From: Acuticoccus kalidii
GTDB taxonomy: Bacteria > Pseudomonadota > Alphaproteobacteria > Rhizobiales > Amorphaceae
NCBI RefSeq assembly: GCF_021556395.1
Contig: NZ_JAKGCS010000006.1
Span: 62,001-126,000 of the forward strand
Direction of reading: 5' to 3'
DNA: 64,000 nucleotides
In this document: in pieces, positions 1 to 64,000 of the stretch
How positions within the stretch are numbered: the first letter of the stretch is position 1
Layout of the letters: the number at the start of each line of letters is the position of its first letter
The notes under the pieces: model-generated
Databases searched by the model: none
What the model saw: the letters and a program-made list of their open reading frames with translations, nothing else
What the model was told of the DNA's origin: nothing
Program-made: the position numbers and the translations under genes

Positions 1-516
1 CTGTCGAACCATTATCCGATGACGTTCGGCCACCCGTCGGCCTGGGTCATCGTCGCCTTCGCGCTGTGCCTCGGCGCGATCGTCCGCCATTGGTTCAACA
101 CCTATGAAAGCGGTGCGAGCGGGCTGGCGATCGCCTGGCAATGGCCGGTGGCGCTGGCGCTTGCCGTGGGGATGACGATGTTCGCCAGTGCCGGCCGCAA
201 CACGGCTGATATGATCGCCAACGCCTCGGCCGGGGAGGGGGGCGGCGAAGCTCACCTCAACAGCGCCTTGGACGCGGCGGCGTTCGCCATCGTCGAGCGC
301 CGTTGCGCGACGTGTCATGCGGCGAATCCGACATTCGCGGGCTTCGCGGCGGCGCCCGCCGGTGTCGTGCTCGATACGCCCGAGGCGATGCGCCGCCGGG
401 CCGGTCAGATCGTCGCCCAGGCGGTCATGACGGAGGCGATGCCGCTCGGAAACATCACCGAGATGACCGAGGAGGAGCGCGCCGCGCTCGGCGCATGGGC
501 CGGCGTCTCGCGGTAG
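1..516 (+). CDS. puuD: Urate hydroxylase PuuD, C-terminal part (5' truncated by window edge)
   Basis: Membrane-bound urate hydroxylase with a fused cytochrome c domain, which oxidises urate to 5-hydroxyisourate in purine breakdown. The frame is open from base 1, so the start lies outside the window. The visible part begins with an SNHYP segment typical of the family, has two hydrophobic helices (about the first 55 residues), then a soluble cytochrome domain with one heme motif, CATCH (residues 96-100 counted from the internal Met at base 19). The C-terminal motifs LDTPE, QAVMTEAMPLGN and MTEEERAALGAW are diagnostic of PuuD. It ends 57 bases before the convergent CoxG-like gene. The family assignment is secure; the upstream neighbourhood cannot be seen. 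Confidence 0.9.
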   Translation: MSNHYPMTFGHPSAWVIVAFALCLGAIVRHWFNTYESGASGLAIAWQWPVALALAVGMTMFASAGRNTADMIANASAGEGGGEAHLNSALDAAAFAIVERRCATCHAANPTFAGFAAAPAGVVLDTPEAMRRRAGQIVAQAVMTEAMPLGNITEMTEEERAALGAWAGVSR

Positions 517-573
517 CGGGCCCTTGGCGCGGCGGCGCTCGGCCGTCGCGCCGCGCTCGGACGGACGAGCGCT

Positions 574-1482
574 CTAGAAGCCGTCCGACAGCAAAAGCGC
601 GATGATCACCAGCCCGACGAGCACGAGGAACCAGCGCCAGATATTGGCGGCGCCGCTGATCGGTTCTTCCACGATCGGCGCGTCTCGGCTCGCCTGGCCG
701 AACGAGGAGGGTGGCGTGTAGGTCATTGGCGTGGCGCGCGCCGGTTCCGCCTCCTGGCGCATGGCGGGCTCGTCACCGGCGGCGGGTCGCTCGGTGGTCG
801 CCTCATGGCCGATATAGGCGCCGGTCGCGTCGGTCATCGGGCCGCTGGTCGCCTCGGTCATCGGGCGAGGGGACGGCTCGACGGACCGCGTTTCGGCGAA
901 GGCAGGCTCCAACTCGGCCCGTTCCGCCTCGCGCGCCATCGCCTCGGCCTCGATCTCGGCCCAGGGGCGCGACGCAACGACAGCGGCGGCCGGCGCGGCG
1001 TCCGCCAGGGCCGGCTCGGGATCGGCCTCGCGCTCGTGCGGGCCTTCGATGTGGAGCTGGAGGCGGGAGAAGAACTCGGCGACGAGGGTGCGCGCGGCCG
1101 GGTCGAGCACGGCGGTTTCGAGGGAGCCGATCTCACCGCGCAATGAGATGGTGAGGTGATAAGCGAGGTTCGTCGTCCACCCGTCGATCGCGGCGAGGGC
1201 GACGTGCGCATTGCCGCGCGCGGTGCCGTTCTCTCCGGCATTGGCCTCGCCGCGGATCGAGTATCCGGCCGGCCGATCCTCGTTATAGACCTCGATCGAG
1301 ATGACGGGATCGATGCGCAGCGGGCCCACTTTGAGCCCGGCCGTCATCTCGTAACTGTCCTCGTCGAGTTTCCTAAGCGCATGACATCCGGGGATGGCTT
1401 GCCGTAGTACGACGGGATCATGCAACGCATCATAGACGGCAGTCTGCGATGCCTTGATGACCTTCTCACCCGTGAGTTCCAA
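574..1482 (-). CDS. CoxG-like SRPBCC protein with C-terminal membrane anchor
   Basis: SRPBCC-fold protein of the CoxG (carbon monoxide dehydrogenase subunit G) family. CoxG itself recruits CO dehydrogenase to the membrane; no cox genes are near, so the partner here is unknown. About the first 150 residues match the family (LTGEKVIKASQTAVYDAL, AIPGCHALRK, GLKVGPLRIDP). A long Ala/Glu/Pro-rich linker and a single C-terminal membrane helix (IWRWFLVLVGLVIIALLL) follow. I place the start at a TTG just before ELTGEK, because the family begins there and longer versions would run into the divergent methyltransferase; a purine-rich stretch precedes it. Predicted length is 302 residues. Confidence 0.78.
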   Translation of the reverse strand: MELTGEKVIKASQTAVYDALHDPVVLRQAIPGCHALRKLDEDSYEMTAGLKVGPLRIDPVISIEVYNEDRPAGYSIRGEANAGENGTARGNAHVALAAIDGWTTNLAYHLTISLRGEIGSLETAVLDPAARTLVAEFFSRLQLHIEGPHEREADPEPALADAAPAAAVVASRPWAEIEAEAMAREAERAELEPAFAETRSVEPSPRPMTEATSGPMTDATGAYIGHEATTERPAAGDEPAMRQEAEPARATPMTYTPPSSFGQASRDAPIVEEPISGAANIWRWFLVLVGLVIIALLLSDGF

Positions 1483-1531
1483 TTTCTTGCCTCGCCCCGC
1501 CCCGATAATGCGAACATAGGAACGTGCCTTT

Positions 1532-2212
1532 ATGCCGTCAAAGCGAGCCGACGTCTGCCCCATCTGCTCCGGTGTGGAATTTGTCGCCGGGCCGAAGGGG
1601 CGCATGTCGCCGGCAGGGACGCCGCCGCGTTGCGCGCATTGCGGCGCGCTCGAGCGCCACCGCGCCTTTCGCTGCGTGTTCGAGGCGATCGCGCCGGCCT
1701 TTGCCGGAATGAAAGCGCTGCAATTCAGCGACGACTCGTCCGCGGTGCGGGACGGCTTCGACGTGTTCGAGGTCTCCTCCTATGGCGGATCGAATCATCT
1801 CGACATGGCGGCGATCGATCGGCCCGACGCGTCCTATGATCTCGTCATCGCCAATCACGTGCTGGAGCATGTTGCGGACGACCATGCCGCCCTTCGCGAG
1901 CTGGCGCGGGTCGCCGGACCGGACGGTGTCGTGTTCCTTTCGGTGCCGGACCTGTTGCGGATGGAGGCGACGGTCGAATACGGCGCGCCGCGGGCCGACA
2001 AGCACGGGCATTATCGCCTCTATGGTCCCGATATCGCGGAACGCTGGCGCCGGGCTGTGCCGGATTGGGCGGGTCTCGGCGTCGTCGCCGTCGATCCGGT
2101 GACGGGGGCGGAGGATCGCGCAACGCTCCTCGCGCGGAGCGGCGCACGGCTCGACGCGCTCGCCGGGCGCCTCGCAAAGGCCGGTTACGCGCCGTTCGAC
2201 GCGTTCGCCTGA
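1532..2212 (+). CDS. Class I SAM-dependent methyltransferase with N-terminal zinc ribbon
   Basis: Predicted methyltransferase of 226 residues; the substrate is unknown. A four-cysteine ribbon lies at the N-terminus (C9, C12, C34, C37). A Rossmann methyltransferase domain follows, with the post-I region DASYDLVIANHVLEHV (about residues 99-113) and a typical WHWLY-like or DLL-type C-terminal half. The LEHV motif is characteristic of the Methyltransf_11/23 families. It diverges from the CoxG-like gene with only about 50 bases between the two starts, so the two may share regulation. It ends 8 bases from the convergent YHS gene. The methyltransferase fold is well supported; glycan or small-molecule methylation is only a guess from relatives near polysaccharide genes. 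Confidence 0.75.
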   Translation: MPSKRADVCPICSGVEFVAGPKGRMSPAGTPPRCAHCGALERHRAFRCVFEAIAPAFAGMKALQFSDDSSAVRDGFDVFEVSSYGGSNHLDMAAIDRPDASYDLVIANHVLEHVADDHAALRELARVAGPDGVVFLSVPDLLRMEATVEYGAPRADKHGHYRLYGPDIAERWRRAVPDWAGLGVVAVDPVTGAEDRATLLARSGARLDALAGRLAKAGYAPFDAFA

Positions 2213-2220
2213 CGGCCGCC

Positions 2221-2745
2221 TCACATGGCCGGGGCGAGCGCCGCGTCGAGCTTCGGGACGGGGCTCGTCGATGCGGGTTCGGGCTCGATGCCGGACCAAT
2301 TGCCGTCGGCGGTCCTGACATTGCCGGCAATGTCCTCCTCCCAGAACGTCACGACGTTGGGCGTGATGTTGAGATAGAGCTTGCCGTCGACGATCCGCCA
2401 CAGGTTCGGATTGCCCGGCACCTTGCCGCCTTGGGCGACGCCATAGGCGCAATGTCCGTCGAATTGCGGCGCGTAGCGGGCCGGATTGGCCTCGAACCGT
2501 GCGAGATTGTCGGCCGAGGCGAATGCGAAGGTCGCGCCGTTATAGGTCGTCGTGAATTGCTTCGAACCCGGCTGCGCGGGCGGCTGGTTCTGCCCGACCG
2601 GGGCTTGCGTCATGTCGAAATAGGCGACGACGTCATAACCGGAATTGGCGAATCCGCTCGCGTTCACGTACTGCTCGCCGGCAAGAGCCGCTCCAGCGAG
2701 CGTTGATAGGGTGACGGCGAGCGACAGAAAAAGGGCCCGTCTCAT
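2221..2745 (-). CDS. Secreted YHS-domain protein
   Basis: Periplasmic protein of 174 residues with a clear signal peptide (MRRALFLSLAV..., cleavage near ALA/GEQ at about residue 22) and a YHS domain. The domain includes SGYDVVAYF, FASADNLARFEANPARYAPQF and DGHCAYGVAQG. YHS domains are found in metal-handling proteins such as some metal ATPases; here no function beyond possible metal binding can be stated. The start is fixed by a strong ribosome binding site (AGGAGGAAA) a few bases upstream, although the frame stays open further upstream. It diverges from the TerB-like gene. Confidence 0.82.
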   Translation of the reverse strand: MRRALFLSLAVTLSTLAGAALAGEQYVNASGFANSGYDVVAYFDMTQAPVGQNQPPAQPGSKQFTTTYNGATFAFASADNLARFEANPARYAPQFDGHCAYGVAQGGKVPGNPNLWRIVDGKLYLNITPNVVTFWEEDIAGNVRTADGNWSGIEPEPASTSPVPKLDAALAPAM

Positions 2746-2919
2746 CGCGATTTCCTCCTGGCGATGCCGCACCGACGGATTCGGTGTGACATAGTGAGAG
2801 TTGCGATGCCCGCATGGTGCACGCAAATCACGAGGGTTCACCATTCGGCTCGGCGCGGTGATCGCGCCGTGTCCGGCGAAACGGCGATACGAGACCATTC
2901 GATCGGGAAGGGATTGAAC

Positions 2920-3384
2920 GTGCTGCAGGCGCTCAACGACTGGCTTACGAAAATTTCCCACGCCGGAGAGGGGGAGGAGCATTTCTCGGTCGCCGATCCG
3001 CGGCTGTCGGTGGCTGCGATCCTCGTCCACATCGTCGCCGTCGACGGTGTCGTCACCGAGGACGAGAAGCGGCGCCTGCGCGAGGTGCTGAGCCAGCATT
3101 ATGCGCTGTCCCCGAAGGAGACCGAGGAGCTCGTCGAAGAGGCGACACAGCGCGACGACGAGGCCGTCGACCTCTACAGCTTCACGTCGGTCCTCAAGCG
3201 CGAGCTCGATGAAGACGGCCGTCGCGAGGTGGTCGAACTCATGTGGGAGATGGTCTACGCCGACGGCGAAGTGTCCGAGTTCGAGGACAATATCGTCTGG
3301 CGCGTGGCGGAGCTGATCGGCGTCACCTCGCGCGATCGCGTGACCATCCGCAAGAATATCGAGGCCAAACGGGACGCGCGGTGA
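2920..3384 (+). CDS. TerB-family (tellurite resistance-like) protein
   Basis: All-helical TerB-like domain protein, about 154 residues. Typical features are an N-terminal LSVAAILVHIVAVDGVVTEDEK segment, with a DG-containing metal-binding-like loop, and its pseudo-repeat MWEMVYADGEVSEFEDNIVWRVAELIGV near the C-terminus. Stand-alone TerB proteins are common in alphaproteobacteria; their role is unproven and need not involve tellurite. I prefer the GTG at 2920, because AAGG lies about 8 bases upstream; a TTG six bases earlier is also possible. Nothing in the neighbours (YHS protein, amidotransferase) defines a pathway. Confidence 0.78.
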   Translation: MLQALNDWLTKISHAGEGEEHFSVADPRLSVAAILVHIVAVDGVVTEDEKRRLREVLSQHYALSPKETEELVEEATQRDDEAVDLYSFTSVLKRELDEDGRREVVELMWEMVYADGEVSEFEDNIVWRVAELIGVTSRDRVTIRKNIEAKRDAR

Positions 3385-3421
3385 TAGCGTAAAGGCTATT
3401 CGTCTGCTACGTTTTTAGCCC

Positions 3422-4207
3422 ATGACCAGTTTCGCAGCACCTCCTCAACCGGCCGAGGGCGCGGTCAAACGCGAACGGCCCATCCTCATCATCCTTCATC
3501 AGGCGCATTCGACGCCGGGGCGCGTGGGGCACATGCTGGTCGAGCGCGGTTATCGGCTCGACATGCGCCGTCCCGCACTCGGCGACACCCTCCCTTCGTC
3601 GACGGCGGACTATGCCGGCGTCGTCATCTTCGGCGGCCCGATGAGCGCGAACGACACCGATGCGTTCGTCAAGCGCGAGATCGACTTCATCGACGTCCCG
3701 CTCAAGGAGGAGACGCCGTTTCTCGGCATCTGCCTCGGCGCGCAGATGCTCGCCAAGGCGATCGGCGGACGCGTCGGTCCGCATCCGAACGGGCAGGTCG
3801 AGATCGGCTATTATGACCTCACGCCGACCGAGGCCGGCCGGGACCTGATGGATTGGCCCGCCAAGGTCTATCAGTGGCACCGCGAGGGCTTCCGCACGCC
3901 CGACGGGACCGAGCGCCTCGCGAGCAGCCATCATTATGAGGAGCAGGCCTTCCGCGTCGGTCCGTGCGCCTATGGGCTGCAATTTCACCCCGAGTTGACG
4001 CTCGCGATGATGTATCGCTGGACGACGCGGGCGAGCGAGCGGATGAAGTTGCCCGGCGCCCGCCAGCGACGCGACCATTTCTCCGGCCGCGCGATCTACG
4101 ATCCGCCGGTGAAGGCGTGGCTCAGCCGGTTCCTCGATGGTTGGACCGAGGCGGGCGAGGCGCGCAACGTCTCGGCGGCCGAACCGGCGCTGAAGCTCTC
4201 CGCCTGA
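3422..4207 (+). CDS. Class I glutamine amidotransferase-like protein (GuaA-type GATase domain)
   Basis: Stand-alone glutamine amidotransferase domain, 261 residues. The catalytic triad is visible: nucleophile C104 in GICLGAQ, and H189 and E191 in LQFHPE. An oxyanion-strand motif FGGPMS is also present. Such proteins hydrolyse glutamine or a gamma-glutamyl compound and are usually annotated as GMP synthase-like, but no synthase domain is fused or adjacent. The ribosome binding site before the ATG is poor and the first 18 residues are not conserved in type, so the true start could lie slightly downstream. It converges on dapF with a 34-base gap. Confidence 0.82.
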   Translation: MTSFAAPPQPAEGAVKRERPILIILHQAHSTPGRVGHMLVERGYRLDMRRPALGDTLPSSTADYAGVVIFGGPMSANDTDAFVKREIDFIDVPLKEETPFLGICLGAQMLAKAIGGRVGPHPNGQVEIGYYDLTPTEAGRDLMDWPAKVYQWHREGFRTPDGTERLASSHHYEEQAFRVGPCAYGLQFHPELTLAMMYRWTTRASERMKLPGARQRRDHFSGRAIYDPPVKAWLSRFLDGWTEAGEARNVSAAEPALKLSA

Positions 4208-4241
4208 TCGGCGGATTTCCGATCCAAAGGGGCCGGCGCCG

Positions 4242-5099
4242 TCAGACGGCTGCCGGCACCGGATTGCGGATATAGCCGCCCTCGGTGATCGCGCCGGTCC
4301 AGTCGAGCGCGTAGGGGCCGGACATCACGATCCGCCCGTCGACCAGGCTGATCGACAGCGTTCCGCCCGGCAGCGTCACGTCGACTTTCGGATCGAGACG
4401 GCCGAGACGGTTGCCGACCGCGGCGATCGCGCAGGCGGCCGTCCCGCAGGCCCGCGTGGGGCCGACGCCACGTTCCCACACCACGGCGCGGACCGATGAC
4501 GGGCCGTCGATCGTCGCGAACGAGATGTTGGCCCGCTGCGGAAACGCCGCGTGCGTCTCGAAGCGCGGCCCGACGGTGGTAAGCGGCACCACGTCGATGT
4601 CCGGGACGAAGAAGACCGCGTGCGGATTGCCGACATTGACGCAGGCCGCCGGCCCGTAGGCTGCGAGATCCGCCTCGTCGAACGTGAGGGCGAGCGGGTC
4701 TCCCGCGCCGTCTGCCAGCGGGATCGACGCGGCGTCGAAACGCGGCGGGCCCATGTCGATCGCGATATTGGCGCCCTCGGCGCGCCAGGCGCGGAGGGAT
4801 CCGCCGGCGCTCGCGATCCGCACCTCGGGGCCGCCAGTCTCGTCGAGGAGGAGCGCCGCGACGCAGCGGGCGGCGTTGCCGCACGCCTCCACCTCGCCCC
4901 CGTCGGCGTTGATGATCCGCATCGTGGCGACCGACGGCGCCTCGGCGGGCTCGATCACGATGAACTGATCGAAGCCCGGACCGTTCTCACGGTCGGCGAG
5001 GGCGCGGATGCGGTCCGCCGACAGGGTGAGCGGATGGCGCCGCGCATCCACCACCACGAAGTCGTTGCCGAGGCCGTTCATCTTGCGAAATGGGATCAT
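4242..5099 (-). CDS. dapF: Diaminopimelate epimerase
   Basis: Converts LL- to meso-diaminopimelate, the last step before lysine and the source of the meso-DAP used in peptidoglycan. Length is 285 residues, normal for the family. The N-terminal MIPFRKMNGLGNDF signature and both catalytic cysteines are present: C73 in EACGNAARC and C218 in GPTRACGTAAC. The ATG overlaps the stop codon of the upstream L,D-transpeptidase gene by 4 bases (ATGA), so translation is probably coupled. This fits function, because that enzyme class acts on meso-DAP residues in the wall. Confidence 0.95.
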   Translation of the reverse strand: MIPFRKMNGLGNDFVVVDARRHPLTLSADRIRALADRENGPGFDQFIVIEPAEAPSVATMRIINADGGEVEACGNAARCVAALLLDETGGPEVRIASAGGSLRAWRAEGANIAIDMGPPRFDAASIPLADGAGDPLALTFDEADLAAYGPAACVNVGNPHAVFFVPDIDVVPLTTVGPRFETHAAFPQRANISFATIDGPSSVRAVVWERGVGPTRACGTAACAIAAVGNRLGRLDPKVDVTLPGGTLSISLVDGRIVMSGPYALDWTGAITEGGYIRNPVPAAV

Positions 5100-5605
5100 C
5101 GTCGTGCGCGTCTCGTGTTTTCGCCGATTACATAGGGGCCGATCGGCACCATCGCACGTCGCCATAACGCAGCGGGGAAGGCGATGCACCCTTCCGTCGG
5201 CGTGAGGCCCGGCCTCGCGACGTGGATGAAGATCGCCGAGCCGCCCCGAACGACGCGCGGGCGCTGGTTGTGATCCGTCACCATGACATAGTCATAAAGC
5301 GCGTCCTCGCGCATCAGCCGCTCGTGCGATCCGGGCTCCGGCAAACGGCAGGCGCGATTGTAGGTCGCGAAGCGGCCGAGATCGTCGCCCCATCCGTCGG
5401 CCGGTCCGACACGGCGGGTCGGGATGGGCGACATCGCCCGCGAGCGGGTCAATAATGCGAGCGGAACGATGCGCGCCCGCGGGCTCGCGCCGTCGCCCTC
5501 GCGCTTCAGCGTCTTAATTCCGCCGCGCCCGATCGCGACGATGTGATTGCGCCCGGCGCAGGTGAGGATCGCCTGTCGCGGCCGACCCGGTGCCGGACGG
5601 ACCAC
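5096..5605 (-). CDS. Small L,D-transpeptidase (YkuD domain)
   Basis: YkuD-type L,D-transpeptidase, an enzyme that makes 3-3 cross-links or links proteins to meso-DAP in peptidoglycan. The protein is essentially the catalytic domain alone: KREGDGASP near the N-terminus, YDYVMVTDHNQRP, and the active-site stretch SAIFIHVARPGLTPTEGCIAF with the catalytic cysteine in EGC. No signal peptide is evident, as is common for this short subfamily. The start is uncertain: the conserved part begins at the GTG at 5605, but the frame is open to an ATG at 5725; neither has a good ribosome site. It overlaps dapF by 4 bases. Confidence 0.82.
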   Translation of the reverse strand: MVRPAPGRPRQAILTCAGRNHIVAIGRGGIKTLKREGDGASPRARIVPLALLTRSRAMSPIPTRRVGPADGWGDDLGRFATYNRACRLPEPGSHERLMREDALYDYVMVTDHNQRPRVVRGGSAIFIHVARPGLTPTEGCIAFPAALWRRAMVPIGPYVIGENTRRARR

Positions 5606-5808
5606 GGCGACCGCGTAAGGCCAGGCATTTCCGGGCCTTTTGCGGCGTTTGCGGGGCGTGCGAATGGGACGCGGAGGGCCCCATGGGCCGCGCAGACGCG
5701 CCCCCTCGAGAAGATTTTTTTGCATGTACGACGCGCGGAATGCTCGTTTGCGGCGGATCGAGACCCCACACTAGGCGGGTAAGGATCAATCGACCAGGGG
5801 AGGCAGCG

Positions 5809-6507
5809 GTGACGAAACGGACCATCCTGATCATCGACGACGATGAGGATTTGCGAGAGGGGCTCTCGGAACAGATCGGACTTTACGAGGAATTCACCCC
5901 CCTCGCGGTCGACACCGCCGCAAAGGGCGTCGCCGCAACGAAGACCAACGACGTGGCGCTCGCGATCGTGGATGTGGGTCTGCCGGACCTTGATGGACGC
6001 GAAGCCGTCCGACTGATGCGCACGGCGGGCTTCAAGGCGCCGATCATCATGCTGACCGGCCACACGACCGACGCCGACGCGATCGTCGGCCTCGAGGCGG
6101 GCGCCAACGACTATGTGGCGAAGCCCTTCCGTTTCGCGGTGCTCCTCGCGCGCATCCGGGCGCACCTGCGCCAGTTCGATCAGAGCGAGGACGCGACCTT
6201 CGCCATCGGCCACTATATGTTCAAGCCAGCCTCGAAGATCCTGATGGAGCCCGACGGACGGCGCGTGCGGCTCACCGAGAAAGAAACCGCGATCCTCAAA
6301 TATCTTTACCGCGCCGGTGAAAAACCGATCACGCGGGACGTTCTCTTGCACGAGGTGTGGGGCTACAACTCCGGCGTCACGACTCACACGCTGGAGACTC
6401 ACATTTACCGTCTGCGCCAAAAAATGGAAAAGAACCCCGCGTCGGCGGAGCTGCTCGTCACCGAAGGTGGCGGCTACAAGCTCATGCCGCGGACGGCGTC
6501 ACTCTAA
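5809..6507 (+). CDS. OmpR/PhoB-family response regulator
   Basis: Two-component response regulator, 232 residues. The receiver domain (1-120) has acidic residues D10-D12, phospho-acceptor D55 in AIVDVGLPD, T83 and K105 in AKPF. The C-terminal winged-helix domain (about 130-228) contains LTEKETAILKYLYRAGEKPITRDVLLHEVWGY and THTLETHIYRLRQKM. The GTG start is preceded by AGGGGAGG at 5-bp spacing. No histidine kinase gene is adjacent. The stop codon directly abuts the start of the cNMP-binding gene, so the two are surely co-transcribed. The target genes are unknown; the type I secretion genes downstream are candidates by position only. Confidence 0.93.
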   Translation: MTKRTILIIDDDEDLREGLSEQIGLYEEFTPLAVDTAAKGVAATKTNDVALAIVDVGLPDLDGREAVRLMRTAGFKAPIIMLTGHTTDADAIVGLEAGANDYVAKPFRFAVLLARIRAHLRQFDQSEDATFAIGHYMFKPASKILMEPDGRRVRLTEKETAILKYLYRAGEKPITRDVLLHEVWGYNSGVTTHTLETHIYRLRQKMEKNPASAELLVTEGGGYKLMPRTASL

Positions 6508-6960
6508 GTGAGTCTCGCCCGTCACATGGCGGTGATGCGCAATGCGCCGTTTCTGCGCGTCCTCAGCGACGACGCGCTGAAGCTGCTTGCGTTCGCGAGC
6601 GACCCCGTCAATCTCAAGCCGCGCCAGAGCCTGTTTGAAGCGGGCGAGCCGGCCGAGGGCGCCGTTCTGGTCCTCGGCGGTCAACTCCGCCTCTACGGCA
6701 TGGCGAACGGGGTGGCGCCCCGCGTCGCCGGCGTCGGCCAGCTCATCGACGAGCTCGCCCTCGTCGTGCCGACACAGCGCAGCGTGAGCGCGGTGGCACA
6801 AACCACCTGCGAGCTGCTTCTCCTCCCCCGCAGCCAGATGCTGAAGATCCTGGACGAGTACCCGGACGCCGCCGCGCAACTTCAGGGGCTCCTCGCTCAA
6901 CGGACGTCCGCCTTCATGGCCGAGGTGGAAAATCTAACGACCCGCTTGCGCAAAGCCTGA
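6508..6960 (+). CDS. Cyclic nucleotide-binding domain protein (Crp-like sensor domain only)
   Basis: 150-residue protein made of one cNMP-binding beta-barrel fold: FLRVLSDDALKLLAFASDPVNLKPRQSLFEAGEPAEGAVLVLGGQ is the typical start of a CNBD. GVGQLIDELALVVPTQRSVSAVAQTTCELLLLPR corresponds to the phosphate-binding cassette and last strands. A short C-terminal helix follows, with no helix-turn-helix, so it is not a DNA-binding Crp. The canonical cassette residues (GE...R) are not clearly kept, and the ligand is unknown. Start is GTG immediately after the response regulator stop codon. Tight coupling suggests it modulates that regulator or an unseen kinase. Confidence 0.8.
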   Translation: MSLARHMAVMRNAPFLRVLSDDALKLLAFASDPVNLKPRQSLFEAGEPAEGAVLVLGGQLRLYGMANGVAPRVAGVGQLIDELALVVPTQRSVSAVAQTTCELLLLPRSQMLKILDEYPDAAAQLQGLLAQRTSAFMAEVENLTTRLRKA

Positions 6961-7396
6961 CACGGCCGGCGCGACGGGTCGCAGCAGATCGCGCGCCGGA
7001 ATGCGGCGACACTGGGGCGGAAATAGGTCCGCGGCTTTATAAGTAGACCAGTTCAAGCAACGTGGGCGAAGCCGAGACATCGCGCTTCGCGCGCGTTGCG
7101 CTGCGTCCGGCTGCCGATTTCTATACACGGGCGGGTCGACCGCGCGCAGGATCTCGGCTATGAGCAGCCGACAAGAAAACTGTCCTCGTGTAAATTCACG
7201 GCGTTCGATTTGGAATGCACGCTCCGTGCGATACGACGCACTACAGCGGGTCGGCGAAAAGGTACTTCGCCGTCGATGCGGTGGTCGCCGGGTTACGATT
7301 GGGTAATCGTCCGAATTTATCGCCCAAAAGCCAATTGTGACAGAGTATGGTCGTATCTTCAGTGCCCGAATCAGACACAAGTTGCTTAGCTGACCG
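6961..7396. other. 436-bp intergenic region before the type I secretion genes
   Basis: No convincing gene. Short open frames occur on both strands, including one on the plus strand (7096-7389), but none has a ribosome site or recognisable protein. The segment is less GC-rich than its surroundings, especially 7160-7380, and probably holds the promoter of the secretion genes. A small palindrome, GATTGGGTAATC, lies at about 7297-7308. Confidence 0.5.
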
Positions 7397-9196
7397 ATGA
7401 CGTCGAACATTCTCGCCAAAGCGATCAGCGCCACCCGGCGCACGTTCATCTCCGTCGGAATGTTCAGTTGCGTCGTCAACATCCTGATGCTGACCGGCCC
7501 GCTGTTCATGTTGCAGATCTATGACCGGGTGCTCACCAGTCGCAGCATTCCGACGCTCGTCGCACTCGTGATTCTCGTCATCGGCCTCTACCTTTTCATG
7601 GGGATCATCGACCTCGTGCGCTACCGCGTCCTGACGCGGATCGGCCATCGCTTCGATGAGCAGGTCGGCCGTGAGGCGTTCCTCGCGCAGGTTTCCGCGC
7701 CGATTCGCCTGGGTCCGCTGGCGCTGAAATCCGAGCCGGTGCGCGACGTCGACCAGCTTCGCCAATTCTTCTCTTCGCCGGGCATCACGGCCCTTTTCGA
7801 CATGCCGTGGATGCCGATCTATCTCGCGATCGTCTACGCGCTCCATCCCTGGCTCGGCTATCTCGCCATCGTCGGCGCGATCATTCTCTTCATCATCGCG
7901 ATCGCCACCGACCGGGCCGCGCGGCCCGAGATCCGCAAGAGCGCCGAGCTCGCCGCGCAGCGCAATGCGATCGTCAATGCCGGCCGGCGCAATGCCGAAG
8001 TTTTGCACGGCATGGGAATGATGTCGGCGATCGGCAACATCTGGGACCGGACGAACGACAGGTTCCTCACCACCAACGCCGCCGCGGCCGACACGATCGG
8101 GCTGTCGTCCGTGCTGTCGAAGGTGTTCCGCCTGTTCCTCCAGTCGGCGATCCTGGCGCTCGGCGCCTATCTCGCGATCGAGCAGATCATCACGCCGGGC
8201 GCGATGATCGCGGCGTCGATCATCATGGGGCGCGGCCTGCAGCCGGTCGAAATGGCGGTGCAGAACTGGCGCGGCATGCTGTCGGCGCAGCAATCGTATC
8301 GGCGGCTCAAGCAGCTCTTCGAACGTCCCGATCCGGTTGAGCCCATCGAGCTGCCGAACCCGCATCGCGATGTCGTCATCGACACGATCAGCGTCATCCC
8401 GCCGGGCTCGCGCACGCCGACGCTGTACGACGTTCGCTTCGGCATCAAGGCCGGTACCGCGATCGGCATCATCGGCCAGTCGGGCTCCGGCAAGTCGACC
8501 CTCGCACGCGCGATGGTCGGTGTGTGGCAACCGGTGCGCGGCACAGTCAATCTCGACGGTGCGCCGCTCACCCAGTGGAAGCCCGACCAGCTCGGCCGCC
8601 ATCTCGGCTATCTGCCGCAGGATGTCGAGCTGTTCGAGGGGACGATCGCGGAGAATATCGCCCGTTTCCGCGACGACGCGACCGACGAGAAGGTCATCGC
8701 CGCGGCGAAGATCGCCGGCTGTCACGACCTCATTCTCACCTTCAAAGACGGCTACTCGACGATCGTCGGTGAGCAGGGCGCGACGCTTTCGGCCGGCCAG
8801 CGGCAGCGCATCGCGCTCGCGCGGGCGCTCTATGACGATCCGTTCCTGATCGTCCTCGACGAGCCGAACTCCAATCTCGACGGCTATGGCGACAGCGCGC
8901 TCAACCGGGCGATCACGTTGACCAAGCAGCGCGGCGCGATCGTGGTGGTCGTGGCGCATCGGCCCTCGGCGCTTTCGGCGACGGATAAACTCGCGTTGAT
9001 CGAGAACGGGCGCCTCGCCGATTACGGTGAGCGCGATGAGGTGCTAAAGAAGGTGATGCGGCGCGAGAAGGTCGACAACATTCGGCCGACCCCGCAGATC
9101 CAAGGGACGACGACCCAAGCCGCCCCGCAAGAGCAGGACGGCGCGACCGACGAGGGCGACGATTCGCCGTCGTCCCAGCAGAACGCCTCGAACTGA
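7397..9196 (+). CDS. Type I secretion system permease/ATPase (PrtD/AprD family)
   Basis: Inner-membrane ABC exporter of the PrtD subfamily, 599 residues, which powers type I secretion of a protein substrate through an HlyD adaptor and an outer-membrane channel. The membrane domain covers about residues 15-285; it lacks the N-terminal C39 peptidase-like domain of HlyB. The ATPase domain has Walker A GQSGSGKST (360-368), Q-loop LPQD, signature LSAGQ (464-468), Walker B LIVLDEP (484-490) and the H-loop histidine H521. The acidic, Gln-rich last 35 residues look disordered. The HlyD-type gene follows 13 bases downstream. No RTX-type substrate and no TolC gene are in the window. Confidence 0.93.
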   Translation: MTSNILAKAISATRRTFISVGMFSCVVNILMLTGPLFMLQIYDRVLTSRSIPTLVALVILVIGLYLFMGIIDLVRYRVLTRIGHRFDEQVGREAFLAQVSAPIRLGPLALKSEPVRDVDQLRQFFSSPGITALFDMPWMPIYLAIVYALHPWLGYLAIVGAIILFIIAIATDRAARPEIRKSAELAAQRNAIVNAGRRNAEVLHGMGMMSAIGNIWDRTNDRFLTTNAAAADTIGLSSVLSKVFRLFLQSAILALGAYLAIEQIITPGAMIAASIIMGRGLQPVEMAVQNWRGMLSAQQSYRRLKQLFERPDPVEPIELPNPHRDVVIDTISVIPPGSRTPTLYDVRFGIKAGTAIGIIGQSGSGKSTLARAMVGVWQPVRGTVNLDGAPLTQWKPDQLGRHLGYLPQDVELFEGTIAENIARFRDDATDEKVIAAAKIAGCHDLILTFKDGYSTIVGEQGATLSAGQRQRIALARALYDDPFLIVLDEPNSNLDGYGDSALNRAITLTKQRGAIVVVVAHRPSALSATDKLALIENGRLADYGERDEVLKKVMRREKVDNIRPTPQIQGTTTQAAPQEQDGATDEGDDSPSSQQNASN

Positions 9197-9209
9197 TGGT
9201 GGTTTCCGT

Positions 9210-10535
9210 ATGAAGCTCCTCACCTCAAGCAAACCGGAAAAGCGGTTCTCCGGATCGATCCGTCGCTATGTGCTGATGGGCACGATCACCTGCGCGGTCC
9301 TGGTGTTCGGGTTCGGCGGCTGGGCGGCCACGGCGAAATTGTCGTCTGCGATCATCGCTGCCGGTCAGATCGTCGTCGCCTCGAACATCAAACAGGTGCA
9401 GCACCCGGACGGCGGGATCGTCGGCGAGATTCTCGTCAAGGACGGTGACGTCGTGAAGGCGGGCGACCTCCTCGTCCGCCTCGACGAGACGCTCGTCGCG
9501 GCGAACCGCGCCTTGGTGGACGGGCAGATCATCGCGATGGAAGCGCGTCTTGCCCGCCTCGAGGCCGAGCGGGACGATGCCGAAGAGATCACCCTTTCCG
9601 AGGAGCTGAAGCAGCGCGGCGACGATACGCTCGTCAAGCAGGCGATCGCGGCGCAGGAAAAGATGTTCCACGCCCGCAAGGCGACGGTCACCGGACAGGT
9701 GGACCGGCTGAACGAGCGGGTGAAGCAGCTCGACCAGCAGATCGACGGCCTGACGGCGCAGCGCAAGGCGAAGGAAGGCGAAATCAAGCTGATCGACGAT
9801 GAGCTCGAGGTGCTCCAGGGCCTTTATGATCGCGGCCGCACCACGCGCGACAAGATCGTGAATCTGCGCCGCAACCGGCTGCGCCTCGAAGGTGAGGCGG
9901 GCGAGTTGGAATCGCAGATCGCCATGGCACGCGGGAAGATCAACGAGACCGAGCTCGAAATCATCCAGATCACGACCGACCAGCGCGAGAAGACCTTCAC
10001 CGAGATCACCGAGATCGAGCCGGAGCTCGCCAATCTCAAGGAAAAGCGCGTCGCGGCGGACTTCCAGCTCAAGCGGATGGACATCTTCTCGCCGTCCGAC
10101 GGCACCGTGTTCGAGTCGATCGTCCACACCGTGGGCGGCGTCGTGCAGCCGGCCCAGACGATCATGCAGATCGTCCCCGATTCCGACGTTCTGGTGATCG
10201 AGGGGCGGATCGCGCCCGCCGATGTCGACGAGGTGAATGTCGGCCAGGAGGCGCGCGTCGTCCTCTCCGCCTTCGATCACCGCACGACCCCGCAGCTCAA
10301 CGGGCACGTCTCGTTCGTGTCGGCCGAGGCGAGCCGCGACGAGCAGACCGGGCTGCCCTTCTATCTCCTGCGCGTTTCGCTGGACGACAAGGAGCTCGAC
10401 CGCCTCCCCGAGGAGCTGGAGATGATGCCGGGGATGCCGGCGGAACTCTATGTGTCGACCGGCGGCAAAACCGTGGTCGGCTATCTGATGCATCCGCTGA
10501 CCGAGCAGATCCGCCGCGCCTGGCGCGAGAGCTGA
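9210..10535 (+). CDS. HlyD-family type I secretion periplasmic adaptor subunit (PrtE-like)
   Basis: Membrane-fusion protein of a type I secretion system, 441 residues. It has one N-terminal membrane helix (about residues 20-42). A half-lipoyl/barrel segment follows (QVVASNIKQVQHPDGGIVGEILVKDGD), then a long alpha-helical hairpin (about 105-270, rich in Glu/Lys/Arg/Leu heptads). The second half-barrel reads VGGVVQPAQTIMQIVPDSDVLVIEGRI, and the conserved C-terminus is MPAELYVSTGGKTVVGYLMHPL. It bridges the ABC exporter encoded just upstream to an outer-membrane channel encoded elsewhere. A strong terminator follows 25 bases after the stop, so this is the operon end. Confidence 0.93.
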   Translation: MKLLTSSKPEKRFSGSIRRYVLMGTITCAVLVFGFGGWAATAKLSSAIIAAGQIVVASNIKQVQHPDGGIVGEILVKDGDVVKAGDLLVRLDETLVAANRALVDGQIIAMEARLARLEAERDDAEEITLSEELKQRGDDTLVKQAIAAQEKMFHARKATVTGQVDRLNERVKQLDQQIDGLTAQRKAKEGEIKLIDDELEVLQGLYDRGRTTRDKIVNLRRNRLRLEGEAGELESQIAMARGKINETELEIIQITTDQREKTFTEITEIEPELANLKEKRVAADFQLKRMDIFSPSDGTVFESIVHTVGGVVQPAQTIMQIVPDSDVLVIEGRIAPADVDEVNVGQEARVVLSAFDHRTTPQLNGHVSFVSAEASRDEQTGLPFYLLRVSLDDKELDRLPEELEMMPGMPAELYVSTGGKTVVGYLMHPLTEQIRRAWRES

Positions 10536-10560
10536 TCCGCGCACGACCGACCGTTCGAGA

Positions 10561-10584
10561 AAGGCGCCTTCGGGCGCCTTTTTT
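10561..10584 (+). terminator. Rho-independent terminator of the type I secretion operon
   Basis: Perfect 8-bp stem AAGGCGCC / GGCGCCTT with a TTCG tetraloop, followed by a run of T (81-84 in this line, part of a TTTTTT stretch). It lies 25 bases after the HlyD-type stop codon and about 60 bases before the convergent antiporter gene. Confidence 0.93.
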
Positions 10585-10641
10585 CTTGGTCGGCGGCCAT
10601 CCCGGCATCACAATCCGATCCGTCCACGCTGATCGGGGCCG

Positions 10642-12528
10642 TCAGGTGTCGCGGGCGGCGGCTTCCACCGCGAGGCGTTCGCGCACCTCCTCCTCGACAT
10701 CGTCGACCTCCGCCACGACATCGTCCGACATGACGACATCCGGGGCGACATCGTCCGGCGCCCTGTCCTCCGGCGCGCGGCGGACGAAGGGACGCGGCGT
10801 CACCTCGCGCCATTTCCGGTGCCCCTCGGCGAGCCCCTCGATGCGCTGCATTTCAAGGCGCTCGCGGTCCCATTTGCGGACCATGATCTCCGTTTCCTTG
10901 GCGTCCGTCGCCTCCATGCCCAGCGCGACGAGGGCGTCGCGGCCGAAGCGGATCGCCCCGTCGAAGGTCTCGCGCCGCTCATAGTCGACATTGTGGGCGG
11001 CGAGGGTGAGGGAGTGGCGGCGGTCGAACGAGCGCGCGAACAGCTTGGCGTGCGGAAACTGCTCGCGCACCAGGTCGACGATCATGTTGGTCTTCTCCGC
11101 CGGAGTCGTGAGCACGGCGATCATCCGGCAGCGGTCGGCCCGCGCGGCGCGCAGCACGTCGAGCCGGCCGCCATCGCCATAATAGACGCGGTTGCCGAAC
11201 CGGCGCGCCTCCACGACGCGGTTCACGTCATTGTCGAGGATCGTGAGGTCGTGGCCGGCCGCGAGCAGCATTTGCGACACGACCTGCCCGAAGCGCCCGA
11301 AGCCGATCACCAACACCTCACCCTTGGCGTCGGAGAAATCCTCCTCGGGCTCGGCGACGGGCCGCTGACGGGCGAGGAATGGAGCGACGAAGCGCACGAG
11401 GAACGGGGTCGTCACCATCGACAGGGACACGACGGCGATGAGGAGGCTCGCCATCTCCTGGGTCATGACGCCCTGGGTGGCGGCGGTCGTGTAGAGGACG
11501 AAGCCGAATTCGCCGCCTTGCGAGAGCAGGATCGCCGATTTCGCCGACGTCACGTGATCCCCGCCGAACACGCGCACGAGGAAATAGACGACGATCCCTT
11601 TCGCCACGAGAAGGAAGGCGAGGCCGAACAGGAGGAGAAGGGCGTTGTCGGCGACGACCGAAAGGTCGATCAGCATTCCGACCGAAAGGAAGAAAAGCCC
11701 GAGAAGGACGCCGCGAAACGGCTCGATATCGGCTTCGAGTTCGCGCCGATAGTTGCTTTCGGCGAGGAGCACCCCGGCGAGGAAGGCCCCCATCGCCATC
11801 GACAGGCCGACCGCGACCATTGCCGTCCCCGCCGCGATGACGACGAGGAGCGTCCCCGCCGTCATGATCTCGGTGCCGCCATAGCGGGCGAGGGTGCGGA
11901 AGTACGGCGTCAGCAGATAGCGCCCGCCGATGACGATCCCCCCGATCGCAAGGAGGGCGACGGCGATGCTCTGCGCCGCCTCGATCCCCTCGATCTCCCC
12001 GCCCGGCGAGACGAGGCGCACGACGACGAGGAGCGGCACGATCGCGATGTCCTGCATCAGAAGGACGGCGAAGGTCTTCTGTCCGTAGGGCAGGCGCATC
12101 GCGCCCCGCTCCTCGATGATCTGCATGACGATCGCGGTCGAGGAGAGGGCGAGGCCGAGCCCGGCGACGAGCGCGACCTGCCAGTGCGTCCCCTGGACGA
12201 TGAGGGGGAAGAGCATGATCACCAGCGCGCAAGCGACGACCTGAAGCGCGCCGAGGCCGAAAATATCGCGCCGCATCGACCAAAGCCGCCGGGGCTCGAG
12301 CTCGAGACCGATGAGGAACAGCAGGAAGGCGATGCCGAGCTCGGCGAACTGCATCACCTCGTCCGGCTCTTCGACGATGCCGAGAATGCCGGGGCCGAGG
12401 ATCACCCCGGCGCAGAGATAGCCGAGCACCGGGCCGAGCCCCAGGCGCTTGAAGAGGGGGACGAAGATCACCGCCGCCGCGAGGACCGCGATGGCGATCA
12501 GAAAGGCGGAGGTCGGATCGTCCTGCAT
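10642..12528 (-). CDS. Monovalent cation:proton antiporter-2 (KefB/KefC-like) with TrkA-N domain
   Basis: CPA2-family K+ efflux or cation/proton antiporter, 628 residues. The N-terminal membrane domain has about 12-13 helices, including the family signatures GYLCAGVILGPG, LGIAFLLFLIGLELEP and GLALSSTAIVMQIIEE, plus FFLSVGMLIDL. From about residue 400 a Rossmann TrkA-N/RCK domain follows (VLVIGFGRFGQVVSQMLL, LDNDVNRV, YYGDGGRLDVLRAA), which gates transport by nucleotide binding. A strongly acidic tail rich in Asp/Glu/Val ends the protein. KefF-type ancillary subunits are not present nearby. It lies 36 bases downstream of the patatin gene on the same strand, possibly co-transcribed. Confidence 0.92.
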   Translation of the reverse strand: MQDDPTSAFLIAIAVLAAAVIFVPLFKRLGLGPVLGYLCAGVILGPGILGIVEEPDEVMQFAELGIAFLLFLIGLELEPRRLWSMRRDIFGLGALQVVACALVIMLFPLIVQGTHWQVALVAGLGLALSSTAIVMQIIEERGAMRLPYGQKTFAVLLMQDIAIVPLLVVVRLVSPGGEIEGIEAAQSIAVALLAIGGIVIGGRYLLTPYFRTLARYGGTEIMTAGTLLVVIAAGTAMVAVGLSMAMGAFLAGVLLAESNYRRELEADIEPFRGVLLGLFFLSVGMLIDLSVVADNALLLLFGLAFLLVAKGIVVYFLVRVFGGDHVTSAKSAILLSQGGEFGFVLYTTAATQGVMTQEMASLLIAVVSLSMVTTPFLVRFVAPFLARQRPVAEPEEDFSDAKGEVLVIGFGRFGQVVSQMLLAAGHDLTILDNDVNRVVEARRFGNRVYYGDGGRLDVLRAARADRCRMIAVLTTPAEKTNMIVDLVREQFPHAKLFARSFDRRHSLTLAAHNVDYERRETFDGAIRFGRDALVALGMEATDAKETEIMVRKWDRERLEMQRIEGLAEGHRKWREVTPRPFVRRAPEDRAPDDVAPDVVMSDDVVAEVDDVEEEVRERLAVEAAARDT

Positions 12529-12564
12529 CTGCGTTGATCCTATGACGGCCAGAGGCCGACGGCG

Positions 12565-13575
12565 TTAGGCGATCTCCGAGGCGATGTCGATCGTGTCGCG
12601 CACGCCGATATCGTCGACGTGATTGTCGAGCCATTCCCGCGCCGATTCTTGCCCGATGTCACGCACATAGCGCAGAAAGCGCCACTCCCCGTTCATCTTG
12701 GAGGATGCCGAGAGCGGGTTGAGCGCGGCGCTCGCGATCCGGTGCACGCGGACGCGTCGATACTCCTCCGGGTCGAGCTTGCCCTCGTCGATCAGCCGGG
12801 TGACGAAGCGGACGGCGCGCAATTCTTTCAGGAGCGAGGCGTTGAAGGTGATTTCGTTGACGCGGTTGACGATCTCCCGCGCCGTGACCGGCGTTTCGTG
12901 CCGCTCGATCGGATTGATCTGAACGAGGACCGTGTCGGCGGTCTCCGTCTCGTAAAACAGCGGAAAGAGCGGCGGGTTGCCCATGAAGCCGCCGTCCCAA
13001 TAGGGCACGTCGTCGATGAAGACGGGGCCGAAGACCTGCGGGATGCAAGCCGATGCGAGGAGCGCGTCGACTGTGACGGCGGCGCCCGAGAAGATCCGAA
13101 CTTTTCCGGTCCACACATTGGTTGCGGCGACGAAGAGCTTCATGTCGCCACAGCTCGCGATGAGATCGGTGTCGACATGGCGCTCCACGATCGGGCGCAA
13201 CGGGTTGATGTCGAGCGGGTTGCTGTAGGCCGGCGAGACGATGCGCGAGGCGATATCGTAGGCGAGATAAGCGGGCGAGGAATCGAGGCTCCAGTTCCCG
13301 AACGCGCGGTCGAGAAGGGTGCGCTGGAACGGGCTGAATTGCGCCGCCTTCGAAACGTCCTTCCAGAACGCGGTGAGCGCATCGGCCGCGGCCGCGGTGC
13401 CGCCCTTCATGTAGCCGGTTAGGAGGACGGCGGCGTTCATCGCGCCGGCGGATGTCCCCGTCACGGAGTCGATCGCGACATCGTCGCGCTTCAGGATCTC
13501 GGTGAGGACACCCCAGGTGAAGGCGCCATGTGCGCCGCCGCCCTGCAATGCGAGATTGATTCGCTTGCGGTTCAT
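12565..13575 (-). CDS. Patatin-like phospholipase (RssA-type)
   Basis: Patatin-family serine lipase or acyl hydrolase, 336 residues. The oxyanion glycine-rich motif QGGGAHGAF (11-19), nucleophile S42 in GTSAG and the aspartate of the dyad D194 in WDGGFMGNP are all present, so it should be active. No signal peptide is seen; the protein is probably cytosolic or membrane-peripheral. The start at MNRKRINLAL follows a GAGGGAACC site; the frame extends upstream but without conserved sequence. It lies between the EEP-family gene and the cation antiporter on the same strand, with gaps of 97 and 36 bases. Confidence 0.92.
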   Translation of the reverse strand: MNRKRINLALQGGGAHGAFTWGVLTEILKRDDVAIDSVTGTSAGAMNAAVLLTGYMKGGTAAAADALTAFWKDVSKAAQFSPFQRTLLDRAFGNWSLDSSPAYLAYDIASRIVSPAYSNPLDINPLRPIVERHVDTDLIASCGDMKLFVAATNVWTGKVRIFSGAAVTVDALLASACIPQVFGPVFIDDVPYWDGGFMGNPPLFPLFYETETADTVLVQINPIERHETPVTAREIVNRVNEITFNASLLKELRAVRFVTRLIDEGKLDPEEYRRVRVHRIASAALNPLSASSKMNGEWRFLRYVRDIGQESAREWLDNHVDDIGVRDTIDIASEIA

Positions 13576-13672
13576 CGGTTCCCTCGTCGTTGGCGTCGCT
13601 CGGGCCGGAAAATCGTGGTCTCGTCGCGGGAGAGGCAATGATCACGCCAGCTGGCGGCGGAAAGGCGCCGCG

Positions 13673-14677
13673 TCAGCACGCGTTCGCGTTCGCGGCGCAT
13701 CGACGTGCTCGTTCCGTCAACGATTGGCCGAGTGCGAAGCTGTTGTCGATGGTGAAGCGGACGACAACCGGAAGATGGTCGGATTCCGTCGGCGCCTCGG
13801 TGCCGGCCGAAACGACGTGGATGCCGCGGGAGACGAGCACGTTGTCGATCGGCAGCCCCACCCAGAAGGGAATGGTGTCCAACAGTTTCGGATGCATCCA
13901 GGTCGGGCCGATCCCGCCGACGGGCGACGTGCCCGATCGCGCAGCATAGCGGCGGACCGACGCGCTCCACGGCGCGGCGTTGAAGTCGCCGCCGATCATC
14001 ACCGGCCAGTCGAGAGTGCCGAGCGTCGGCGCGAGTGCGTCGACGACCTCCCACTGGCCGTGCGGCCACGGCCACGACAGATGCTGCGCGACGAGCGTCA
14101 GTTCCGCCCCGTCAATCTCGATGCGTTGGGCGAGGAAGCCCGATTCCGGGCGGCAGATCGGCGGTGCGCCAATGAAGGGATGGCGCGACAGGATGGCCTG
14201 GCCCGGCGAATAGCCGCTCGCTTTGCACAGGCGCTGGAAGGGGTAGAGATCCCGCACCTCGGCAAACCGGGCGGCGCCGGTCTCGGTGACTTCCTCCAGC
14301 GTCACGATGTCGGGGGCGACCGTGCGGATCCGGTCGAGCGCGGCGTCGAGATTGGCGCCGTGAAAGACGTTCATCTGAAGGAGCGTGTAGGTCTGCGGCT
14401 GGGCCGAGGCCGTGGAGCCGTAGGTGGTGACATAGGGCGACACCGTCCACAGCGCGGCCATCGCGACGATCGTCGCGAGCCCGCCGACGAAGCGGGACGC
14501 CCCGCGCGCGGCGAACACCGACATCAGCCCCGCGATCAGCGTGACGGCGCCGAGCTGAGCCCGAAAATGGGCGAAACTGTCGAAGAAAGGGTGAGCCGGT
14601 CCCAGGAAGCCGAGAATGAGCGGAACGCTCGCCAACACGGCGACCAGAGCCAACAATGCTCCCAGCCATCTAGCCAA
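13673..14677 (-). CDS. Membrane-anchored endonuclease/exonuclease/phosphatase (EEP) family protein
   Basis: Protein of 334 residues. Three predicted membrane helices fill about the first 90 residues (ALLALVAVLASVPLILGFL, LGAVTLIAGLMSVFAA, GGLATIVAMAALWTV). An EEP catalytic domain then faces the periplasm: LLQMNVFHGA (metal-binding Asn), IVTLEEVTE (catalytic Glu), LVAQHLSWPW, IGGDFNAAPW, IDNVLVSRGI and SDHLPVVVRF (catalytic Asp-His). All key residues are present. Relatives include phosphodiesterases acting on nucleic acids, lipids or glycans; the substrate here is unknown. Gap of 97 bases to the patatin gene downstream. Confidence 0.87.
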   Translation of the reverse strand: MARWLGALLALVAVLASVPLILGFLGPAHPFFDSFAHFRAQLGAVTLIAGLMSVFAARGASRFVGGLATIVAMAALWTVSPYVTTYGSTASAQPQTYTLLQMNVFHGANLDAALDRIRTVAPDIVTLEEVTETGAARFAEVRDLYPFQRLCKASGYSPGQAILSRHPFIGAPPICRPESGFLAQRIEIDGAELTLVAQHLSWPWPHGQWEVVDALAPTLGTLDWPVMIGGDFNAAPWSASVRRYAARSGTSPVGGIGPTWMHPKLLDTIPFWVGLPIDNVLVSRGIHVVSAGTEAPTESDHLPVVVRFTIDNSFALGQSLTERARRCAANANAC

Positions 14678-14895
14678 TCGGATTCGCCATCAAATCAAAG
14701 CGGTGTGCACCGCGACCAACATGCTTCGCTTGCAATCCGGATACGCGATCGGCCCGTCCGTCGGATGCGCCCGATCGCCGCTGCGATGCGCTCATACGCG
14801 TCTGTACGGCGCAGGTCTTGCCTCGGAGGCGCGGGCCTGCGTTGCGGCCCGCGCCTCATCACGATTTCGCGAGCGTCGAGGCCCGCGGTGCGGCT

Positions 14896-15675
14896 TTATT
14901 CCGCCGTCCATCCGCCATCGACCGGCAGCATGGCGCCGGTGATCGACGCGGCCGCGTCCTGACACAGGAACACGGCGAGCGCGGCGACCTGTTCCACCGT
15001 CACGAACTGCTTCGTCGGCTGGGCGGCGAGGATCACCTTCTCCTTCACCTCTTCTTCGCTCATGCCACGGGCGCGGGCGGTGTCGGGAATCTGCTTCTCC
15101 ACGAGCGGCGTCCAGACGTAACCGGGGCAGATCGAGTTGACGGTGATGTTGTCCTTCGCGACCTCGAGCGCGACGGTCTTCGTGATGCCGGCGATGCCGT
15201 GCTTGGCCGCGACATAGGCGATCTTGTCGGGCGAGGCGACGAGGGCGTGCGCCGAGGCGGTGTTGATGATGCGCCCCCAGCCGGCTTTGCGCATCAGCGG
15301 CACGGCGTGCTTGATCGTATGGAACGCCGATGACAGGTTGATCGCAATAATCGCGTTCCACTTGTCGTCCGGGAACTCCTCGACCGGCGCGACATGCTGA
15401 ATGCCGGCATTGTTGATGAGAATGTCGCATCCGCCGAGATCGGCAGCGCATTGTTCGATCATGCCGGCGATTTCGTCGGCCTTCGTCATGTCGGCGTTGG
15501 AGTAGACCGCTTTGACGCCTGCCGCTTCGAGGCCCTTGCGTTCTTTCTCGATCGCGGCTTCGTCACCGAAGCCGTTGATCATGACATTGACGCCTTCGGC
15601 CGCGAGAGCCTTGGCGTAAGCGAGGCCAATGCCGGAGGTGGAGCCGGTAATGACGGCGGATTTTCCCTTGAGCAT
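14896..15675 (-). CDS. bdhA: 3-hydroxybutyrate dehydrogenase
   Basis: NAD-dependent short-chain dehydrogenase interconverting (R)-3-hydroxybutyrate and acetoacetate, in polyhydroxybutyrate and ketone-body use. Length 259 residues. The Rossmann motif TGSTSGIG (10-17), NNAG (88-91) and catalytic S141, Y154, K158 (YVAAK) are present. [20 protein letters not shown] and [14 protein letters not shown] match the BdhA subgroup closely. It is followed by a 218-base gap before the EEP gene and diverges from ispG. Confidence 0.92.
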
Positions 15676-15819
15676 AATCGAAATCCTCTGACGCGATCAG
15701 CGCGACACTACCGCCGTTACCGCAACGCACAAGAGCAAGTGACGTTGTCCGAGCGGTGGCGGGTCGATATATCGGGCAATACGGAACATGCCACGTCGCA
15801 CACGGACATTGAGGGCGCC

Positions 15820-17079
<1,260 letters not shown>

Positions 17080-17193
17080 ACCAAGCTCCCGCACGTGTGG
17101 CGAGACCGTTCGGACCGCTCAACCCGGTTCGCGCGTGGTCGGGCGCGGGTGTCGGCGTCCGGCCTCCGCGAGCCCAGCACGCCGAGAACGCCG

Positions 17194-17727
17194 ATGTTCC
17201 GCATCATCCTGTCCACCGTCACCACCACAATCACCATCGCCGCGATCGCCGGCGCCGCCACTCCCGTTGCGGCGCAGAACGTGCCCGACGCGTGCATGCC
17301 GATCGTCGGCACCTTCCTCTATCTGCGGCCGCGCGCGCCCGATGCGATCGAACCGCAGGTCGGCCGCATCCTCTTGTCGCTCACCGACAGCGGCCAGGCG
17401 ATGATGACCGATTCGGCCCAGGGCGGCGTCTCGGAGCGCTATCAGCCTTTCAGCGAGGCGCGCGGCGGCTGGACCTGCCGGGTCGAGGGCGGCGACCTCC
17501 ATCTCGATGCCGTTCTCCTCGACTTCACCTTTCCGACAGTCGAAATGCCGGTCCAAAAGCTCGCGCGGGTCGACATCACCGGCGTCTATGACCGCGACGA
17601 GGCGACGATGAAGGGCGACACGCTCGTCTCCTTCTTCCCTCTGGACGCCGATCCGTTGAACGGCGAGGCCGGCGAAAATCCGATGCGCTATCGCTTCACG
17701 GGCTTCAAGATCGTTCCGCCACACTGA
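17194..17727 (+). CDS. Hypothetical secreted protein
   Basis: Not recognised. The predicted 177-residue protein starts with a signal peptide ([27 protein letters not shown], cut near residue 27). A compact domain follows with two cysteines (one in DACMPIVG, one in WTCRVEGG), probably forming a disulfide, and alternating hydrophobic strands ([36 protein letters not shown]). The composition suggests a small periplasmic beta-rich protein. The start is chosen because the signal peptide begins there. It lies between ispG and phhB, in the same direction, and may be transcribed with them. Confidence 0.6.
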
Positions 17728-17810
17728 CGCGCCGCGGGGACGAATTGCGCTCGCCGAAGCGAACCCTACATCCGTCTCGACCGTTGTGGAGGTGTGTTGA
17801 GGAGCGACGA

Positions 17811-18101
17811 ATGGCCGATCCGATGACGATCGAAGACGCGCGCCAGGCCTTGTCCGAGTTGCCGCAATGGACGCTCGAGGACAGCGGCACGGCGATCGTG
17901 CGGGACTTGAAGTTCGCCAATTTCAGCGCCGCGTTCGGGTTCATGACGCGGGTCGCTCTGGCGGCGGAGAAGATGAATCATCATCCGGAATGGTCGAACG
18001 TCTATAATCGCGTGTCGATCCGCCTCACGACGCACGACACGGGCGGTCTGACCGAGAAGGACATCGCGCTCGCGCGCGTGGTGGATAAGGTGGCCTCATG
18101 A
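17811..18101 (+). CDS. phhB: 4a-hydroxytetrahydrobiopterin dehydratase (pterin-4a-carbinolamine dehydratase)
   Basis: Small cytosolic enzyme, 96 residues, which dehydrates 4a-hydroxytetrahydropterin to regenerate the pterin cofactor. The whole family signature is seen: [18 protein letters not shown] followed by [15 protein letters not shown], including the catalytic histidines. The ATG follows TTGAGGAGCGACGA, a good ribosome site. Its last codons overlap the start of the DUF1232 gene by 4 bases (ATGA). No phenylalanine hydroxylase gene is in the window, so the substrate source is elsewhere. Confidence 0.94.
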
Positions 18102-18472
18102 TAAAGCCGGCCCTCGATGGCGAGATTCTCGGCCCCGAAATGGTCGACGAGGAGGACCAGGAGCGGGTCGAAGCCAAGATCCGCCGCCGCTTCTGGCCGA
18201 CCTTGCGCAAGGCGGCGCGGCACATCCCGTTCATGCACGATCTGGTGGCGGCTTATTATTGCGCGCTTGACCCGTCGGTGCCGTGGAAGGTGCGCGGCAC
18301 GCTGTTCGGCGCGCTGCTCTATTTCGTGACGCCGCTCGACGCCATTCCCGATTTCCTGGTGGGCATCGGCTTCACGGACGATGCGACCGTGCTCCTCGGC
18401 GCGATCACGATCGTCGCGGCACATATTACGGCCGAGCATCGGCGGCGCGCAGAAAAGGCGCTCGCCGACTGA
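18098..18472 (+). CDS. YkvA family (DUF1232) membrane protein
   Basis: 124-residue protein of the YkvA/DUF1232 family. The hallmark sequence is [35 protein letters not shown], with two amphipathic or membrane segments around the PLDAIPDF motif. The N-terminal third is charged and soluble. The function of the family is unknown. It overlaps phhB by 4 bases and is probably translated by coupling to it. Confidence 0.88.
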
Positions 18473-18518
18473 AGGCGAGCGCCCTGATGACGCGCCGGCA
18501 ATGCGGACCTCGTGGGCG

Positions 18519-18743
18519 CTACCAACCTTGCATCATGCGTTTGGTGGGAGCGTCCCAAGGGGCGCGCTCGCTCTCATATCGCGCCTCGTCCGGGGTGACG
18601 CCGATATCTTTCAGGAGCCTGTCGTCGAGCATGGCCAATGCGCGACGCTCGCTCCAAAGGTTGAGCCAAAGGCGGGCCATCAGCGCCGCTTTGCGCGATC
18701 CCCACCCCACGGGCCACGTGGCCCGAGCCAAAATCTCGTCCAT
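18519..18743 (-). CDS. DUF1127 small protein
   Basis: 74-residue Arg-rich protein of the DUF1127 family. The diagnostic C-terminal half reads WSERRALAMLDDRLLKDIGVTPDEARYESERAPWD. In several alphaproteobacteria DUF1127 proteins affect small-RNA or phosphate/carbon regulation; a specific role here is not shown. The ATG follows a near-perfect ribosome site (AAGGAGGCGACTC), which fixes the start although the frame runs on upstream into the divergent LysR promoter region. Confidence 0.85.
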   Translation of the reverse strand: MDEILARATWPVGWGSRKAALMARLWLNLWSERRALAMLDDRLLKDIGVTPDEARYESERAPWDAPTKRMMQGW

Positions 18744-18813
18744 GAGTCGCCTCCTTGGGCTTACTGTGCGATTGATGTGCTGCGATATCGGCGATAAGTG
18801 AAACGAAACGTTC

Positions 18814-18828
18814 TGATCATATTGATCA
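18814..18828. promoter_or_regulatory. Candidate LysR operator: TGATCA-TAT-TGATCA
   Basis: Two identical palindromic hexamers TGATCA separated by TAT, 12 bases upstream of the LysR GTG start and in the DUF1127/lysR divergent region. A third partial copy (TTGATC) directly precedes the GTG. LysR-type regulators often bind dyad sites next to their own gene. The assignment is by position and symmetry only. Confidence 0.4.
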
Positions 18829-18840
18829 CGGAGATTGATC

Positions 18841-19731
18841 GTGGCCCGTTCGCTCGATCTGGCAGCTCTTCGCAGCTTTGTGGCGATCGTCGACGCCGGT
18901 GGCGTCACGCGCGCGGCCGCACGGCTGAACCTCACGCAGTCCGCCGTGTCCATGCAGCTCAAGCGGTTGGAGGAGTCGCTCGGCCAGTCCCTCCTGGAGC
19001 GTTCGCGCAAGGGGATGACGCCGACGTCCAACGGCGAGCTGCTGCTCTCCTATGCGCGGCGCATGCTTGATCTCAATGACGAAGTGTGGGCGCGCCTCAC
19101 CGACAAATCCTTCGAGGGCGAGCTCGTCCTCGGGGCGCCGCACGATGTCGTCTATCCGCACGTTCCGGAGGTGCTTCGACATTTCGCGCGCGCCTATCCG
19201 CGCGTTCAGGTCTCGCTGCAATCGTCCTACACGCATCAATTGAAGGACGCCTTGGCGCGCGGCGAGGTCGACGTGATCCTGACGACCGAGGCCCATCCCG
19301 ACCGGGGCGCCGAGGTGCTGCAGATCAGCCCGTTGATCTGGGTGGGTGCGCCGGGCGGCAACGCATGGCGCCAGCGTCCGCTGCCGCTCGCCTTCGAAGG
19401 GCGCTGCATTTTCCGCTCGGCGGTGCAGCGCGCTCTGGACGATGCGGGAATCCCCTGGGTGATGGCGGTCGATTCGGTGTCGATTCGCACCGTCGAGGCG
19501 AGCGTCGCGGCGGATTTTGCCGTTCATGCCGGGATCGAGTATACGCTTCCCCCGCAGCTCGAAGCGATCGACCATGGCGGCGCGCTGCCGACCCTTCCGG
19601 CGACGCAGATCGCGCTTTACGTCAACCGCGGTGCGAATGCGGACCTTGCCGAAAAGCTCGCCGATGTCGTTCGTGAAAAGTGGGCCGCTTCGGACGCCGG
19701 CTCTGAAATGCGCCAGTTCGCCGCCGAATGA
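18841..19731 (+). CDS. LysR-family transcriptional regulator
   Basis: 296-residue LysR-type regulator. The N-terminal winged helix-turn-helix is typical: LRSFVAIVDAGGVTRAAARLNLTQSAVSMQLKRLEESLGQSLLER (about 8-52). An effector-binding domain of the periplasmic-binding-protein fold follows (from about residue 90, GELVLGAPHDVVYPHVPEVLRHFARAYPRV). I choose GTG at 18841, because GGAG lies 7 bases upstream. It is divergent from DUF1127, the most likely neighbour target, and is followed by a terminator. The effector is unknown. Confidence 0.92.
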   Translation: MARSLDLAALRSFVAIVDAGGVTRAAARLNLTQSAVSMQLKRLEESLGQSLLERSRKGMTPTSNGELLLSYARRMLDLNDEVWARLTDKSFEGELVLGAPHDVVYPHVPEVLRHFARAYPRVQVSLQSSYTHQLKDALARGEVDVILTTEAHPDRGAEVLQISPLIWVGAPGGNAWRQRPLPLAFEGRCIFRSAVQRALDDAGIPWVMAVDSVSIRTVEASVAADFAVHAGIEYTLPPQLEAIDHGGALPTLPATQIALYVNRGANADLAEKLADVVREKWAASDAGSEMRQFAAE

Positions 19732-19796
19732 GTTCAAGCCCCAGGCAAGTTCGTCGGTCTAACCAGAGGACAGCTTCGCGTCAGTTCCGGTCGCTT

Positions 19797-19832
19797 TTCG
19801 CCCGCGCCCTCTTGCGGGGACGGGCGAATTTT
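19797..19832 (+). terminator. Rho-independent terminator after the LysR gene
   Basis: Inverted repeat TTCGCCCG / CGGGCGAA (19797-19804 and 19821-19828), with a CCC/GGG pairing possible inside the 16-base loop, followed by TTTT. It lies 66 bases after the LysR stop codon. The remaining bases to 20047 hold no gene that I can see and probably contain the promoter of the IalB gene. Confidence 0.75.
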
Positions 19833-20047
19833 GGCCGCATCTGAATTACGATCGAGGCCGACAATGCGTCGCGCCTCATTCACCCCTCCTTCAAGTCGTT
19901 CGGGTTAGGGTGGCGTCTGTGCCCTCCTGGACACGGTCAAGAACCTTCTGTTCATGGCCAACCGTTAAGGGGGACAGGACTTGACCCTGGTGCGCGACAC
20001 CTGAAATGGAGAACGCGTGCCTCGACGGACTTAGGACAAGAACAGAC

Positions 20048-20548
20048 ATGCGGTCATTCGCAGCCCTCATACTCATCTTCATGTTGCCCTTCTCCGCCGC
20101 CGCGCAGGGCGCTCCGACACTCATGGAGCAGTTCGGAGACTGGGAGGCCTACCGCTACGATGCGAATGGGCAGACCACCTGCTACATCCTGTCGAAGCCG
20201 AAGACGCTGTCGCCGTCCAATCGCAATCATGGCGACGTCTTCTTCTTCCTCACGACGCGGCCCGCGGAAAACGTCACGAACGAAGTCAGCATTCTGGTGG
20301 GCTACCCCTTCGAGCCCGACTCCACCGTGATCGTCGACGTCGACGGACAGGAATTCAGCCTGTTCACGAAGGATGACGGCGCGTGGGTGGAGTCCACGGC
20401 GGAAGAGCAGCAGCTCGTCGCCGCGATGCGCGCTGGCCGTGCGATGTCGGTGCGCGGCACGTCGGCCCGTGGTACGAATACGAGCTACAGCTTCTCCCTG
20501 TCCGGGGTGACGGCCGGCTCGAACCGTATCTCCAACGGCTGCGATTGA
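20048..20548 (+). CDS. Invasion-associated locus B (IalB)-family protein
   Basis: Periplasmic protein of 166 residues. A signal peptide (MRSFAALILIFMLPFSAAA, cut near AQG/AP) is followed by an IalB domain with FGDWEAYRYDANGQTTCYILSKPKTLSP and FFFLTTRPAENVTNEVSILVGYPFEP. The final NGC is the usual second cysteine, so a disulfide is expected. IalB was named in Bartonella, but the family is widespread in free-living alphaproteobacteria and its molecular role is unknown. It lies 3 bases upstream of rlmN, so the two are likely one transcript. Confidence 0.85.
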   Translation: MRSFAALILIFMLPFSAAAQGAPTLMEQFGDWEAYRYDANGQTTCYILSKPKTLSPSNRNHGDVFFFLTTRPAENVTNEVSILVGYPFEPDSTVIVDVDGQEFSLFTKDDGAWVESTAEEQQLVAAMRAGRAMSVRGTSARGTNTSYSFSLSGVTAGSNRISNGCD

Positions 20549-20551
20549 TCC

Positions 20552-21766
20552 ATGGCCAATCTCGCTCTCCTGCGTCGGCGCTCCCGCGAGGCGATCACGC
20601 CCGAGGTGCGCGTCGCGCCCGACCGGGCGGAGGGCGAGACACAGCTCCTCGGCGCCTCGCGTGAGGAGCTCGCCGCGTGCCTTGCCGCCGCCGGCGTACC
20701 GGACGCGCAGATCAAGATGCGCGTCGCCCAGCTCTGGCACTGGCTCTATATCCGCGGCGTCGACGATTATGGCGCGATGGCCAATGTCGCCGCCCCGGTG
20801 CGCGCCGCGCTCGCGGATCGCTTTCCGATCGGCTCCGCCGAAATGGTCGACGAGCAGATCTCGACCGACGGCACGCGCAAATGGCTGTTGCGCTTTCCCG
20901 CGCGCGGCCCCGGCGCCCCGGTCGAGGTCGAGACGGTCTATATTCCCGAAGAAAATCGCGGCACGCTGTGCGTGTCGAGCCAGGTGGGCTGCACGCTCAA
21001 TTGCACCTTCTGCCACACCGGCACGCAGCGCCTCGTGCGCAATCTGACCGCGCACGAGATCGTCGAGCAGGTCGTTTTCGCGCGCCGCCGCCTCGGCGAT
21101 TTCGCAGGCGGGCCCGGCGCGTCCGGCGGACCGGCGACGGGGCGGATGGTCTCCAACATCGTCCTGATGGGCATGGGCGAGCCGCTCTATAATTTCGACC
21201 ACGTCAAAGCCGCGATGGCGGTCGCCTCGGACGGAGACGGGCTGTCTTTGTCGAAGCGGCGGATCACATTGTCGACATCGGGCGTCGTGCCGATGATCGA
21301 GCGGGTGGGGCGCGAGATGGGCGTAATGCTCGCGATTTCGCTCCATGCCGTGCGGGACGAGGTGCGCGACGTCCTCGTTCCCCTCAACAAAAAATACCCG
21401 ATCGCCGAGCTGATGGACGCCTGCCGCGCCTATCCGGGCCTGTCCAATGCGCGCCGTATCACGTTCGAGTACGTGATGCTGAAGGGCGTCAATGACAGCC
21501 TCGCCGATGCGCGGGCGCTGGTGGAGCTCATCCGCGGCATACCGGCCAAGATCAACCTCATCCCGTTCAATTCCTGGCCTGGCTCTCCATATGAGTGTTC
21601 AGACTGGGAAACGATCGAGGACTTTGCAGACATCGTGAACCGTGCCGGTTACGCGTCCCCCGTCCGCACCCCCCGTGGGCAGGACATTCTCGCCGCCTGC
21701 GGCCAGCTTCGCTCGGAAAGCAAGAAGCTCTCCGCGCGGGAGCGTCGGGCCGCCGAGCCGGCCTGA
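20552..21766 (+). CDS. rlmN: 23S rRNA (adenine-2503-C2)/tRNA (adenine-37-C2) methyltransferase RlmN
   Basis: Radical-SAM enzyme that methylates A2503 of 23S rRNA and A37 of some tRNAs. 404 residues. The radical-SAM cysteines are C147, C151 and C154 (CTLNCTFC). Other family blocks are [66 protein letters not shown] and the C-terminal [14 protein letters not shown] with the mono-methylated cysteine. It begins 3 bases after the IalB stop codon, and a small membrane protein gene starts 8 bases after it. Confidence 0.96.
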
Positions 21767-21774
21767 GGTCCGGC

Positions 21775-22245
21775 ATGTACGCGATTTGGGCCCTCACGGC
21801 GCAGGCGATCATGGTGATGATCGCCTACACCACGGCCGCCCTCGCCGCCGGCACCTTCGCGACCTTCGCGATCACCCGCGTGACATTCGCGCAGTTGCAG
21901 GCGAGCTGGCCGGCGTTTGTCGAGACCGTCATCCTCATCACGTCGACGAGCATCACCGCCTTCGCCGCCGCCTTCTGGCCGGCTGCGATCGCCGTTGCCA
22001 TCACCGAGGGGCTGAAGCTGCGCGGCATCGCGGTCTATCTGGCGGCGGGCGGTCTCGTCGGCCTCGTTCAGGCGTTGCCATTGCGGGCGGCCTTCAATGG
22101 CGACGCGTTTCCGCCGATTACCCATGAGGCGGTGATCCTGTGCGTCGCGTGCGGCGCGGTGGGCGGGCTCACATATTGGGCGATCGCCGGGCGAACTGCG
22201 GGGCGCTGGCTCGAACTGCCTTGGTTCGCCGAGTATCCGCGCTGA
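21775..22245 (+). CDS. Conserved membrane protein of unknown function
   Basis: 156-residue very hydrophobic protein with four probable membrane helices (about residues 4-28, 40-70, 78-95 and 118-140). The LPLRAAFNGDAFPPITHE loop and the C-terminal WLELPWFAEYP are likely soluble. Similar small proteins are often found directly after rlmN in Hyphomicrobiales. I do not recognise a functional family. The ATG has GAGG at 6-bp spacing, and the 8-base gap to rlmN indicates one operon. Confidence 0.7.
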   Translation: MYAIWALTAQAIMVMIAYTTAALAAGTFATFAITRVTFAQLQASWPAFVETVILITSTSITAFAAAFWPAAIAVAITEGLKLRGIAVYLAAGGLVGLVQALPLRAAFNGDAFPPITHEAVILCVACGAVGGLTYWAIAGRTAGRWLELPWFAEYPR

Positions 22246-22403
22246 TCGGACCGCTCGGCCTGCCGGCCTTTCCCGCGTCCTGAACCGGAAACCCGATCGC
22301 GAGCGCGCTCCGGCGGGTCTCAGAGTCTCACATTGATGTGTCCGAGCGTGCGTCTCGCGCGCGCTGCCCGGCCGGCGGCGCTGGTTCGCCGCGCCGTGTC
22401 GCC

Positions 22404-23162
22404 TTACCGCCCCTGCGGGTCGTAAAGGCCTCGGCCGGCGCTCCGTGCCTCGTCGGCGAGCGAAGCGAAGGCGTCGGGCGCGTCGGCGGCGGGGCGGGCC
22501 CAGCCCTGTTCGACGAGCCAGCGGGACAGGTCGACCCCGGCCACCGTGCAATTGGCGATGCTGGGGCCGTCGGCGGCGGCCGGCGCGTCTGCTGCGGTTT
22601 CGGCGCCCGCATCGAGGTCGAGGCAATCGACCGCGCGGCGCTGCACGAGGCGGCGGAGCGCCGTGCGGGCGCGCATCCCGCACGGCCATTCGCGGCCGTC
22701 GGCGGTGGTGCATTTGTCGTCCGCGGCCGGCGCGTCGACATGCGCGAGCTCGATCATATGGGTGCGGGCGTTGATGAGGCCGGCGCTCTCGATGATGACC
22801 AGGCGATAGCGGGTCGGATCGGGCGCACGTTCCGGCTCGGCCTCGACCACGACCGGCGATTCGGTGCGGGTGAGGGGGCCTTCGGGCGGGAGGCTGATGA
22901 TGCCGGACTTGTTCAGATAGCGAACGCCGTCCTGGCGCTCGGTCGTGCCGGCCGGGTCGGCGCGTGCGGCCTCGATGGCGGCCTCGCGTTCCCGCGCACG
23001 CTGGCGCGCGCGTTCGGCGACGGCAGGCGCGTCGGCCGAGGCGGTCGCGATCTCGTTGCGGGCGGGCATCTCGGTCAGCGCACGCCAGCCGATGAAGCCG
23101 AAGAGCCCGAACAGCCCGAGGGCGCCGAGAAAGAAAATGGATGCGATGAGGCTGCGGATCAT
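22404..23162 (-). CDS. Membrane-anchored thermonuclease (SNase)-like protein
   Basis: 252-residue protein with one N-terminal membrane helix (IASIFFLGALGLFGLFGFIGW), an Ala/Arg/Glu-rich coiled-coil-like stretch (about 50-75), and a C-terminal domain resembling staphylococcal nuclease. The domain has THMIELAHVDAPAADDKC, ADGREWPCGMRARTALRRLV, VDCLDLDA and VDLSRWLVEQGWARPAADAPDAFASLADEARSAGRGLYD. The positions expected to hold the catalytic Arg and Glu of SNase appear as Glu and Ala, so enzymatic activity is doubtful. Cysteine pairs suggest periplasmic disulfides. The upstream ribosome site is weak. Confidence 0.65.
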   Translation of the reverse strand: MIRSLIASIFFLGALGLFGLFGFIGWRALTEMPARNEIATASADAPAVAERARQRAREREAAIEAARADPAGTTERQDGVRYLNKSGIISLPPEGPLTRTESPVVVEAEPERAPDPTRYRLVIIESAGLINARTHMIELAHVDAPAADDKCTTADGREWPCGMRARTALRRLVQRRAVDCLDLDAGAETAADAPAAADGPSIANCTVAGVDLSRWLVEQGWARPAADAPDAFASLADEARSAGRGLYDPQGR

Positions 23163-23241
23163 TGTGCGCAACAAAGCGCCCGTGCGGCGCGGTGGCCGAC
23201 GGTTGAGGTCACGCTAGAGAGGTGCCCGCATTTCCGCCGGA

Positions 23242-23279
23242 CCGCCGCCACACCGAGGGATCGGTGGGCGTAGCGGCGG
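23242..23279 (-). terminator. Possible hairpin terminator downstream of rplS
   Basis: On the minus strand, CCGCCG...CACCGA-TCCC-TCGGTG...CGGCGG can form an interrupted stem 22 bases past the rplS stop codon. There is no T tract, so rho-independent termination is uncertain. Confidence 0.3.
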
Positions 23280-23300
23280 ATCATCGTCAGGCTGGCAGGA

Positions 23301-23684
23301 TCAGGCGTTCGCCGCGGCCGGGCGCTTTTCCTTGCGCTCGGTGATGCGGGCAGCCTTACCGGTACGGCCACGCAGATAATAAAGCTTCGCGCGGCGAACC
23401 TTACCGCGGCGCACCACCTCGACCGACTCCAGCATGGGGGAGAAGATCGGGAAGACGCGCTCGACGCCCTCGCCATAGGAGAGCTTGCGCACGGTGAAGT
23501 TCTCGTTGAGGCCGGCGCCCGAGCGCGCGATGCACACGCCCTCATAGGCCTGCACGCGGGTGCGGGTGCCTTCGGTCACGCGTACGTTCACGCGGACCGT
23601 GTCACCGGGCTGAAAAGCAGGCAGCTTACGCTTTTCTTCGATCGCCGCCATCTGCTCGCGGTTGAGCTCGTCGATGATGTTCAT
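23301..23684 (-). CDS. rplS: 50S ribosomal protein L19
   Basis: Large-subunit ribosomal protein, 127 residues. Family blocks: [99 protein letters not shown]. The C-terminus has a short Ala/Lys/Arg extension ([13 protein letters not shown]). In most bacteria rplS follows trmD; here the upstream neighbour is the PaaK-like ligase, so the rpsP-rimM-trmD-rplS order is broken or lies elsewhere. The 150-base gap upstream probably carries its own promoter and leader. Confidence 0.96.
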
Positions 23685-23836
23685 GTCGTTGGATCCCGTC
23701 ACGCCGCCGCGGCGGCGCGTTGCGTCTTGATCGCATCTGAAATGCCAGGCCGCTTTGAATAGTGTGTCTCATCCCCTTTGTCGAGGGTGGCGAGACAGGA
23801 TTCCGGGCTGAGCCGTTATGCGCCGATCCGCATGGC

Positions 23837-25057
23837 TCATCCCTCGACCGGCCGTTCGTCCACGATAACCTTTCCGTCATTGGGAAGCGAGCCGGAATCG
23901 GCGAGCGCGATCGTGCCGGAAAGCTGGGTGACGGCCTTGAGCGTCGCCTCGATCTGGGCGGGGTCGACGGCGCCTTCCACCATCAGGGTCATCGCGTCGG
24001 TGTGGCCGGCGCGGGTGACGACGAGGCGGGCGCGGCGGATCTCGGGATGGCGTTTGACGATCTCGGCGATCTGGGCGGGGTCGACGAACATGCCCTTCAC
24101 TTTGGTCCGCTGGTCGGCCCGGCCCATCCAGCCGCGGATGCGCAGATTGGTTCGGCCGCACGGGCTCGGGCCGGGAAGGTGGGCCGAAAGATCGCCGGTC
24201 GCGAACCGGAAGAGCGGAGCCGTCGGCGAGAAGCGGGTGACGACGATTTCGCCGACCTCGCCTTCGGCGACCGGATCCCCGGTCCCCGGGCGGACGATCT
24301 CGAGAATGAGACCCTCATTGAGGATCAACCCCTCCCGCGCGGCGCTCTCATAGGCGACGACGCCGAGATCGGCCGTCGCAAAGCATTGCGAGACGCGGAC
24401 GCCGCGCGCCTCGATCCGGGCGCGCAGGTCCGGCGGCAAGGCGGCGCCCGAGACGAGCGCTGTCGTGAGGCACGAGAGGTCGGCGCCCACCTCCTCCGCG
24501 CGATCGAGCAGGATGTTGAGGTGGTCGGGCACGCCGCAATAGGCGGCGGGACGAAGCGCGGCGAGGAGCGGGACGGCCTCGGCCGCGTTGCCCGGCCCCA
24601 TCGCGAACACCGTCGCCCCGAGCGCCGCGAGCCCGCTTTCGAGGATGAACGCGCCAGGCGTCAGATGGTAGCCGAAAGCGTTGACGGCGAGCATTCCGGG
24701 CCGAAACCCCGCCGCGAAGAGCGCACGGGCGGCGTTCCACGGGTCCGCCTCGCGCCCCTGCGGCACGAACACCGGACCGGGAGAGACGAAGATGCGGGCA
24801 AGCTCCGCCGGCGGCACGGTGACATGGTCGAGATAGGCGGGCGGGCCCTCGCCCATGAATGCGCTCTTGCGGGTGACGGGCAGGCGGGCCAGCGCCTCGC
24901 GGGAGGTGATCGTGGCCGGGTCGACACCCTCGAGGCGGCGGGCCCAGCCGGGTGCCTTCGAAATCGCCTCGGCGAGCGCGCCGGGGAGCGCGGCGAACAG
25001 CGCGGCCTCGCGCTCGGCGGCCGGGCGCGTTTCCTCGGCATCGAACGTCTCGGTCAT
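23837..25057 (-). CDS. PaaK-like AMP-binding protein (phenylacetate-CoA ligase family) of the liv locus
   Basis: Adenylate-forming enzyme family member, 406 residues, annotated in relatives as phenylacetate-CoA ligase. The C-terminal half is well conserved: CFATADLGVVAYESA, GEVGEIVVTRF, LFRFATGDLSA, PCGRTNLRIRGWMGRADQRTKVKGMFVDPAQI. In contrast, the P-loop SSGTTGKP of true PaaK is replaced by SPGPVFVPQG at the expected place (after LARIF). Such proteins are often linked to branched-chain-type ABC transporters, suggesting activation of an imported aromatic or branched acid; the substrate is unknown. The start follows a GGGGGGAAACC site. An AT-rich divergent promoter region separates it from the cytochrome gene. 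Confidence 0.8.
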   Translation of the reverse strand: MTETFDAEETRPAAEREAALFAALPGALAEAISKAPGWARRLEGVDPATITSREALARLPVTRKSAFMGEGPPAYLDHVTVPPAELARIFVSPGPVFVPQGREADPWNAARALFAAGFRPGMLAVNAFGYHLTPGAFILESGLAALGATVFAMGPGNAAEAVPLLAALRPAAYCGVPDHLNILLDRAEEVGADLSCLTTALVSGAALPPDLRARIEARGVRVSQCFATADLGVVAYESAAREGLILNEGLILEIVRPGTGDPVAEGEVGEIVVTRFSPTAPLFRFATGDLSAHLPGPSPCGRTNLRIRGWMGRADQRTKVKGMFVDPAQIAEIVKRHPEIRRARLVVTRAGHTDAMTLMVEGAVDPAQIEATLKAVTQLSGTIALADSGSLPNDGKVIVDERPVEG

Positions 25058-25242
25058 CGGTTTCCCCCCAAGCCCGAATGCCGTCCGAGCTTTGCGAAAA
25101 CCGGGCAGGGCGGCAAGAGAAGAGAGGCGCACGGCGACGCTGAATTCTTTTTACTTTGTAGCCATTTTAATTTAGTTGCGCGACAAGTCGACGCATGGTT
25201 AGAGATCGTCGTCCGAATGGGCCAAAGCGCATGGTGAGGGCG

Positions 25243-26082
25243 ATGACGCGTCTTTTGATTGTGCTGTTTGGGTTGGTTTCGAGCGCGGCGATGGCGGACG
25301 AGGCGCTGGTCGCGCGGGGCGATTATCTCGTCAATACGGTGATGGCCTGTGGCAACTGCCACACGCCGGTCGGACCCACGGGGCCGATGATGGACCGGGC
25401 GCTGTCCGGCGGCCTTCGCTTCGACATGCCGGCCTTCGACGTCTATGCCGCCAACATCACCCCGGCCGAGAAGACCGGGATCGGAAGCTGGTCCGACGAG
25501 GAGATCGCGACGGCGATCGTCGACGGGATCCGCCCCAACGGGATCAAGCTCGCGGCGGTGATGCCGACGGCCTTCTACAAGGTGCTCTCCGAGCGCGATC
25601 TCGACGCGATCGTCGCCTATCTGCGATCGGTCCCCGCGGTCGAGAACGAGGTGCCGATGCCGCACTACAAGATGGCGCTCGACGAGCCAGCCTTTCCGGG
25701 CGCGGAAACGCCGATCGACGAGGCGGCGCGGGCCGGGGATCTCGTCAAGGAAGGCTTCTATCTCGCGACGATCGCTCATTGCATGGAGTGCCACACCGGC
25801 TGGACCGACGGGCACCCCGATCCGGTCAACCGCATGGGCGCAGGCGGGCTCGAGTTGCCCGGCCCGTGGGGGCTGTCGGTGGCGCGCAACATCACGCCGC
25901 ATCCGACGCGCGGTATCGGCGCGTGGAGCGACGAGGAGATCGTCACCGCGATCCGCACCGGGACGCGGCCTGACGGCACCAAGCTGAAGCCGCCGATGGC
26001 GTTCCCTTATTATGCGCATATCGAAGACGCCGATCTCGCCGCCATCGTCGCATGGCTGCGGACGATCCCGCCCCTCGAATAG
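25243..26082 (+). CDS. Diheme c-type cytochrome
   Basis: Periplasmic electron carrier of about 279 residues with a signal peptide (LLIVLFGLVSSAAMA). Two cytochrome c domains follow, each with a heme motif (CGNCH and CMECH) and matching distal segments (NITPAEKTGIGSWSDEEIATAI...PNGIKL and NITPHPTRGIGAWSDEEIVTAI...PDGTKL). The two halves are clear duplicates. This architecture is shared with the cytochrome subunits of membrane dehydrogenases, but no dehydrogenase gene is adjacent. An ATG 12 bases upstream (25231) is an alternative start. The gene converges on livF with a 48-base gap and shares an AT-rich upstream region with the ligase gene. Confidence 0.88.
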   Translation: MTRLLIVLFGLVSSAAMADEALVARGDYLVNTVMACGNCHTPVGPTGPMMDRALSGGLRFDMPAFDVYAANITPAEKTGIGSWSDEEIATAIVDGIRPNGIKLAAVMPTAFYKVLSERDLDAIVAYLRSVPAVENEVPMPHYKMALDEPAFPGAETPIDEAARAGDLVKEGFYLATIAHCMECHTGWTDGHPDPVNRMGAGGLELPGPWGLSVARNITPHPTRGIGAWSDEEIVTAIRTGTRPDGTKLKPPMAFPYYAHIEDADLAAIVAWLRTIPPLE

Positions 26083-26130
26083 AGGCGGGGCCGTCGGCGG
26101 CCGGCGTTCTCGAGCGGGCCGCCCATCGCG

Positions 26131-26958
26131 TCAGGTCAGCCAGCGCTTGCGGCGCTTATAATGTTTGACGTTGCGGAAGGATTTCCGCCCCTCGCCGGCG
26201 ACGCCGAGATAGAACTCCTTCACGTCCTCGTTCTGGCGGAGTTGCTCGGCGACCCCGTCCATCACGACGCGGCCGGATTCCAGGATATAGCCGTAGGTCG
26301 CATAGCGCAGCGCGACGTTGGTGTTCTGCTCGGCGAGGAGGAAGGAGACGCCCTCCTGCGCGTTGATCTCGTGCACGATCTCGAAGATCTGCTCGACGAG
26401 TTGCGGGGCGAGGCCCATCGACGGCTCGTCGAGGAGGATCATCTTCGGCCGGCTCATGAGGGCGCGGCCGATGGCGCACATCTGCTGCTCGCCGCCTGAG
26501 GTGTATCCGGCCTGGCTGGAGCGCCGCTCCCGCAGGCGGGGAAAATAGGCGTACACCTTATCGAGGTCGGCCTTGATGGCGCTCCAACCGTCGCCCCTTG
26601 TATAGGCGCCGGTGAGAAGGTTCTCCTCGATCGTCAGGTGGCCGAAACAGTGCCGCCCCTCCATCACCTGAATGCAGCCTCGGGTGACGAGGGCGTTGGG
26701 GCTCATTGCCTGAATCGCCTCTCCCTCGAAGAGGATGGCTCCTTTCGTCACGTCTCCCCGCTCGGCGCGAAGGAGGTTGGAGATCGCCTTCAAGGTGGTC
26801 GTCTTCCCGGCGCCGTTGGCGCCGAGCAATGCGACGATGCCGCCGCGCGGCACGGTGAGCGACACGCCCTTGAGGACGAGGATGACGTGATCGTAGATCA
26901 CCTCGATGTTCGCGACGTCGAGGATCGTGTCGCGGCCGGTGGTGGCGGCCTCCGTCAT
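26131..26958 (-). CDS. livF: Branched-chain-type ABC transporter ATP-binding protein LivF
   Basis: Cytosolic ATPase of a HAAT-family uptake system, 275 residues. Walker A GANGAGKTT (46-54), signature TSGGEQQ (153-159), Walker B MILLDEPSMGLAP (173-185). The LivF type is shown by VMEGRHCFGHLTIEENLLTGAY and LLAEQNTNVALRYATYGYILESGRVVMDG. The C-terminal basic tail (SFRNVKHYKRRKRWLT) is characteristic of the copies that accompany PaaK-like ligases. It is last in the minus-strand order livH, VOC, azlCD, livM, livK, livF. The ribosome site before the chosen ATG is weak. Confidence 0.93.
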   Translation of the reverse strand: MTEAATTGRDTILDVANIEVIYDHVILVLKGVSLTVPRGGIVALLGANGAGKTTTLKAISNLLRAERGDVTKGAILFEGEAIQAMSPNALVTRGCIQVMEGRHCFGHLTIEENLLTGAYTRGDGWSAIKADLDKVYAYFPRLRERRSSQAGYTSGGEQQMCAIGRALMSRPKMILLDEPSMGLAPQLVEQIFEIVHEINAQEGVSFLLAEQNTNVALRYATYGYILESGRVVMDGVAEQLRQNEDVKEFYLGVAGEGRKSFRNVKHYKRRKRWLT

Positions 26959-27058
26959 GCCGGCCGCCGGGATCGGGGAGCGCGGCGCGGAGGCCGGCAG
27001 TTGGAAACGCGGCGCGGGCGCCGGCAGGGAGAAACGGGGCGCGGACGCCCCGTTCGGA

Positions 27059-28384
27059 TCAGCTCGCGTTCGCGCATGGCACGTCGCGTTGCGGCCAGGG
27101 CTGGTTAGCGGCGACGTATTCCTGCGCCGCCTCCTCCAGCATCGGGCGGACCTTCTCGACCATCGGGGAGAACCAATCGGAGATCTTCTCCCACGATTCA
27201 CCGTTCCATTGCTGAATGTAGAGGTCGGACTGGCCGGCATGGTCCTCGCAGCTCAGCACCATCGGCTCCATGAACCCTTCGAGGCCGATCTCCTTCAGCC
27301 GGTCGGCGGAGATGTTGAGCGCCTCGAGACCGTCCCGCACCTCGGCCGGGGTGACGTTCGGGTGGCCGTGCAGCTCCTGGGCGGTACGGATGGCCTCGGC
27401 CATGATCAGCGAATTGACGAGGCCGCGATTATAGAGATTTTCGCCGATCTTCGAGCGGTCGGACACCTGGCTGAGGCCCTTGTCGAAGACATGGGTCACG
27501 ATGTCCTGGATCGCCGGGAACTCGTCTCCGACAGCATGGAAGTTCAGCATCTTGAAGCCGTCGGCGCCGGCGCCGGCGGGGCGCACGTCGTCCTCGCCGG
27601 GCCACCAGACGGAGATGAACTTGTCCATCGGGTAGCGCACTTTGGCCGCTTCGCGCACGGCGGTCGCGTTCATCGCGCCCCAGCCCCACATGATCATGTA
27701 GTCCGGCCGGTCGCGGCGGACGTTCAGCCATTGGGACGACTGGTTCTGCATGGTGTCGGCCGGGACGGGATACATCGTCAGCTCGAAGCCGTATTCCTTG
27801 GCGAAGTCCTCGAGGAGGGGGATCGGCTCGCGGCCATAGCCGGCATCGAGAAAGAGATAGCCGATCTTCTTGCCCTTGAGGTTCTCGATCCCGCCTTCCT
27901 GCTCGCCGATATATTTGATGATGGCAGAGGCTGCGTCCCAATAGCTCGCCGGCGGGTTGAACACCCAGGGAAAGACCGTCCCGTCGGCCGCGGCGGAGAG
28001 GCCGTAGGCCATCGAGAGGATGGGCGTCTTGTCGACGGAGGCGCGGGGGATGAGCTGGAGCGTGATGCCCGTCGACCAAGGGTTGACGATCAGCGGATTG
28101 CCGGGCTTCACCGAGTCGTAGCACTCGACGCCCTTTTGGGTGTTGTAGCCGGTCTCGCACTCCTCGATCCGGATCTTCACGCCGCCGATGCCGCCATCGC
28201 GCTGGTTCAGCATCTCCAGATAGTCCCGCATGCCATTGGCGATCGGGATGCCGGAGCCGGCGAACGGGCCGGTGCGGTAGGTGAAGAGGGGGAGGAAGAG
28301 TTCGTCGTTCTGCGCCGAGGCGGGGGTGAGGGGCACGGCCGCGGCCAACGCGGCGACGAGACCCAAGACAAGACTATGCTTCAT
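27059..28384 (-). CDS. livK: Branched-chain-type ABC transporter substrate-binding protein LivK
   Basis: Periplasmic binding protein of the HAAT family, 441 residues, longer than classic LivJ/LivK (about 370). A signal peptide (KHSLVLGLVAALAAAVPLTPASA) precedes a Peripla_BP_6 fold: LFTYRTGPFAGSGIPIANGMRDYLEMLNQRDGGIGG, IRIEECETGYNTQKGVECYD, KKIGYLFLDAGYGRE. Two cysteines near the C-terminus (VLSCEDHAGQ and VPCANAS) could form a disulfide. This longer subtype is normally linked to PaaK-like ligases, and an aromatic or short-chain organic acid ligand is plausible but not shown. Confidence 0.92.
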   Translation of the reverse strand: MKHSLVLGLVAALAAAVPLTPASAQNDELFLPLFTYRTGPFAGSGIPIANGMRDYLEMLNQRDGGIGGVKIRIEECETGYNTQKGVECYDSVKPGNPLIVNPWSTGITLQLIPRASVDKTPILSMAYGLSAAADGTVFPWVFNPPASYWDAASAIIKYIGEQEGGIENLKGKKIGYLFLDAGYGREPIPLLEDFAKEYGFELTMYPVPADTMQNQSSQWLNVRRDRPDYMIMWGWGAMNATAVREAAKVRYPMDKFISVWWPGEDDVRPAGAGADGFKMLNFHAVGDEFPAIQDIVTHVFDKGLSQVSDRSKIGENLYNRGLVNSLIMAEAIRTAQELHGHPNVTPAEVRDGLEALNISADRLKEIGLEGFMEPMVLSCEDHAGQSDLYIQQWNGESWEKISDWFSPMVEKVRPMLEEAAQEYVAANQPWPQRDVPCANAS

Positions 28385-28519
28385 GCTCGCTTCGTCTCCC
28401 TATCGACTTATGTCGCGCGGGCTTATGCGCCCGTCGACCGGGAGGTTACGGCATACGAGGCGAAAGGGGAACGACTTTCGCGCAGAGCGTGCAATCGCGT
28501 TGTCGTTCGATAGGGGGTC

Positions 28520-29632
28520 TCAATACGGGAAAGGCCAGACGCGCAGCTTCTGCCGAAAGACCGCCCACAACCTGGCGAGCCCGTGCGGCTCCACGATCAG
28601 AATCGCGATGATGAGCGCGCCGACGATCATGAAATTGAGCTGCTCGGCCGTCGCCGCGCCGATATCGAGGTCGAGCGCCGCCGGCAGCATGCGGATGACG
28701 ATCGGCAGGATGAAGATAAAGGCTGCGCCCATGAAGGAGCCCGCCATCGAGCCGAGCCCGCCCAGGATCACCATGAAGAGGATCTGGAACGACAAGCGGA
28801 TATTGAAGCTCGACGGCTCCGCCGCGCCGAGCCACAGGAAGACGAACATCGCCCCCGCCACCCCGCAGACGAAGGAGGAGACGGCGAACGCCGAGAGCTT
28901 CGCCGCGAGCGGCCGCACGCCGATCAGCTCGGCGGCGATGTCCATGTCGCGGATCATCATCCAGGTCCGTCCGATGCGGCCGCGGATCAGGTTGCCGATC
29001 AGCAACGTGAGGACTGAGACGATGACGAGGACTGTGAAATAGCGCGTCAGCGGATCGGCGGTCGGCCCGGTGATGGCGATCCCCGCGAGCGTGCGCGTCG
29101 GCACCTCGATCGCGCCCGAGGCGTTGTTGTTGTAGAGCCAGGGGACGCGGATGAAGCACCATTCGAGGAAGAACTGCGCGGCGAGCGTCGCGACCGCCAG
29201 ATAGAAGCCCTTGATCCGCAAGGACGGCAGCCCGAAGAGGACGCCGATCCCCGCCGAAAAGATCCCCGAGGCGAGGATCCACACGATGATGTTGATGTCC
29301 GGGAACGTCGTGGTGAGCTTGTAGCAGGCGTAGGCCCCGACCCCCATGAACGCCCCGGTGCCGAGCGAGAGCTGCCCGCAATAACCCGTCAGGATGTTGA
29401 GCCCGATCGTCGCCAAGGCGAAGATCAGGAACGGGATCATGATCGTGTTGAGGAAGAAATTCGACGCAAGGAGCGGGATGGCGATGACCGCGACGAGCAG
29501 AAGGATCGCGATCCCGATGCGGTCTTCGAGGAGGGGGAAGGCGGCTTGGTCCGCCGCATAGCTCGTCTTGAATTGCCCGGCCTCGCGATAGAACACGCGC
29601 CACGTCTCCCCGATCTGTTTTTGGGCCGGCAC
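28520..29632 (-). CDS. livM: Branched-chain-type ABC transporter permease LivM
   Basis: Inner-membrane permease, 370 residues, with about ten helices. LivM hallmarks: LATIGLNILTGYCGQLSLGTGAFMGVGAYACY, GLPSLRIKGFYLAVATLAAQ, the coupling-helix region GRTWMMIRDMDIAAELIGVRPLAAKLSAFAVSSFVCGVAGAM, and LGGLGSMAGSFMGAAFI. An N-terminal extension of about 40 residues (GETWRVFYREAGQFKTSYAADQAAFP) is typical of this subfamily. LivK follows 135 bases downstream. Confidence 0.93.
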   Translation of the reverse strand: MPAQKQIGETWRVFYREAGQFKTSYAADQAAFPLLEDRIGIAILLLVAVIAIPLLASNFFLNTIMIPFLIFALATIGLNILTGYCGQLSLGTGAFMGVGAYACYKLTTTFPDINIIVWILASGIFSAGIGVLFGLPSLRIKGFYLAVATLAAQFFLEWCFIRVPWLYNNNASGAIEVPTRTLAGIAITGPTADPLTRYFTVLVIVSVLTLLIGNLIRGRIGRTWMMIRDMDIAAELIGVRPLAAKLSAFAVSSFVCGVAGAMFVFLWLGAAEPSSFNIRLSFQILFMVILGGLGSMAGSFMGAAFIFILPIVIRMLPAALDLDIGAATAEQLNFMIVGALIIAILIVEPHGLARLWAVFRQKLRVWPFPY

Positions 29633-29734
29633 GGGCGTGCACCCGGCTGGCCGTTCGGCGCATTCCGCGCGGGATCGCGTCTCGCGTCAAGATGGTGGCG
29701 CGGGGAAGGCGCCACCCTTGCGATCGGTGGGGCG

Positions 29735-30031
29735 TCAGCCGAAGGCGCGGAGGCCGGCGAGCATCGCGGCGCAGACGAGGACGGTGATCGTCGGGCCGAA
29801 GCGGAAGCTGAGGGCGACGGCGACGGAGAGCGTCAGCGCCTCGCGCCAGTCGCCGGAAAAGACGGCGGGGGCGAAGAGCGTCGTGATCACCGCCGGCGGC
29901 ACGGCCTCGAGCGCGACATTGAGGCGGGGCGGGATCTCGGAGAGGCGGCAGAGAATGAGATAGCCGCCGGCCCGCGTCAGGAAGGTGAGCGCGCCGCAGA
30001 CGAGAATCACCGTCAGGAAACCGTCGGTCAT
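29735..30031 (-). CDS. azlD: AzlD-type branched-chain amino acid transport subunit
   Basis: Small hydrophobic subunit (98 residues, about three to four helices) of an AzlCD exporter. Family features are LTFLTRAGGYLILCRL, PPRLNVALEAVPPAVITTLFAPAVF and a hydrophobic C-terminus. The ATG overlaps the azlC stop codon by 4 bases (ATGA), so the two are co-translated. AzlCD exports branched-chain amino acids or analogues in Bacillus and some proteobacteria. Here the pair sits inside an uptake locus. Confidence 0.88.
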   Translation of the reverse strand: MTDGFLTVILVCGALTFLTRAGGYLILCRLSEIPPRLNVALEAVPPAVITTLFAPAVFSGDWREALTLSVAVALSFRFGPTITVLVCAAMLAGLRAFG

Positions 30032-30828
30032 GACGAGCACTTCGCGGGTTGGAGCGCGGGCGAGGCCGCATGATCGGCGGCCCGCTCGGCCGAACGGCCG
30101 GGCCCTTTGGGAGTGGCGAGGAGGACGGCGGTCACGATCCCGCCGATGGCGCCGATCGTGATGTGCCAGGGCGGGCCGAGAAAGGTGAGGCCAAATTGCG
30201 GGGCGTAGTAGACGAGGATCGAAAGGAGGCCGCTCACGAGGACGGTCGGCGCCCAGTTGGGGCGGGTGCGGAAGCTCATGACGATCGTCAGGAAGTAGAT
30301 CGGCAGGAACATGTCGAGCGCGAAGGTGCGCGGATCCTCGATCAGGCTGCCGGACACCGCGCCGAGGAACGTGCCGAGCTGCCACATCGCATAAAGCGAC
30401 AGCGCGAGGCCCAGATAGAGGGGGACGGAAAAGGCCTTCCCCTCCGCCGTGCGCTTCTCGGTGATTGCGAAGACCGGATCGACGAGGAGCGCGAAGAGGG
30501 GGAGCTTGGCGCTCCATTTCAACGGGCGGAACACCGGGGTCAGCGCCGCCGAATAAAGCACGTGGCGGAAATTGAGGGCGAGCACCGACAGGAGGATCGA
30601 CCAGGCCGGAACGTCCTGGCCGAACAGGTCGACTGCCACGAACTGACTGGCGCCGGCGAAGAGGAGCATGCTCATCAGCACCGCGTCGAACGGGGTGAGT
30701 CCGTTGCCGATCGCGACCGCACCGAACAGCGCCGATAACGGCACGATGGCCGCGAGGAGCGGAAGGCTCAGCGCGGCGCCGCGGCGGAAGTCTGTGAGGG
30801 TGGTCGACTGCGAGTTGAGCACGTTCAT
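30028..30828 (-). CDS. azlC: AzlC-family branched-chain amino acid exporter subunit
   Basis: Large subunit of the AzlCD exporter, about 266 residues and 6-7 helices. The signatures are FRRGAALSLPLLAAIVPLSALFGAVAIGNGL, MLLFAGASQFVAVDLFG, LALNFRHVLYSAAL, and DPVFAI with an alanine/tyrosine-rich stretch. An ATG further upstream (30882) gives a 284-residue form; the one chosen begins closest to family start points, though neither has a strong ribosome site. A Pro/Ala-rich tail ends the protein. Confidence 0.87.
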   Translation of the reverse strand: MNVLNSQSTTLTDFRRGAALSLPLLAAIVPLSALFGAVAIGNGLTPFDAVLMSMLLFAGASQFVAVDLFGQDVPAWSILLSVLALNFRHVLYSAALTPVFRPLKWSAKLPLFALLVDPVFAITEKRTAEGKAFSVPLYLGLALSLYAMWQLGTFLGAVSGSLIEDPRTFALDMFLPIYFLTIVMSFRTRPNWAPTVLVSGLLSILVYYAPQFGLTFLGPPWHITIGAIGGIVTAVLLATPKGPGRSAERAADHAASPALQPAKCSS

Positions 30829-30982
30829 CGCGGTACACAAGGCGGGCGACGCCAGCAAGGGGCATTGATGCAGGGCAGTCATCCCCGCCCGCGTCCGACG
30901 GGGGAGCGGGCGCCGGGGCGACCGGGAGCGGGGCGGCGCCCCGCCCATTATGCGGCGCGTCGCCCGCGCGGCGGACGGCGGC

Positions 30983-31372
30983 TCAGCCGGCGGTCTCGCC
31001 GCCGGCGGGCGGGGCCTTCTCGGCAAAGTCCGCGCGTTGTGGATTGACGACGCAGAAGCGATGGCCGGTCGGCGCTTCCATGACGATCCAAGTCTGGATC
31101 TCGGCGACGACCTTCGCGCCGAGCGCTTCGAGGCGGGCGACCTCGGCGGCCTTGTCGTCGGTCTCGATGTCGAGATGGACGCGGCTGTCATGGTCGACGG
31201 CCTGGAGGATCACGATCGGCTCGCCCTCGACCGGGGCGATTTCAGCGTACTTTCCGCCCGGATCGAGCTTGCCCGGCCGGCCGAGCGCTGCGGACCAATA
31301 AGCGAGGGCGGCGGGCAGGTCGTCCGTCTTGCAGTCGATGCAGATGGTGCCGAGGCGGCTTTTGTGGGTCAT
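30983..31372 (-). CDS. VOC (glyoxalase-like) family protein
   Basis: 129-residue protein with a single vicinal-oxygen-chelate domain. It begins LGTICIDCKTDDLPAALAYWSAALG, has RVHLDIETDDKAAEVARLEALGA in the middle and ends with MEAPTGHRFCVVNPQRADF, the usual pattern of the Glyoxalase_6 type. The last residues are Ala/Gly-rich. Metal-dependent ring-opening, lyase or resistance functions are all possible for VOC proteins. It sits between livH and azlC on the same strand. Confidence 0.8.
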   Translation of the reverse strand: MTHKSRLGTICIDCKTDDLPAALAYWSAALGRPGKLDPGGKYAEIAPVEGEPIVILQAVDHDSRVHLDIETDDKAAEVARLEALGAKVVAEIQTWIVMEAPTGHRFCVVNPQRADFAEKAPPAGGETAG

Positions 31373-31514
31373 GTCGGTTCCGTTGGTTCGTCCAGCGACG
31401 GGCGGGACAGGAGGTTCAGGGCGTCACCCGGTGAGGGGGCGCGGTTCGCCGGTCCACTGGAACGGCGTGCCGAAGGGCGCGGACGAGGCGAAAGGCGGGA
31501 CCATCGGCGCGATG

Positions 31515-32492
31515 TCAGATCCGCTCGATGATCCGTTCGCCGAAGAGGCCCTGCGGACGCACGAGCAGGAAGGCGAGCGCGATCATATAGGCGAACCAGC
31601 TTTCGATCCCGCCGCCGACGAGAGGCCCCCAATAGATCTCGCCGAGCTTCTCGCCGATCCCGATGATGAGGCCGCCGACGATCGCGCCGGGGATCGACGT
31701 GAGGCCGCCCAGAATGAGGACGGGCAGCGCCTTGAAGGCGATGATCTCCAGCGCGAACGAGACGTCCGACCGGGCGCCCCACATGATCCCGGTGAAGAGG
31801 GCGACGACGCCGGCGGCGAACCAGACGATCACCCAGATCTGATTGAGCGAAATGCCCACCGAGAGGGCGGCCTGATGGTCGTCCGCGACGGCGCGCAGGC
31901 CGCGACCGATCCGCGTCTTGGAGAAGAAGAAGCCGAGCGCGGCGACGAGGGCGAGCGCGATCGCCGCCGCCGCGACGTCGAGATGCTGGAAGAGGATGAA
32001 GCCCGGCTCGCCGTCCGGCCCGAGGCCCGCGGGCTCCCAGACCGAGGAGCCTGTGGGCAGGAACAGCGCTTCGGTGACCATCGTCTTCGGTTCGCCGCCG
32101 AAGATCAGCTCGCCGAGCCCGATCAGGAAGAAGGTGAGGCCGATCGTGGCCATGAAGAGGATGATGTCCGGCTGATTGACGAGCGGGCGCAGCACCAACC
32201 GCTCCACCCCGATCGCGAGCACCAACATGATGCCGAGGCACAGGAGAAAGGCGATCGGCGCCGGTACGCCGAGCTCGACGAGACCGACGAGGGAGAGGGC
32301 GGCGAACACCACCATGATCCCCTGCGCGAAATTGAACACGCCGGAGGCCTTGAAGATGAGCACGAAGCCGAGCGCGATCAGCGCATAGAGGACGCCGGCG
32401 ACGAAGCCTTCCCAAAGAACCTGAATGAAGAAATCCGGGGTCGACGCCATTTGGACGAACGGGTCGACCAGAACTGCGTAGAGCGTCTCCAC
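31515..32492 (-). CDS. livH: Branched-chain-type ABC transporter permease LivH
   Basis: Inner-membrane permease, 325 residues, about eight to nine helices. LivH signatures: LYALIALGFVLIFKASGVFNFAQGIMVVFAAL, IGVERLVLRPLVNQPDIILFMATIGLTFFL, KTRIGRGLRAVADDHQAALSVGISLNQIWVIVWFAAGVVAL and FKALPVLILGGLTSIPGAIVGGLIIG, ending in VRPQGLFGERIIERI. It forms the transport channel with LivM. In typical loci livG is adjacent; here the upstream neighbours are a VOC gene and coaBC. Confidence 0.94.
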   Translation of the reverse strand: METLYAVLVDPFVQMASTPDFFIQVLWEGFVAGVLYALIALGFVLIFKASGVFNFAQGIMVVFAALSLVGLVELGVPAPIAFLLCLGIMLVLAIGVERLVLRPLVNQPDIILFMATIGLTFFLIGLGELIFGGEPKTMVTEALFLPTGSSVWEPAGLGPDGEPGFILFQHLDVAAAAIALALVAALGFFFSKTRIGRGLRAVADDHQAALSVGISLNQIWVIVWFAAGVVALFTGIMWGARSDVSFALEIIAFKALPVLILGGLTSIPGAIVGGLIIGIGEKLGEIYWGPLVGGGIESWFAYMIALAFLLVRPQGLFGERIIERI

Positions 32493-32593
32493 GGTGCCTC
32501 GCTCAATCCTCGACTGCGACCACCTTTGCGGGAGCGGGGCCGAGGGGCAAGCGCTTTTTCATCCTGCGGGCGACTCGGGAGGCGCGCGCGCCG

Positions 32594-33043
32594 TCAGGTT
32601 GCGGCGTCGAGCGCCGCCTGCCGCCGCACGATCTCGGCGTGGGAGATCCGCTCGGTGTGGGTCGAGATCCACCAGGTGTTGCCGGCCATGTCCCGCACGC
32701 CGCTCGCCCGGTCGCCATAGAACTGGTCGGACGGCTCCATGACACTCTCCGCGCCGGCCGCGAGGGCCTTGCGATAAATGGCGTCGCAATCGGGGACGTA
32801 GACCTGGAGGAAGGCCGAATGGTGATGTTCGGGGGCGCGCGGGTCGCCGAGCATGATGGTCGTATCGCCGAGCTTGATCGCGGCGTGGGCGAGAGTCCCA
32901 TCCGCCCGCAGGATCGGCTCCTCGATCGGCTCGGCGCCGAACACGGCCTTGGCGAAGGCGATCACGTCGAGCGCCTTGTCGGACACGATGAACGGGCTGA
33001 CCGTCGAGCAGCCCGGCCAGATATGATGTTGGATCGTTGCCAT
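32594..33043 (-). CDS. VOC family protein, PhnB-like
   Basis: 149-residue protein of the PhnB/3-demethylubiquinone-methyltransferase-like VOC subgroup. The N-terminus ATIQHHIWPGCSTVSPFIVSDKALDVIAFAKAVFGAE and the end PSDQFYGDRASGVRDMAGNTWWISTHTERIS are characteristic. Real function of the subgroup is unknown despite its name. The ATG starts the conserved domain; the frame stays open far upstream without meaning. It is first on the minus strand before livH, 101 bases away, and may be independent of it. Confidence 0.85.
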   Translation of the reverse strand: MATIQHHIWPGCSTVSPFIVSDKALDVIAFAKAVFGAEPIEEPILRADGTLAHAAIKLGDTTIMLGDPRAPEHHHSAFLQVYVPDCDAIYRKALAAGAESVMEPSDQFYGDRASGVRDMAGNTWWISTHTERISHAEIVRRQAALDAAT

Positions 33044-33150
33044 GGGGCGCGTTCTCCGCATCATGTTCGACCGCAGACGGAGGGGAAGTAGCGCGCCATC
33101 GCCCGCCAGCAACGTGTACCCGCCCGATCGCGCCGGATGTCGGCGCCAGA

Positions 33151-34341
33151 TCAGCGCGTTTCGTCGGACAGCGCCTCCGCGAGGCGGGTGACGAGGCGAT
33201 GGCCGACCTCTTCCTTGGAGAGGCGCGGCCAATCCTCGACGGCGTCGGCGGTGATCAGATGGACGCTGTTGTCCGCCTCGCCGAAAACGCCGGTTGAGAC
33301 GTCGTTCGCGAGGATCCAGTCGCAGCCTTTGCGCGCGAGCTTGGCGCGGGCGTGCTCGATGACATTTTCCGTTTCCGCCGCGAAGCCGACGACGAGGCGG
33401 GGGCGCGCCGCCGATCGGCTGATGGTTGCGAGGATGTCGGGATTTTCCGACAGCGTCAGCGCGGGCGGGCCGGACGCCGTCTTCTTCAGCTTCTGCGCCG
33501 CCGCCTCGACGTGCCAATCGGCGACGGCGGCGGCCATCACGGCGATGTCGGCCGGCATCGCCGCCTCCACCGCGGCGAGCATGTCGCGCGCGCTTTCCAC
33601 CGCGTGCAGCGTGACGCCGGGCGGGGTCGGGATCGTCACCGGGCCGCTCACCAGCGTGACGCGCGCGCCGGCCCGCGCCGCCGCCGCCGCGATCGCGTGG
33701 CCCTGGCGGCCGGACGAGCGGTTCGCGATATAGCGCACCGGGTCGATCGCCTCATGCGTCGGCCCGGAGGTGACGACCACATGGCGGCCGGCGAGCCGGT
33801 CGTCGCGTGACAGGTGCATTTCGATCGCGTCGAGGATCGCCTCGGGCGCGGCGAGGCGGCCGAGCCCGGCTTCGCCCCGCTCCGCCATCTCGCCGCGTTC
33901 GGGGCCGACAAAGCGGACCCCGTCGGCGCGAAGCTGGGCGACGTTCCGCGCCGTCGCCGGGTGGGCCCACATATGCGGGTTCATCGCCGGGGCGACGAGG
34001 ATGGGCGCGCCGGTCGCGAGGAGGGCGGCGGTGGCGAGATCGTCCGCCCGGCCGACGGCCATGCGGGCGATGATGTCGGCGGTCGCGGGCGCGACGAGCA
34101 CGAGGTCGGCGGCACGGGCGAGGCGGATATGGCCGATCTCCCGCTCGCGATCGAGGTCGAACAGATCGGTGAGCACCGGCTGGTTGGACAGCGCGCCGAC
34201 GGACAGGGGGGTGACGAAGCGGGTCGCCGCCTCGGTGAGGATCGCCGGCGTCTCGTGCCCGCGCTCGCGCAGACGGCGGACGAGCTCCAGCGTCTTGTAA
34301 GCGGCGATGCCGCCCGAGATCACGAGGAGAATGCGGGCCAT
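33151..34341 (-). CDS. coaBC: Bifunctional phosphopantothenoylcysteine decarboxylase/phosphopantothenate-cysteine ligase
   Basis: Two steps of coenzyme A synthesis in one protein, 396 residues. The N-terminal CoaC flavoprotein domain has ILLVISGGIAAYKTLELVRRLRERG, GHIRLARAADLVLVAPATADIIARMAVG, and PAMNPHMW. The CoaB domain from about residue 190 has VVVTSGPTHEAIDPVRYIANRSSGRQGHAIA, MAAAVADW and KGCDWILANDV. Both are complete. It lies after the divergent LppC-like/rsmI region and is followed by the VOC gene. Confidence 0.95.
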   Translation of the reverse strand: MARILLVISGGIAAYKTLELVRRLRERGHETPAILTEAATRFVTPLSVGALSNQPVLTDLFDLDREREIGHIRLARAADLVLVAPATADIIARMAVGRADDLATAALLATGAPILVAPAMNPHMWAHPATARNVAQLRADGVRFVGPERGEMAERGEAGLGRLAAPEAILDAIEMHLSRDDRLAGRHVVVTSGPTHEAIDPVRYIANRSSGRQGHAIAAAAARAGARVTLVSGPVTIPTPPGVTLHAVESARDMLAAVEAAMPADIAVMAAAVADWHVEAAAQKLKKTASGPPALTLSENPDILATISRSAARPRLVVGFAAETENVIEHARAKLARKGCDWILANDVSTGVFGEADNSVHLITADAVEDWPRLSKEEVGHRLVTRLAEALSDETR

Positions 34342-34494
34342 CGGGTCACTCGCCGTTGGCGGCGGGCGAAAAGCCGGCCGCTGCTGAGGGCGCCAGGATT
34401 AAAGCATCGCCTCGGTCCGTGGGAAGGGGAAGGCGAGGGAAGGGAGGGACGAAGCGGCGGGCGGCGTCTCGGTGCCGTCCCGCTGGAGCCCGGC

Positions 34495-35691
34495 CTATCC
34501 GCCGTTCCCGAAATTGGTCGGCGCCGGCGAGATCACCCTGTTGCCGCCGCCATTCGTCACTTCGTAGACCGCGAGCCCGCGCTCCGACAGGCCGTTGGCG
34601 GTGAGGCGGAAAACGCCGTCGACCCCCAGGAAGCCGTCGCGCGCTTCGAGCGAGGCCGGGTTGAACGCGCCCGGCCCGCGCGCACCGACGAGGCCGTTCG
34701 CGAGCAGCGCGGCGTCGTAGACGAGCGAAGCGGTGCGCGGCGGCGTGCTGCCGAATTTTGCCTGATAGCGCTGGGCGAACGCCTCGAAGCCGCCCGGCGC
34801 GGGGCCGGGATACCAGGCGCCGACGAGGCTCGGCGAGGCGAGGACCTCGCGGTTGCCCCATTGGCCGCTGCCGAGGAGGCGGGCATTGTTCCCGCCATTG
34901 CGCAACTCGCGCGCGGCCGCGGCCGGGTCGTTGCCGCCATTGGGCATGAAGACCGCCTCGAACGCGCCGCGTTGACCGAGCCGGGCCGCGCCCGCCGCGG
35001 CGTCGCCCTCGGCATAGCGCTCGACCGCGACGACGGAGCCGCCCGCGGTCGCCACCGCCTCGCGGAATGCAGCCTCCATCACGAGGCCATAGCCGTTGTC
35101 GGGCACCAGCGCCGCGAAGGAGCGCAGCCCCTGGCCGGAGGCGTAGGAGATGATCCGCGTCGCGTCCTGTCGCGGCAGGAAGGAGAGGAGATAGACCCCG
35201 CGTCCGGCGACGCTCGCGTCGGTGGAAAAGGCGATTACGGGGACGGACGCCGCCCGCGCCGCATCGCCCGCGCCGGCCACCGCCGGAGCGAAGACGGGGC
35301 CGAGAAGCAGCTCCGCCCCCGAGTTGACGGCGTTCTCGGCGGCGATCCGCGCCGTATCGGCGTCACCCGCGGTGTCGCTGACGACGATGCGGATATTGTC
35401 GGCATTGACCTCTTCGAGGGCGAGCGTCGCCGCGTTCTCGAAGGATTGGGCGAGGCCGCTCGCGCTGCCGCCCGCCGAGATCGGCAGGAGCATCGCGATG
35501 GTCGTCCCACCATCGCCGATCACCCGCTGCTCGACCGGAGGCGGTGCTTGCGTCACGATGTTGCTCGGCGACGGCTCGTCCGGGCCGCCCATTCCGAAAC
35601 ACCCGGCGAGTGTGCCGGTCAGTGCGATCGTCGCGATGCGCAGTCCGGCGAATATGTTCTTGATCTTGCCCACCCGGCGATCCTCTACCAT
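34495..35691 (-). CDS. LppC-like lipoprotein, penicillin-binding protein activator family
   Basis: Predicted outer-membrane-associated lipoprotein, about 398 residues, with a lipobox LAGC (near residue 30) and a periplasmic-binding-protein fold (TTIAMLLPISAGGSASGLAQSFENAATLALEE, PVIAFSTDASVAGRGVYLLSFLPRQDATRI). Members of this family, including LpoA of E. coli, activate penicillin-binding proteins; the alphaproteobacterial type lacks the LpoA N-terminal helical domain. An alternative GTG start at 35673 has a good AGAGG site. It is divergent from rsmI with about 30 bases between starts, a conserved arrangement. Confidence 0.86.
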   Translation of the reverse strand: MVEDRRVGKIKNIFAGLRIATIALTGTLAGCFGMGGPDEPSPSNIVTQAPPPVEQRVIGDGGTTIAMLLPISAGGSASGLAQSFENAATLALEEVNADNIRIVVSDTAGDADTARIAAENAVNSGAELLLGPVFAPAVAGAGDAARAASVPVIAFSTDASVAGRGVYLLSFLPRQDATRIISYASGQGLRSFAALVPDNGYGLVMEAAFREAVATAGGSVVAVERYAEGDAAAGAARLGQRGAFEAVFMPNGGNDPAAAARELRNGGNNARLLGSGQWGNREVLASPSLVGAWYPGPAPGGFEAFAQRYQAKFGSTPPRTASLVYDAALLANGLVGARGPGAFNPASLEARDGFLGVDGVFRLTANGLSERGLAVYEVTNGGGNRVISPAPTNFGNGG

Positions 35692-35722
35692 TGATCGGCC
35701 ACCTTTCAAGACGGGAGATCCT

Positions 35723-36604
35723 GTGCCGGAACGAAGTTATGTGGTGGAGGGAGCGCGATTCGTGGCGCCGACGCCCCAGGCCGGCCTTTATATCGTCGCA
35801 ACGCCGATCGGCAATTTGGGCGATATCACCCTGCGTGCGCTGAAGACGCTCGCCGCCGCCGATGCCGTCGCGGCCGAGGACACGCGTCATACCGGTCGCC
35901 TCCTCGCCCACTTCGAAATCGACGCGACACTCGTCCGCTATGACGAGCACGGCGCGGCGCATCAGCGCCCCAAGCTCCTCGCCCGGCTCGATGCGGGCGA
36001 ATCGGTCGCGCTGGTGAGCGATGCGGGAACGCCGCTCATTTCCGATCCGGGCTATCGGCTCGTGGAAGAGGCGCGGGCGGCGGGCCATGCGGTTCATGTC
36101 GTGCCGGGGCCGTCCGCGCCGGTGGCGGCGCTCTCGGTCTCGGGCCTGCCGACGGACGCCTTCCTGTTCGCCGGCTTTCTGCCGACGAAGAGCGCGGCGC
36201 GGCGCTCGCGCATCGGCGAGCTCGCGGCGGTGAAGGCGACGCTCGTCTTCTTCGAGGCGCCGCACCGTGTGGGCGCGGCACTCGCCGATCTCGCCGAGGT
36301 GCTCGGCCCGCGCGAGGGCGCCGTCGCGCGCGAGCTTACCAAGCGCTTCGAGACGGTGGAGCGCGGCACCCTCGCCGCGCTCGCCGCCCGCTTCGGCGAA
36401 GGTGAGACCAAGGGCGAGATCGTCCTCCTGATCGGTCCGCCCGGCGAGGAGGCCGGCACTCTCGACGAAGCCGATATCGACGCGCTCCTCGTCGCGGCGC
36501 TTGCAAAGATGCCCGCGAGCGCCGCCGCGGGCGACGTCGCCAAGGCGACCGGCCTCAACCGGCGCGAGCTTTATCGCCGTGCGCTCGCTCTCAAGGAGAC
36601 GTGA
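35723..36604 (+). CDS. rsmI: 16S rRNA (cytidine-1402-2'-O)-methyltransferase RsmI
   Basis: Methylates the ribose of C1402 in 16S rRNA. 293 residues. Blocks: GLYIVATPIGNLGDITLRALKTLAAADAVAAEDTRHTGRLL, VALVSDAGTPLISDPGYRLV, VVPGPSAPVAALSVSGLP and FFEAPHRV. The GTG start follows GGGAG at 5-bp spacing. In many alphaproteobacteria yraN and then gshB follow; here yraN is not detectable and gshB starts 78 bases after the stop. Confidence 0.95.
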   Translation: MPERSYVVEGARFVAPTPQAGLYIVATPIGNLGDITLRALKTLAAADAVAAEDTRHTGRLLAHFEIDATLVRYDEHGAAHQRPKLLARLDAGESVALVSDAGTPLISDPGYRLVEEARAAGHAVHVVPGPSAPVAALSVSGLPTDAFLFAGFLPTKSAARRSRIGELAAVKATLVFFEAPHRVGAALADLAEVLGPREGAVARELTKRFETVERGTLAALAARFGEGETKGEIVLLIGPPGEEAGTLDEADIDALLVAALAKMPASAAAGDVAKATGLNRRELYRRALALKET

Positions 36605-36682
36605 GCGCGGCGCAATCGCGCAAAGGGCGCTTGCCTTCGTGCGTCGAGGGTCGCATGTGGAGGCGGCAACGGGAGACGTTTT

Positions 36683-37612
36683 ATGGCCAAGGTCGTCGTC
36701 CAGATGGACCCCATCGGGGGCATCAACATCGCCGGCGATTCCACCTTCGCGCTGCTTTTGGAGGCCGCGCGGCGGGGACACGAACTGTTCCACACGACGC
36801 CCGAACGGCTGTCCATGCGCAATGGCGAGGTGTTCACCGTCGTCGAGCCGCTCACGGTGCGCGACGAGGTCGGCGATCACGCGACGCTGGGTGAGAAGAC
36901 GACCGTCTCGCTGAAGGACATGGACGTCGTCCTCCTGCGCCAGGATCCGCCGTTCGATATGGCCTATGTCACGTCGACGCATCTCCTCGAGCAGGCCGGC
37001 TGCCTCGTGATGAACGACCCGGCCGGGGTGCGCAACGCGCCCGAAAAGCTCTTCGTCATCGAGTTCGCCGATCTGATGCCGGACACGCTGATCACCCGCG
37101 ACCGGGACATGATCAAGGCGTTCCGCGAGGAGTTCGGGACGATCGTGGTGAAGCCGCTTTACGGCAACGGGGGCGCCGCCGTCTTCAAGCTCGCCGAGGA
37201 CGACCCGAACGTGAATTCCCTCCTCGATTTCTTCGAGGCGACCTTCCGCGAACCTTATGTCGTGCAACGCTTCCTGCCGCGGGTGACCGACGGGGACAAG
37301 CGCATCATCCTGATCGACGGCGAGTTTGCCGGGGCGGTGAACCGCGTCCCGCCGAAGGGCGAGATCCGCTCGAACATGGTGCGCGGCGGCGCGGCGAACG
37401 CGACCGAGCTCACCCCGCGCGAGCGGGAGATCTGCGCCCGTGTCGGGCCGCGGCTCAAGGAGGTCGGCCTCGTCTTCGCCGGACTGGACGTGATCGACGG
37501 GCTTCTCACCGAGATCAACGTCACCTCTCCGACGGGCATTCGCGCGGTGGAGCGGCTCGGCGGCCCCAACGTCGCGGCCATGTTCTGGGACGCCGTCGAG
37601 GGGCGGCTCTGA
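36683..37612 (+). CDS. gshB: Glutathione synthase
   Basis: ATP-grasp enzyme joining glycine to gamma-glutamylcysteine. 309 residues, of normal length. Signatures: [112 protein letters not shown] and [19 protein letters not shown]. The ATG follows GGGAGACG at 8-bp spacing. It ends 31 bases from the convergent moaE. Confidence 0.96.
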
Positions 37613-37643
37613 GAGAGGCTGATCGCGCCGGTTGGCGGGACGG

Positions 37644-38093
37644 TCAGGCCCAGCGGGCTTTGGCGCGTTCGTCGGCATCCGTCGCGTCGACCCAGGGCCC
37701 GACGGTGCCGTCGACGAGATGCTCCCGTTTCCAGAAGGGCGCCTCGGTCTTCAGGAAGTCCATCACGTAGCGCACCGCGTCGAAGGCCGCGTCGCGGTGG
37801 CTCGAACGGGCCGCCACGAACACGATCGGCTCGCCCACCTTGACGATCCCAAACCGATGGATCGCGACGATCCCGCGCACCGGCCAGCGCGACATGGCGC
37901 TTTCGGCGATCCGCGTGATCTCGGCTTCGGCCATGCCGGGATAATGTTCGAGCTCCAACGCGGACAGCCGTCCGGTCTCGCCTCGGCAGAGGCCGAGAAA
38001 GGTGGCGATCGCGCCGGTGTCGGGATCGTCGCCGAGGCGGGCGGCGGCTTCGGCGAGGTCGAGCGCCTCGCCGGTCAGGCGAACGTCGATCAT
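37644..38093 (-). CDS. moaE: Molybdopterin synthase catalytic subunit
   Basis: MoaE forms molybdopterin from precursor Z with MoaD as sulfur donor. 149 residues. GAIATFLGLCRGE, LELEHYPGMAEAEI, HRFGIVKVGEPIVFVAARSSHRDAAFDAVRYVMDFLKTEAPFWKRE includes the active-site lysines and the MoaD-binding region. The ATG overlaps the moaD stop codon by 4 bases, making it the last gene of the uvrC-pgsA-moaD-moaE operon. Confidence 0.95.
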   Translation of the reverse strand: MIDVRLTGEALDLAEAAARLGDDPDTGAIATFLGLCRGETGRLSALELEHYPGMAEAEITRIAESAMSRWPVRGIVAIHRFGIVKVGEPIVFVAARSSHRDAAFDAVRYVMDFLKTEAPFWKREHLVDGTVGPWVDATDADERAKARWA

Positions 38094-38341
38094 CCGCCGG
38101 TCATCGGCGGGAAGAGGGCGACCTCGCGCGCGCCGGAGAGCGGCGCGTCGTGCCGCACGTGCCGCTGGTCGAGGGCGACGCGAATGAAGCGGTCGCGTTC
38201 GAGCGCGTGGGCGTACTCTTCCCCGCGGCCCTTCAGCCAGACGATCAGCTCGCCCGCGGTGCCGACATCGGCCGGCAGCTCGATCTCCTCTTCCGCGCGG
38301 CCGATGCGCTCGCGGACCCAGGCGAAATATTTCACCTTCAC
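38090..38341 (-). CDS. moaD: Molybdopterin synthase sulfur-carrier subunit
   Basis: 83-residue ubiquitin-fold protein that carries the thiocarboxylate. It starts [23 protein letters not shown] and ends in the required Gly-Gly (VALFPPMTGG). The GTG start overlaps the pgsA stop codon by 4 bases (GTGA) and follows a GGGGAAGAGG stretch. The stop overlaps moaE by 4 bases. Confidence 0.94.
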   Translation of the reverse strand: MKVKYFAWVRERIGRAEEEIELPADVGTAGELIVWLKGRGEEYAHALERDRFIRVALDQRHVRHDAPLSGAREVALFPPMTGG

Positions 38342-38895
38342 GCCTCTTCCCCCCATGCCTTGCGGGTGCCCCAGATATATTGCCAGCCGCTGACGAGCGT
38401 CATCACGACGGCGGCCCACAGGATCACCAGCCCGATGACCACGAACGTCGCCGGCGCCCAGGTGAGCGGCGCGCCGATCAAGACGGCGATCGCGACGAGC
38501 TGGATCGTGGTCTTCCATTTCGCGAACAGCGAGGCCGGGACGACGATTCCCTTGGTGCCGAGATGCTCGCGCAGTCCCGAGATGGCGATTTCCCGCATCA
38601 GGATCAACGCCGCGGCGAGGGAGTTGAGACCGCCGATCGTCCCTTCGGCGCACAGCATCAAGAGCGCGACGCCGACGAGGAGCTTGTCGGCGATCGAATC
38701 GAGCATCCGCCCGAACGCCGAAATCTGGTTGAGCTTGCGGGCGAGATAACCGTCGAGCCAGTCGGTGAGGGCGGCCAGCACGAAGACGATGAGCGCCGCG
38801 AGACGCACGTCCCCGAACGGCCACACGAGGAGCACCGCGAGCGCGAAGACGCCGAGACAGCGCAGGATCGTCAGGATATTGGGAATCGTTGTCAT
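38338..38895 (-). CDS. pgsA: CDP-diacylglycerol-glycerol-3-phosphate 3-phosphatidyltransferase
   Basis: Inner-membrane enzyme making phosphatidylglycerophosphate. 185 residues. The CDP-alcohol phosphatidyltransferase signature is complete: [29 protein letters not shown], matching DG(x)2AR(x)8G(x)3D(x)3D, with N-terminal IPNILTILR. About five to six helices are predicted. It overlaps uvrC and moaD by 4 bases each. Confidence 0.95.
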
Positions 38896-40895
38896 CGGGA
38901 TGCCGGTGCGTTGGCCGCGTGGAAATGATCGTAGACGCGCTTGGCGACGCTTTCGGAAATGCCTTCGACCTCGACGAGATCGTCGACGCCCGCCTTCGCG
39001 ACCGCCTTCGCTGTACCGAAATGGCGCAGCAGCGCGCGTTTTCGAGCCGCACCGATGCCTGGAATGTCATCGAGCGGGTTCGCGGTGAACGCCTTTTTGC
39101 GTTTGGCGCGGTGGGCGCCGATCGCGAAACGGTGCGCTTCGTCGCGCAGACGCTGGACGAAATAGAGCACCGGGTCGCGCGGCGGCAGGCGGAAGGGCGT
39201 GCGCCCGGCCTGGTGAAATTCTTCGCGTCCGGCATCGCGGTCGATCCCCTTCGCGACGCCGACGAGCGGCACGTCGGTAATGCCGAGCGCCTCGATGACC
39301 TCCCTCGCGGCCGTGAGCTGGCCCGCGCCGCCGTCGATGAGGACGAGATCCGGCCAGGGGCCGAGCGTGCCGTCGTCGATGTCGTCGGCATCGGGTTCGG
39401 CGTCGCTGTCGCGCGGCGGCGTCTCGCGCGGCGCCTCTTTGAGGAGGCGGGCGAAGCGGCGCGTCAGCACCTCGCGCATCATGCCGAAATCGTCGCCGGG
39501 GGTCAGATCCTCCGACTTGATGTTGAACTTGCGATAATGCGCCTTCGAGAAGCCCTCCGGCCCCGCGACGATCATCCCGCCCACGGCGGACGTGCCCATG
39601 ATGTGCGAGTTGTCGTAGACCTCGACACGGCGGGGCGGGGCGGGAAGGCCGAAGGTCTCGCCGAGGGCGGCGAGGAGCTTTCCCTGGCTCTGCTTGTCGG
39701 ACAGGCGCCGACCGAGCGCCTCGCGCGCGTTGGTGAGCGCGTGGTCGACGAGCTCGCGCTTCACGCCGCGTTGCGGCACCGAGACGTCGACCTTGCGGCC
39801 GGCCTTTTCGGAGAAAGCGGCGATCATCAACTCGCGCTCCGGCACCTCGTGGGAGAGGAAAAGGGCGCGCGGGACGGGCTTGTCGTCATAGAATTGGGCG
39901 AGAAAGGTCTGGAGGACGTCGGGCGCGTCGAGCCCTTCGTCGCGCGGGAAGAAGGCGCGATTGCCCCAGTTCTGCCCGGTGCGGAAGAAGAACACCTGGA
40001 CGCACGTCTCGCCGCCGTCCTGATGGACGGCGAACACATCCGCCTCCTCGACGCCTTGGGCGTTGATCCCCTGGTGGCTGTCGACATGGGAGAGCGAGGC
40101 GAGACGGTCGCGGATGCGGGCCGCGCGCTCGAATTCGAGCGCGTCGGCGGCCGTCTCCATTTCGGCGCCGAGCTTCTTGCGGATCGCCTGCGACTTGCCC
40201 GACAGGAACGCCTTCGCCTCACCGACGAGGTCGCCATAATCGGCGAGCGAGATTTCGCCGGTGCATGGCGCCGAGCAGCGCTTGATTTGGTAGAGCAGGC
40301 ACGGCCGCGTCCGCGTCTCGTACACCGAATCGGAGCAGGAGCGGATGAGGAAGGCCTTCTGCAGCGCGTTGATCGTCCGGTCGACGGCGCCGGCGGAGGC
40401 GAAGGGGCCGAAATAGTTGCCCTTCCGCGAGTGTGCGCCGCGATGCTTCAGGATCTGCGGCGCCTCGTGATCGCCCGTGAGGAGGATATAAGGGAACGAC
40501 TTGTCGTCCCGCAGGAGCACGTTGTAGCGCGGGCGGAAGCGCTTGATGAGGTTCGCCTCGAGCAGAAGCGCCTCGGTCTCCGTGTTGGTGGTGACGAACT
40601 CCATCGCGACGGTGCGGTTGACCATCGACATCAGCCGCGCTGACAGACCCACCGGGCGCGAGTAGCTGACGACGCGCTTTTTGAGATTGCGCGCCTTCCC
40701 GACATAAAGAACGTCGCCCGCTTCATCGAGCATCCGGTAGACACCGGGCGCGTTCGGCAGGCGCTTCACCGTTTCGGCGATGAGTTCGAAGCCGGTCGCC
40801 TCGCTCGTCGGCCGGCGGAAGCGGACCTCTTCGCCGCCGGCGCCACGAGCGGTGCCGTGATCCGGTGCATCGATGATTCGGGTGGGTTGATCCAT
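38892..40895 (-). CDS. uvrC: Excinuclease ABC subunit C
   Basis: Dual-incision nuclease of nucleotide excision repair. 667 residues. The GIY-YIG domain ([31 protein letters not shown], about residues 50-85) is followed by the conserved cysteines ([13 protein letters not shown]), a UVR motif, the RNase H-like domain ([38 protein letters not shown]) and C-terminal HhH repeats ([37 protein letters not shown]). An acidic insert of about 25 residues ([15 protein letters not shown]) lies before the RNase H Asp motif. The start at MDQPTR is tentative. It is first in the operon with pgsA and moaDE. Confidence 0.96.
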
Positions 40896-41009
40896 GTCCT
40901 TCAATCTGGCGTCCCAATGCGGCCGCTGCAATCGCCGAGCGCTGGTTGTGGGTGGTGGGCGGTGCTGATAACAATCAAAAGAGGACGAAATATTTTCTGC
41001 AATCAAAGG

Positions 41010-41038
41010 TTGACATAGCGTCGTCATTTGCGTTCAGT
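41010..41038 (+). promoter_or_regulatory. Possible promoter (-35 TTGACA) upstream of the small gene at 41074
   Basis: A consensus TTGACA at 41010-41015 is followed at 17-bp spacing by TTCAGT (41033-41038), a weak -10 match. The location, in the AT-richer uvrC/small-gene divergent region, is suitable for the small downstream gene. Confidence 0.4.
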
Positions 41039-41073
41039 TTCGCTAGGGCGCGATTCAAAGGGACGGCAGAGAA

Positions 41074-41301
41074 ATGGCGACACATCATCCGGAAAAAGCC
41101 GATAAGTTCCGCGAAGCGGCCATTCGGCGCGTGCGGAACGTGGAAACGACATTGCGGCGGGTCCGCAATTTGTCGAACCCGTCTTCCTACAGCTACACGG
41201 AGGACGAGATCGAACGGATCTTCGAGCACCTTCAATCCGTCCTCGACCGGACGCGGGACAGCTTTTCCCGGCCGCAGGGACGGGAGCAATTCTCTCTTTG
41301 A
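41074..41301 (+). CDS. Small conserved hypothetical protein
   Basis: Not assigned to a named family. The 75-residue charged protein is predicted to be mostly helical, with no signal peptide or membrane segment: an N-terminal helix (KADKFREAAIRRVRNVETTLRRVRNL), an SNPSSYSYTEDEIERIFEHLQSVLDRTRDSF middle and a short polar tail. Codon use resembles the neighbours. A purine-rich GGCAGAGAA precedes the ATG. It ends 5 bases from the convergent SDR gene. Confidence 0.7.
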   Translation: MATHHPEKADKFREAAIRRVRNVETTLRRVRNLSNPSSYSYTEDEIERIFEHLQSVLDRTRDSFSRPQGREQFSL

Positions 41302-41306
41302 TCCAT

Positions 41307-42062
41307 TCATTCAGGGACGACGGCGTCCGGGGTCCGCCAGGCGAGGTGCTGCCCCCCGTCGAGGGCGATCATCTGGCCGGTGATCGAGGGCGTGGCGTGA
41401 AGAAAGCGTATCGTCGCGCCGAACTCGTCGAGTTGCGGAGCCGTATGGAGGGGGAGCGTTGCGACGAGGTCGGCAAACTCCCTCTCCGTTTGCGCCGCTG
41501 ACTTCAGCACCGGCCCCGGCCCGAGCGCGACGACGCGAATGTCGGGCGCGAGGGCTTGAGCCAATGTCTGGGTCAGCCACCACAGCGTCGCCTTGGAGGC
41601 GCTGTAGCTGAGATAAAGCGGCGTCGGCTTCCACACCCGCTGGTCGATCATGTTGACGACGAGGCCGCGGCATCCGGCAGCGGCGAATGCGCGGGTGAGA
41701 TGGGCGGGCGCTTCGGCATTGATCGCCATCTGCCGCCGCCACCGCGCGGAGGCGAGGTCCGCGATCGTGTCGGCCTCGAACACCGATGCGTTGTTGACGA
41801 GGAGGGAGAGCGGGCCGACCGCCTCGATCGCCGCCGGCAACAGCGTCTCGACCGAGGCGGGATCGGTGAGGTCGGCACGCACCGTCGCCGTCTTCACGCC
41901 GTGCGTCTCGGCGAGCTCGACCGCGAGTTTGCGCGCGGCCGCGTCGGAGCGGTTCGCGTGGATCACGACATCGTAACCGTGGGCGGCAAGGTCGGTGGCG
42001 ATCGCGCGCCCGATGCGGTGGGCGGCTCCCGTCACGAGGGCGCGGCGTGGTGGGGTCGTCAA
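41307..42062 (-). CDS. Short-chain dehydrogenase/reductase (pteridine reductase/FolM-like)
   Basis: 251-residue SDR enzyme. It has the cofactor motif TGAAHRIGRAIA (GxxxRIG type, as in pteridine reductases and FolM), LVNNASVFEADT, and YLSYSASKATLWWLTQTLA with the catalytic Tyr-x3-Lys. The normal catalytic Ser position reads MIDQRVWKPTPLYLSY, again like FolM or PTR1 relatives. Reduction of dihydropteridine-type substrates is therefore the best guess. The ribosome site is not obvious. It stands alone on the minus strand, convergent with the small gene. Confidence 0.8.
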   Translation of the reverse strand: MTTPPRRALVTGAAHRIGRAIATDLAAHGYDVVIHANRSDAAARKLAVELAETHGVKTATVRADLTDPASVETLLPAAIEAVGPLSLLVNNASVFEADTIADLASARWRRQMAINAEAPAHLTRAFAAAGCRGLVVNMIDQRVWKPTPLYLSYSASKATLWWLTQTLAQALAPDIRVVALGPGPVLKSAAQTEREFADLVATLPLHTAPQLDEFGATIRFLHATPSITGQMIALDGGQHLAWRTPDAVVPE

Positions 42063-42373
42063 TTTCGTCTCGTTCTTTGTGGCGCGACGGGAGGAGAATA
42101 CCGGGAGAAGCGGCGAAATTGCGCCGCCGATCTAGAGGTCATTCGCAGCTCGGACGCAACGGGTGGCGACCGTCCGCCCGGCGCCTCGGACGGCGCCTCG
42201 CCGACTTCGGCCGCCGCCGTTCGCCCCTCGCGTCCCCATGCGGGGCCCATGCGCTCGCTCTCGGTCGAGCGCCTGGCGCACCATCACGGACGCATCATCC
42301 GAGGGGGACGACTTGACGCGGGGGTGATGACAGGCTTTGCCCCAGGGACAGGCCACGAGGCTTCCGCCGGTCC
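42063..42373. other. 311-bp divergent intergenic region
   Basis: It separates the SDR gene from the GT39-type gene. It contains no recognisable gene, only short out-of-frame openings. It should hold both promoters; no clear box can be pointed out. Confidence 0.5.
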
Positions 42374-43861
42374 ATGACAGCCACGATACGATTTCCTGAG
42401 GCACACGCCTTCCGATTGCCGCAGATCGACCGCCTCGCACCGGGAACGGTCGTCGCGGCGATCCTTCTTTATGTCGCGGCGCTCTTTGTGCTTCGCCTGT
42501 CGCTCTCGCCCTTTCTCGAGATCGACGAGGCGCAGTTCATGGGCGCTGTCGATTTCCGCCTCGTCTACGACAACTCGCATCCGCCACTTTATAATTGGCT
42601 CGTTCGCGTCGCGCTCGATCTGACGGGGTGGCGCTGGGCGCTCGCCGTCGCGTTGGTGAAGGCCGCGCTCCTCGCCGCGACGCATCTTTTCATCTTCGAT
42701 GCGGCGCGGCGGCTGCTCGGCACCGGCGGCGGCATCGTCGCGCTCGCCGCGGCGGCTCTGCTGCCGCAGGTGAGCTGGATGTCGGCCCATACGCTCGCCC
42801 ATTCCGTCCTCGTGATGGCCGCCGCCGCGGCGGTGGTGAACGCACTGGTGCGCATCGCGGTGCGGCCGAGCGCGCCGGCGTTCGCACTGCTCGGCCTCGC
42901 GGCCGGCATCGGCGCGATCGCGAAGTTCAACATGGCGCTGCTTCTCGTCCCGCTGGCGATCGCGATCGCGACGGATCCGTTCATGCGCGAGCGCTTCCAC
43001 CGGACCGCGGCGCTGCTTGCCCCGCTGATCGGCCTCGTGATCGCGACGCCGGCCTGGATCGCCGCCGCGCTCGATTTCGCCGACTCGACCGAGCGGATGG
43101 AAAAGCTCTACCGCCACAACGTCTTCGAGATCGTCGACCTTCCGGTCCTCGGCATCGACGGCGTTCTGATGCTCACCCTCGCGATCCTCGCTTGGGGTGG
43201 CGTCGTGCTCGCCCTCATCGCCGCCTTCGGCGAAACGCCCGAGCATCAAGGCGAAATCGCGACCTCGGTGCGCCGCGTCCTGTGGCGCACGATCGGGATC
43301 GGGCTCGTCCTCACCTTCGTCTTCGTGCTCGGCAGCGATATGTCGGCCGTCGCCGAGCGCTATCTGACGCCGCTCCTGATGCCACTGCCGCTGCTCGCGG
43401 CGCTGGCGCTCTCGTCCTGGCGGTGGCGCGGCGTGCTGGTGGTCGCCGGTGCGCTCGCCTTCGTGGCGGTGCTGTTCGGGATGGTCGGGATGGTGGCCTT
43501 CGACAAACACCGTTGGGCGCGGCCCTATGATGCGGTCGGCGCGGCGATCGCGGCCGACGCGCCGGACGGACGGATCACGGTCGCCTCGCCGGTGCCCGAT
43601 CTCGCCGCGAACGTCACGCTGGCGCTGCGCCGGGCGGGGCGCCAGGCGGTGGTGGAGGGGGACCGGCTCGCCGAGCAAGGCCCGCTCCTCGTGCTCCTCT
43701 GGCTGGGTCACGACCCGTTGCCGGCGGGCGAGTGGGAGGCGCCGGGGCCGCTCTGTCCGGTCGCGACGCTGACGCCCGACCCGAAACTCCTCAACCTCAC
43801 GGGCCGCACAATGCCCGTCACCGCCGCGATCTATCGGCGGGGGACCTGTCCGGCCGGATAA
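42374..43861 (+). CDS. Glycosyltransferase family 39-like (ArnT/PMT_2) membrane protein
   Basis: 495-residue polytopic membrane protein with about 11-12 helices and a C-terminal periplasmic domain. The first periplasmic loop has the family motif LEIDEAQFMG (acidic D-E at the active site) and NSHPPLYNWLVR, which match PMT_2/GT83-GT39 polyprenyl-phosphate-sugar transferases. It likely transfers a sugar from undecaprenyl phosphate to a lipid or protein at the outer face of the inner membrane; the acceptor is unknown. The gene is isolated, without other polysaccharide genes next to it. Confidence 0.82.
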   Translation: MTATIRFPEAHAFRLPQIDRLAPGTVVAAILLYVAALFVLRLSLSPFLEIDEAQFMGAVDFRLVYDNSHPPLYNWLVRVALDLTGWRWALAVALVKAALLAATHLFIFDAARRLLGTGGGIVALAAAALLPQVSWMSAHTLAHSVLVMAAAAAVVNALVRIAVRPSAPAFALLGLAAGIGAIAKFNMALLLVPLAIAIATDPFMRERFHRTAALLAPLIGLVIATPAWIAAALDFADSTERMEKLYRHNVFEIVDLPVLGIDGVLMLTLAILAWGGVVLALIAAFGETPEHQGEIATSVRRVLWRTIGIGLVLTFVFVLGSDMSAVAERYLTPLLMPLPLLAALALSSWRWRGVLVVAGALAFVAVLFGMVGMVAFDKHRWARPYDAVGAAIAADAPDGRITVASPVPDLAANVTLALRRAGRQAVVEGDRLAEQGPLLVLLWLGHDPLPAGEWEAPGPLCPVATLTPDPKLLNLTGRTMPVTAAIYRRGTCPAG

Positions 43862-44025
43862 AGCGCCGCAGGCCGGGGCCGTCCGGTCCGCATCTCGATC
43901 GGGGCGGGCGCGCTTGGCACCGCGGCGCACGGCGATCGATGACGCCTGGCGGTCGCGGCTTGCGTCACGCGCGCGCTCGGCGCGCAGTGCGCGGCGGCGC
44001 CGGGGAGCGGCGCCGCCGGTTCGGC

Positions 44026-45882
44026 TCAGGCCGCGGCGTCGGCGGCTTCGAGCTCGTCGATCAGGCCGGCGATCACCGCGAGGCCCTTTTGCCAGAAGGC
44101 GGGGTCGCGCGCATCGAGGCCGAAGGGCGTGAGAAGCTCGGAATAATGCTTCGTGCCGCCGGCGGCGAGGAGCGCGAAATACTTGTCCGCGAAGCCGTCC
44201 TGGCTGGTCTCGTAGACGCCGTAGAGCGAGTTCACCATGCAATCGCCGAACGCGTAGGCGTAGACATAGAACGGCGCGTTGATGAAGTGCGGGACGTAGG
44301 ACCAGAACACCTCGTACCCGTCGGACAGGCGCACCGCCGGACCGAGCGACTCGGTCTGCACCTTCAGCCACAATTGGCCGAGGCGCTCGGAGGTGAGCTC
44401 GCCCTCACGCCGCTCGGTGTGGACGTGGCGCTCGAAGGTGTAGAACGCGATCTGCCGCACCACGGTGTTGATCATGTCCTCCACCTTGGAGGCGAGCATC
44501 ACGCGCCGCGTCCGGGCGTCGGGCGCCGCGTCGAGGAGGCGGCGGAAGGTCAGCATCTCGCCGAACACCGAGGCGGTCTCGGCGAGCGTCAACGGCGTCG
44601 GCGCCATCAAGGCCCCGTTCGGCGCGGCGAGGATCTGATGCACGCCGTGGCCGAGCTCGTGGGCGAGCGTCATCACGTCCCGCGTGCGGCCCTGATAATT
44701 GAGGAGCACATAGGGATGCGCCGACGGCACCGTCGGATGCGAAAAGGCGCCGGGCGCCTTGCCGGGCCGCACCGGCGCGTCGATCCAGGGCTTGTCGAAG
44801 AAGTTCTTCGCAAGGTCGGCGAGCTTGGGCGAGAAGTCGCCATAGGCGGAAAGGACGATGTCCTTCGCGTCGTCCCAGGGGATCGTGCGGTCGTCGGCGT
44901 CGGGGAGGGGGGCGTTGCGGTCCCACGTGTCGAGCGCGTCCTTGCCGAACCAGCGGGCCTTCATCGCATAATAGCGATGGGACAGGTTCGGGTAGGCCTC
45001 GCGCACGGCCGATACCAGCGCGTCGACGACCTCACCCTCCACGCGGTTCGCGAGATGGCGTGAATCGGCGACATCCTTGAAGCCGCGCCAGCGGTCGGAG
45101 ATCTCCTTGTCCTTCGCGAGGGTGTTGGTGATCAGCGTGAAGGTGCGCTCGCTGCCCTTGAGGGCGGCGCCGATCCCCTCGGACGCCGTCTTGCGGACGG
45201 CCTCTTTCGGATCGAGCAGATTGTTGAGCGCCTCCTCGAGCGTCACCTTCTCCTCGCTGCCGACATCGACGCGCAGCGCGGCGATCGTCTCGTCGAAGAG
45301 GCGGGACCAGGCGCTGCGGGAGGGCACCGACTTGTCGAGGAAGAGCCGCTCGATATCGTCGGAGAGCTGGAAAGGCCGCTCCTTGCGCAGATCCTCGATG
45401 AAGGGGCGATAATGGCCGGCCGCCGCGTCGGCGAGCGCCGTCTCCATCGCCGCATCGTCGATCCGGTTGAGCTCGAGCAGGAAGAAGAGAAGGTGCGCGG
45501 AAAGCTGGGTCAGCTTGTCCGACACGTCGCCATAGGTCTTGGCGTAGGCCGGGTTCGTCGTGTCGGTCGCATAGAGGAGGCCGGCATAGGAGCCGATGCG
45601 GCCCATGCGGTCCTCGAGCCCCTCATAACGCTTGAGCGCCGCGGCGAGTTTGGCGCCGCCGCCCGCTCCAGCAATCATCTCGGCGAGCTTGCCTTTATAT
45701 GCGCCCTCGAAGGCGCGTGAATCGTCGGCGAGGGAGGAAAGGTCGTTGGCGAGCGCCGGCGCGTCGGGCGAGGCGTAGAAATCGCTGAGATCCCACTCGG
45801 GCAGGCTTCCGAGCGGTGTGCCCCCGCTCGCCCGGTCGACTGTCTCATGTGGCAAAATTGCGCGTGTCGCGTGCAAAGTCAT
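44026..45882 (-). CDS. pepF: Oligoendopeptidase F (M3 family)
   Basis: Cytosolic zinc metallopeptidase, 618 residues, degrading short peptides. The zinc site is HELGH (408-412), with the third ligand in LTLAETASVFGE (E435 or next). RTRDVMTLAHELGHGVHQ and FYTFERHVH are typical of the M3B PepF family. The ATG follows GAAGG at 7-8-bp spacing; an upstream extension of 17 residues is possible but overlaps the divergent transpeptidase region. It ends about 165 bases from the convergent GT39-type gene. Confidence 0.93.
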   Translation of the reverse strand: MTLHATRAILPHETVDRASGGTPLGSLPEWDLSDFYASPDAPALANDLSSLADDSRAFEGAYKGKLAEMIAGAGGGAKLAAALKRYEGLEDRMGRIGSYAGLLYATDTTNPAYAKTYGDVSDKLTQLSAHLLFFLLELNRIDDAAMETALADAAAGHYRPFIEDLRKERPFQLSDDIERLFLDKSVPSRSAWSRLFDETIAALRVDVGSEEKVTLEEALNNLLDPKEAVRKTASEGIGAALKGSERTFTLITNTLAKDKEISDRWRGFKDVADSRHLANRVEGEVVDALVSAVREAYPNLSHRYYAMKARWFGKDALDTWDRNAPLPDADDRTIPWDDAKDIVLSAYGDFSPKLADLAKNFFDKPWIDAPVRPGKAPGAFSHPTVPSAHPYVLLNYQGRTRDVMTLAHELGHGVHQILAAPNGALMAPTPLTLAETASVFGEMLTFRRLLDAAPDARTRRVMLASKVEDMINTVVRQIAFYTFERHVHTERREGELTSERLGQLWLKVQTESLGPAVRLSDGYEVFWSYVPHFINAPFYVYAYAFGDCMVNSLYGVYETSQDGFADKYFALLAAGGTKHYSELLTPFGLDARDPAFWQKGLAVIAGLIDELEAADAAA

Positions 45883-45995
45883 CGGGAAGCCTTCAACGGA
45901 ATGTGAGGCGGCGGTCTTCAGCCGCCGGACCAATGCTATCTGTCAGCTCCATAGATGGCCATGGGTTTGCGATTGTAAGGCCGGAGTTGCGTGAA

Positions 45996-47642
45996 ATGAC
46001 AGAAAGGTCGACGGGCAAGGCCACCGTGAGGGTGGGTTTGTCCTTTGCGGCATTGTCCCTGCTGGCGATGTCGCTGGCGTTGCCGGCCGCCCCCGCCATG
46101 GCCGAAGTCCCAGTTCCGCGCTTGTCGCCGAAGTCGGACGTCGCGCTCGCGATGCTGACGACGGCGCCGCCGGCCGCACCGATCAGGATGGGGCCACGCC
46201 TTCCCCTTCGCTACGCGATCGAGCGCGAGGCCAAGGTCGACGTCTCGATCGCCGTCGCCGAGTTCTACGCCGCGCGCGACTATGAGCCGGTGTGGACGGA
46301 GGAGCGCGCCGAAGCCTTGCGCGCGCGCCTCGCCGCGGCGGCGGGCGACGGGCTCGACCCGGACGATTATAGCGTGCCCCGCGCGGCGCCGGGTGTCTTC
46401 AGCGCGGCCGCCGAAGACGTGACGCTGACCGAGGCGGCGTTGCGCTATGCGAACGACGCCTATTCCGGCCGCCTGGAGCCGCGCTCGGTCTCGCGGATCA
46501 TGACGATCGAACCGCCCAAGCTCAACGAGGCGCGCTTCCTGCGGCGCATCGCGCGGGCCGGCAACATCGACGCCGTGCTCGAAAGCGTGCACCCGCAGCA
46601 TCCGCAATTCCAGGCGCTGCGCGGCAAGCTGCGCGAGATGCTGGGCGAGAGCGAGGAGCGTCCGCCCGCCGTGGGCGCCGGTCCGAACCTCAAGCGCGGC
46701 GTCCACGAGCCGCGCGTCGCGATCCTGCGCACCCGCCTCGGCGCGACCCTCGTCGACGGGGACGATCCGAACGTCTTCGACGAAGTGGTCGAGGAGGCGG
46801 TGAAGGCCTATCAGCGCGAGCGGGGGCTCATGGCCGATGGCATCGTCGGCCCCCACACGCTGCGTTTGATCGACGAGGGCGCGGGCGAGGCGCCGATCGC
46901 TACGCTGATCTCCAACATGGAGCGCTGGCGCTGGATGCCGCGCTCGCTCGGCGAGCACAATGTCTTCGTCAACATCCCGAAATTCGAGGTGACGGTGACG
47001 CAGAACGGGGCCGTCACCTACGAGGGCCGCGTGATCGTCGGCGCGCCGGGCACGCCGACGCCGATCTTCTCCGACGAGATCCAGCACATGGTCGTCAATC
47101 CATACTGGAATGTGCCTTACTCGATCGCCTCGTCGGAGATGCTGGGCGGCATCCGCGCCAATCCGTCGGGCTATTTCGCGCGACGTGGTTACGAGGCCGT
47201 TTACAATGGTCGCGTCGTCAATCCGGCATCGATCTCCTGGAATCGGGACACCTTGCGCCGTGTGCGGATCCGGCAGAAACCGGGGCGGAACAACGCGCTC
47301 GGTTCGGTGAAATTCATGTTCCCGAACGAGCATGCCGTCTATCTCCACGACACGCCGACAAAGCACCTCTTCTCGCGGGACGGCCGGGCCCTCAGCCATG
47401 GCTGCGTGCGGGTCGATCAGCCCTTCGAATTCGCCGATGCGCTGCTTTCCGAGGAGACCGACCTCTCCGGCAAGGCGCTGGAGCGCATGGTCGGCGGCAA
47501 GGAGCGTTGGCTGAAGATGGCGGTCCATATTCCCGTCCACCTCGCCTATTTCACGCGCGAGGTCGGGCCGGACGGCGCGCTCGTCCGCTATGGCGACATT
47601 TACGGGTACGACGCCAGAACCCAGCGCGCGCTGGGTCTTTGA
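45996..47642 (+). CDS. LdtD (YcbB)-like L,D-transpeptidase
   Basis: Periplasmic L,D-transpeptidase of the YcbB/LdtD architecture, 548 residues. Order: signal peptide (about 1-36, ending AMA/EVP), a helical scaffold domain (about 60-200, with FYAARDYEPVWTEERAEALRARLAAAAGDGLDPDDY), a peptidoglycan-binding repeat (EEAVKAYQRERGLMADGIVGPHTLRLI, about 265-300), then the YkuD domain with HDTPTKHLF and catalytic site SHGCVRV (H468, C470). It makes 3-3 cross-links. The ATG follows GGAG at 9-bp spacing. Two strong hairpins and then a YcbK-like gene follow, the same pairing as ldtD-mepK in E. coli. Confidence 0.92.
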   Translation: MTERSTGKATVRVGLSFAALSLLAMSLALPAAPAMAEVPVPRLSPKSDVALAMLTTAPPAAPIRMGPRLPLRYAIEREAKVDVSIAVAEFYAARDYEPVWTEERAEALRARLAAAAGDGLDPDDYSVPRAAPGVFSAAAEDVTLTEAALRYANDAYSGRLEPRSVSRIMTIEPPKLNEARFLRRIARAGNIDAVLESVHPQHPQFQALRGKLREMLGESEERPPAVGAGPNLKRGVHEPRVAILRTRLGATLVDGDDPNVFDEVVEEAVKAYQRERGLMADGIVGPHTLRLIDEGAGEAPIATLISNMERWRWMPRSLGEHNVFVNIPKFEVTVTQNGAVTYEGRVIVGAPGTPTPIFSDEIQHMVVNPYWNVPYSIASSEMLGGIRANPSGYFARRGYEAVYNGRVVNPASISWNRDTLRRVRIRQKPGRNNALGSVKFMFPNEHAVYLHDTPTKHLFSRDGRALSHGCVRVDQPFEFADALLSEETDLSGKALERMVGGKERWLKMAVHIPVHLAYFTREVGPDGALVRYGDIYGYDARTQRALGL

Positions 47643-47647
47643 GGCGC

Positions 47648-47703
47648 GCAGACCGTGCACAGGGTCTGCCACCTGATGTTGCGCCGCCGCAACATCAGGT
47701 GGC
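47648..47703 (+). repeat. Two consecutive strong hairpins between the LdtD-like and YcbK-like genes
   Basis: First: GCAGACC (47648-47654) pairs with GGTCTGC (47663-47669) across an 8-base loop. Second: a perfect 16-bp inverted repeat GCCACCTGATGTTGCG (47668-47683) / CGCAACATCAGGTGGC (47688-47703) with a 4-base loop CCGC. The two structures share two bases and so cannot both form completely. They start 6 bases after the transpeptidase stop codon. There is no T tract (the next bases are GATTCCC), so this may be a processing, attenuation or rho-assisted stop structure rather than a simple terminator. Confidence 0.85.
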
Positions 47704-47924
47704 GATTCCCAAGATGGTCTTTCCCAAGGGGGATTGATCGGTTAAGCCTCCGTCAAGTGTTGGCAGGTAATGCGAGTACCACGCCGGATGATCGGTGTGC
47801 CCTGGCTATGGGTTCGACAGGGGGCGGTTTGTCTGCATCTCGAGTGATTTCCGGTCATGATGACCAACGGAGCTGTTCCAACGCCGGCATCGCGCGGCGA
47901 TTTGGGGCGTATGCCTTTGGGCGC

Positions 47925-49643
47925 ATGGACCGATTGATCGCGGCGGCGCTTCTCGTCGCGGCGATCCTGGGTGGAGCGGTGACGCCGGCCTTCGCGGCGA
48001 ACCGCACGATCGAGCTCTACTTCACCCACACCCGCGAGACGCTGAAGATCGTCTATAAGCGCAACGGCCAATATGTCCCGTCCGCGCTGCGCGATATCAA
48101 CCGCTTCCTGCGGGATTGGCGGCGCAACGAAGCCACCAAGATGGACCCCGAGCTGCTCGACCTCGTCTGGGACGTGCAGCAGCATTTCGGCGGCCGCACG
48201 ATCCATGTCGTGTCCGCCTATCGCTCGCCGGCGACGAATTCGATGCTGCGCGGCCGCTCGCGCGGTGTCGCGAAGAATTCGCAGCACATGCTCGGCAAGG
48301 CGATGGATTTCTATATCAAGGGCGTGAAGATCTCCGACGTGCGGGCCTACGGCATGTCCCGCCAGGTCGGTGGTGTCGGTTATTATCCGCGCAGCAACAG
48401 CCCCTTCGTCCATCTCGATACCGGCAGCGTGCGCGCTTGGCCGCGCATGAGCCGGGGTGAGCTGTCGCGCGTGTTCCCCGACGGAAAGACCTTGCATCTG
48501 CCGTCCGACGGCAAGCCGCTGTCCGGTTACGCCGAGGCGCAGCAGCTCGAAAAGTCCGGCAAGCTCGCCAAGCTCGATCGTTCGGGTGGCGGCGGCGGCG
48601 GCTCGTTGTTCGGCTTCGGCGGTGGTGGTGGCGGCGGCGGCGGTTCGCGCTCCTCCGGCGGCACCAATGTCGCCAGCCTCAACACCGGCGTCATCCGCCC
48701 CGGCAGCGTGAGCGCCCAGGCGCCGACGACGCGGTCGCGTGCGGCGAGCCGCGCCGAGGAAAAGAAAGTCGACGAGCCGGTTCGCGTGCAGACGGCATCG
48801 CTCGGAACCGCGGCTTCGTCGTCCTCCAGCAACGATGATAGCAGCCAATCGGGCGGCCTTTTCCGGCAGCTTCCGAACGTGTCGCTCGGTGGCCTGATCG
48901 GCCGCTTCCGTGACGATGACGAGGCGGAAGACGAAGCCGATGCCGAAGTCCGGTCGGTCGCGCCGCCCTCGGCGCCTCTGACAGCCGTCGCCTCGCAGGC
49001 CCCCGCGACCCCCGCGGCCCCCGAGGAAGCGCCCGCACCGGTGGCGACCGGGCCCGCGCCGATCCCCCGGATCGCGCCGCGGACGGACACCCCCCCGAGC
49101 GTTCCGGCGACGGCCGAAGGCGCGCCTGACGAGACGCCGAGCGAGAACGAGCTACCGATCGTCGTCGCCGCGCTTCCGCCGCAGCGCCCGACCTTGGTCA
49201 GCGCCACCCCGGCGAGCGACACGACGACACTCGGCTACGCCACCAACAGCGGCCCCGACTTGGACACGGCCTCGCCGCTCAGCCAGACGGCGGCCATGAT
49301 CCCGCGGAGCGCGTTATCGGAGCCGGTGCCGCCGGCTTCCTCGCCGCAGCTCTCGCGCCAGCTCGCACCGCCGCCCTCCGTCACGCGTCCGATGGTTGAC
49401 GCGGGTCTGTCTCCCGTGCGCGGGGCGAGCCCGGCGCTGATTGCCGACAGCTCGGGCATCTCCGAAGGCCGCTTCGCGACCCTGACGGCGCCCGATCAGG
49501 ACAATGCGGCCCGGGGCGGCATCCTGATGGCGCAAGGCTTCCTCGGCACCCCGTCCGGCTTCCAGGACGGCGTCACCGACTGGCCGACCACGGATCGCTT
49601 CACCGGCGTGCGGATCACGGTCTTCGCGAAGCCCCGATCCTGA
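47925..49643 (+). CDS. DUF882 (YcbK/MepK-like, peptidase M15_2) protein with long low-complexity tail
   Basis: About 572 residues. A signal peptide (MDRLIAAALLVAAILGGAVTPAFA) is followed by a YcbK-type domain (about 25-185): ELYFTHTRETLKIVYK, VVSAYRSPATNSMLRGRSRGVAKNSQHMLGKAMDFYIKG and PFVHLDTG. The zinc ligands H (SQH), D (MDF) and H (VHLD) are present. The E. coli relative MepK is an endopeptidase that cuts 3-3 cross-links. From residue 200 on it is Gly-rich (two runs of glycines), then Ser/Pro/Ala/Glu-rich and probably disordered. Start is set by the signal peptide; its ribosome site is weak. A terminator follows. Confidence 0.85.
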   Translation: MDRLIAAALLVAAILGGAVTPAFAANRTIELYFTHTRETLKIVYKRNGQYVPSALRDINRFLRDWRRNEATKMDPELLDLVWDVQQHFGGRTIHVVSAYRSPATNSMLRGRSRGVAKNSQHMLGKAMDFYIKGVKISDVRAYGMSRQVGGVGYYPRSNSPFVHLDTGSVRAWPRMSRGELSRVFPDGKTLHLPSDGKPLSGYAEAQQLEKSGKLAKLDRSGGGGGGSLFGFGGGGGGGGGSRSSGGTNVASLNTGVIRPGSVSAQAPTTRSRAASRAEEKKVDEPVRVQTASLGTAASSSSSNDDSSQSGGLFRQLPNVSLGGLIGRFRDDDEAEDEADAEVRSVAPPSAPLTAVASQAPATPAAPEEAPAPVATGPAPIPRIAPRTDTPPSVPATAEGAPDETPSENELPIVVAALPPQRPTLVSATPASDTTTLGYATNSGPDLDTASPLSQTAAMIPRSALSEPVPPASSPQLSRQLAPPPSVTRPMVDAGLSPVRGASPALIADSSGISEGRFATLTAPDQDNAARGGILMAQGFLGTPSGFQDGVTDWPTTDRFTGVRITVFAKPRS

Positions 49644-49715
49644 CGGTCGCCCGTCTGGTCGGGGCCGCGAGTCGGCCCCGCCGCGCGTTCCTGTTCCGAA
49701 CTGAAACGTGATTTG

Positions 49716-49741
49716 AAGGCCGCCGCTTCGGCGGCCTTTTT
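49716..49741 (+). terminator. Rho-independent terminator after the YcbK-like gene
   Basis: AAGGCCGCCG / CGGCGGCCTT stem of 10 bp with a short CTT loop, followed by TTTTT. It lies 72 bases after the stop codon. Confidence 0.93.
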
Positions 49742-50119
49742 CGTGGTGCGGTGTCAAGGCGAGGAGCGTCGGACGGTCGTCGGTCGAAAGCGTCGAGCAT
49801 CGGGCCGTCGGACGAGGGGCGTCGGGCAAGAGCAGAGGACGAGAAGGGCGCGGCATCGTTCGCCTCGCGGCCGGATGCGCGGCGGCGTGGGGCGGGGCGT
49901 CCAGTCTATCGGGAAAGGGGACCGCGGGGCGGTGGGGCTCGGCCTCTTCGTCGTGCGGCGCGGGTGGCGGCCGTCTTCGCGAAGCGGAGCGGGTCGTTCA
50001 AAGGAGGGTGGAGCGCGATCGCGGCGGTTGATCCGCCTTCAAAGCGGGCGCGCTCCCCGTGTCGTAACCGTTGCGGCGTCGAGTCCGGCTATCAAGCGCA
50101 CAGGTCGCCGGAGCGGGTG
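49742..50119. other. 378-bp region between terminator and gapR, no gene seen
   Basis: GC-rich sequence with several loosely repeated GTCGGACG/CGTCGGGC motifs in 49760-49830. Open frames on the plus strand have Arg/Gly/Ser-rich composition typical of antisense or random GC-rich frames, and no ribosome site. Possibly the 3' region of gapR. Confidence 0.45.
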
Positions 50120-50401
50120 TTACGCGGCTTCGGCGCGTCGCTCGGCGTCGTCTTCGCTGAAGCGCATACCGAGAGCCTGCATATAGAGATCGAGGATCGC
50201 CTCGTGCTCCTGGCGTTCGTTGGGCTCCTGCTTCCGCAGACGCACGATTTGTCGCAGGACCTTCGCGTCGAACCCGTTGGCCTTCGCTTCGGCATAGACG
50301 TCCTTGATGTCGTCCGCGATGCCTTGCTTCTCTTCCTCGAGCCGCTCGATCCGTTCGACGATCGCGCGAAGCTGATCGCCGGCTACACCACCATTCACCA
50401 T
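50120..50401 (-). CDS. gapR: GapR family DNA-binding protein (DUF2312)
   Basis: Small nucleoid-associated protein of 93 residues. In Caulobacter, GapR forms clamps around overtwisted DNA, promotes topoisomerase action and prefers AT-rich DNA. The sequence matches closely: [69 protein letters not shown], a long coiled-coil helix followed by the DNA-contacting Lys/Arg segment. The ATG follows AAGGAG at about 8-bp spacing. It lies next to an unusually AT-rich intergenic region. Confidence 0.95.
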
Positions 50402-51142
50402 GGTCGCACTCCTTGTGTTTCTAGCCCAGCGAGCTTGCCGAAGGATGCGGCGGGATCAATTGGGGGAGGCATCTTGGTCCCCGTTGTCCTCGCTTTCTCG
50501 GAGCCAGAGTGAATCGCGCGTTAAGTCGGAACGGCGCCTTGCGTCGGCGGAGTGCGCGAGGAGGAAATGCGTGAAGCCAATTGGGCGAGAATTGGTGCGC
50601 ATATGGGATCACGTTCCGATCGGAATCCGGGTGCCAAACGAGGTTGCTGCGATTTTCTGTTGATAAGCGATTGGCCATCTCGGGTCGTTGCAAAAATAGA
50701 ACATACTCGAATTGGGTGTGGTCGATTCGCGTGTGGGGGCATTGCTTTGTGCGTCGGCTGCCGCATGTGGGATGTTCAGCACGTTGCAACCCAAAGAAGT
50801 TCCCAAAGAACAATTGGTGGAAAATCTTTGACGTTGACGCGGTGTTAAATTTTTCTTCACGCGAGACAGCAATACTGCTGTCCGTCACGGCGTATAAAAA
50901 CGGATGACTATAATAGGTCGAATTGTCGAGATTTCAGCTTCGCGTCAGCATGATGGGCTATCGATCGACAACATTGTGTTGCGGAATCGATTCGCAGCGG
51001 TTAACCAGCAAGTCGGTGTATCCGGCGTGTTAGGCGTGTCCAGTACGACGCGATTGACAAGGAGCGAGCAACCTCGCATGAACGCGTGGGTTAGCGCCGC
51101 GAACACGTGTATGATGAACGAAAAAAGGACGGCTCGCAGCAC
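50402..51142. other. 741-bp AT-rich island between gapR and DUF1036
   Basis: Base composition drops to roughly 42-45% G+C in the lines I counted (50641-50700, 50821-50880), against about two thirds elsewhere. A perfect TATAAT lies at 50909-50914 but with no good -35. TTGACA at 51054-51059 with CATGAA 17 bp further is a candidate promoter for DUF1036-pyk. One short frame (ATG 50567 to 50848) follows an AGGAGGAA site, but its Cys/Trp/Arg-rich 94-residue product is not recognisable and I do not call it. Otherwise no gene is seen. Confidence 0.6.
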
Positions 51143-51598
51143 ATGTTCCGCTTCTTTGGCCGAGTAGCCTTCTCCGTCTTCCCGCTTCTTCTCGCTGGAG
51201 CGGCGCTGGTTTCAGCTCCTACCGAAGCCCGTGCAGAGCTCCGCCTCTGCAACAAGACCCCGGTCCAGATCGGCATCGCCATCGGCTACAAAAGCCATGA
51301 GGAGTGGGTCAGCGAAGGCTGGTGGAATCTCGAGGCGGACAGCTGCCAGGTGGTGGTCGAAGGCCCGCTTCCCTCCCGCTATTATTATCTCTACGCGCTC
51401 GACTACGAAGAAGGCGGCGCCTGGGGTGGCACGGCATTCATGTGCACGCACGACAAAGAATTCACGATCGAAGGCACCAGCGACTGCGTGGCGCGCGGAT
51501 ATGAGCGTCGCGGCTTCGTCGAAGTCGATACCGGCGACAAACTCTCCTGGACGGTCCAGCTCACCGAGCGCCCGAAAGTGGGTATCGGCGGACAATGA
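51143..51598 (+). CDS. DUF1036 secreted protein
   Basis: 151-residue periplasmic protein with a signal peptide (MFRFFGRVAFSVFPLLLAGAALVSA) and a DUF1036 domain: LRLCNKTPVQIGIAIGYKSHEEWVSEGWWNLEADSCQVVVEGPLPSRYYYLYALD, FMCTHDKEFTIEGTSDCVARGYERRGFVEVDTG. Four cysteines probably form two disulfides. The function is unknown. The stop overlaps the pyk start by 4 bases (ATGA), a conserved pairing in the order. The start is set by the signal peptide; a longer form from 51107 is less likely. Confidence 0.88.
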   Translation: MFRFFGRVAFSVFPLLLAGAALVSAPTEARAELRLCNKTPVQIGIAIGYKSHEEWVSEGWWNLEADSCQVVVEGPLPSRYYYLYALDYEEGGAWGGTAFMCTHDKEFTIEGTSDCVARGYERRGFVEVDTGDKLSWTVQLTERPKVGIGGQ

Positions 51599-53025
51599 GA
51601 CGCGAGCGACGGGTTCGAATCGTCGCCACTCTCGGTCCCGCATCTTCCAAGCCTGAACAGATCGACGCCCTTCACAGGGCCGGTGCGGACGTCTTCCGCA
51701 TCAACATGAGCCACACCGACCACGCTCTCCTGCGCAGCCTCGTGTCCCATATTCGAGGTGTCGAGGAGGCCGTCGGCTCGCCCATCACGATCCTGGCGGA
51801 CTTGCAGGGGCCGAAGCTTCGCGTCGGCACATTCGAGGATGGCAAGGTCACGCTGGAAAGCGGGCAACGCTTCACGTTCGACCAGGTGGACCAGCCGGGC
51901 AACGCAGAACGCGTCTTCCTCCCGCACCCGGAAATCCTGCGCGCCCTGCGGCCCGGACATCGCCTCCTCCTCGACGACGGCAAGCTCTCCCTCAAGGTGA
52001 TCGAAGCCGGCCCGACAAAGGCGGAGACCGAAGTCGTCCAGGGCGGCGTCCTCTCCAACCGCAAGGGCGTTAGCTGTCCCGACACGCTGCTGCCGGTCGG
52101 TGCGCTCACCGAGAAGGACCGCTCCGATCTGGAAGCGGCGATGACCGTCGGCGTCGACTGGGTGGCGCTCTCCTTCGTGCAGCGTCCGGACGATCTCGCC
52201 GAGGTGCGCAAGGTGGCGCGCGGCCGGGCCGGCCTCCTGTCGAAGATCGAGAAGCCGCAGGCGATCGACCGGCTGGACGAGATCATCGAGCTTTCCGACG
52301 CGATCATGGTGGCGCGCGGCGATCTCGGCGTCGAAATGCCTCTCGAGGTCGTGCCGACACTGCAAAAGCGGATCACTCGCGAGGCGCGCCGCGCGGGCAA
52401 GCCCGTCGTCGTCGCGACGCAGATGTTGGAGAGCATGATCACCTCGCCGGTGCCGACCCGCGCCGAGGTCTCCGACGTCGCGACCGCCGTCTATGAGGGC
52501 GCCGACGCGGTGATGCTGTCGGCCGAATCGGCGGCCGGACAGTTCCCGGTCGAGGCCGTTTCGATGATGGACAAGGTCGTCCAGGCGGTGGAGCGGGATC
52601 CGAATTACCGTTCGATCATCCGCGCCCAGCGGCTCGAACCGGAGGCGACCGGGGCCGACGCTCTCGCCGCCGCCGCGACGCAGATCGCCGAGACGCTGAA
52701 CGTGTCGACCATCGCATGCTACACGACCTCCGGCTCGACGGCCCTGCGCATGTCGCGCGAGCGGCCGTTCGCCGAGATCCTCGCCCTTTGCCCCGAGCTC
52801 GCCACCGCGCGGCGCCTGGGTGTCGCCTGGGGCGTGACGACGGTGGTCTGCGAGCGGGCCAGCGACCTCGAGAATTTCATCGCCATGGCAGGCGCCCGGG
52901 CGGTCGATCTCGGTGCGGCGAAGACGGGGGATCGCCTCGTCGCCGTGGCCGGCGTGCCGCTCCATACGCCGGGTGTGACGAACGTTCTTCAACTCGCATT
53001 CGTCCGCTCCTCCGACGAGCGCTGA
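51595..53025 (+). CDS. pyk: Pyruvate kinase
   Basis: Glycolytic enzyme converting phosphoenolpyruvate and ADP to pyruvate and ATP. 476 residues. Signatures: IVATLGPAS, DVFRINMSHTDH, ILADLQGPKLRVG, the active-site KIEKPQAIDRLDEIIELSDAIMVARGDLGVEMPLE, VVVATQMLESMI, RAEVSDVATAVYEGADAVMLSAESAAGQFPVEAV, and the C-terminal allosteric domain. Its ATG overlaps DUF1036, so it is translated from the same message. Confidence 0.97.
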   Translation: MRRERRVRIVATLGPASSKPEQIDALHRAGADVFRINMSHTDHALLRSLVSHIRGVEEAVGSPITILADLQGPKLRVGTFEDGKVTLESGQRFTFDQVDQPGNAERVFLPHPEILRALRPGHRLLLDDGKLSLKVIEAGPTKAETEVVQGGVLSNRKGVSCPDTLLPVGALTEKDRSDLEAAMTVGVDWVALSFVQRPDDLAEVRKVARGRAGLLSKIEKPQAIDRLDEIIELSDAIMVARGDLGVEMPLEVVPTLQKRITREARRAGKPVVVATQMLESMITSPVPTRAEVSDVATAVYEGADAVMLSAESAAGQFPVEAVSMMDKVVQAVERDPNYRSIIRAQRLEPEATGADALAAAATQIAETLNVSTIACYTTSGSTALRMSRERPFAEILALCPELATARRLGVAWGVTTVVCERASDLENFIAMAGARAVDLGAAKTGDRLVAVAGVPLHTPGVTNVLQLAFVRSSDER

Positions 53026-53151
53026 CCCGCCCCGCAGGATGATCCTTCGAACGAACTGATTTCGCTCGCTGGCCGCGGGGTGCGGCTCGTCTCTTGCCAA
53101 TGCAACTCAAGGGTGTTTATGCTACCTTAGGTGTTGCGGCGAGGGAAGGAC

Positions 53152-55308
53152 ATGGTGGACTTTTCGTTCGGAGGTCGGTTTCGCCGGCGCTCACGCCCGA
53201 AGCACCCGGTCGGGACCGGCTCGGAGGCAGCCCGGCCGCTGCTGTCACGCCCCTTGGGCAGCTTGAGGTCGAGTTGGGGCGGCGGCGTTTTCTTTCGCCG
53301 CAAGGCCGCCCGGGATCCGGGTGAGGCGCTGCGCGATCCGCGCCAGGCCGCGATTGTGTTCGGCCTGCGCAATCAACGTCCGCGGGCCACCATGCCGAAG
53401 GCCGATGCGCGCCTCGCGGCGCTCCTCGACCGCGCCGCGCCGGATGAATGTCTGAACGCCGCCTTCGTGCTGCGGTGGGGCCGCCCGTCGGAGATCGCGG
53501 CTGCCGGCACCTCGTCGGAGCCCGTCAGACCCCCGTTCCGCGACACCGATTATTATGAGGCGCTCGCCCATTGGCTCGGTTGCCGGTTCGACCATGGCCA
53601 CACATTGAGCGAGCTCGTTCGCGATTCGCGGGCCGAATCGGTGTTCTGCGAGGATGGTGCGATCCTGCGCTTCCTCGTCGACGGGCGGCAGGTCGTGGCG
53701 ATCGCGCCATCGCCGACGTGGCTGCCGTCGCTCGCAAGCCTCGTCAGCCGCTGTCCGAAGGCCGCCGACCGGATCATCATCGTGCCTCCGCATGCGATCG
53801 ACGCCGCGGTGGGCGAGGAGAGGCCGCGGATCAGCGCCGGCCGGCTCGATCCGATCCATGAGATCCCCGCCATCGCGCTCGCCGACCGCGTGGTGACTCG
53901 GCCGCAGGTGCTGGCCTTCGGCCTCGCGCTCGCCGCCTTCGCCGTCGTCGTCGCGGTGGCGCCGTTCGTGATGCTCGGTTTGCTCTTCGTCACGACGACA
54001 GCGATCCTCCTCGCCTATGCGGCGAGCCGGGGTCTCGCGCTCATGCGGCCCGATCGGCCGCGCCAGCCCCGCCGGCGCCTGAAAGCGTCCGAGCTTCCCG
54101 AATATTCGATTCTCGTCCCGCTTTTCCGCGAAGGCGAGGGGATCGCCCATCTCGTGCGCGCCCTCCGCCGCCTCGACTACCCACCCGACAAGCTCGACAT
54201 CCAGTTCCTCGTCGAAGCCGACGACGCGATCACCCGCCGCGCCGTGATGCGCCATGCGCACGATCTGTCGTGCCGGATGACCATCGTTCCCCCAGGCTCA
54301 CCGCAGACAAAGCCGCGCGCGCTCAATGTCGGTCTGCGTCAGGCCCGCGGCAGCCTCGTGACGATCTATGATGCGGAGGATCGGCCCGAGCTCGATCAGC
54401 TCCGCGTCGCCGCCGAGACCTTCGCCGCCGCCGCGCCCGACATGGCCGCGCTGCAAGCCAGACTGTCGATCGATCATGCGGGCGACACCTGGCTGACGCA
54501 GATGTTCGCCATCGAATATGCGTGCCTCTTCGACCACGTGATGCCGATGGTCGCGGGCGAGGAGCGGATTCTGCTCCTCGGCGGGACGTCGAACCATTTT
54601 CGGACCGACGCCTTGATCCGCGTCGGCGGGTGGGATCCCTACAACGTCACCGAAGACGCCGACCTCGCGATCCGTCTGCGGCGCGGTGGATACCGCATCG
54701 CGATGATCGAATCGCGGACCTACGAGGAAGCGCCGATCAGTGTCGATGCCTGGCTGAAGCAGCGCTCACGCTGGTTCAAGGGCTATATGCAGACGTGGCT
54801 CGTGCACAACCGCCGGCCACTGGTCTTGCTCCGGGAGCTCGGCTGGGCCGACACGAGCCTCGTCCATCTGTTCATCATCGGCGCTTTGACGGCGGCGCTC
54901 GCCCACCTCGTCTTCGTGGGGCAGCTCGTCCTCGCGCTGACCGGCCTCGCGCCGCTTCTCGCCGGCCCGTCCGGCGCGCTCACGGCCATCCAACTCGTCA
55001 GCGTGCTCTTCGGCTATGGGGCGAGTTTTGCGCTTGGCGCCGTCAGCATCCAGTCGCGGCGGGGCGAGCGGATCAGTGTCTGGGCGGTGCTATGGTTTCC
55101 GCTCTATTGGATCCTGATGGGGGCGGCCGTTCTCCTGGCGCTGCACGACCTCATCCGCTCTCCTCATTATTGGCGCAAGACGATGCACGGTATCGCCTCG
55201 CGTCCGGCCCGCCTACGGGCCCGCCCCGTGCCCCTCGCCGGCCATCCGACGAAGCGCGCGCCAACGCCGACCGGGGAGAGGCGATCGACCTCGTCGGATC
55301 GTGCCTGA
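53152..55308 (+). CDS. Membrane glycosyltransferase family 2 (BcsA-like) with N-terminal soluble domain
   Basis: 718-residue processive-type GT2 enzyme. The first 240 residues form a soluble domain of unknown role. Two membrane helices follow (about 262-310), then the GT2 catalytic domain (YSILVPLFREGEGIAHLVRALRRLDYP; first acidic motif VEADD; YDAED as DxD; TEDADLAIRL; QRSRWFKGYMQTW, the Q/RxxRW motif), and three to four more helices. It probably makes an exopolysaccharide or other glycan; no partner genes such as a hydrolase or PilZ protein lie nearby. The ATG follows GGGAAGGAC. Confidence 0.88.
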   Translation: MVDFSFGGRFRRRSRPKHPVGTGSEAARPLLSRPLGSLRSSWGGGVFFRRKAARDPGEALRDPRQAAIVFGLRNQRPRATMPKADARLAALLDRAAPDECLNAAFVLRWGRPSEIAAAGTSSEPVRPPFRDTDYYEALAHWLGCRFDHGHTLSELVRDSRAESVFCEDGAILRFLVDGRQVVAIAPSPTWLPSLASLVSRCPKAADRIIIVPPHAIDAAVGEERPRISAGRLDPIHEIPAIALADRVVTRPQVLAFGLALAAFAVVVAVAPFVMLGLLFVTTTAILLAYAASRGLALMRPDRPRQPRRRLKASELPEYSILVPLFREGEGIAHLVRALRRLDYPPDKLDIQFLVEADDAITRRAVMRHAHDLSCRMTIVPPGSPQTKPRALNVGLRQARGSLVTIYDAEDRPELDQLRVAAETFAAAAPDMAALQARLSIDHAGDTWLTQMFAIEYACLFDHVMPMVAGEERILLLGGTSNHFRTDALIRVGGWDPYNVTEDADLAIRLRRGGYRIAMIESRTYEEAPISVDAWLKQRSRWFKGYMQTWLVHNRRPLVLLRELGWADTSLVHLFIIGALTAALAHLVFVGQLVLALTGLAPLLAGPSGALTAIQLVSVLFGYGASFALGAVSIQSRRGERISVWAVLWFPLYWILMGAAVLLALHDLIRSPHYWRKTMHGIASRPARLRARPVPLAGHPTKRAPTPTGERRSTSSDRA

Positions 55309-55869
55309 TCCGGCGCGGCTCGCCGCCTGCCATCTGCGCTTCGGCGGGCCAGATCGGCCGGACAACCACGGCGCGTCGAGATTGGACGCCGGACGAGCGG
55401 TGGATGTGGCGCCAGCGGCGATTGAGCCTGCTCGCAGTCGCAGCCGCAGCCCGTGCCGAGGCCGAGACCTGGCCCGAGGAGCGACTGTTTCGACGGCTCG
55501 AAACCGGGGCGTAGCTGCGCAAAAGGCAAGTTTGGCTGCTCGACCTTGGGCAGGTCACTGGTGCTCGGGAGGTGATCGCGGCGTTCGTGTGGTTCGACCT
55601 CCTCCCCCTCGAAGCGCCATGGCGAGGCCCGAGCTTCAGGGGCTACGAGAAGGATCGGGGCGTGATTGAAAGGAGGTCGATTGTTTGGCGCCGCTTGTCC
55701 GAGCGGGATCGGATAAGCGGCGCCAGCATAAAGCAGGGTGACGCGCGCCATGGCACAAGCGTGGAAGCACAGCGTGTTTCGTTCTGATTAGCGGGTGCGC
55801 CACGCACGAAGATGCCCCCTGCCTAGGAGACGCGGCCAGGTCCGAGTGTGGCCGGGCGGCTTTTCCGCC
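55309..55869. other. Non-coding region after the GT2 gene with inverted repeat and short leader-like frames
   Basis: No convincing gene over about 560 bases. The frame that overlaps the GT2 end continues to 55514 with an acidic/Arg-rich tail (RRDWTPDERWMWRQRRLSLLAVAAAARAEAETW), but it has no start signal of its own. Two mini-frames deserve note: TTG at 55681, 5-6 bases after AAAGGAGG, giving about 11 codons inside an inverted repeat; and ATG at 55750 giving 13 codons (MAQAWKHSVFRSD). Confidence 0.45.
55686..55725. repeat. 17-bp-stem inverted repeat
   Basis: TGGCGCCGCTTGTCCGA (55686-55702) and TCGGATAAGCGGCGCCA (55709-55725) are inverted copies with one mismatch, which would be a G-U pair in RNA, around a 6-base loop GCGGGA. 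It is not followed by T on the plus strand. It could be a transcription terminator without U tract, an RNA structure or a cruciform site. Confidence 0.85.
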
Positions 55870-56175
55870 CTCGTGGCCTCGCCGTGCTCGTGGCCTCGCC
55901 ATGCTCGTGACCTCGCCGTGCTCGTGACCTCGCCGTGCTCGTGGCCTCGCCATGCTCGTGACCTCGCCGTGCTCGTGGCCTCGCCGTGCTCGTGGCCTCG
56001 CCGTGCTCGTGGCCTCGCCGTGCTCGTGGCCTCGCCGTGCTCGTGGCCTCGCCGTGCTCGTGACCTCGCCGTACTCGTGGCCTCGCCGTGCTCGTGACCT
56101 CGCCATGCTCGTGGCCTCGCCATGCTCGTGGCCTCGCCGTGCCCGCGGCCTCGCCATCCTCGCGGCCTAGCCGAA
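55870..56175. repeat. Tandem array of about 18 copies of a 17-bp repeat
   Basis: Head-to-tail copies of CTCGTGGCCTCGCCGTG without spacers. Units 1-16 (55870-56141) match the consensus with at most two changes; units 17 and 18 (56142-56175) are degenerate and end 23 bases before the usp stop codon. All ten changes in units 1-16 are G to A on this strand, at unit positions 7, 15 and 17. Because 17 is not a multiple of 3, every frame reads a 17-residue periodic Arg/His-rich or Ser/Cys/Trp-rich peptide; these are not credible proteins. There are no spacers, so it is not CRISPR. Confidence 0.97.
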
Positions 56176-56198
56176 CCCGCCCCCTCCCGGCCGCGACG

Positions 56199-57074
56199 TC
56201 AGTGGGCGAAGACGATCGGCATCTCGGCTTCCTCCATCATGTAGGAGGTGAAACCGCCCACCAGCATTTCGCGGAACACGCTGTGTCCGTAGGCGCCCAT
56301 GATCATGAAATCGCAGCCGCGGGCGCGCACTTCGTTGAGGACGGCCTCGGCGGCGCTCCCTCCATCGCGCGCCACGGCGGCGATCTGGGCCTTCACCCCG
56401 TGGCGGGCGAGATAGTCCATCACGACGGTGTTCTCGTGCGCGTCGAGCGGGCGGTTGCGCTCCGTCGCGACGAGGACGTGAACCTCGTCTGCGTTCACCA
56501 TCAGATCGCGCGCCGAGAGCACCGCGCGGATCGCCTCCGGACTGTCGTTCCAGGCGAGGGCGCATTTGCGGCCCATCCATGCCGGCTCCCCGTCCGGCTT
56601 CGGCCGCACCACGAGGAGCGGCCGGCCGGTCGAGAAGAGGGCGAGCCCGGTGATCGAATTGTCGGAAACGTCGGACGAGCCTTTTTGCGCGCCGATCACC
56701 AGGAGATCGCAGAGGCTCATCTCGCGCACGAGATCGCCGTTCGTGCGATTTTCGAGAACGAGGAAGGTGCCGGACGCCTCGCCGATCACCGGCGCCGCCT
56801 CGTTGTAGGGAAGGCCGTGCTTACGGCAAAGACGCTCCGACATTTCGCGCGCATGCTTGAGGCGCGCTTCGGCCTGCTTCTCGACGATGCCGTCCCAGCC
56901 GCCGCCGACCATGATCGCTTCGCCGAAAAAGCCGGAATAGGAATAAACCGGATACGACACGTGGATGAGGCGAAGCTCGGCCGCGTTCGTTTGGGCGAGC
57001 TTGATGGCGGCCTCCACCGCCGTCTCTTCGTGCTCGAATCCGATCACGAGACAAACGATCGATTTGGTGGCCAT
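56199..57074 (-). CDS. Universal stress protein with two Usp domains
   Basis: 291-residue UspA-family protein, two tandem Usp domains. The first (about 1-150) has KSIVCLVIGFEHEETAVEAAIKLA and LLVIGAQKG. The second (150-291) has CALAWNDSPEAIRAVLSA and the ATP-binding motif MGAYGHSVFREMLVGGFT (G-x2-G-x9-G-type). The first domain lacks the full glycine motif. The start follows GGAGCGAG at about 8-bp spacing. It diverges from the P-type ATPase across a region containing an FNR/FixK box, consistent with oxygen-limitation control. Confidence 0.92.
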   Translation of the reverse strand: MATKSIVCLVIGFEHEETAVEAAIKLAQTNAAELRLIHVSYPVYSYSGFFGEAIMVGGGWDGIVEKQAEARLKHAREMSERLCRKHGLPYNEAAPVIGEASGTFLVLENRTNGDLVREMSLCDLLVIGAQKGSSDVSDNSITGLALFSTGRPLLVVRPKPDGEPAWMGRKCALAWNDSPEAIRAVLSARDLMVNADEVHVLVATERNRPLDAHENTVVMDYLARHGVKAQIAAVARDGGSAAEAVLNEVRARGCDFMIMGAYGHSVFREMLVGGFTSYMMEEAEMPIVFAH

Positions 57075-57140
57075 AGATCTCGCTCCAATCTTCGCGGCGG
57101 GCCGGGCGCGGGAGGGTGCGCCAACTCGCGCCATGGCGTG

Positions 57141-57188
57141 TTGATCCTGGTCAACACCTCATCCGAGCCTGTCACTATAGACACGCAA
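57141..57188 (+). promoter_or_regulatory. FNR/FixK box with -10 element, promoter of the P-type ATPase (and possibly usp)
   Basis: TTGAT-CCTG-GTCAA at 57141-57154 fits the FNR/FixK consensus TTGAY-N4-RTCAA exactly. A TATAGA at 57176-57181 would place the start site near 57188, so the box centre lies about 41 bp upstream, the class II position of FNR-type activators. It is 137 bases before the ATPase ATG. The box may also serve the divergent usp gene, whose ATG is 67 bases away, but I see no -10 on that side. Confidence 0.7.
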
Positions 57189-57325
57189 GATGACAGGTTG
57201 GAGTCGGATCTCGATCGCCCCTCTCCCCGATCGGGGCATGCGGCGTTCCTCCCACTTTCCGATCGTTGCGCCATCGGGGCCGACCCGTTCGCGTCGCCCC
57301 CGTTCGCCCAGATGAGGAACGCCTC

Positions 57326-60067
57326 ATGACGACCCTGCCCGCGACATCCACCTCGGAGGCGAACCGCGGCGATAGGCGCACCGCCTGGCATTCGATCGAC
57401 GCGGCGACCGTGCTCGACGATCTCGCGACTTCGCCGCGCGGCCTCACCGCGGCCGAGGTCGAGACCCGGCGCCGCCGCTATGGGCCGAACGCCTTGCCCG
57501 AGACCGCGCGGCGGAGCCGCCTCGCGCGCCTCGCGGCCCAGTTCAACAACGTCCTCATCTATGTGCTTCTCGGCGCCGCGTTCGTGACGCTGCTCCTCGG
57601 GCACGTCACCGACATGGTGGTGATCCTCGCCGTGGTGCTGCTCAATGCGGCGATCGGCTACTGGCAGGAAGGGCGCGCCGAAGACGCGCTGGCCGCCGTG
57701 CGCGGCATGCTGTCGGAGACGGCGGAGGTCATTCGCGCGGGGGAGCGGTCCACCGTCGCCGCGGCCGATCTCGTTCCCGGCGACATCGTTCATTTGGAGC
57801 CGGGCTCGCGCGTTCCCGCCGATCTGCGCATCATCGAGGCGCGCGGCCTGACGACGCAGGAAGCCGCGCTCACCGGCGAGGCGATGACCGTCGTCAAATC
57901 GGTCCCGCCGGTCGCCGAGGACGCGCCGCTCGGCGACCGCACCTCGCTCGCCTTCTCCGGGACGATGGTGACGTCGGGCCGGGGCACGGGCGTCGTCGTC
58001 GCCACCGGCCAGGCGGCGGAAATCGGCCGCATCGGTGCGATGCTCGGCGATATCGAAGAGCTGTCGACCCCGCTCCTCGACCAGATCAACCGCTTCGCGA
58101 AGTGGCTGACCATGGTGATCCTCTCGGTCAGCGCGGTGGTCTTTTTGGTCGCCGTCTTCCTGCGCGACTATCCGCTCGACGAAGGGTTCATGGCGATGGT
58201 CGGCATGGCCGTCGCGGCGATCCCGGAGGGGCTGCCCGCGGTGATCACGATCACGATGGCGCTCGGCGTGCAGCGGATGGCGAACCGGAACGCGACGGTG
58301 CGCCGCCTCACCGCGGTCGAGACGCTCGGCGCCGTTTCCGTGATCTGCACCGACAAGACCGGCACCCTCACCATGAACGAGATGGTGGCGCGCTCGCTCG
58401 TCACCCACCCGCTCGCGCCGCCGACCGAGGTGAGCGGTACCGGATACGCCCCCGAAGGCACGATCGAGGGCGACGAGACGCCGGCGCGCGCCCGGCTGAT
58501 CCGCGCCGGCCTCCTCTGCAACGACGCGCATCTGCGCCAAGAGGGGGACGGCCGATGGGAGGTCGCCGGCGATCCGCTGGAGGGGGCGCTCGTCTCCCTC
58601 GCGCGGAAAGCGGGGCTCGATCCGGCGCGCGCCCGTGCGGCGATGCCCCGGCTCGACGAGGTGCCCTTCGATGCGGCGAACCGCTATATGGCGACGCTGA
58701 ATCGCACCGAGGACGGCAATGTCGTTCTCCTCAAGGGCGCGCTCGACCAGCTTCTGACGATGTGCGCCGATCAGGCGGCCGCAGACGGGGCGGAGCCGCT
58801 CGACGCGAACGCCTGGCTGTCCCGCATGGAGACGCTCGCCGCGGACGGGCAGCGCGTCCTCGCCTTCGCCGAAAAGCGCGTCGGCGCCGACGAGGCGATC
58901 GCGGAGGGCGCGATGAAGGACGGGTTCACGCTCCTCGGCATCGTCGGCTTCACCGACCCGCCCCGACCCGAGGCGATCGTCGCGGCGCGTGATGCGCTGC
59001 GCGCCGGCGTCGCCGTCAAGATGATCACCGGCGACCATGCCGCGACGGCGCTCGCGATCGCCGACCAGCTCGGCATCGACATCACGGCCGGCGCGCTCAC
59101 CGGCCGTGAGATCGACGAGATGGACGACCAGCATTTGCGCGGCAAAGCGGGCAAGGTCGACGTGTTCGCCCGCGCCGCGCCCGAGCACAAGCTGCGCCTC
59201 GTCGAGGCGTTGCAGGCGGAGGGCAACGTCGTCGTGATGACGGGTGACGGGGTGAACGACGCGCCGGCGCTGAAGCGCGCCGATGTCGGCGTCGCGATGG
59301 GCATCACCGGCACCGATGCGGCCAAGGACGCCTCGCGCGTCGTGCTCGCGGACGACAATTTCGCCACCATCGTCGCCGCGGTGCGCGAGGGGCGCGCGAT
59401 CTACGACAATATCAAGAAGGTGATCGCCTGGACGCTGCCGACCAATGGCGGCGAATCGCTCGTGATCACCGGGGCAATTCTCGCCGGGGTGATCCTGCCG
59501 ATCACCGCTTTGCAGATCCTCTGGATCAATCTCGTGACGGCCATCGCGCTCGGCCTGACGCTCGCGTTCGAGCCGCCGGAGGAGACGATCATGGAGCGCC
59601 CGCCCCGGGCGCGTAATGCCGCGCTTCTCGATGCGGAGATGATCTGGCGCGTGGTCTTCGTCTCGGTCCTGATGGCGCTCGGCACGTTCGGGGTCTTCTT
59701 CCTGGCGATCGGGCGGGGAGATGATGTCGCCTATGCGCGCACGCTCGCCGTGAACGTGATCGTGGTGATGGAGATCTTCTATCTCTTCTCGGTGCGCTAT
59801 CTGCACCTCACCTCGCTCACCTTCGTCGGGGTCGTCGGCACACGGGCGGTGCTCATCGGTGTCGCGCTGACGACCGCCTTGCAATTCGCCTTCACCTACG
59901 TCCCGTTCTTGCAGCGGGTGTTCGATTCCCGGCCGGTCGTGTTCGCCGACGGGCTCCTCGTCGTCGGGATCGGCGTTGCGCTGTTGCTGGTGCTGGAGGT
60001 CGAAAAGTTCGTCCGGCGGTCCCTCGGCCGCCGGATCGGTCGGCGTGGTGCCACCCGCCCGGCCTGA
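57326..60067 (+). CDS. Cation-transporting P-type ATPase (P2 type, PacL/Ca2+-ATPase-like)
   Basis: Inner-membrane ion pump, 913 residues, with 10 helices. The actuator domain has TGEAMTV (dephosphorylation loop, usually TGES or TGE). The phosphorylation site is D343 in [11 protein letters not shown], the nucleotide domain has KGALDQLL, and the hinge is [21 protein letters not shown]. The helix-4 motif [10 protein letters not shown] is typical of P2 (Ca2+, Na+/K+, H+) pumps, not of heavy-metal P1B pumps. The exact cation is not determined. The ATG follows GAGGAACGCC. It converges on the alcohol dehydrogenase with a 22-base gap and is driven by the FNR-type promoter. Confidence 0.93.
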
Positions 60068-60089
60068 GGCCGTGCGGGTGAACGCTCCG

Positions 60090-61166
60090 TCAGGGGGTGA
60101 TCGCCACCTTGAGGACGCCATCGCGCTGGTTGGCGAACAGATCGTAGGCGTCTTCGATCTCGTCGAGCTTGAAACGGTGGGTGACGAGGGCGCGTGTGTC
60201 GAGCCGGTCGGAGGCGATCACGTCCATCAGCCGGCGCATCCGCTCCTTGCCGCCGGGACAGAGCGTCGTCACGATCTTGTTGTCGCCCAGGCCGGCATGG
60301 AACGCGCCGAGCGGGATCGTGAGATCGTCCGAATAGACGCCGAGCGAGGAGAGCGTACCGCCCGGGCGCAGGATCCTGAGGGCGGCCTCGAACGTCGCCT
60401 GCCGTCCCAGCGCCTCGATCGACACGTCGACCCCGCGCCCGCCGGTGAGGCCCATGATCGCCTCGACGGGGTCGACCTTCGAGAAGTCGACGACATGGTC
60501 CGCGCCCATCGTGCGGGCGATCTCCTGACGGGCCGGGACGGCTTCGACGGCGATGATGGTGCTCGCCCCCATCAGCCGCGCGCCGGCCGTGGCACACAGC
60601 CCGATCGGCCCCTGCGCGAACACGGCGACCGTGTCGCCGATCTTCACGGCGCCGCTCTCCGCGCCGGAAAAGCCCGTCGACATGATGTCGGGGCACATCA
60701 GGACCTGCTCGTCCTCGAGACCGTCCGGGATCGGAGCAAGGTTCGTCATCGCGTCCGGGACGAGGAGATATTCGGCCTGCGCGCCGTCGATGGTGTTGCC
60801 GAAGCGCCAGCCGCCGAGCGGTTTGAAGCCGTGCGGGGTGTCGGGGCCGTCCTGCGAGTGACAGCCGCACAGGCAGGCGTTCGAGTACCCGCTCGGGGTG
60901 ATCGCCCCGGCGATGACGCGCTGACCTTCGGTGTAGCCGCGCACCGCCGAGCCGAGCTTCTCGATGATCCCGACCGGCTCATGACCGATCGTGAGCCCGC
61001 GCTCGACGGGATATTCCCCCTTCAGAATATGGATGTCGGTGCCGCAAATGGTGGTGGTCGTGATGCGGATCAGCGCGTCGAGCGGCCCCACGTCCGGGAT
61101 CGGCTTTTCGTCGAGGACGATCCGGTTGGTGTCGACGAAGATGGCGGCTTTCATCGTTTTCGGCAT
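60090..61166 (-). CDS. Zinc-dependent alcohol dehydrogenase (MDR family)
   Basis: 358-residue medium-chain dehydrogenase. KAAIFVDTNRIVLDEKPIP starts the catalytic domain. ICGTDIHILKGEYPVERGLTIGHEPVGIIEKLG contains the catalytic zinc ligands (Cys, His-Glu). YSNACLCGCHSQ, RFGNTIDGAQAEYLLVPDAM and VLMCPDIMSTGFSGAE are typical of the Thermoanaerobacter brockii-like NADP alcohol dehydrogenase group. The cofactor fold is VAVFAQGPIGLCATAGARLMG (GxGPIG-like). The C-terminus reads RFKLDEIEDAYDLFANQRDGVLKVAI. The start follows GGGGGAGGTC. It diverges from the beta-phosphoglucomutase gene with an FNR-type box between. Substrate could be isopropanol, ethanol or butanol. Confidence 0.92.
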   Translation of the reverse strand: MPKTMKAAIFVDTNRIVLDEKPIPDVGPLDALIRITTTTICGTDIHILKGEYPVERGLTIGHEPVGIIEKLGSAVRGYTEGQRVIAGAITPSGYSNACLCGCHSQDGPDTPHGFKPLGGWRFGNTIDGAQAEYLLVPDAMTNLAPIPDGLEDEQVLMCPDIMSTGFSGAESGAVKIGDTVAVFAQGPIGLCATAGARLMGASTIIAVEAVPARQEIARTMGADHVVDFSKVDPVEAIMGLTGGRGVDVSIEALGRQATFEAALRILRPGGTLSSLGVYSDDLTIPLGAFHAGLGDNKIVTTLCPGGKERMRRLMDVIASDRLDTRALVTHRFKLDEIEDAYDLFANQRDGVLKVAITP

Positions 61167-61229
61167 GTGACCTCCCCCAGGCGGGCAATATGTTCGCCGG
61201 AAACTTTGCCGATCCCGGAGCGAATTTGT

Positions 61230-61243
61230 TTGATGGACATCAA
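61230..61243. promoter_or_regulatory. FNR/FixK box between alcohol dehydrogenase and beta-phosphoglucomutase genes
   Basis: TTGAT-GGAC-ATCAA, an exact match to the palindromic FNR/Anr consensus TTGAT-N4-ATCAA. It lies 63 bases from the dehydrogenase ATG (minus strand) and 110 bases from the preferred beta-phosphoglucomutase ATG. No clear -10 is visible on either side, so the direction is undetermined; it could regulate both. Confidence 0.75.
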
Positions 61244-61353
61244 CGATGCGTCGCGTCGTTTCGTCCATCGGTCGCGCTCGCCGCGCCAGGGCGGGACCCT
61301 AAGTCCTGAAAAACCGCACAATGTCTGTGCGGGGGCTCGGTCATGAGCGTGCG

Positions 61354-62079
61354 ATGAGCGACATTACCCTCGACAGGTCGCGTTATGATGGCGCGGTGTT
61401 CGATATGGACGGCGTGATCACGACGACGGTCGGCGTGCACGAAGCGGCATGGCGCCGCGTGTTCGAGCCGGCGCTCGCCGCGCATGGCGATCCGCTCCCC
61501 TTCACCCACGCCGATTATCGCGCCCATGTCGACGGAAAGGCGCGCGCGGTGGGCGTGCGCGATTTCTTCGCCGCGAGGAGGATCAGCCTCGACGAGGCGG
61601 AGATCGCGCGGATCGCGGCCGCGAAGAACGAGGCCTTTCTCGCCGCGCTGGAGGCGACCGGCGTCGCCCCGCTCGACGGGGTGGTGCCGCTCCTGCGCGC
61701 CCTCCGCGCTGCGGAGATGAAGGTCGGCCTGTTCTCGGCGAGCCGGAATGCGCGCCACGTCCTCACCACCGCCGGCGTTCTCGGCCTCTTCGACGCGATC
61801 GTCGACGGGGTCGTCGCCGCCGAAGAGGGGCTTCGGAGCAAGCCCGCGCCGGATCTGCCCCTCGCGCTCGCCGCCCGGCTCGCCCTCCGCCCGGACCGGA
61901 CGGTTCTCTTCGAGGATGCCGTCGCGGGGATCGAAGCGGGTCGCGCGGGCGGTTTCGCCCTCGTCGTCGGCGTCGCCAATGCCGAGGATGCGCCGCGCCT
62001 TCGCGCCGCGGGCGCGCATACGATCATCGCGGCGCTGTCAGAAGCGCACCTCGACCGATCCGAGGAGATCAACATTTGA
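61354..62079 (+). CDS. Beta-phosphoglucomutase-like HAD hydrolase
   Basis: HAD-superfamily protein of about 241 residues. It has the nucleophile motif VFDMDGVI (D17, D19), the cap domain, motif II VGLFSASRNARHVL, the motif III lysine in SKPAPDL and motif IV VLFEDAVAGIEAG. In this family beta-phosphoglucomutase converts beta-glucose 1-phosphate to glucose 6-phosphate, the natural partner of an inverting GH65 phosphorylase, and a GH65 gene follows with overlapping codons. The start is uncertain: ATG at 61321 or 61354, neither with a good ribosome site. Confidence 0.88.
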   Translation: MSDITLDRSRYDGAVFDMDGVITTTVGVHEAAWRRVFEPALAAHGDPLPFTHADYRAHVDGKARAVGVRDFFAARRISLDEAEIARIAAAKNEAFLAALEATGVAPLDGVVPLLRALRAAEMKVGLFSASRNARHVLTTAGVLGLFDAIVDGVVAAEEGLRSKPAPDLPLALAARLALRPDRTVLFEDAVAGIEAGRAGGFALVVGVANAEDAPRLRAAGAHTIIAALSEAHLDRSEEINI

Positions 62080-64000
62080 CCTGGACGCTGACCTACGAGG
62101 GTTACGACCCTCAGACCGCCGGATTGCGCGAAGCGCTCTGCACGCTCGGCAATGGCCGCTTCGCGACGCGCGGCGCCTTTCTCGATGTCGATGCGGACGG
62201 AACGCATTATCCGGGGACCTATCTCGCCGGCGGCTACGATCGCCTGACGACCGAGATCGCCGGCCGCAGCGTCGAGAACGAGGATCTCGTCAATTGGCCG
62301 AACTGGCTGCCGCTCCGCTTGTCGATCGACGGCGAGGCGGAGCTTGCGCCGGGCCGCGAGACGATGATCCGGCACACCCAATCGCTCGACATGAAAGCCG
62401 GCGTGCTCCGGCGCGAAAGCGAGATCAAGGACGCCGCGGGCCGCATCACGCGCCTTGCTGAGGAGCGGATCGTCAGCATGAGCGCGCCGCATCTCGCGGC
62501 CGTGTCGCTCTCGATCACGCCGGTCAACTGGTCGGGCACGCTGCGCCTGCGCTCCTTCATCGATGGGTCGGTCACGAATTGCGGCGTCAAGCGTTATCGC
62601 GACCTCGCCGGCAAGCATCTCGCGGTGGTCGATGCCGACCACACGGAGGCTCATGTCGCGCGGCTCACCTGCCGCACGGTCCAATCGGCCATCGAGGCGA
62701 CGATCGCGGCGCGCACGTCGCTCTTCAACGCCCACGAGAGCGCGCCGGCCGAGCCCTATATTGACGGCGAGATGGTGGGCACGGTCTTCTCGCTGGCGGC
62801 GCGGGAAGGCGCCACGATCCGCGCCGAGAAGACGGTCGCCTTCGTCACCGTGCGCGACTCGGCGATCGCCTCGCCGCTTCTCGCCGCGACCGAGGCCGTC
62901 ACCACCGCGCCGGACTTCGGCCGCCTCCTCGCCGATCATGAACGCGCTTGGGCGACGCTGTGGGCCGACTTCGACATCTCGGTCGAGGACGGGGCGAGCC
63001 AGGCGCAGCTCCATCTGCGCCTTCACCTCTTCCATCTCCTCCAGACGCTGTCGCCCCACACCGCCGAGCGGGACGTCGGCGCGCCGGCGCGGGGGTGGCA
63101 TGGCGAGGCCTATCGGGGCCACATTTTCTGGGACGAGATCTTCATCTTCCGCGTCCTCAATCTGCGCGCCCCGCGGCTGACGCGCGGTCTTCTGCGCTAT
63201 CGCTATCGACGGCTCGACGAGGCGCGCAAGCTCGCCGCCGCGCACGGCCTCAAGGGGGCGATGTACCCCTGGCAGAGCGCGTCGAGCGGGCGCGAGGAGA
63301 CGCAGACGCTCCACCTCAACCCCAATTCCGGCCGATGGCTCCCTGACTCCACCGATCGCCAGCGCCATGTCGGCCTCGCGATCGCTCACAATGTCTGGCG
63401 CTATTATGAGGCGACGAACGATCTCGACTTCATGATCGAGGGCGGGGCGGAGATGCTGATCGAGATCAGCCGCTTCTTCGCGAGCCTTGCGAAGCACGAT
63501 CCCGAGACCGGCCGCTATCATATTCGCGGCGTGATGGGCCCGGACGAGTTCCACACCGCCTATCCCGACCGGGACGACGAGACCGACCAGGGCATCGACG
63601 ACAACGCCTATACCAACGTCCTCTGCTCCTGGGTGCTGACCCGCACCGTCGACGCCGTCGCCGACCTTCCCGAGCGGCGCAAGCGCCAGCTCGGCGTCTC
63701 GCTCGGCCTCACCCGCGAGGAGGTGAATCACTGGCTCGAGATCGGCTCACACCTTTACGTGCCGTTCCTGTCGAACGGGCTGATCGCGCAATTCGAGGGC
63801 TATGAGGCGCTCGAAGAGCTCGACTGGGATGCGTACCGGGCGAAATACGGCGATATCCACCGGCTCGACCGGATCCTCGAGGCCGAAGGCAAGGCGGTGA
63901 ACCGCTACAAGGTCTCCAAACAGGCCGACGTTCTGATGCTGCCCTTCCTGTTCTCCTCCTCCTCGTTGGCGGAGATCTTCGAGCAGCTCGGCTATGGGTT
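62076..64000 (+). CDS. Glycoside hydrolase family 65 phosphorylase (3' truncated by window edge)
   Basis: GH65 enzyme of the trehalose/maltose/kojibiose phosphorylase type, open to the end of the window (641 codons seen). The N-terminal domain includes ALCTLGNGRFATRGAF and NWPNWLPLRL. The (alpha/alpha)6 catalytic domain has GYRGHIFWDEIF-like sequence, GAMYPWQSASSGREETQT and GVMGPDEFH, with the general acid Glu at about residue 491. The TTG start overlaps the preceding stop codon (TTGA) and has GAGGAG 8 bases upstream, so it is coupled to beta-phosphoglucomutase. Phosphorolysis gives beta-glucose 1-phosphate. The substrate disaccharide cannot be told apart. Confidence 0.9.
   Translation, partial: MTWTLTYEGYDPQTAGLREALCTLGNGRFATRGAFLDVDADGTHYPGTYLAGGYDRLTTEIAGRSVENEDLVNWPNWLPLRLSIDGEAELAPGRETMIRHTQSLDMKAGVLRRESEIKDAAGRITRLAEERIVSMSAPHLAAVSLSITPVNWSGTLRLRSFIDGSVTNCGVKRYRDLAGKHLAVVDADHTEAHVARLTCRTVQSAIEATIAARTSLFNAHESAPAEPYIDGEMVGTVFSLAAREGATIRAEKTVAFVTVRDSAIASPLLAATEAVTTAPDFGRLLADHERAWATLWADFDISVEDGASQAQLHLRLHLFHLLQTLSPHTAERDVGAPARGWHGEAYRGHIFWDEIFIFRVLNLRAPRLTRGLLRYRYRRLDEARKLAAAHGLKGAMYPWQSASSGREETQTLHLNPNSGRWLPDSTDRQRHVGLAIAHNVWRYYEATNDLDFMIEGGAEMLIEISRFFASLAKHDPETGRYHIRGVMGPDEFHTAYPDRDDETDQGIDDNAYTNVLCSWVLTRTVDAVADLPERRKRQLGVSLGLTREEVNHWLEIGSHLYVPFLSNGLIAQFEGYEALEELDWDAYRAKYGDIHRLDRILEAEGKAVNRYKVSKQADVLMLPFLFSSSSLAEIFEQLGYG

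Follow-up and report, generated by a model that had tools for sequence, protein, structure and literature searches.

The window analyzed here is a stretch of 64,000 nucleotides from the genome of Acuticoccus kalidii. Near its right end, a family-2 glycosyltransferase gene and a universal stress protein gene, herein referred to as usp, are located in convergent orientation and separated by a spacer that holds a tandem array with a 17-bp unit (Table 1). The usp stop codon occupies positions 56199-56201 on the minus strand, 25 bp from the end of the array. Thus, the array lies between the ends of two genes and is not near the promoter of either neighbor. The same spacer contains two inverted repeats, one with 17-bp arms and a shorter one touching the left edge of the array. 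The left half of the spacer (560 bp) has no match elsewhere in the genome except for its own hairpin.

Table 1. Features of the array locus and other tandem arrays of the same genome. Coordinates without a prefix are positions in the window; those with an L prefix refer to other loci of the genome.
Feature	Coordinates	Strand	Description
Family-2 glycosyltransferase	53131..55308	+	Pfam PF13632/PF13641; 3' end towards the array
Convergent spacer	55309..56198	.	890 bp, holds the array
Lineage-specific block (putative insertion), left part	55309..64000	.	~9.2 kb, continues outside the window to ~64529 (L079:2529)
Inverted repeat	55686..55725	.	17-bp arms, strong hairpin without a T-run; fold z -6.9 on +, -6.0 on -
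Short hairpin	55854..55871	.	GGGCGG/CCGCCC, touches the array at its left edge; fold z -3.2 on -, -1.7 on +
17-bp tandem array	55870..56173	.	Consensus CTCGTGGCCTCGCCGTG (plus strand), 17.9 copies
Universal stress protein gene usp	56199..57077	-	Pfam PF00582; ATG at 57077
(CCTCGTG)27.6	L106:12340-12532		Nearly perfect, spacer
(CCGCTGA)13.3	L098:2843-2935		Nearly perfect, spacer
(CTCGCCG)17.9	L098:3110-3234		Nearly perfect, spacer
40-bp unit x10.7	L142:4160-4584		Intergenic
26-bp unit x5.8	L154:11304-11453		Hairpin-forming units, intergenic
Weak 8-bp array			One of the seven qualifying arrays

The array was identified by Tandem Repeats Finder with 91% matches, no indels, and a score of 496; the second-best array in the window scored only 96. 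Its copies are arranged head-to-tail without spacers. Each of copies 1-16 has 0-2 differences from the consensus, and copies 7-11 are identical to one another. Several copies carry one of two G-to-A variants, at unit position 7 or 15, and the usp-proximal copies 17 and 18 have four differences each. The score for self-match at lag 17 was 220, compared with 8-11 in ten first-order Markov copies of the window. The array is therefore confirmed as genuine and far above chance expectation. The initial annotation, made from the sequence alone, had described about 18 such copies ending 23 bases past the usp stop codon; the copy number agrees with these results, and the distance is correct for the array end used there, being 25 bp from the end found by Tandem Repeats Finder.

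The genome is a draft of 36 contigs, and the copy number could be an artefact of assembly. There is only a very slight chance of this, since individual copies can be told apart and perfect stretches within the array reach at most 101 bp, so that 150-base reads could span it and short reads could resolve the array; additionally, a 507-kb contig runs through it.

Open reading frames of 72-173 amino acids span the array. If these were translated, the stop-free unit would form a 51-bp super-repeat encoding a protein with a 17-residue repeat, for example in the minus-strand frame at 55636-56157. However, such openness is expected because the GC-rich unit contains no stop codon in any frame, and a period of 17 is not divisible by three. 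A Pfam search with the frames across the array and the spacer gave no significant match, and in the minus-strand frame the G/A variants alter the encoded residues (A/V, T/M, and P/S). A coding role is hardly credible on these grounds. Anatomy, as far as it goes, supports the initial reading of the array as a non-coding minisatellite and possible variable-number locus: a unit of 17 bp, within the minisatellite range of about 10-100 bp, is repeated head-to-tail in 17.9 near-identical copies in the spacer at 55309-56198, outside of genes.

The array could alternatively be the 3' untranslated part of the usp mRNA, controlling the end or the stability of this transcript either alone or together with the hairpins at 55854-55871 and 55686-55725. 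This would fit the distance of 25 bp between the usp stop codon and the array and, on the usp-sense strand, the small hairpin at the distal end of the array (z -3.2) and the strong one beyond it (z -6.0). Nevertheless, the array itself folds slightly worse than shuffled sequences on this strand (z +0.85), is not conserved, and has no T-run terminator, which was looked for at the array. No family match was found in a search of the whole window against Rfam. On the plus strand, the array folds marginally better than shuffles (z -1.66), 8 of 100 shuffles being at least as good. A function of the array in the usp transcript, which had been suggested as an RNA element at the 3' end of the gene, is thus improbable. 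The strong hairpin at 55686-55725 is possibly the transcription end for either neighboring gene.

The regular spacing of 18 near-identical sites, in which only two positions vary repeatedly, could also indicate a cluster of sites for a DNA-binding protein of decoy, nucleoid, or partition type. Allowing up to two mismatches, the unit has 16 matches in the array and two elsewhere in the genome, compared with five in total for a reversed control pattern; thus, single sites do not form a family in this genome. The unit is not palindromic, the 17-bp phase is off the helical repeat, and no conservation was found in the genus or the order. A clustered binding site, as previously proposed, is very improbable, the unit being neither dispersed in this genome nor conserved in relatives. 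The suggested effect on expression of the neighboring genes likewise found no support, as the array lies between convergent gene ends and not at a promoter. In total, the array has no demonstrated function: all results fit an ordinary, possibly length-variable minisatellite, and nothing tested supports a function.

The search for the unit covered 397 genomes of the order, including the genome analyzed here and one genome per species, and matches were found only in the own genome. A pattern of two units with up to three mismatches was absent from all 396 other genomes, among them all seven congeners. No array is present around the relatives of usp within the genus, and the sites of weak DNA matches in congeners carry either no repeats or just 2-3 copies of units with other periods. 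No exact two-unit match was found in viral contigs. Among plasmids and phages, the only similar DNA apart from weak matches was a short array in an Arthrobacter plasmid. A scan of named genomes based on usp found no relative.

The two flanks of the array differ in their distribution. By its glycosyltransferase, the nearest named relative is Acuticoccus yangtzensis (58% identity), and the other congeners are at a similar distance (47-58%). Orthologs of this gene are present in all genomes of the family that were searched, and pyruvate kinase, the glycosyltransferase, and further upstream genes keep their order in most congeners. In contrast, the genes of the right flank (usp, the cation ATPase, and the dehydrogenase) adjoin the glycosyltransferase in no congener, and the best congener match of usp is just 43% identical. 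In five of the seven congeners, the glycosyltransferase is followed, within about 230 bp or with an overlap, by a relative of the gene that starts here at 64540 (L079:2540); in a sixth (G001), it is followed by a later gene of the region beginning here at this position. Based on this gene order, the simplest view of the stretch from 55309 to about 64529 would be that it was inserted in this lineage; the array is located at the left junction of this stretch. The stretch contains the array, usp, and genes for a cation P-type ATPase, a zinc dehydrogenase, a HAD hydrolase, and a large GH65-like protein, which we take, from its sequence alone, to be a GH65 glycosidase. At the right junction, the last gene of the block lies just 10 bp from the resident gene. 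No mobility gene was recognized within the block and no tRNA was found near it. The locus had been described as repeat-poor core DNA; this description holds for the left flank, which is conserved in the genus, but not for the lineage-specific right flank, and the genome has other arrays. The comparison thus suggests that the usp side of the locus was acquired and is not core. The block sits between the glycosyltransferase and a carboxyltransferase-type gene, which adjoin each other in most congeners.

Arrays with a non-triplet period, at least four copies, and at least 80% matches were searched for in 1.32 Mb of the genome, and seven were found, including the 17-bp array (Table 1). The arrays (CCGCTGA)13.3 and (CTCGCCG)17.9 are located together in one spacer between convergent genes. 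The six arrays other than the 17-bp one lie outside called genes where examined, and the units of all seven are unrelated to one another, which points to an array-making process rather than to a functional sequence. No qualifying arrays were found in 0.92 Mb of five congeners, nor in an additional 0.40 Mb of one of them. With the window left out, since it was chosen for its array, six arrays in 1.26 Mb compare with none in 1.32 Mb of congeners; under equal rates the chance of this is about 0.013, a rough figure because sampling was by contig and not random. These counts could reflect a lineage-specific burst of unrelated intergenic repeat expansions (periods of 7, 17, 26, and 40 bp) that congeners lack. 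Replication or repair would then have changed in this lineage, and the 17-bp array would mark the junction of a stress-gene block that had been acquired. This reading is unlikely. Intergenic tandem arrays may be unusually frequent in this genome, which raises a testable question on repeat stability in the genus.

Loss of mismatch repair was rejected as a cause of the arrays, mutL being intact; 17-base loops are in any case not an expected target of mismatch repair. An sbcD-like match was rejected as a distinguishing cause as well: every congener has such a match, which reaches the family cut-off in just one of them, and it does not set this genome apart. Two minor observations concern the arrays themselves. 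The 26-bp array stands just before a gene resembling polynucleotide phosphorylase, and a degenerate intergenic 25-bp array is located at L114:18717-19396.

The 17-bp array is very probably a neutral intergenic minisatellite and a candidate VNTR locus that arose by slippage or recombination. A homogeneous core, two shared G/A variants, and degenerate terminal copies 17 and 18 are typical of these processes, and the six other unrelated non-triplet arrays in the genome make it one of a class. Within the spacer, where the lineage-specific block has its left junction, a short GC-rich segment may have been duplicated and then expanded through replication slippage or unequal recombination. Point changes would have spread within the inner part of the array, and the outermost copies on the usp side would have decayed. 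The array would be tolerated because no promoter or reading frame is interrupted at this position between convergent gene ends. The array, its position, its restriction to this genome in the sample, the absence of dispersed copies, and the ordinary folding of the usp-sense strand are observed; the mechanism of expansion, the neutrality, and any variation in length between strains are inferred. As a counterpoint to neutrality, the array is near the 3' end of usp and shares its spacer with two hairpins, so that it may affect decay of the usp mRNA. Its plus strand also folds slightly better than shuffles. The array matters little in itself; all that deserves to be retained is the junction of the block and the possibility that this genome has an excess of arrays. 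If strains of the species are isolated, it could become a typing locus.

Intergenic minisatellites are already known in bacteria, and the 17-bp array is a further example, restricted to this genome among those searched. Such loci have been counted among the small variable segments of bacterial genomes (PMC2884548) and are used as VNTR loci for strain typing (MLVA), for instance in Brucella (PMC2674449). The array resembles these loci in having near-identical copies of a short unit located head-to-tail in a spacer; whereas VNTR loci are defined in use by variation in length between strains, the array is known here from one genome. The heptameric G-rich repeats of Xanthomonas and Nostoc are enriched in spacers, many of them within 50 bp of a stop codon (PMC4692102). 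The array shares with them the tandem arrangement in a spacer close to a stop codon, but its unit has 17 rather than 7 bp, it occupies one locus and is not a dispersed family, and its G-rich strand has only two-G runs, lacking the four spaced runs of at least three G of a G-quadruplex repeat.

An array of similar unit was found in the plasmid of Arthrobacter sp. ERGS1:01 (NZ_CP012477.1), where (CGTGGCCTCGACAAGCT)4 occupies positions 340305-340374 (L182:3001-3070). Both arrays have a period of 17, their units share 13 of 17 letters, and the plasmid array is likewise located in a convergent spacer next to a stop codon, that of ilvD. It differs in belonging to another phylum, in having only four copies, and in adjoining inverted copies of part of its unit. 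The likeness is most likely a chance similarity between GC-rich units.
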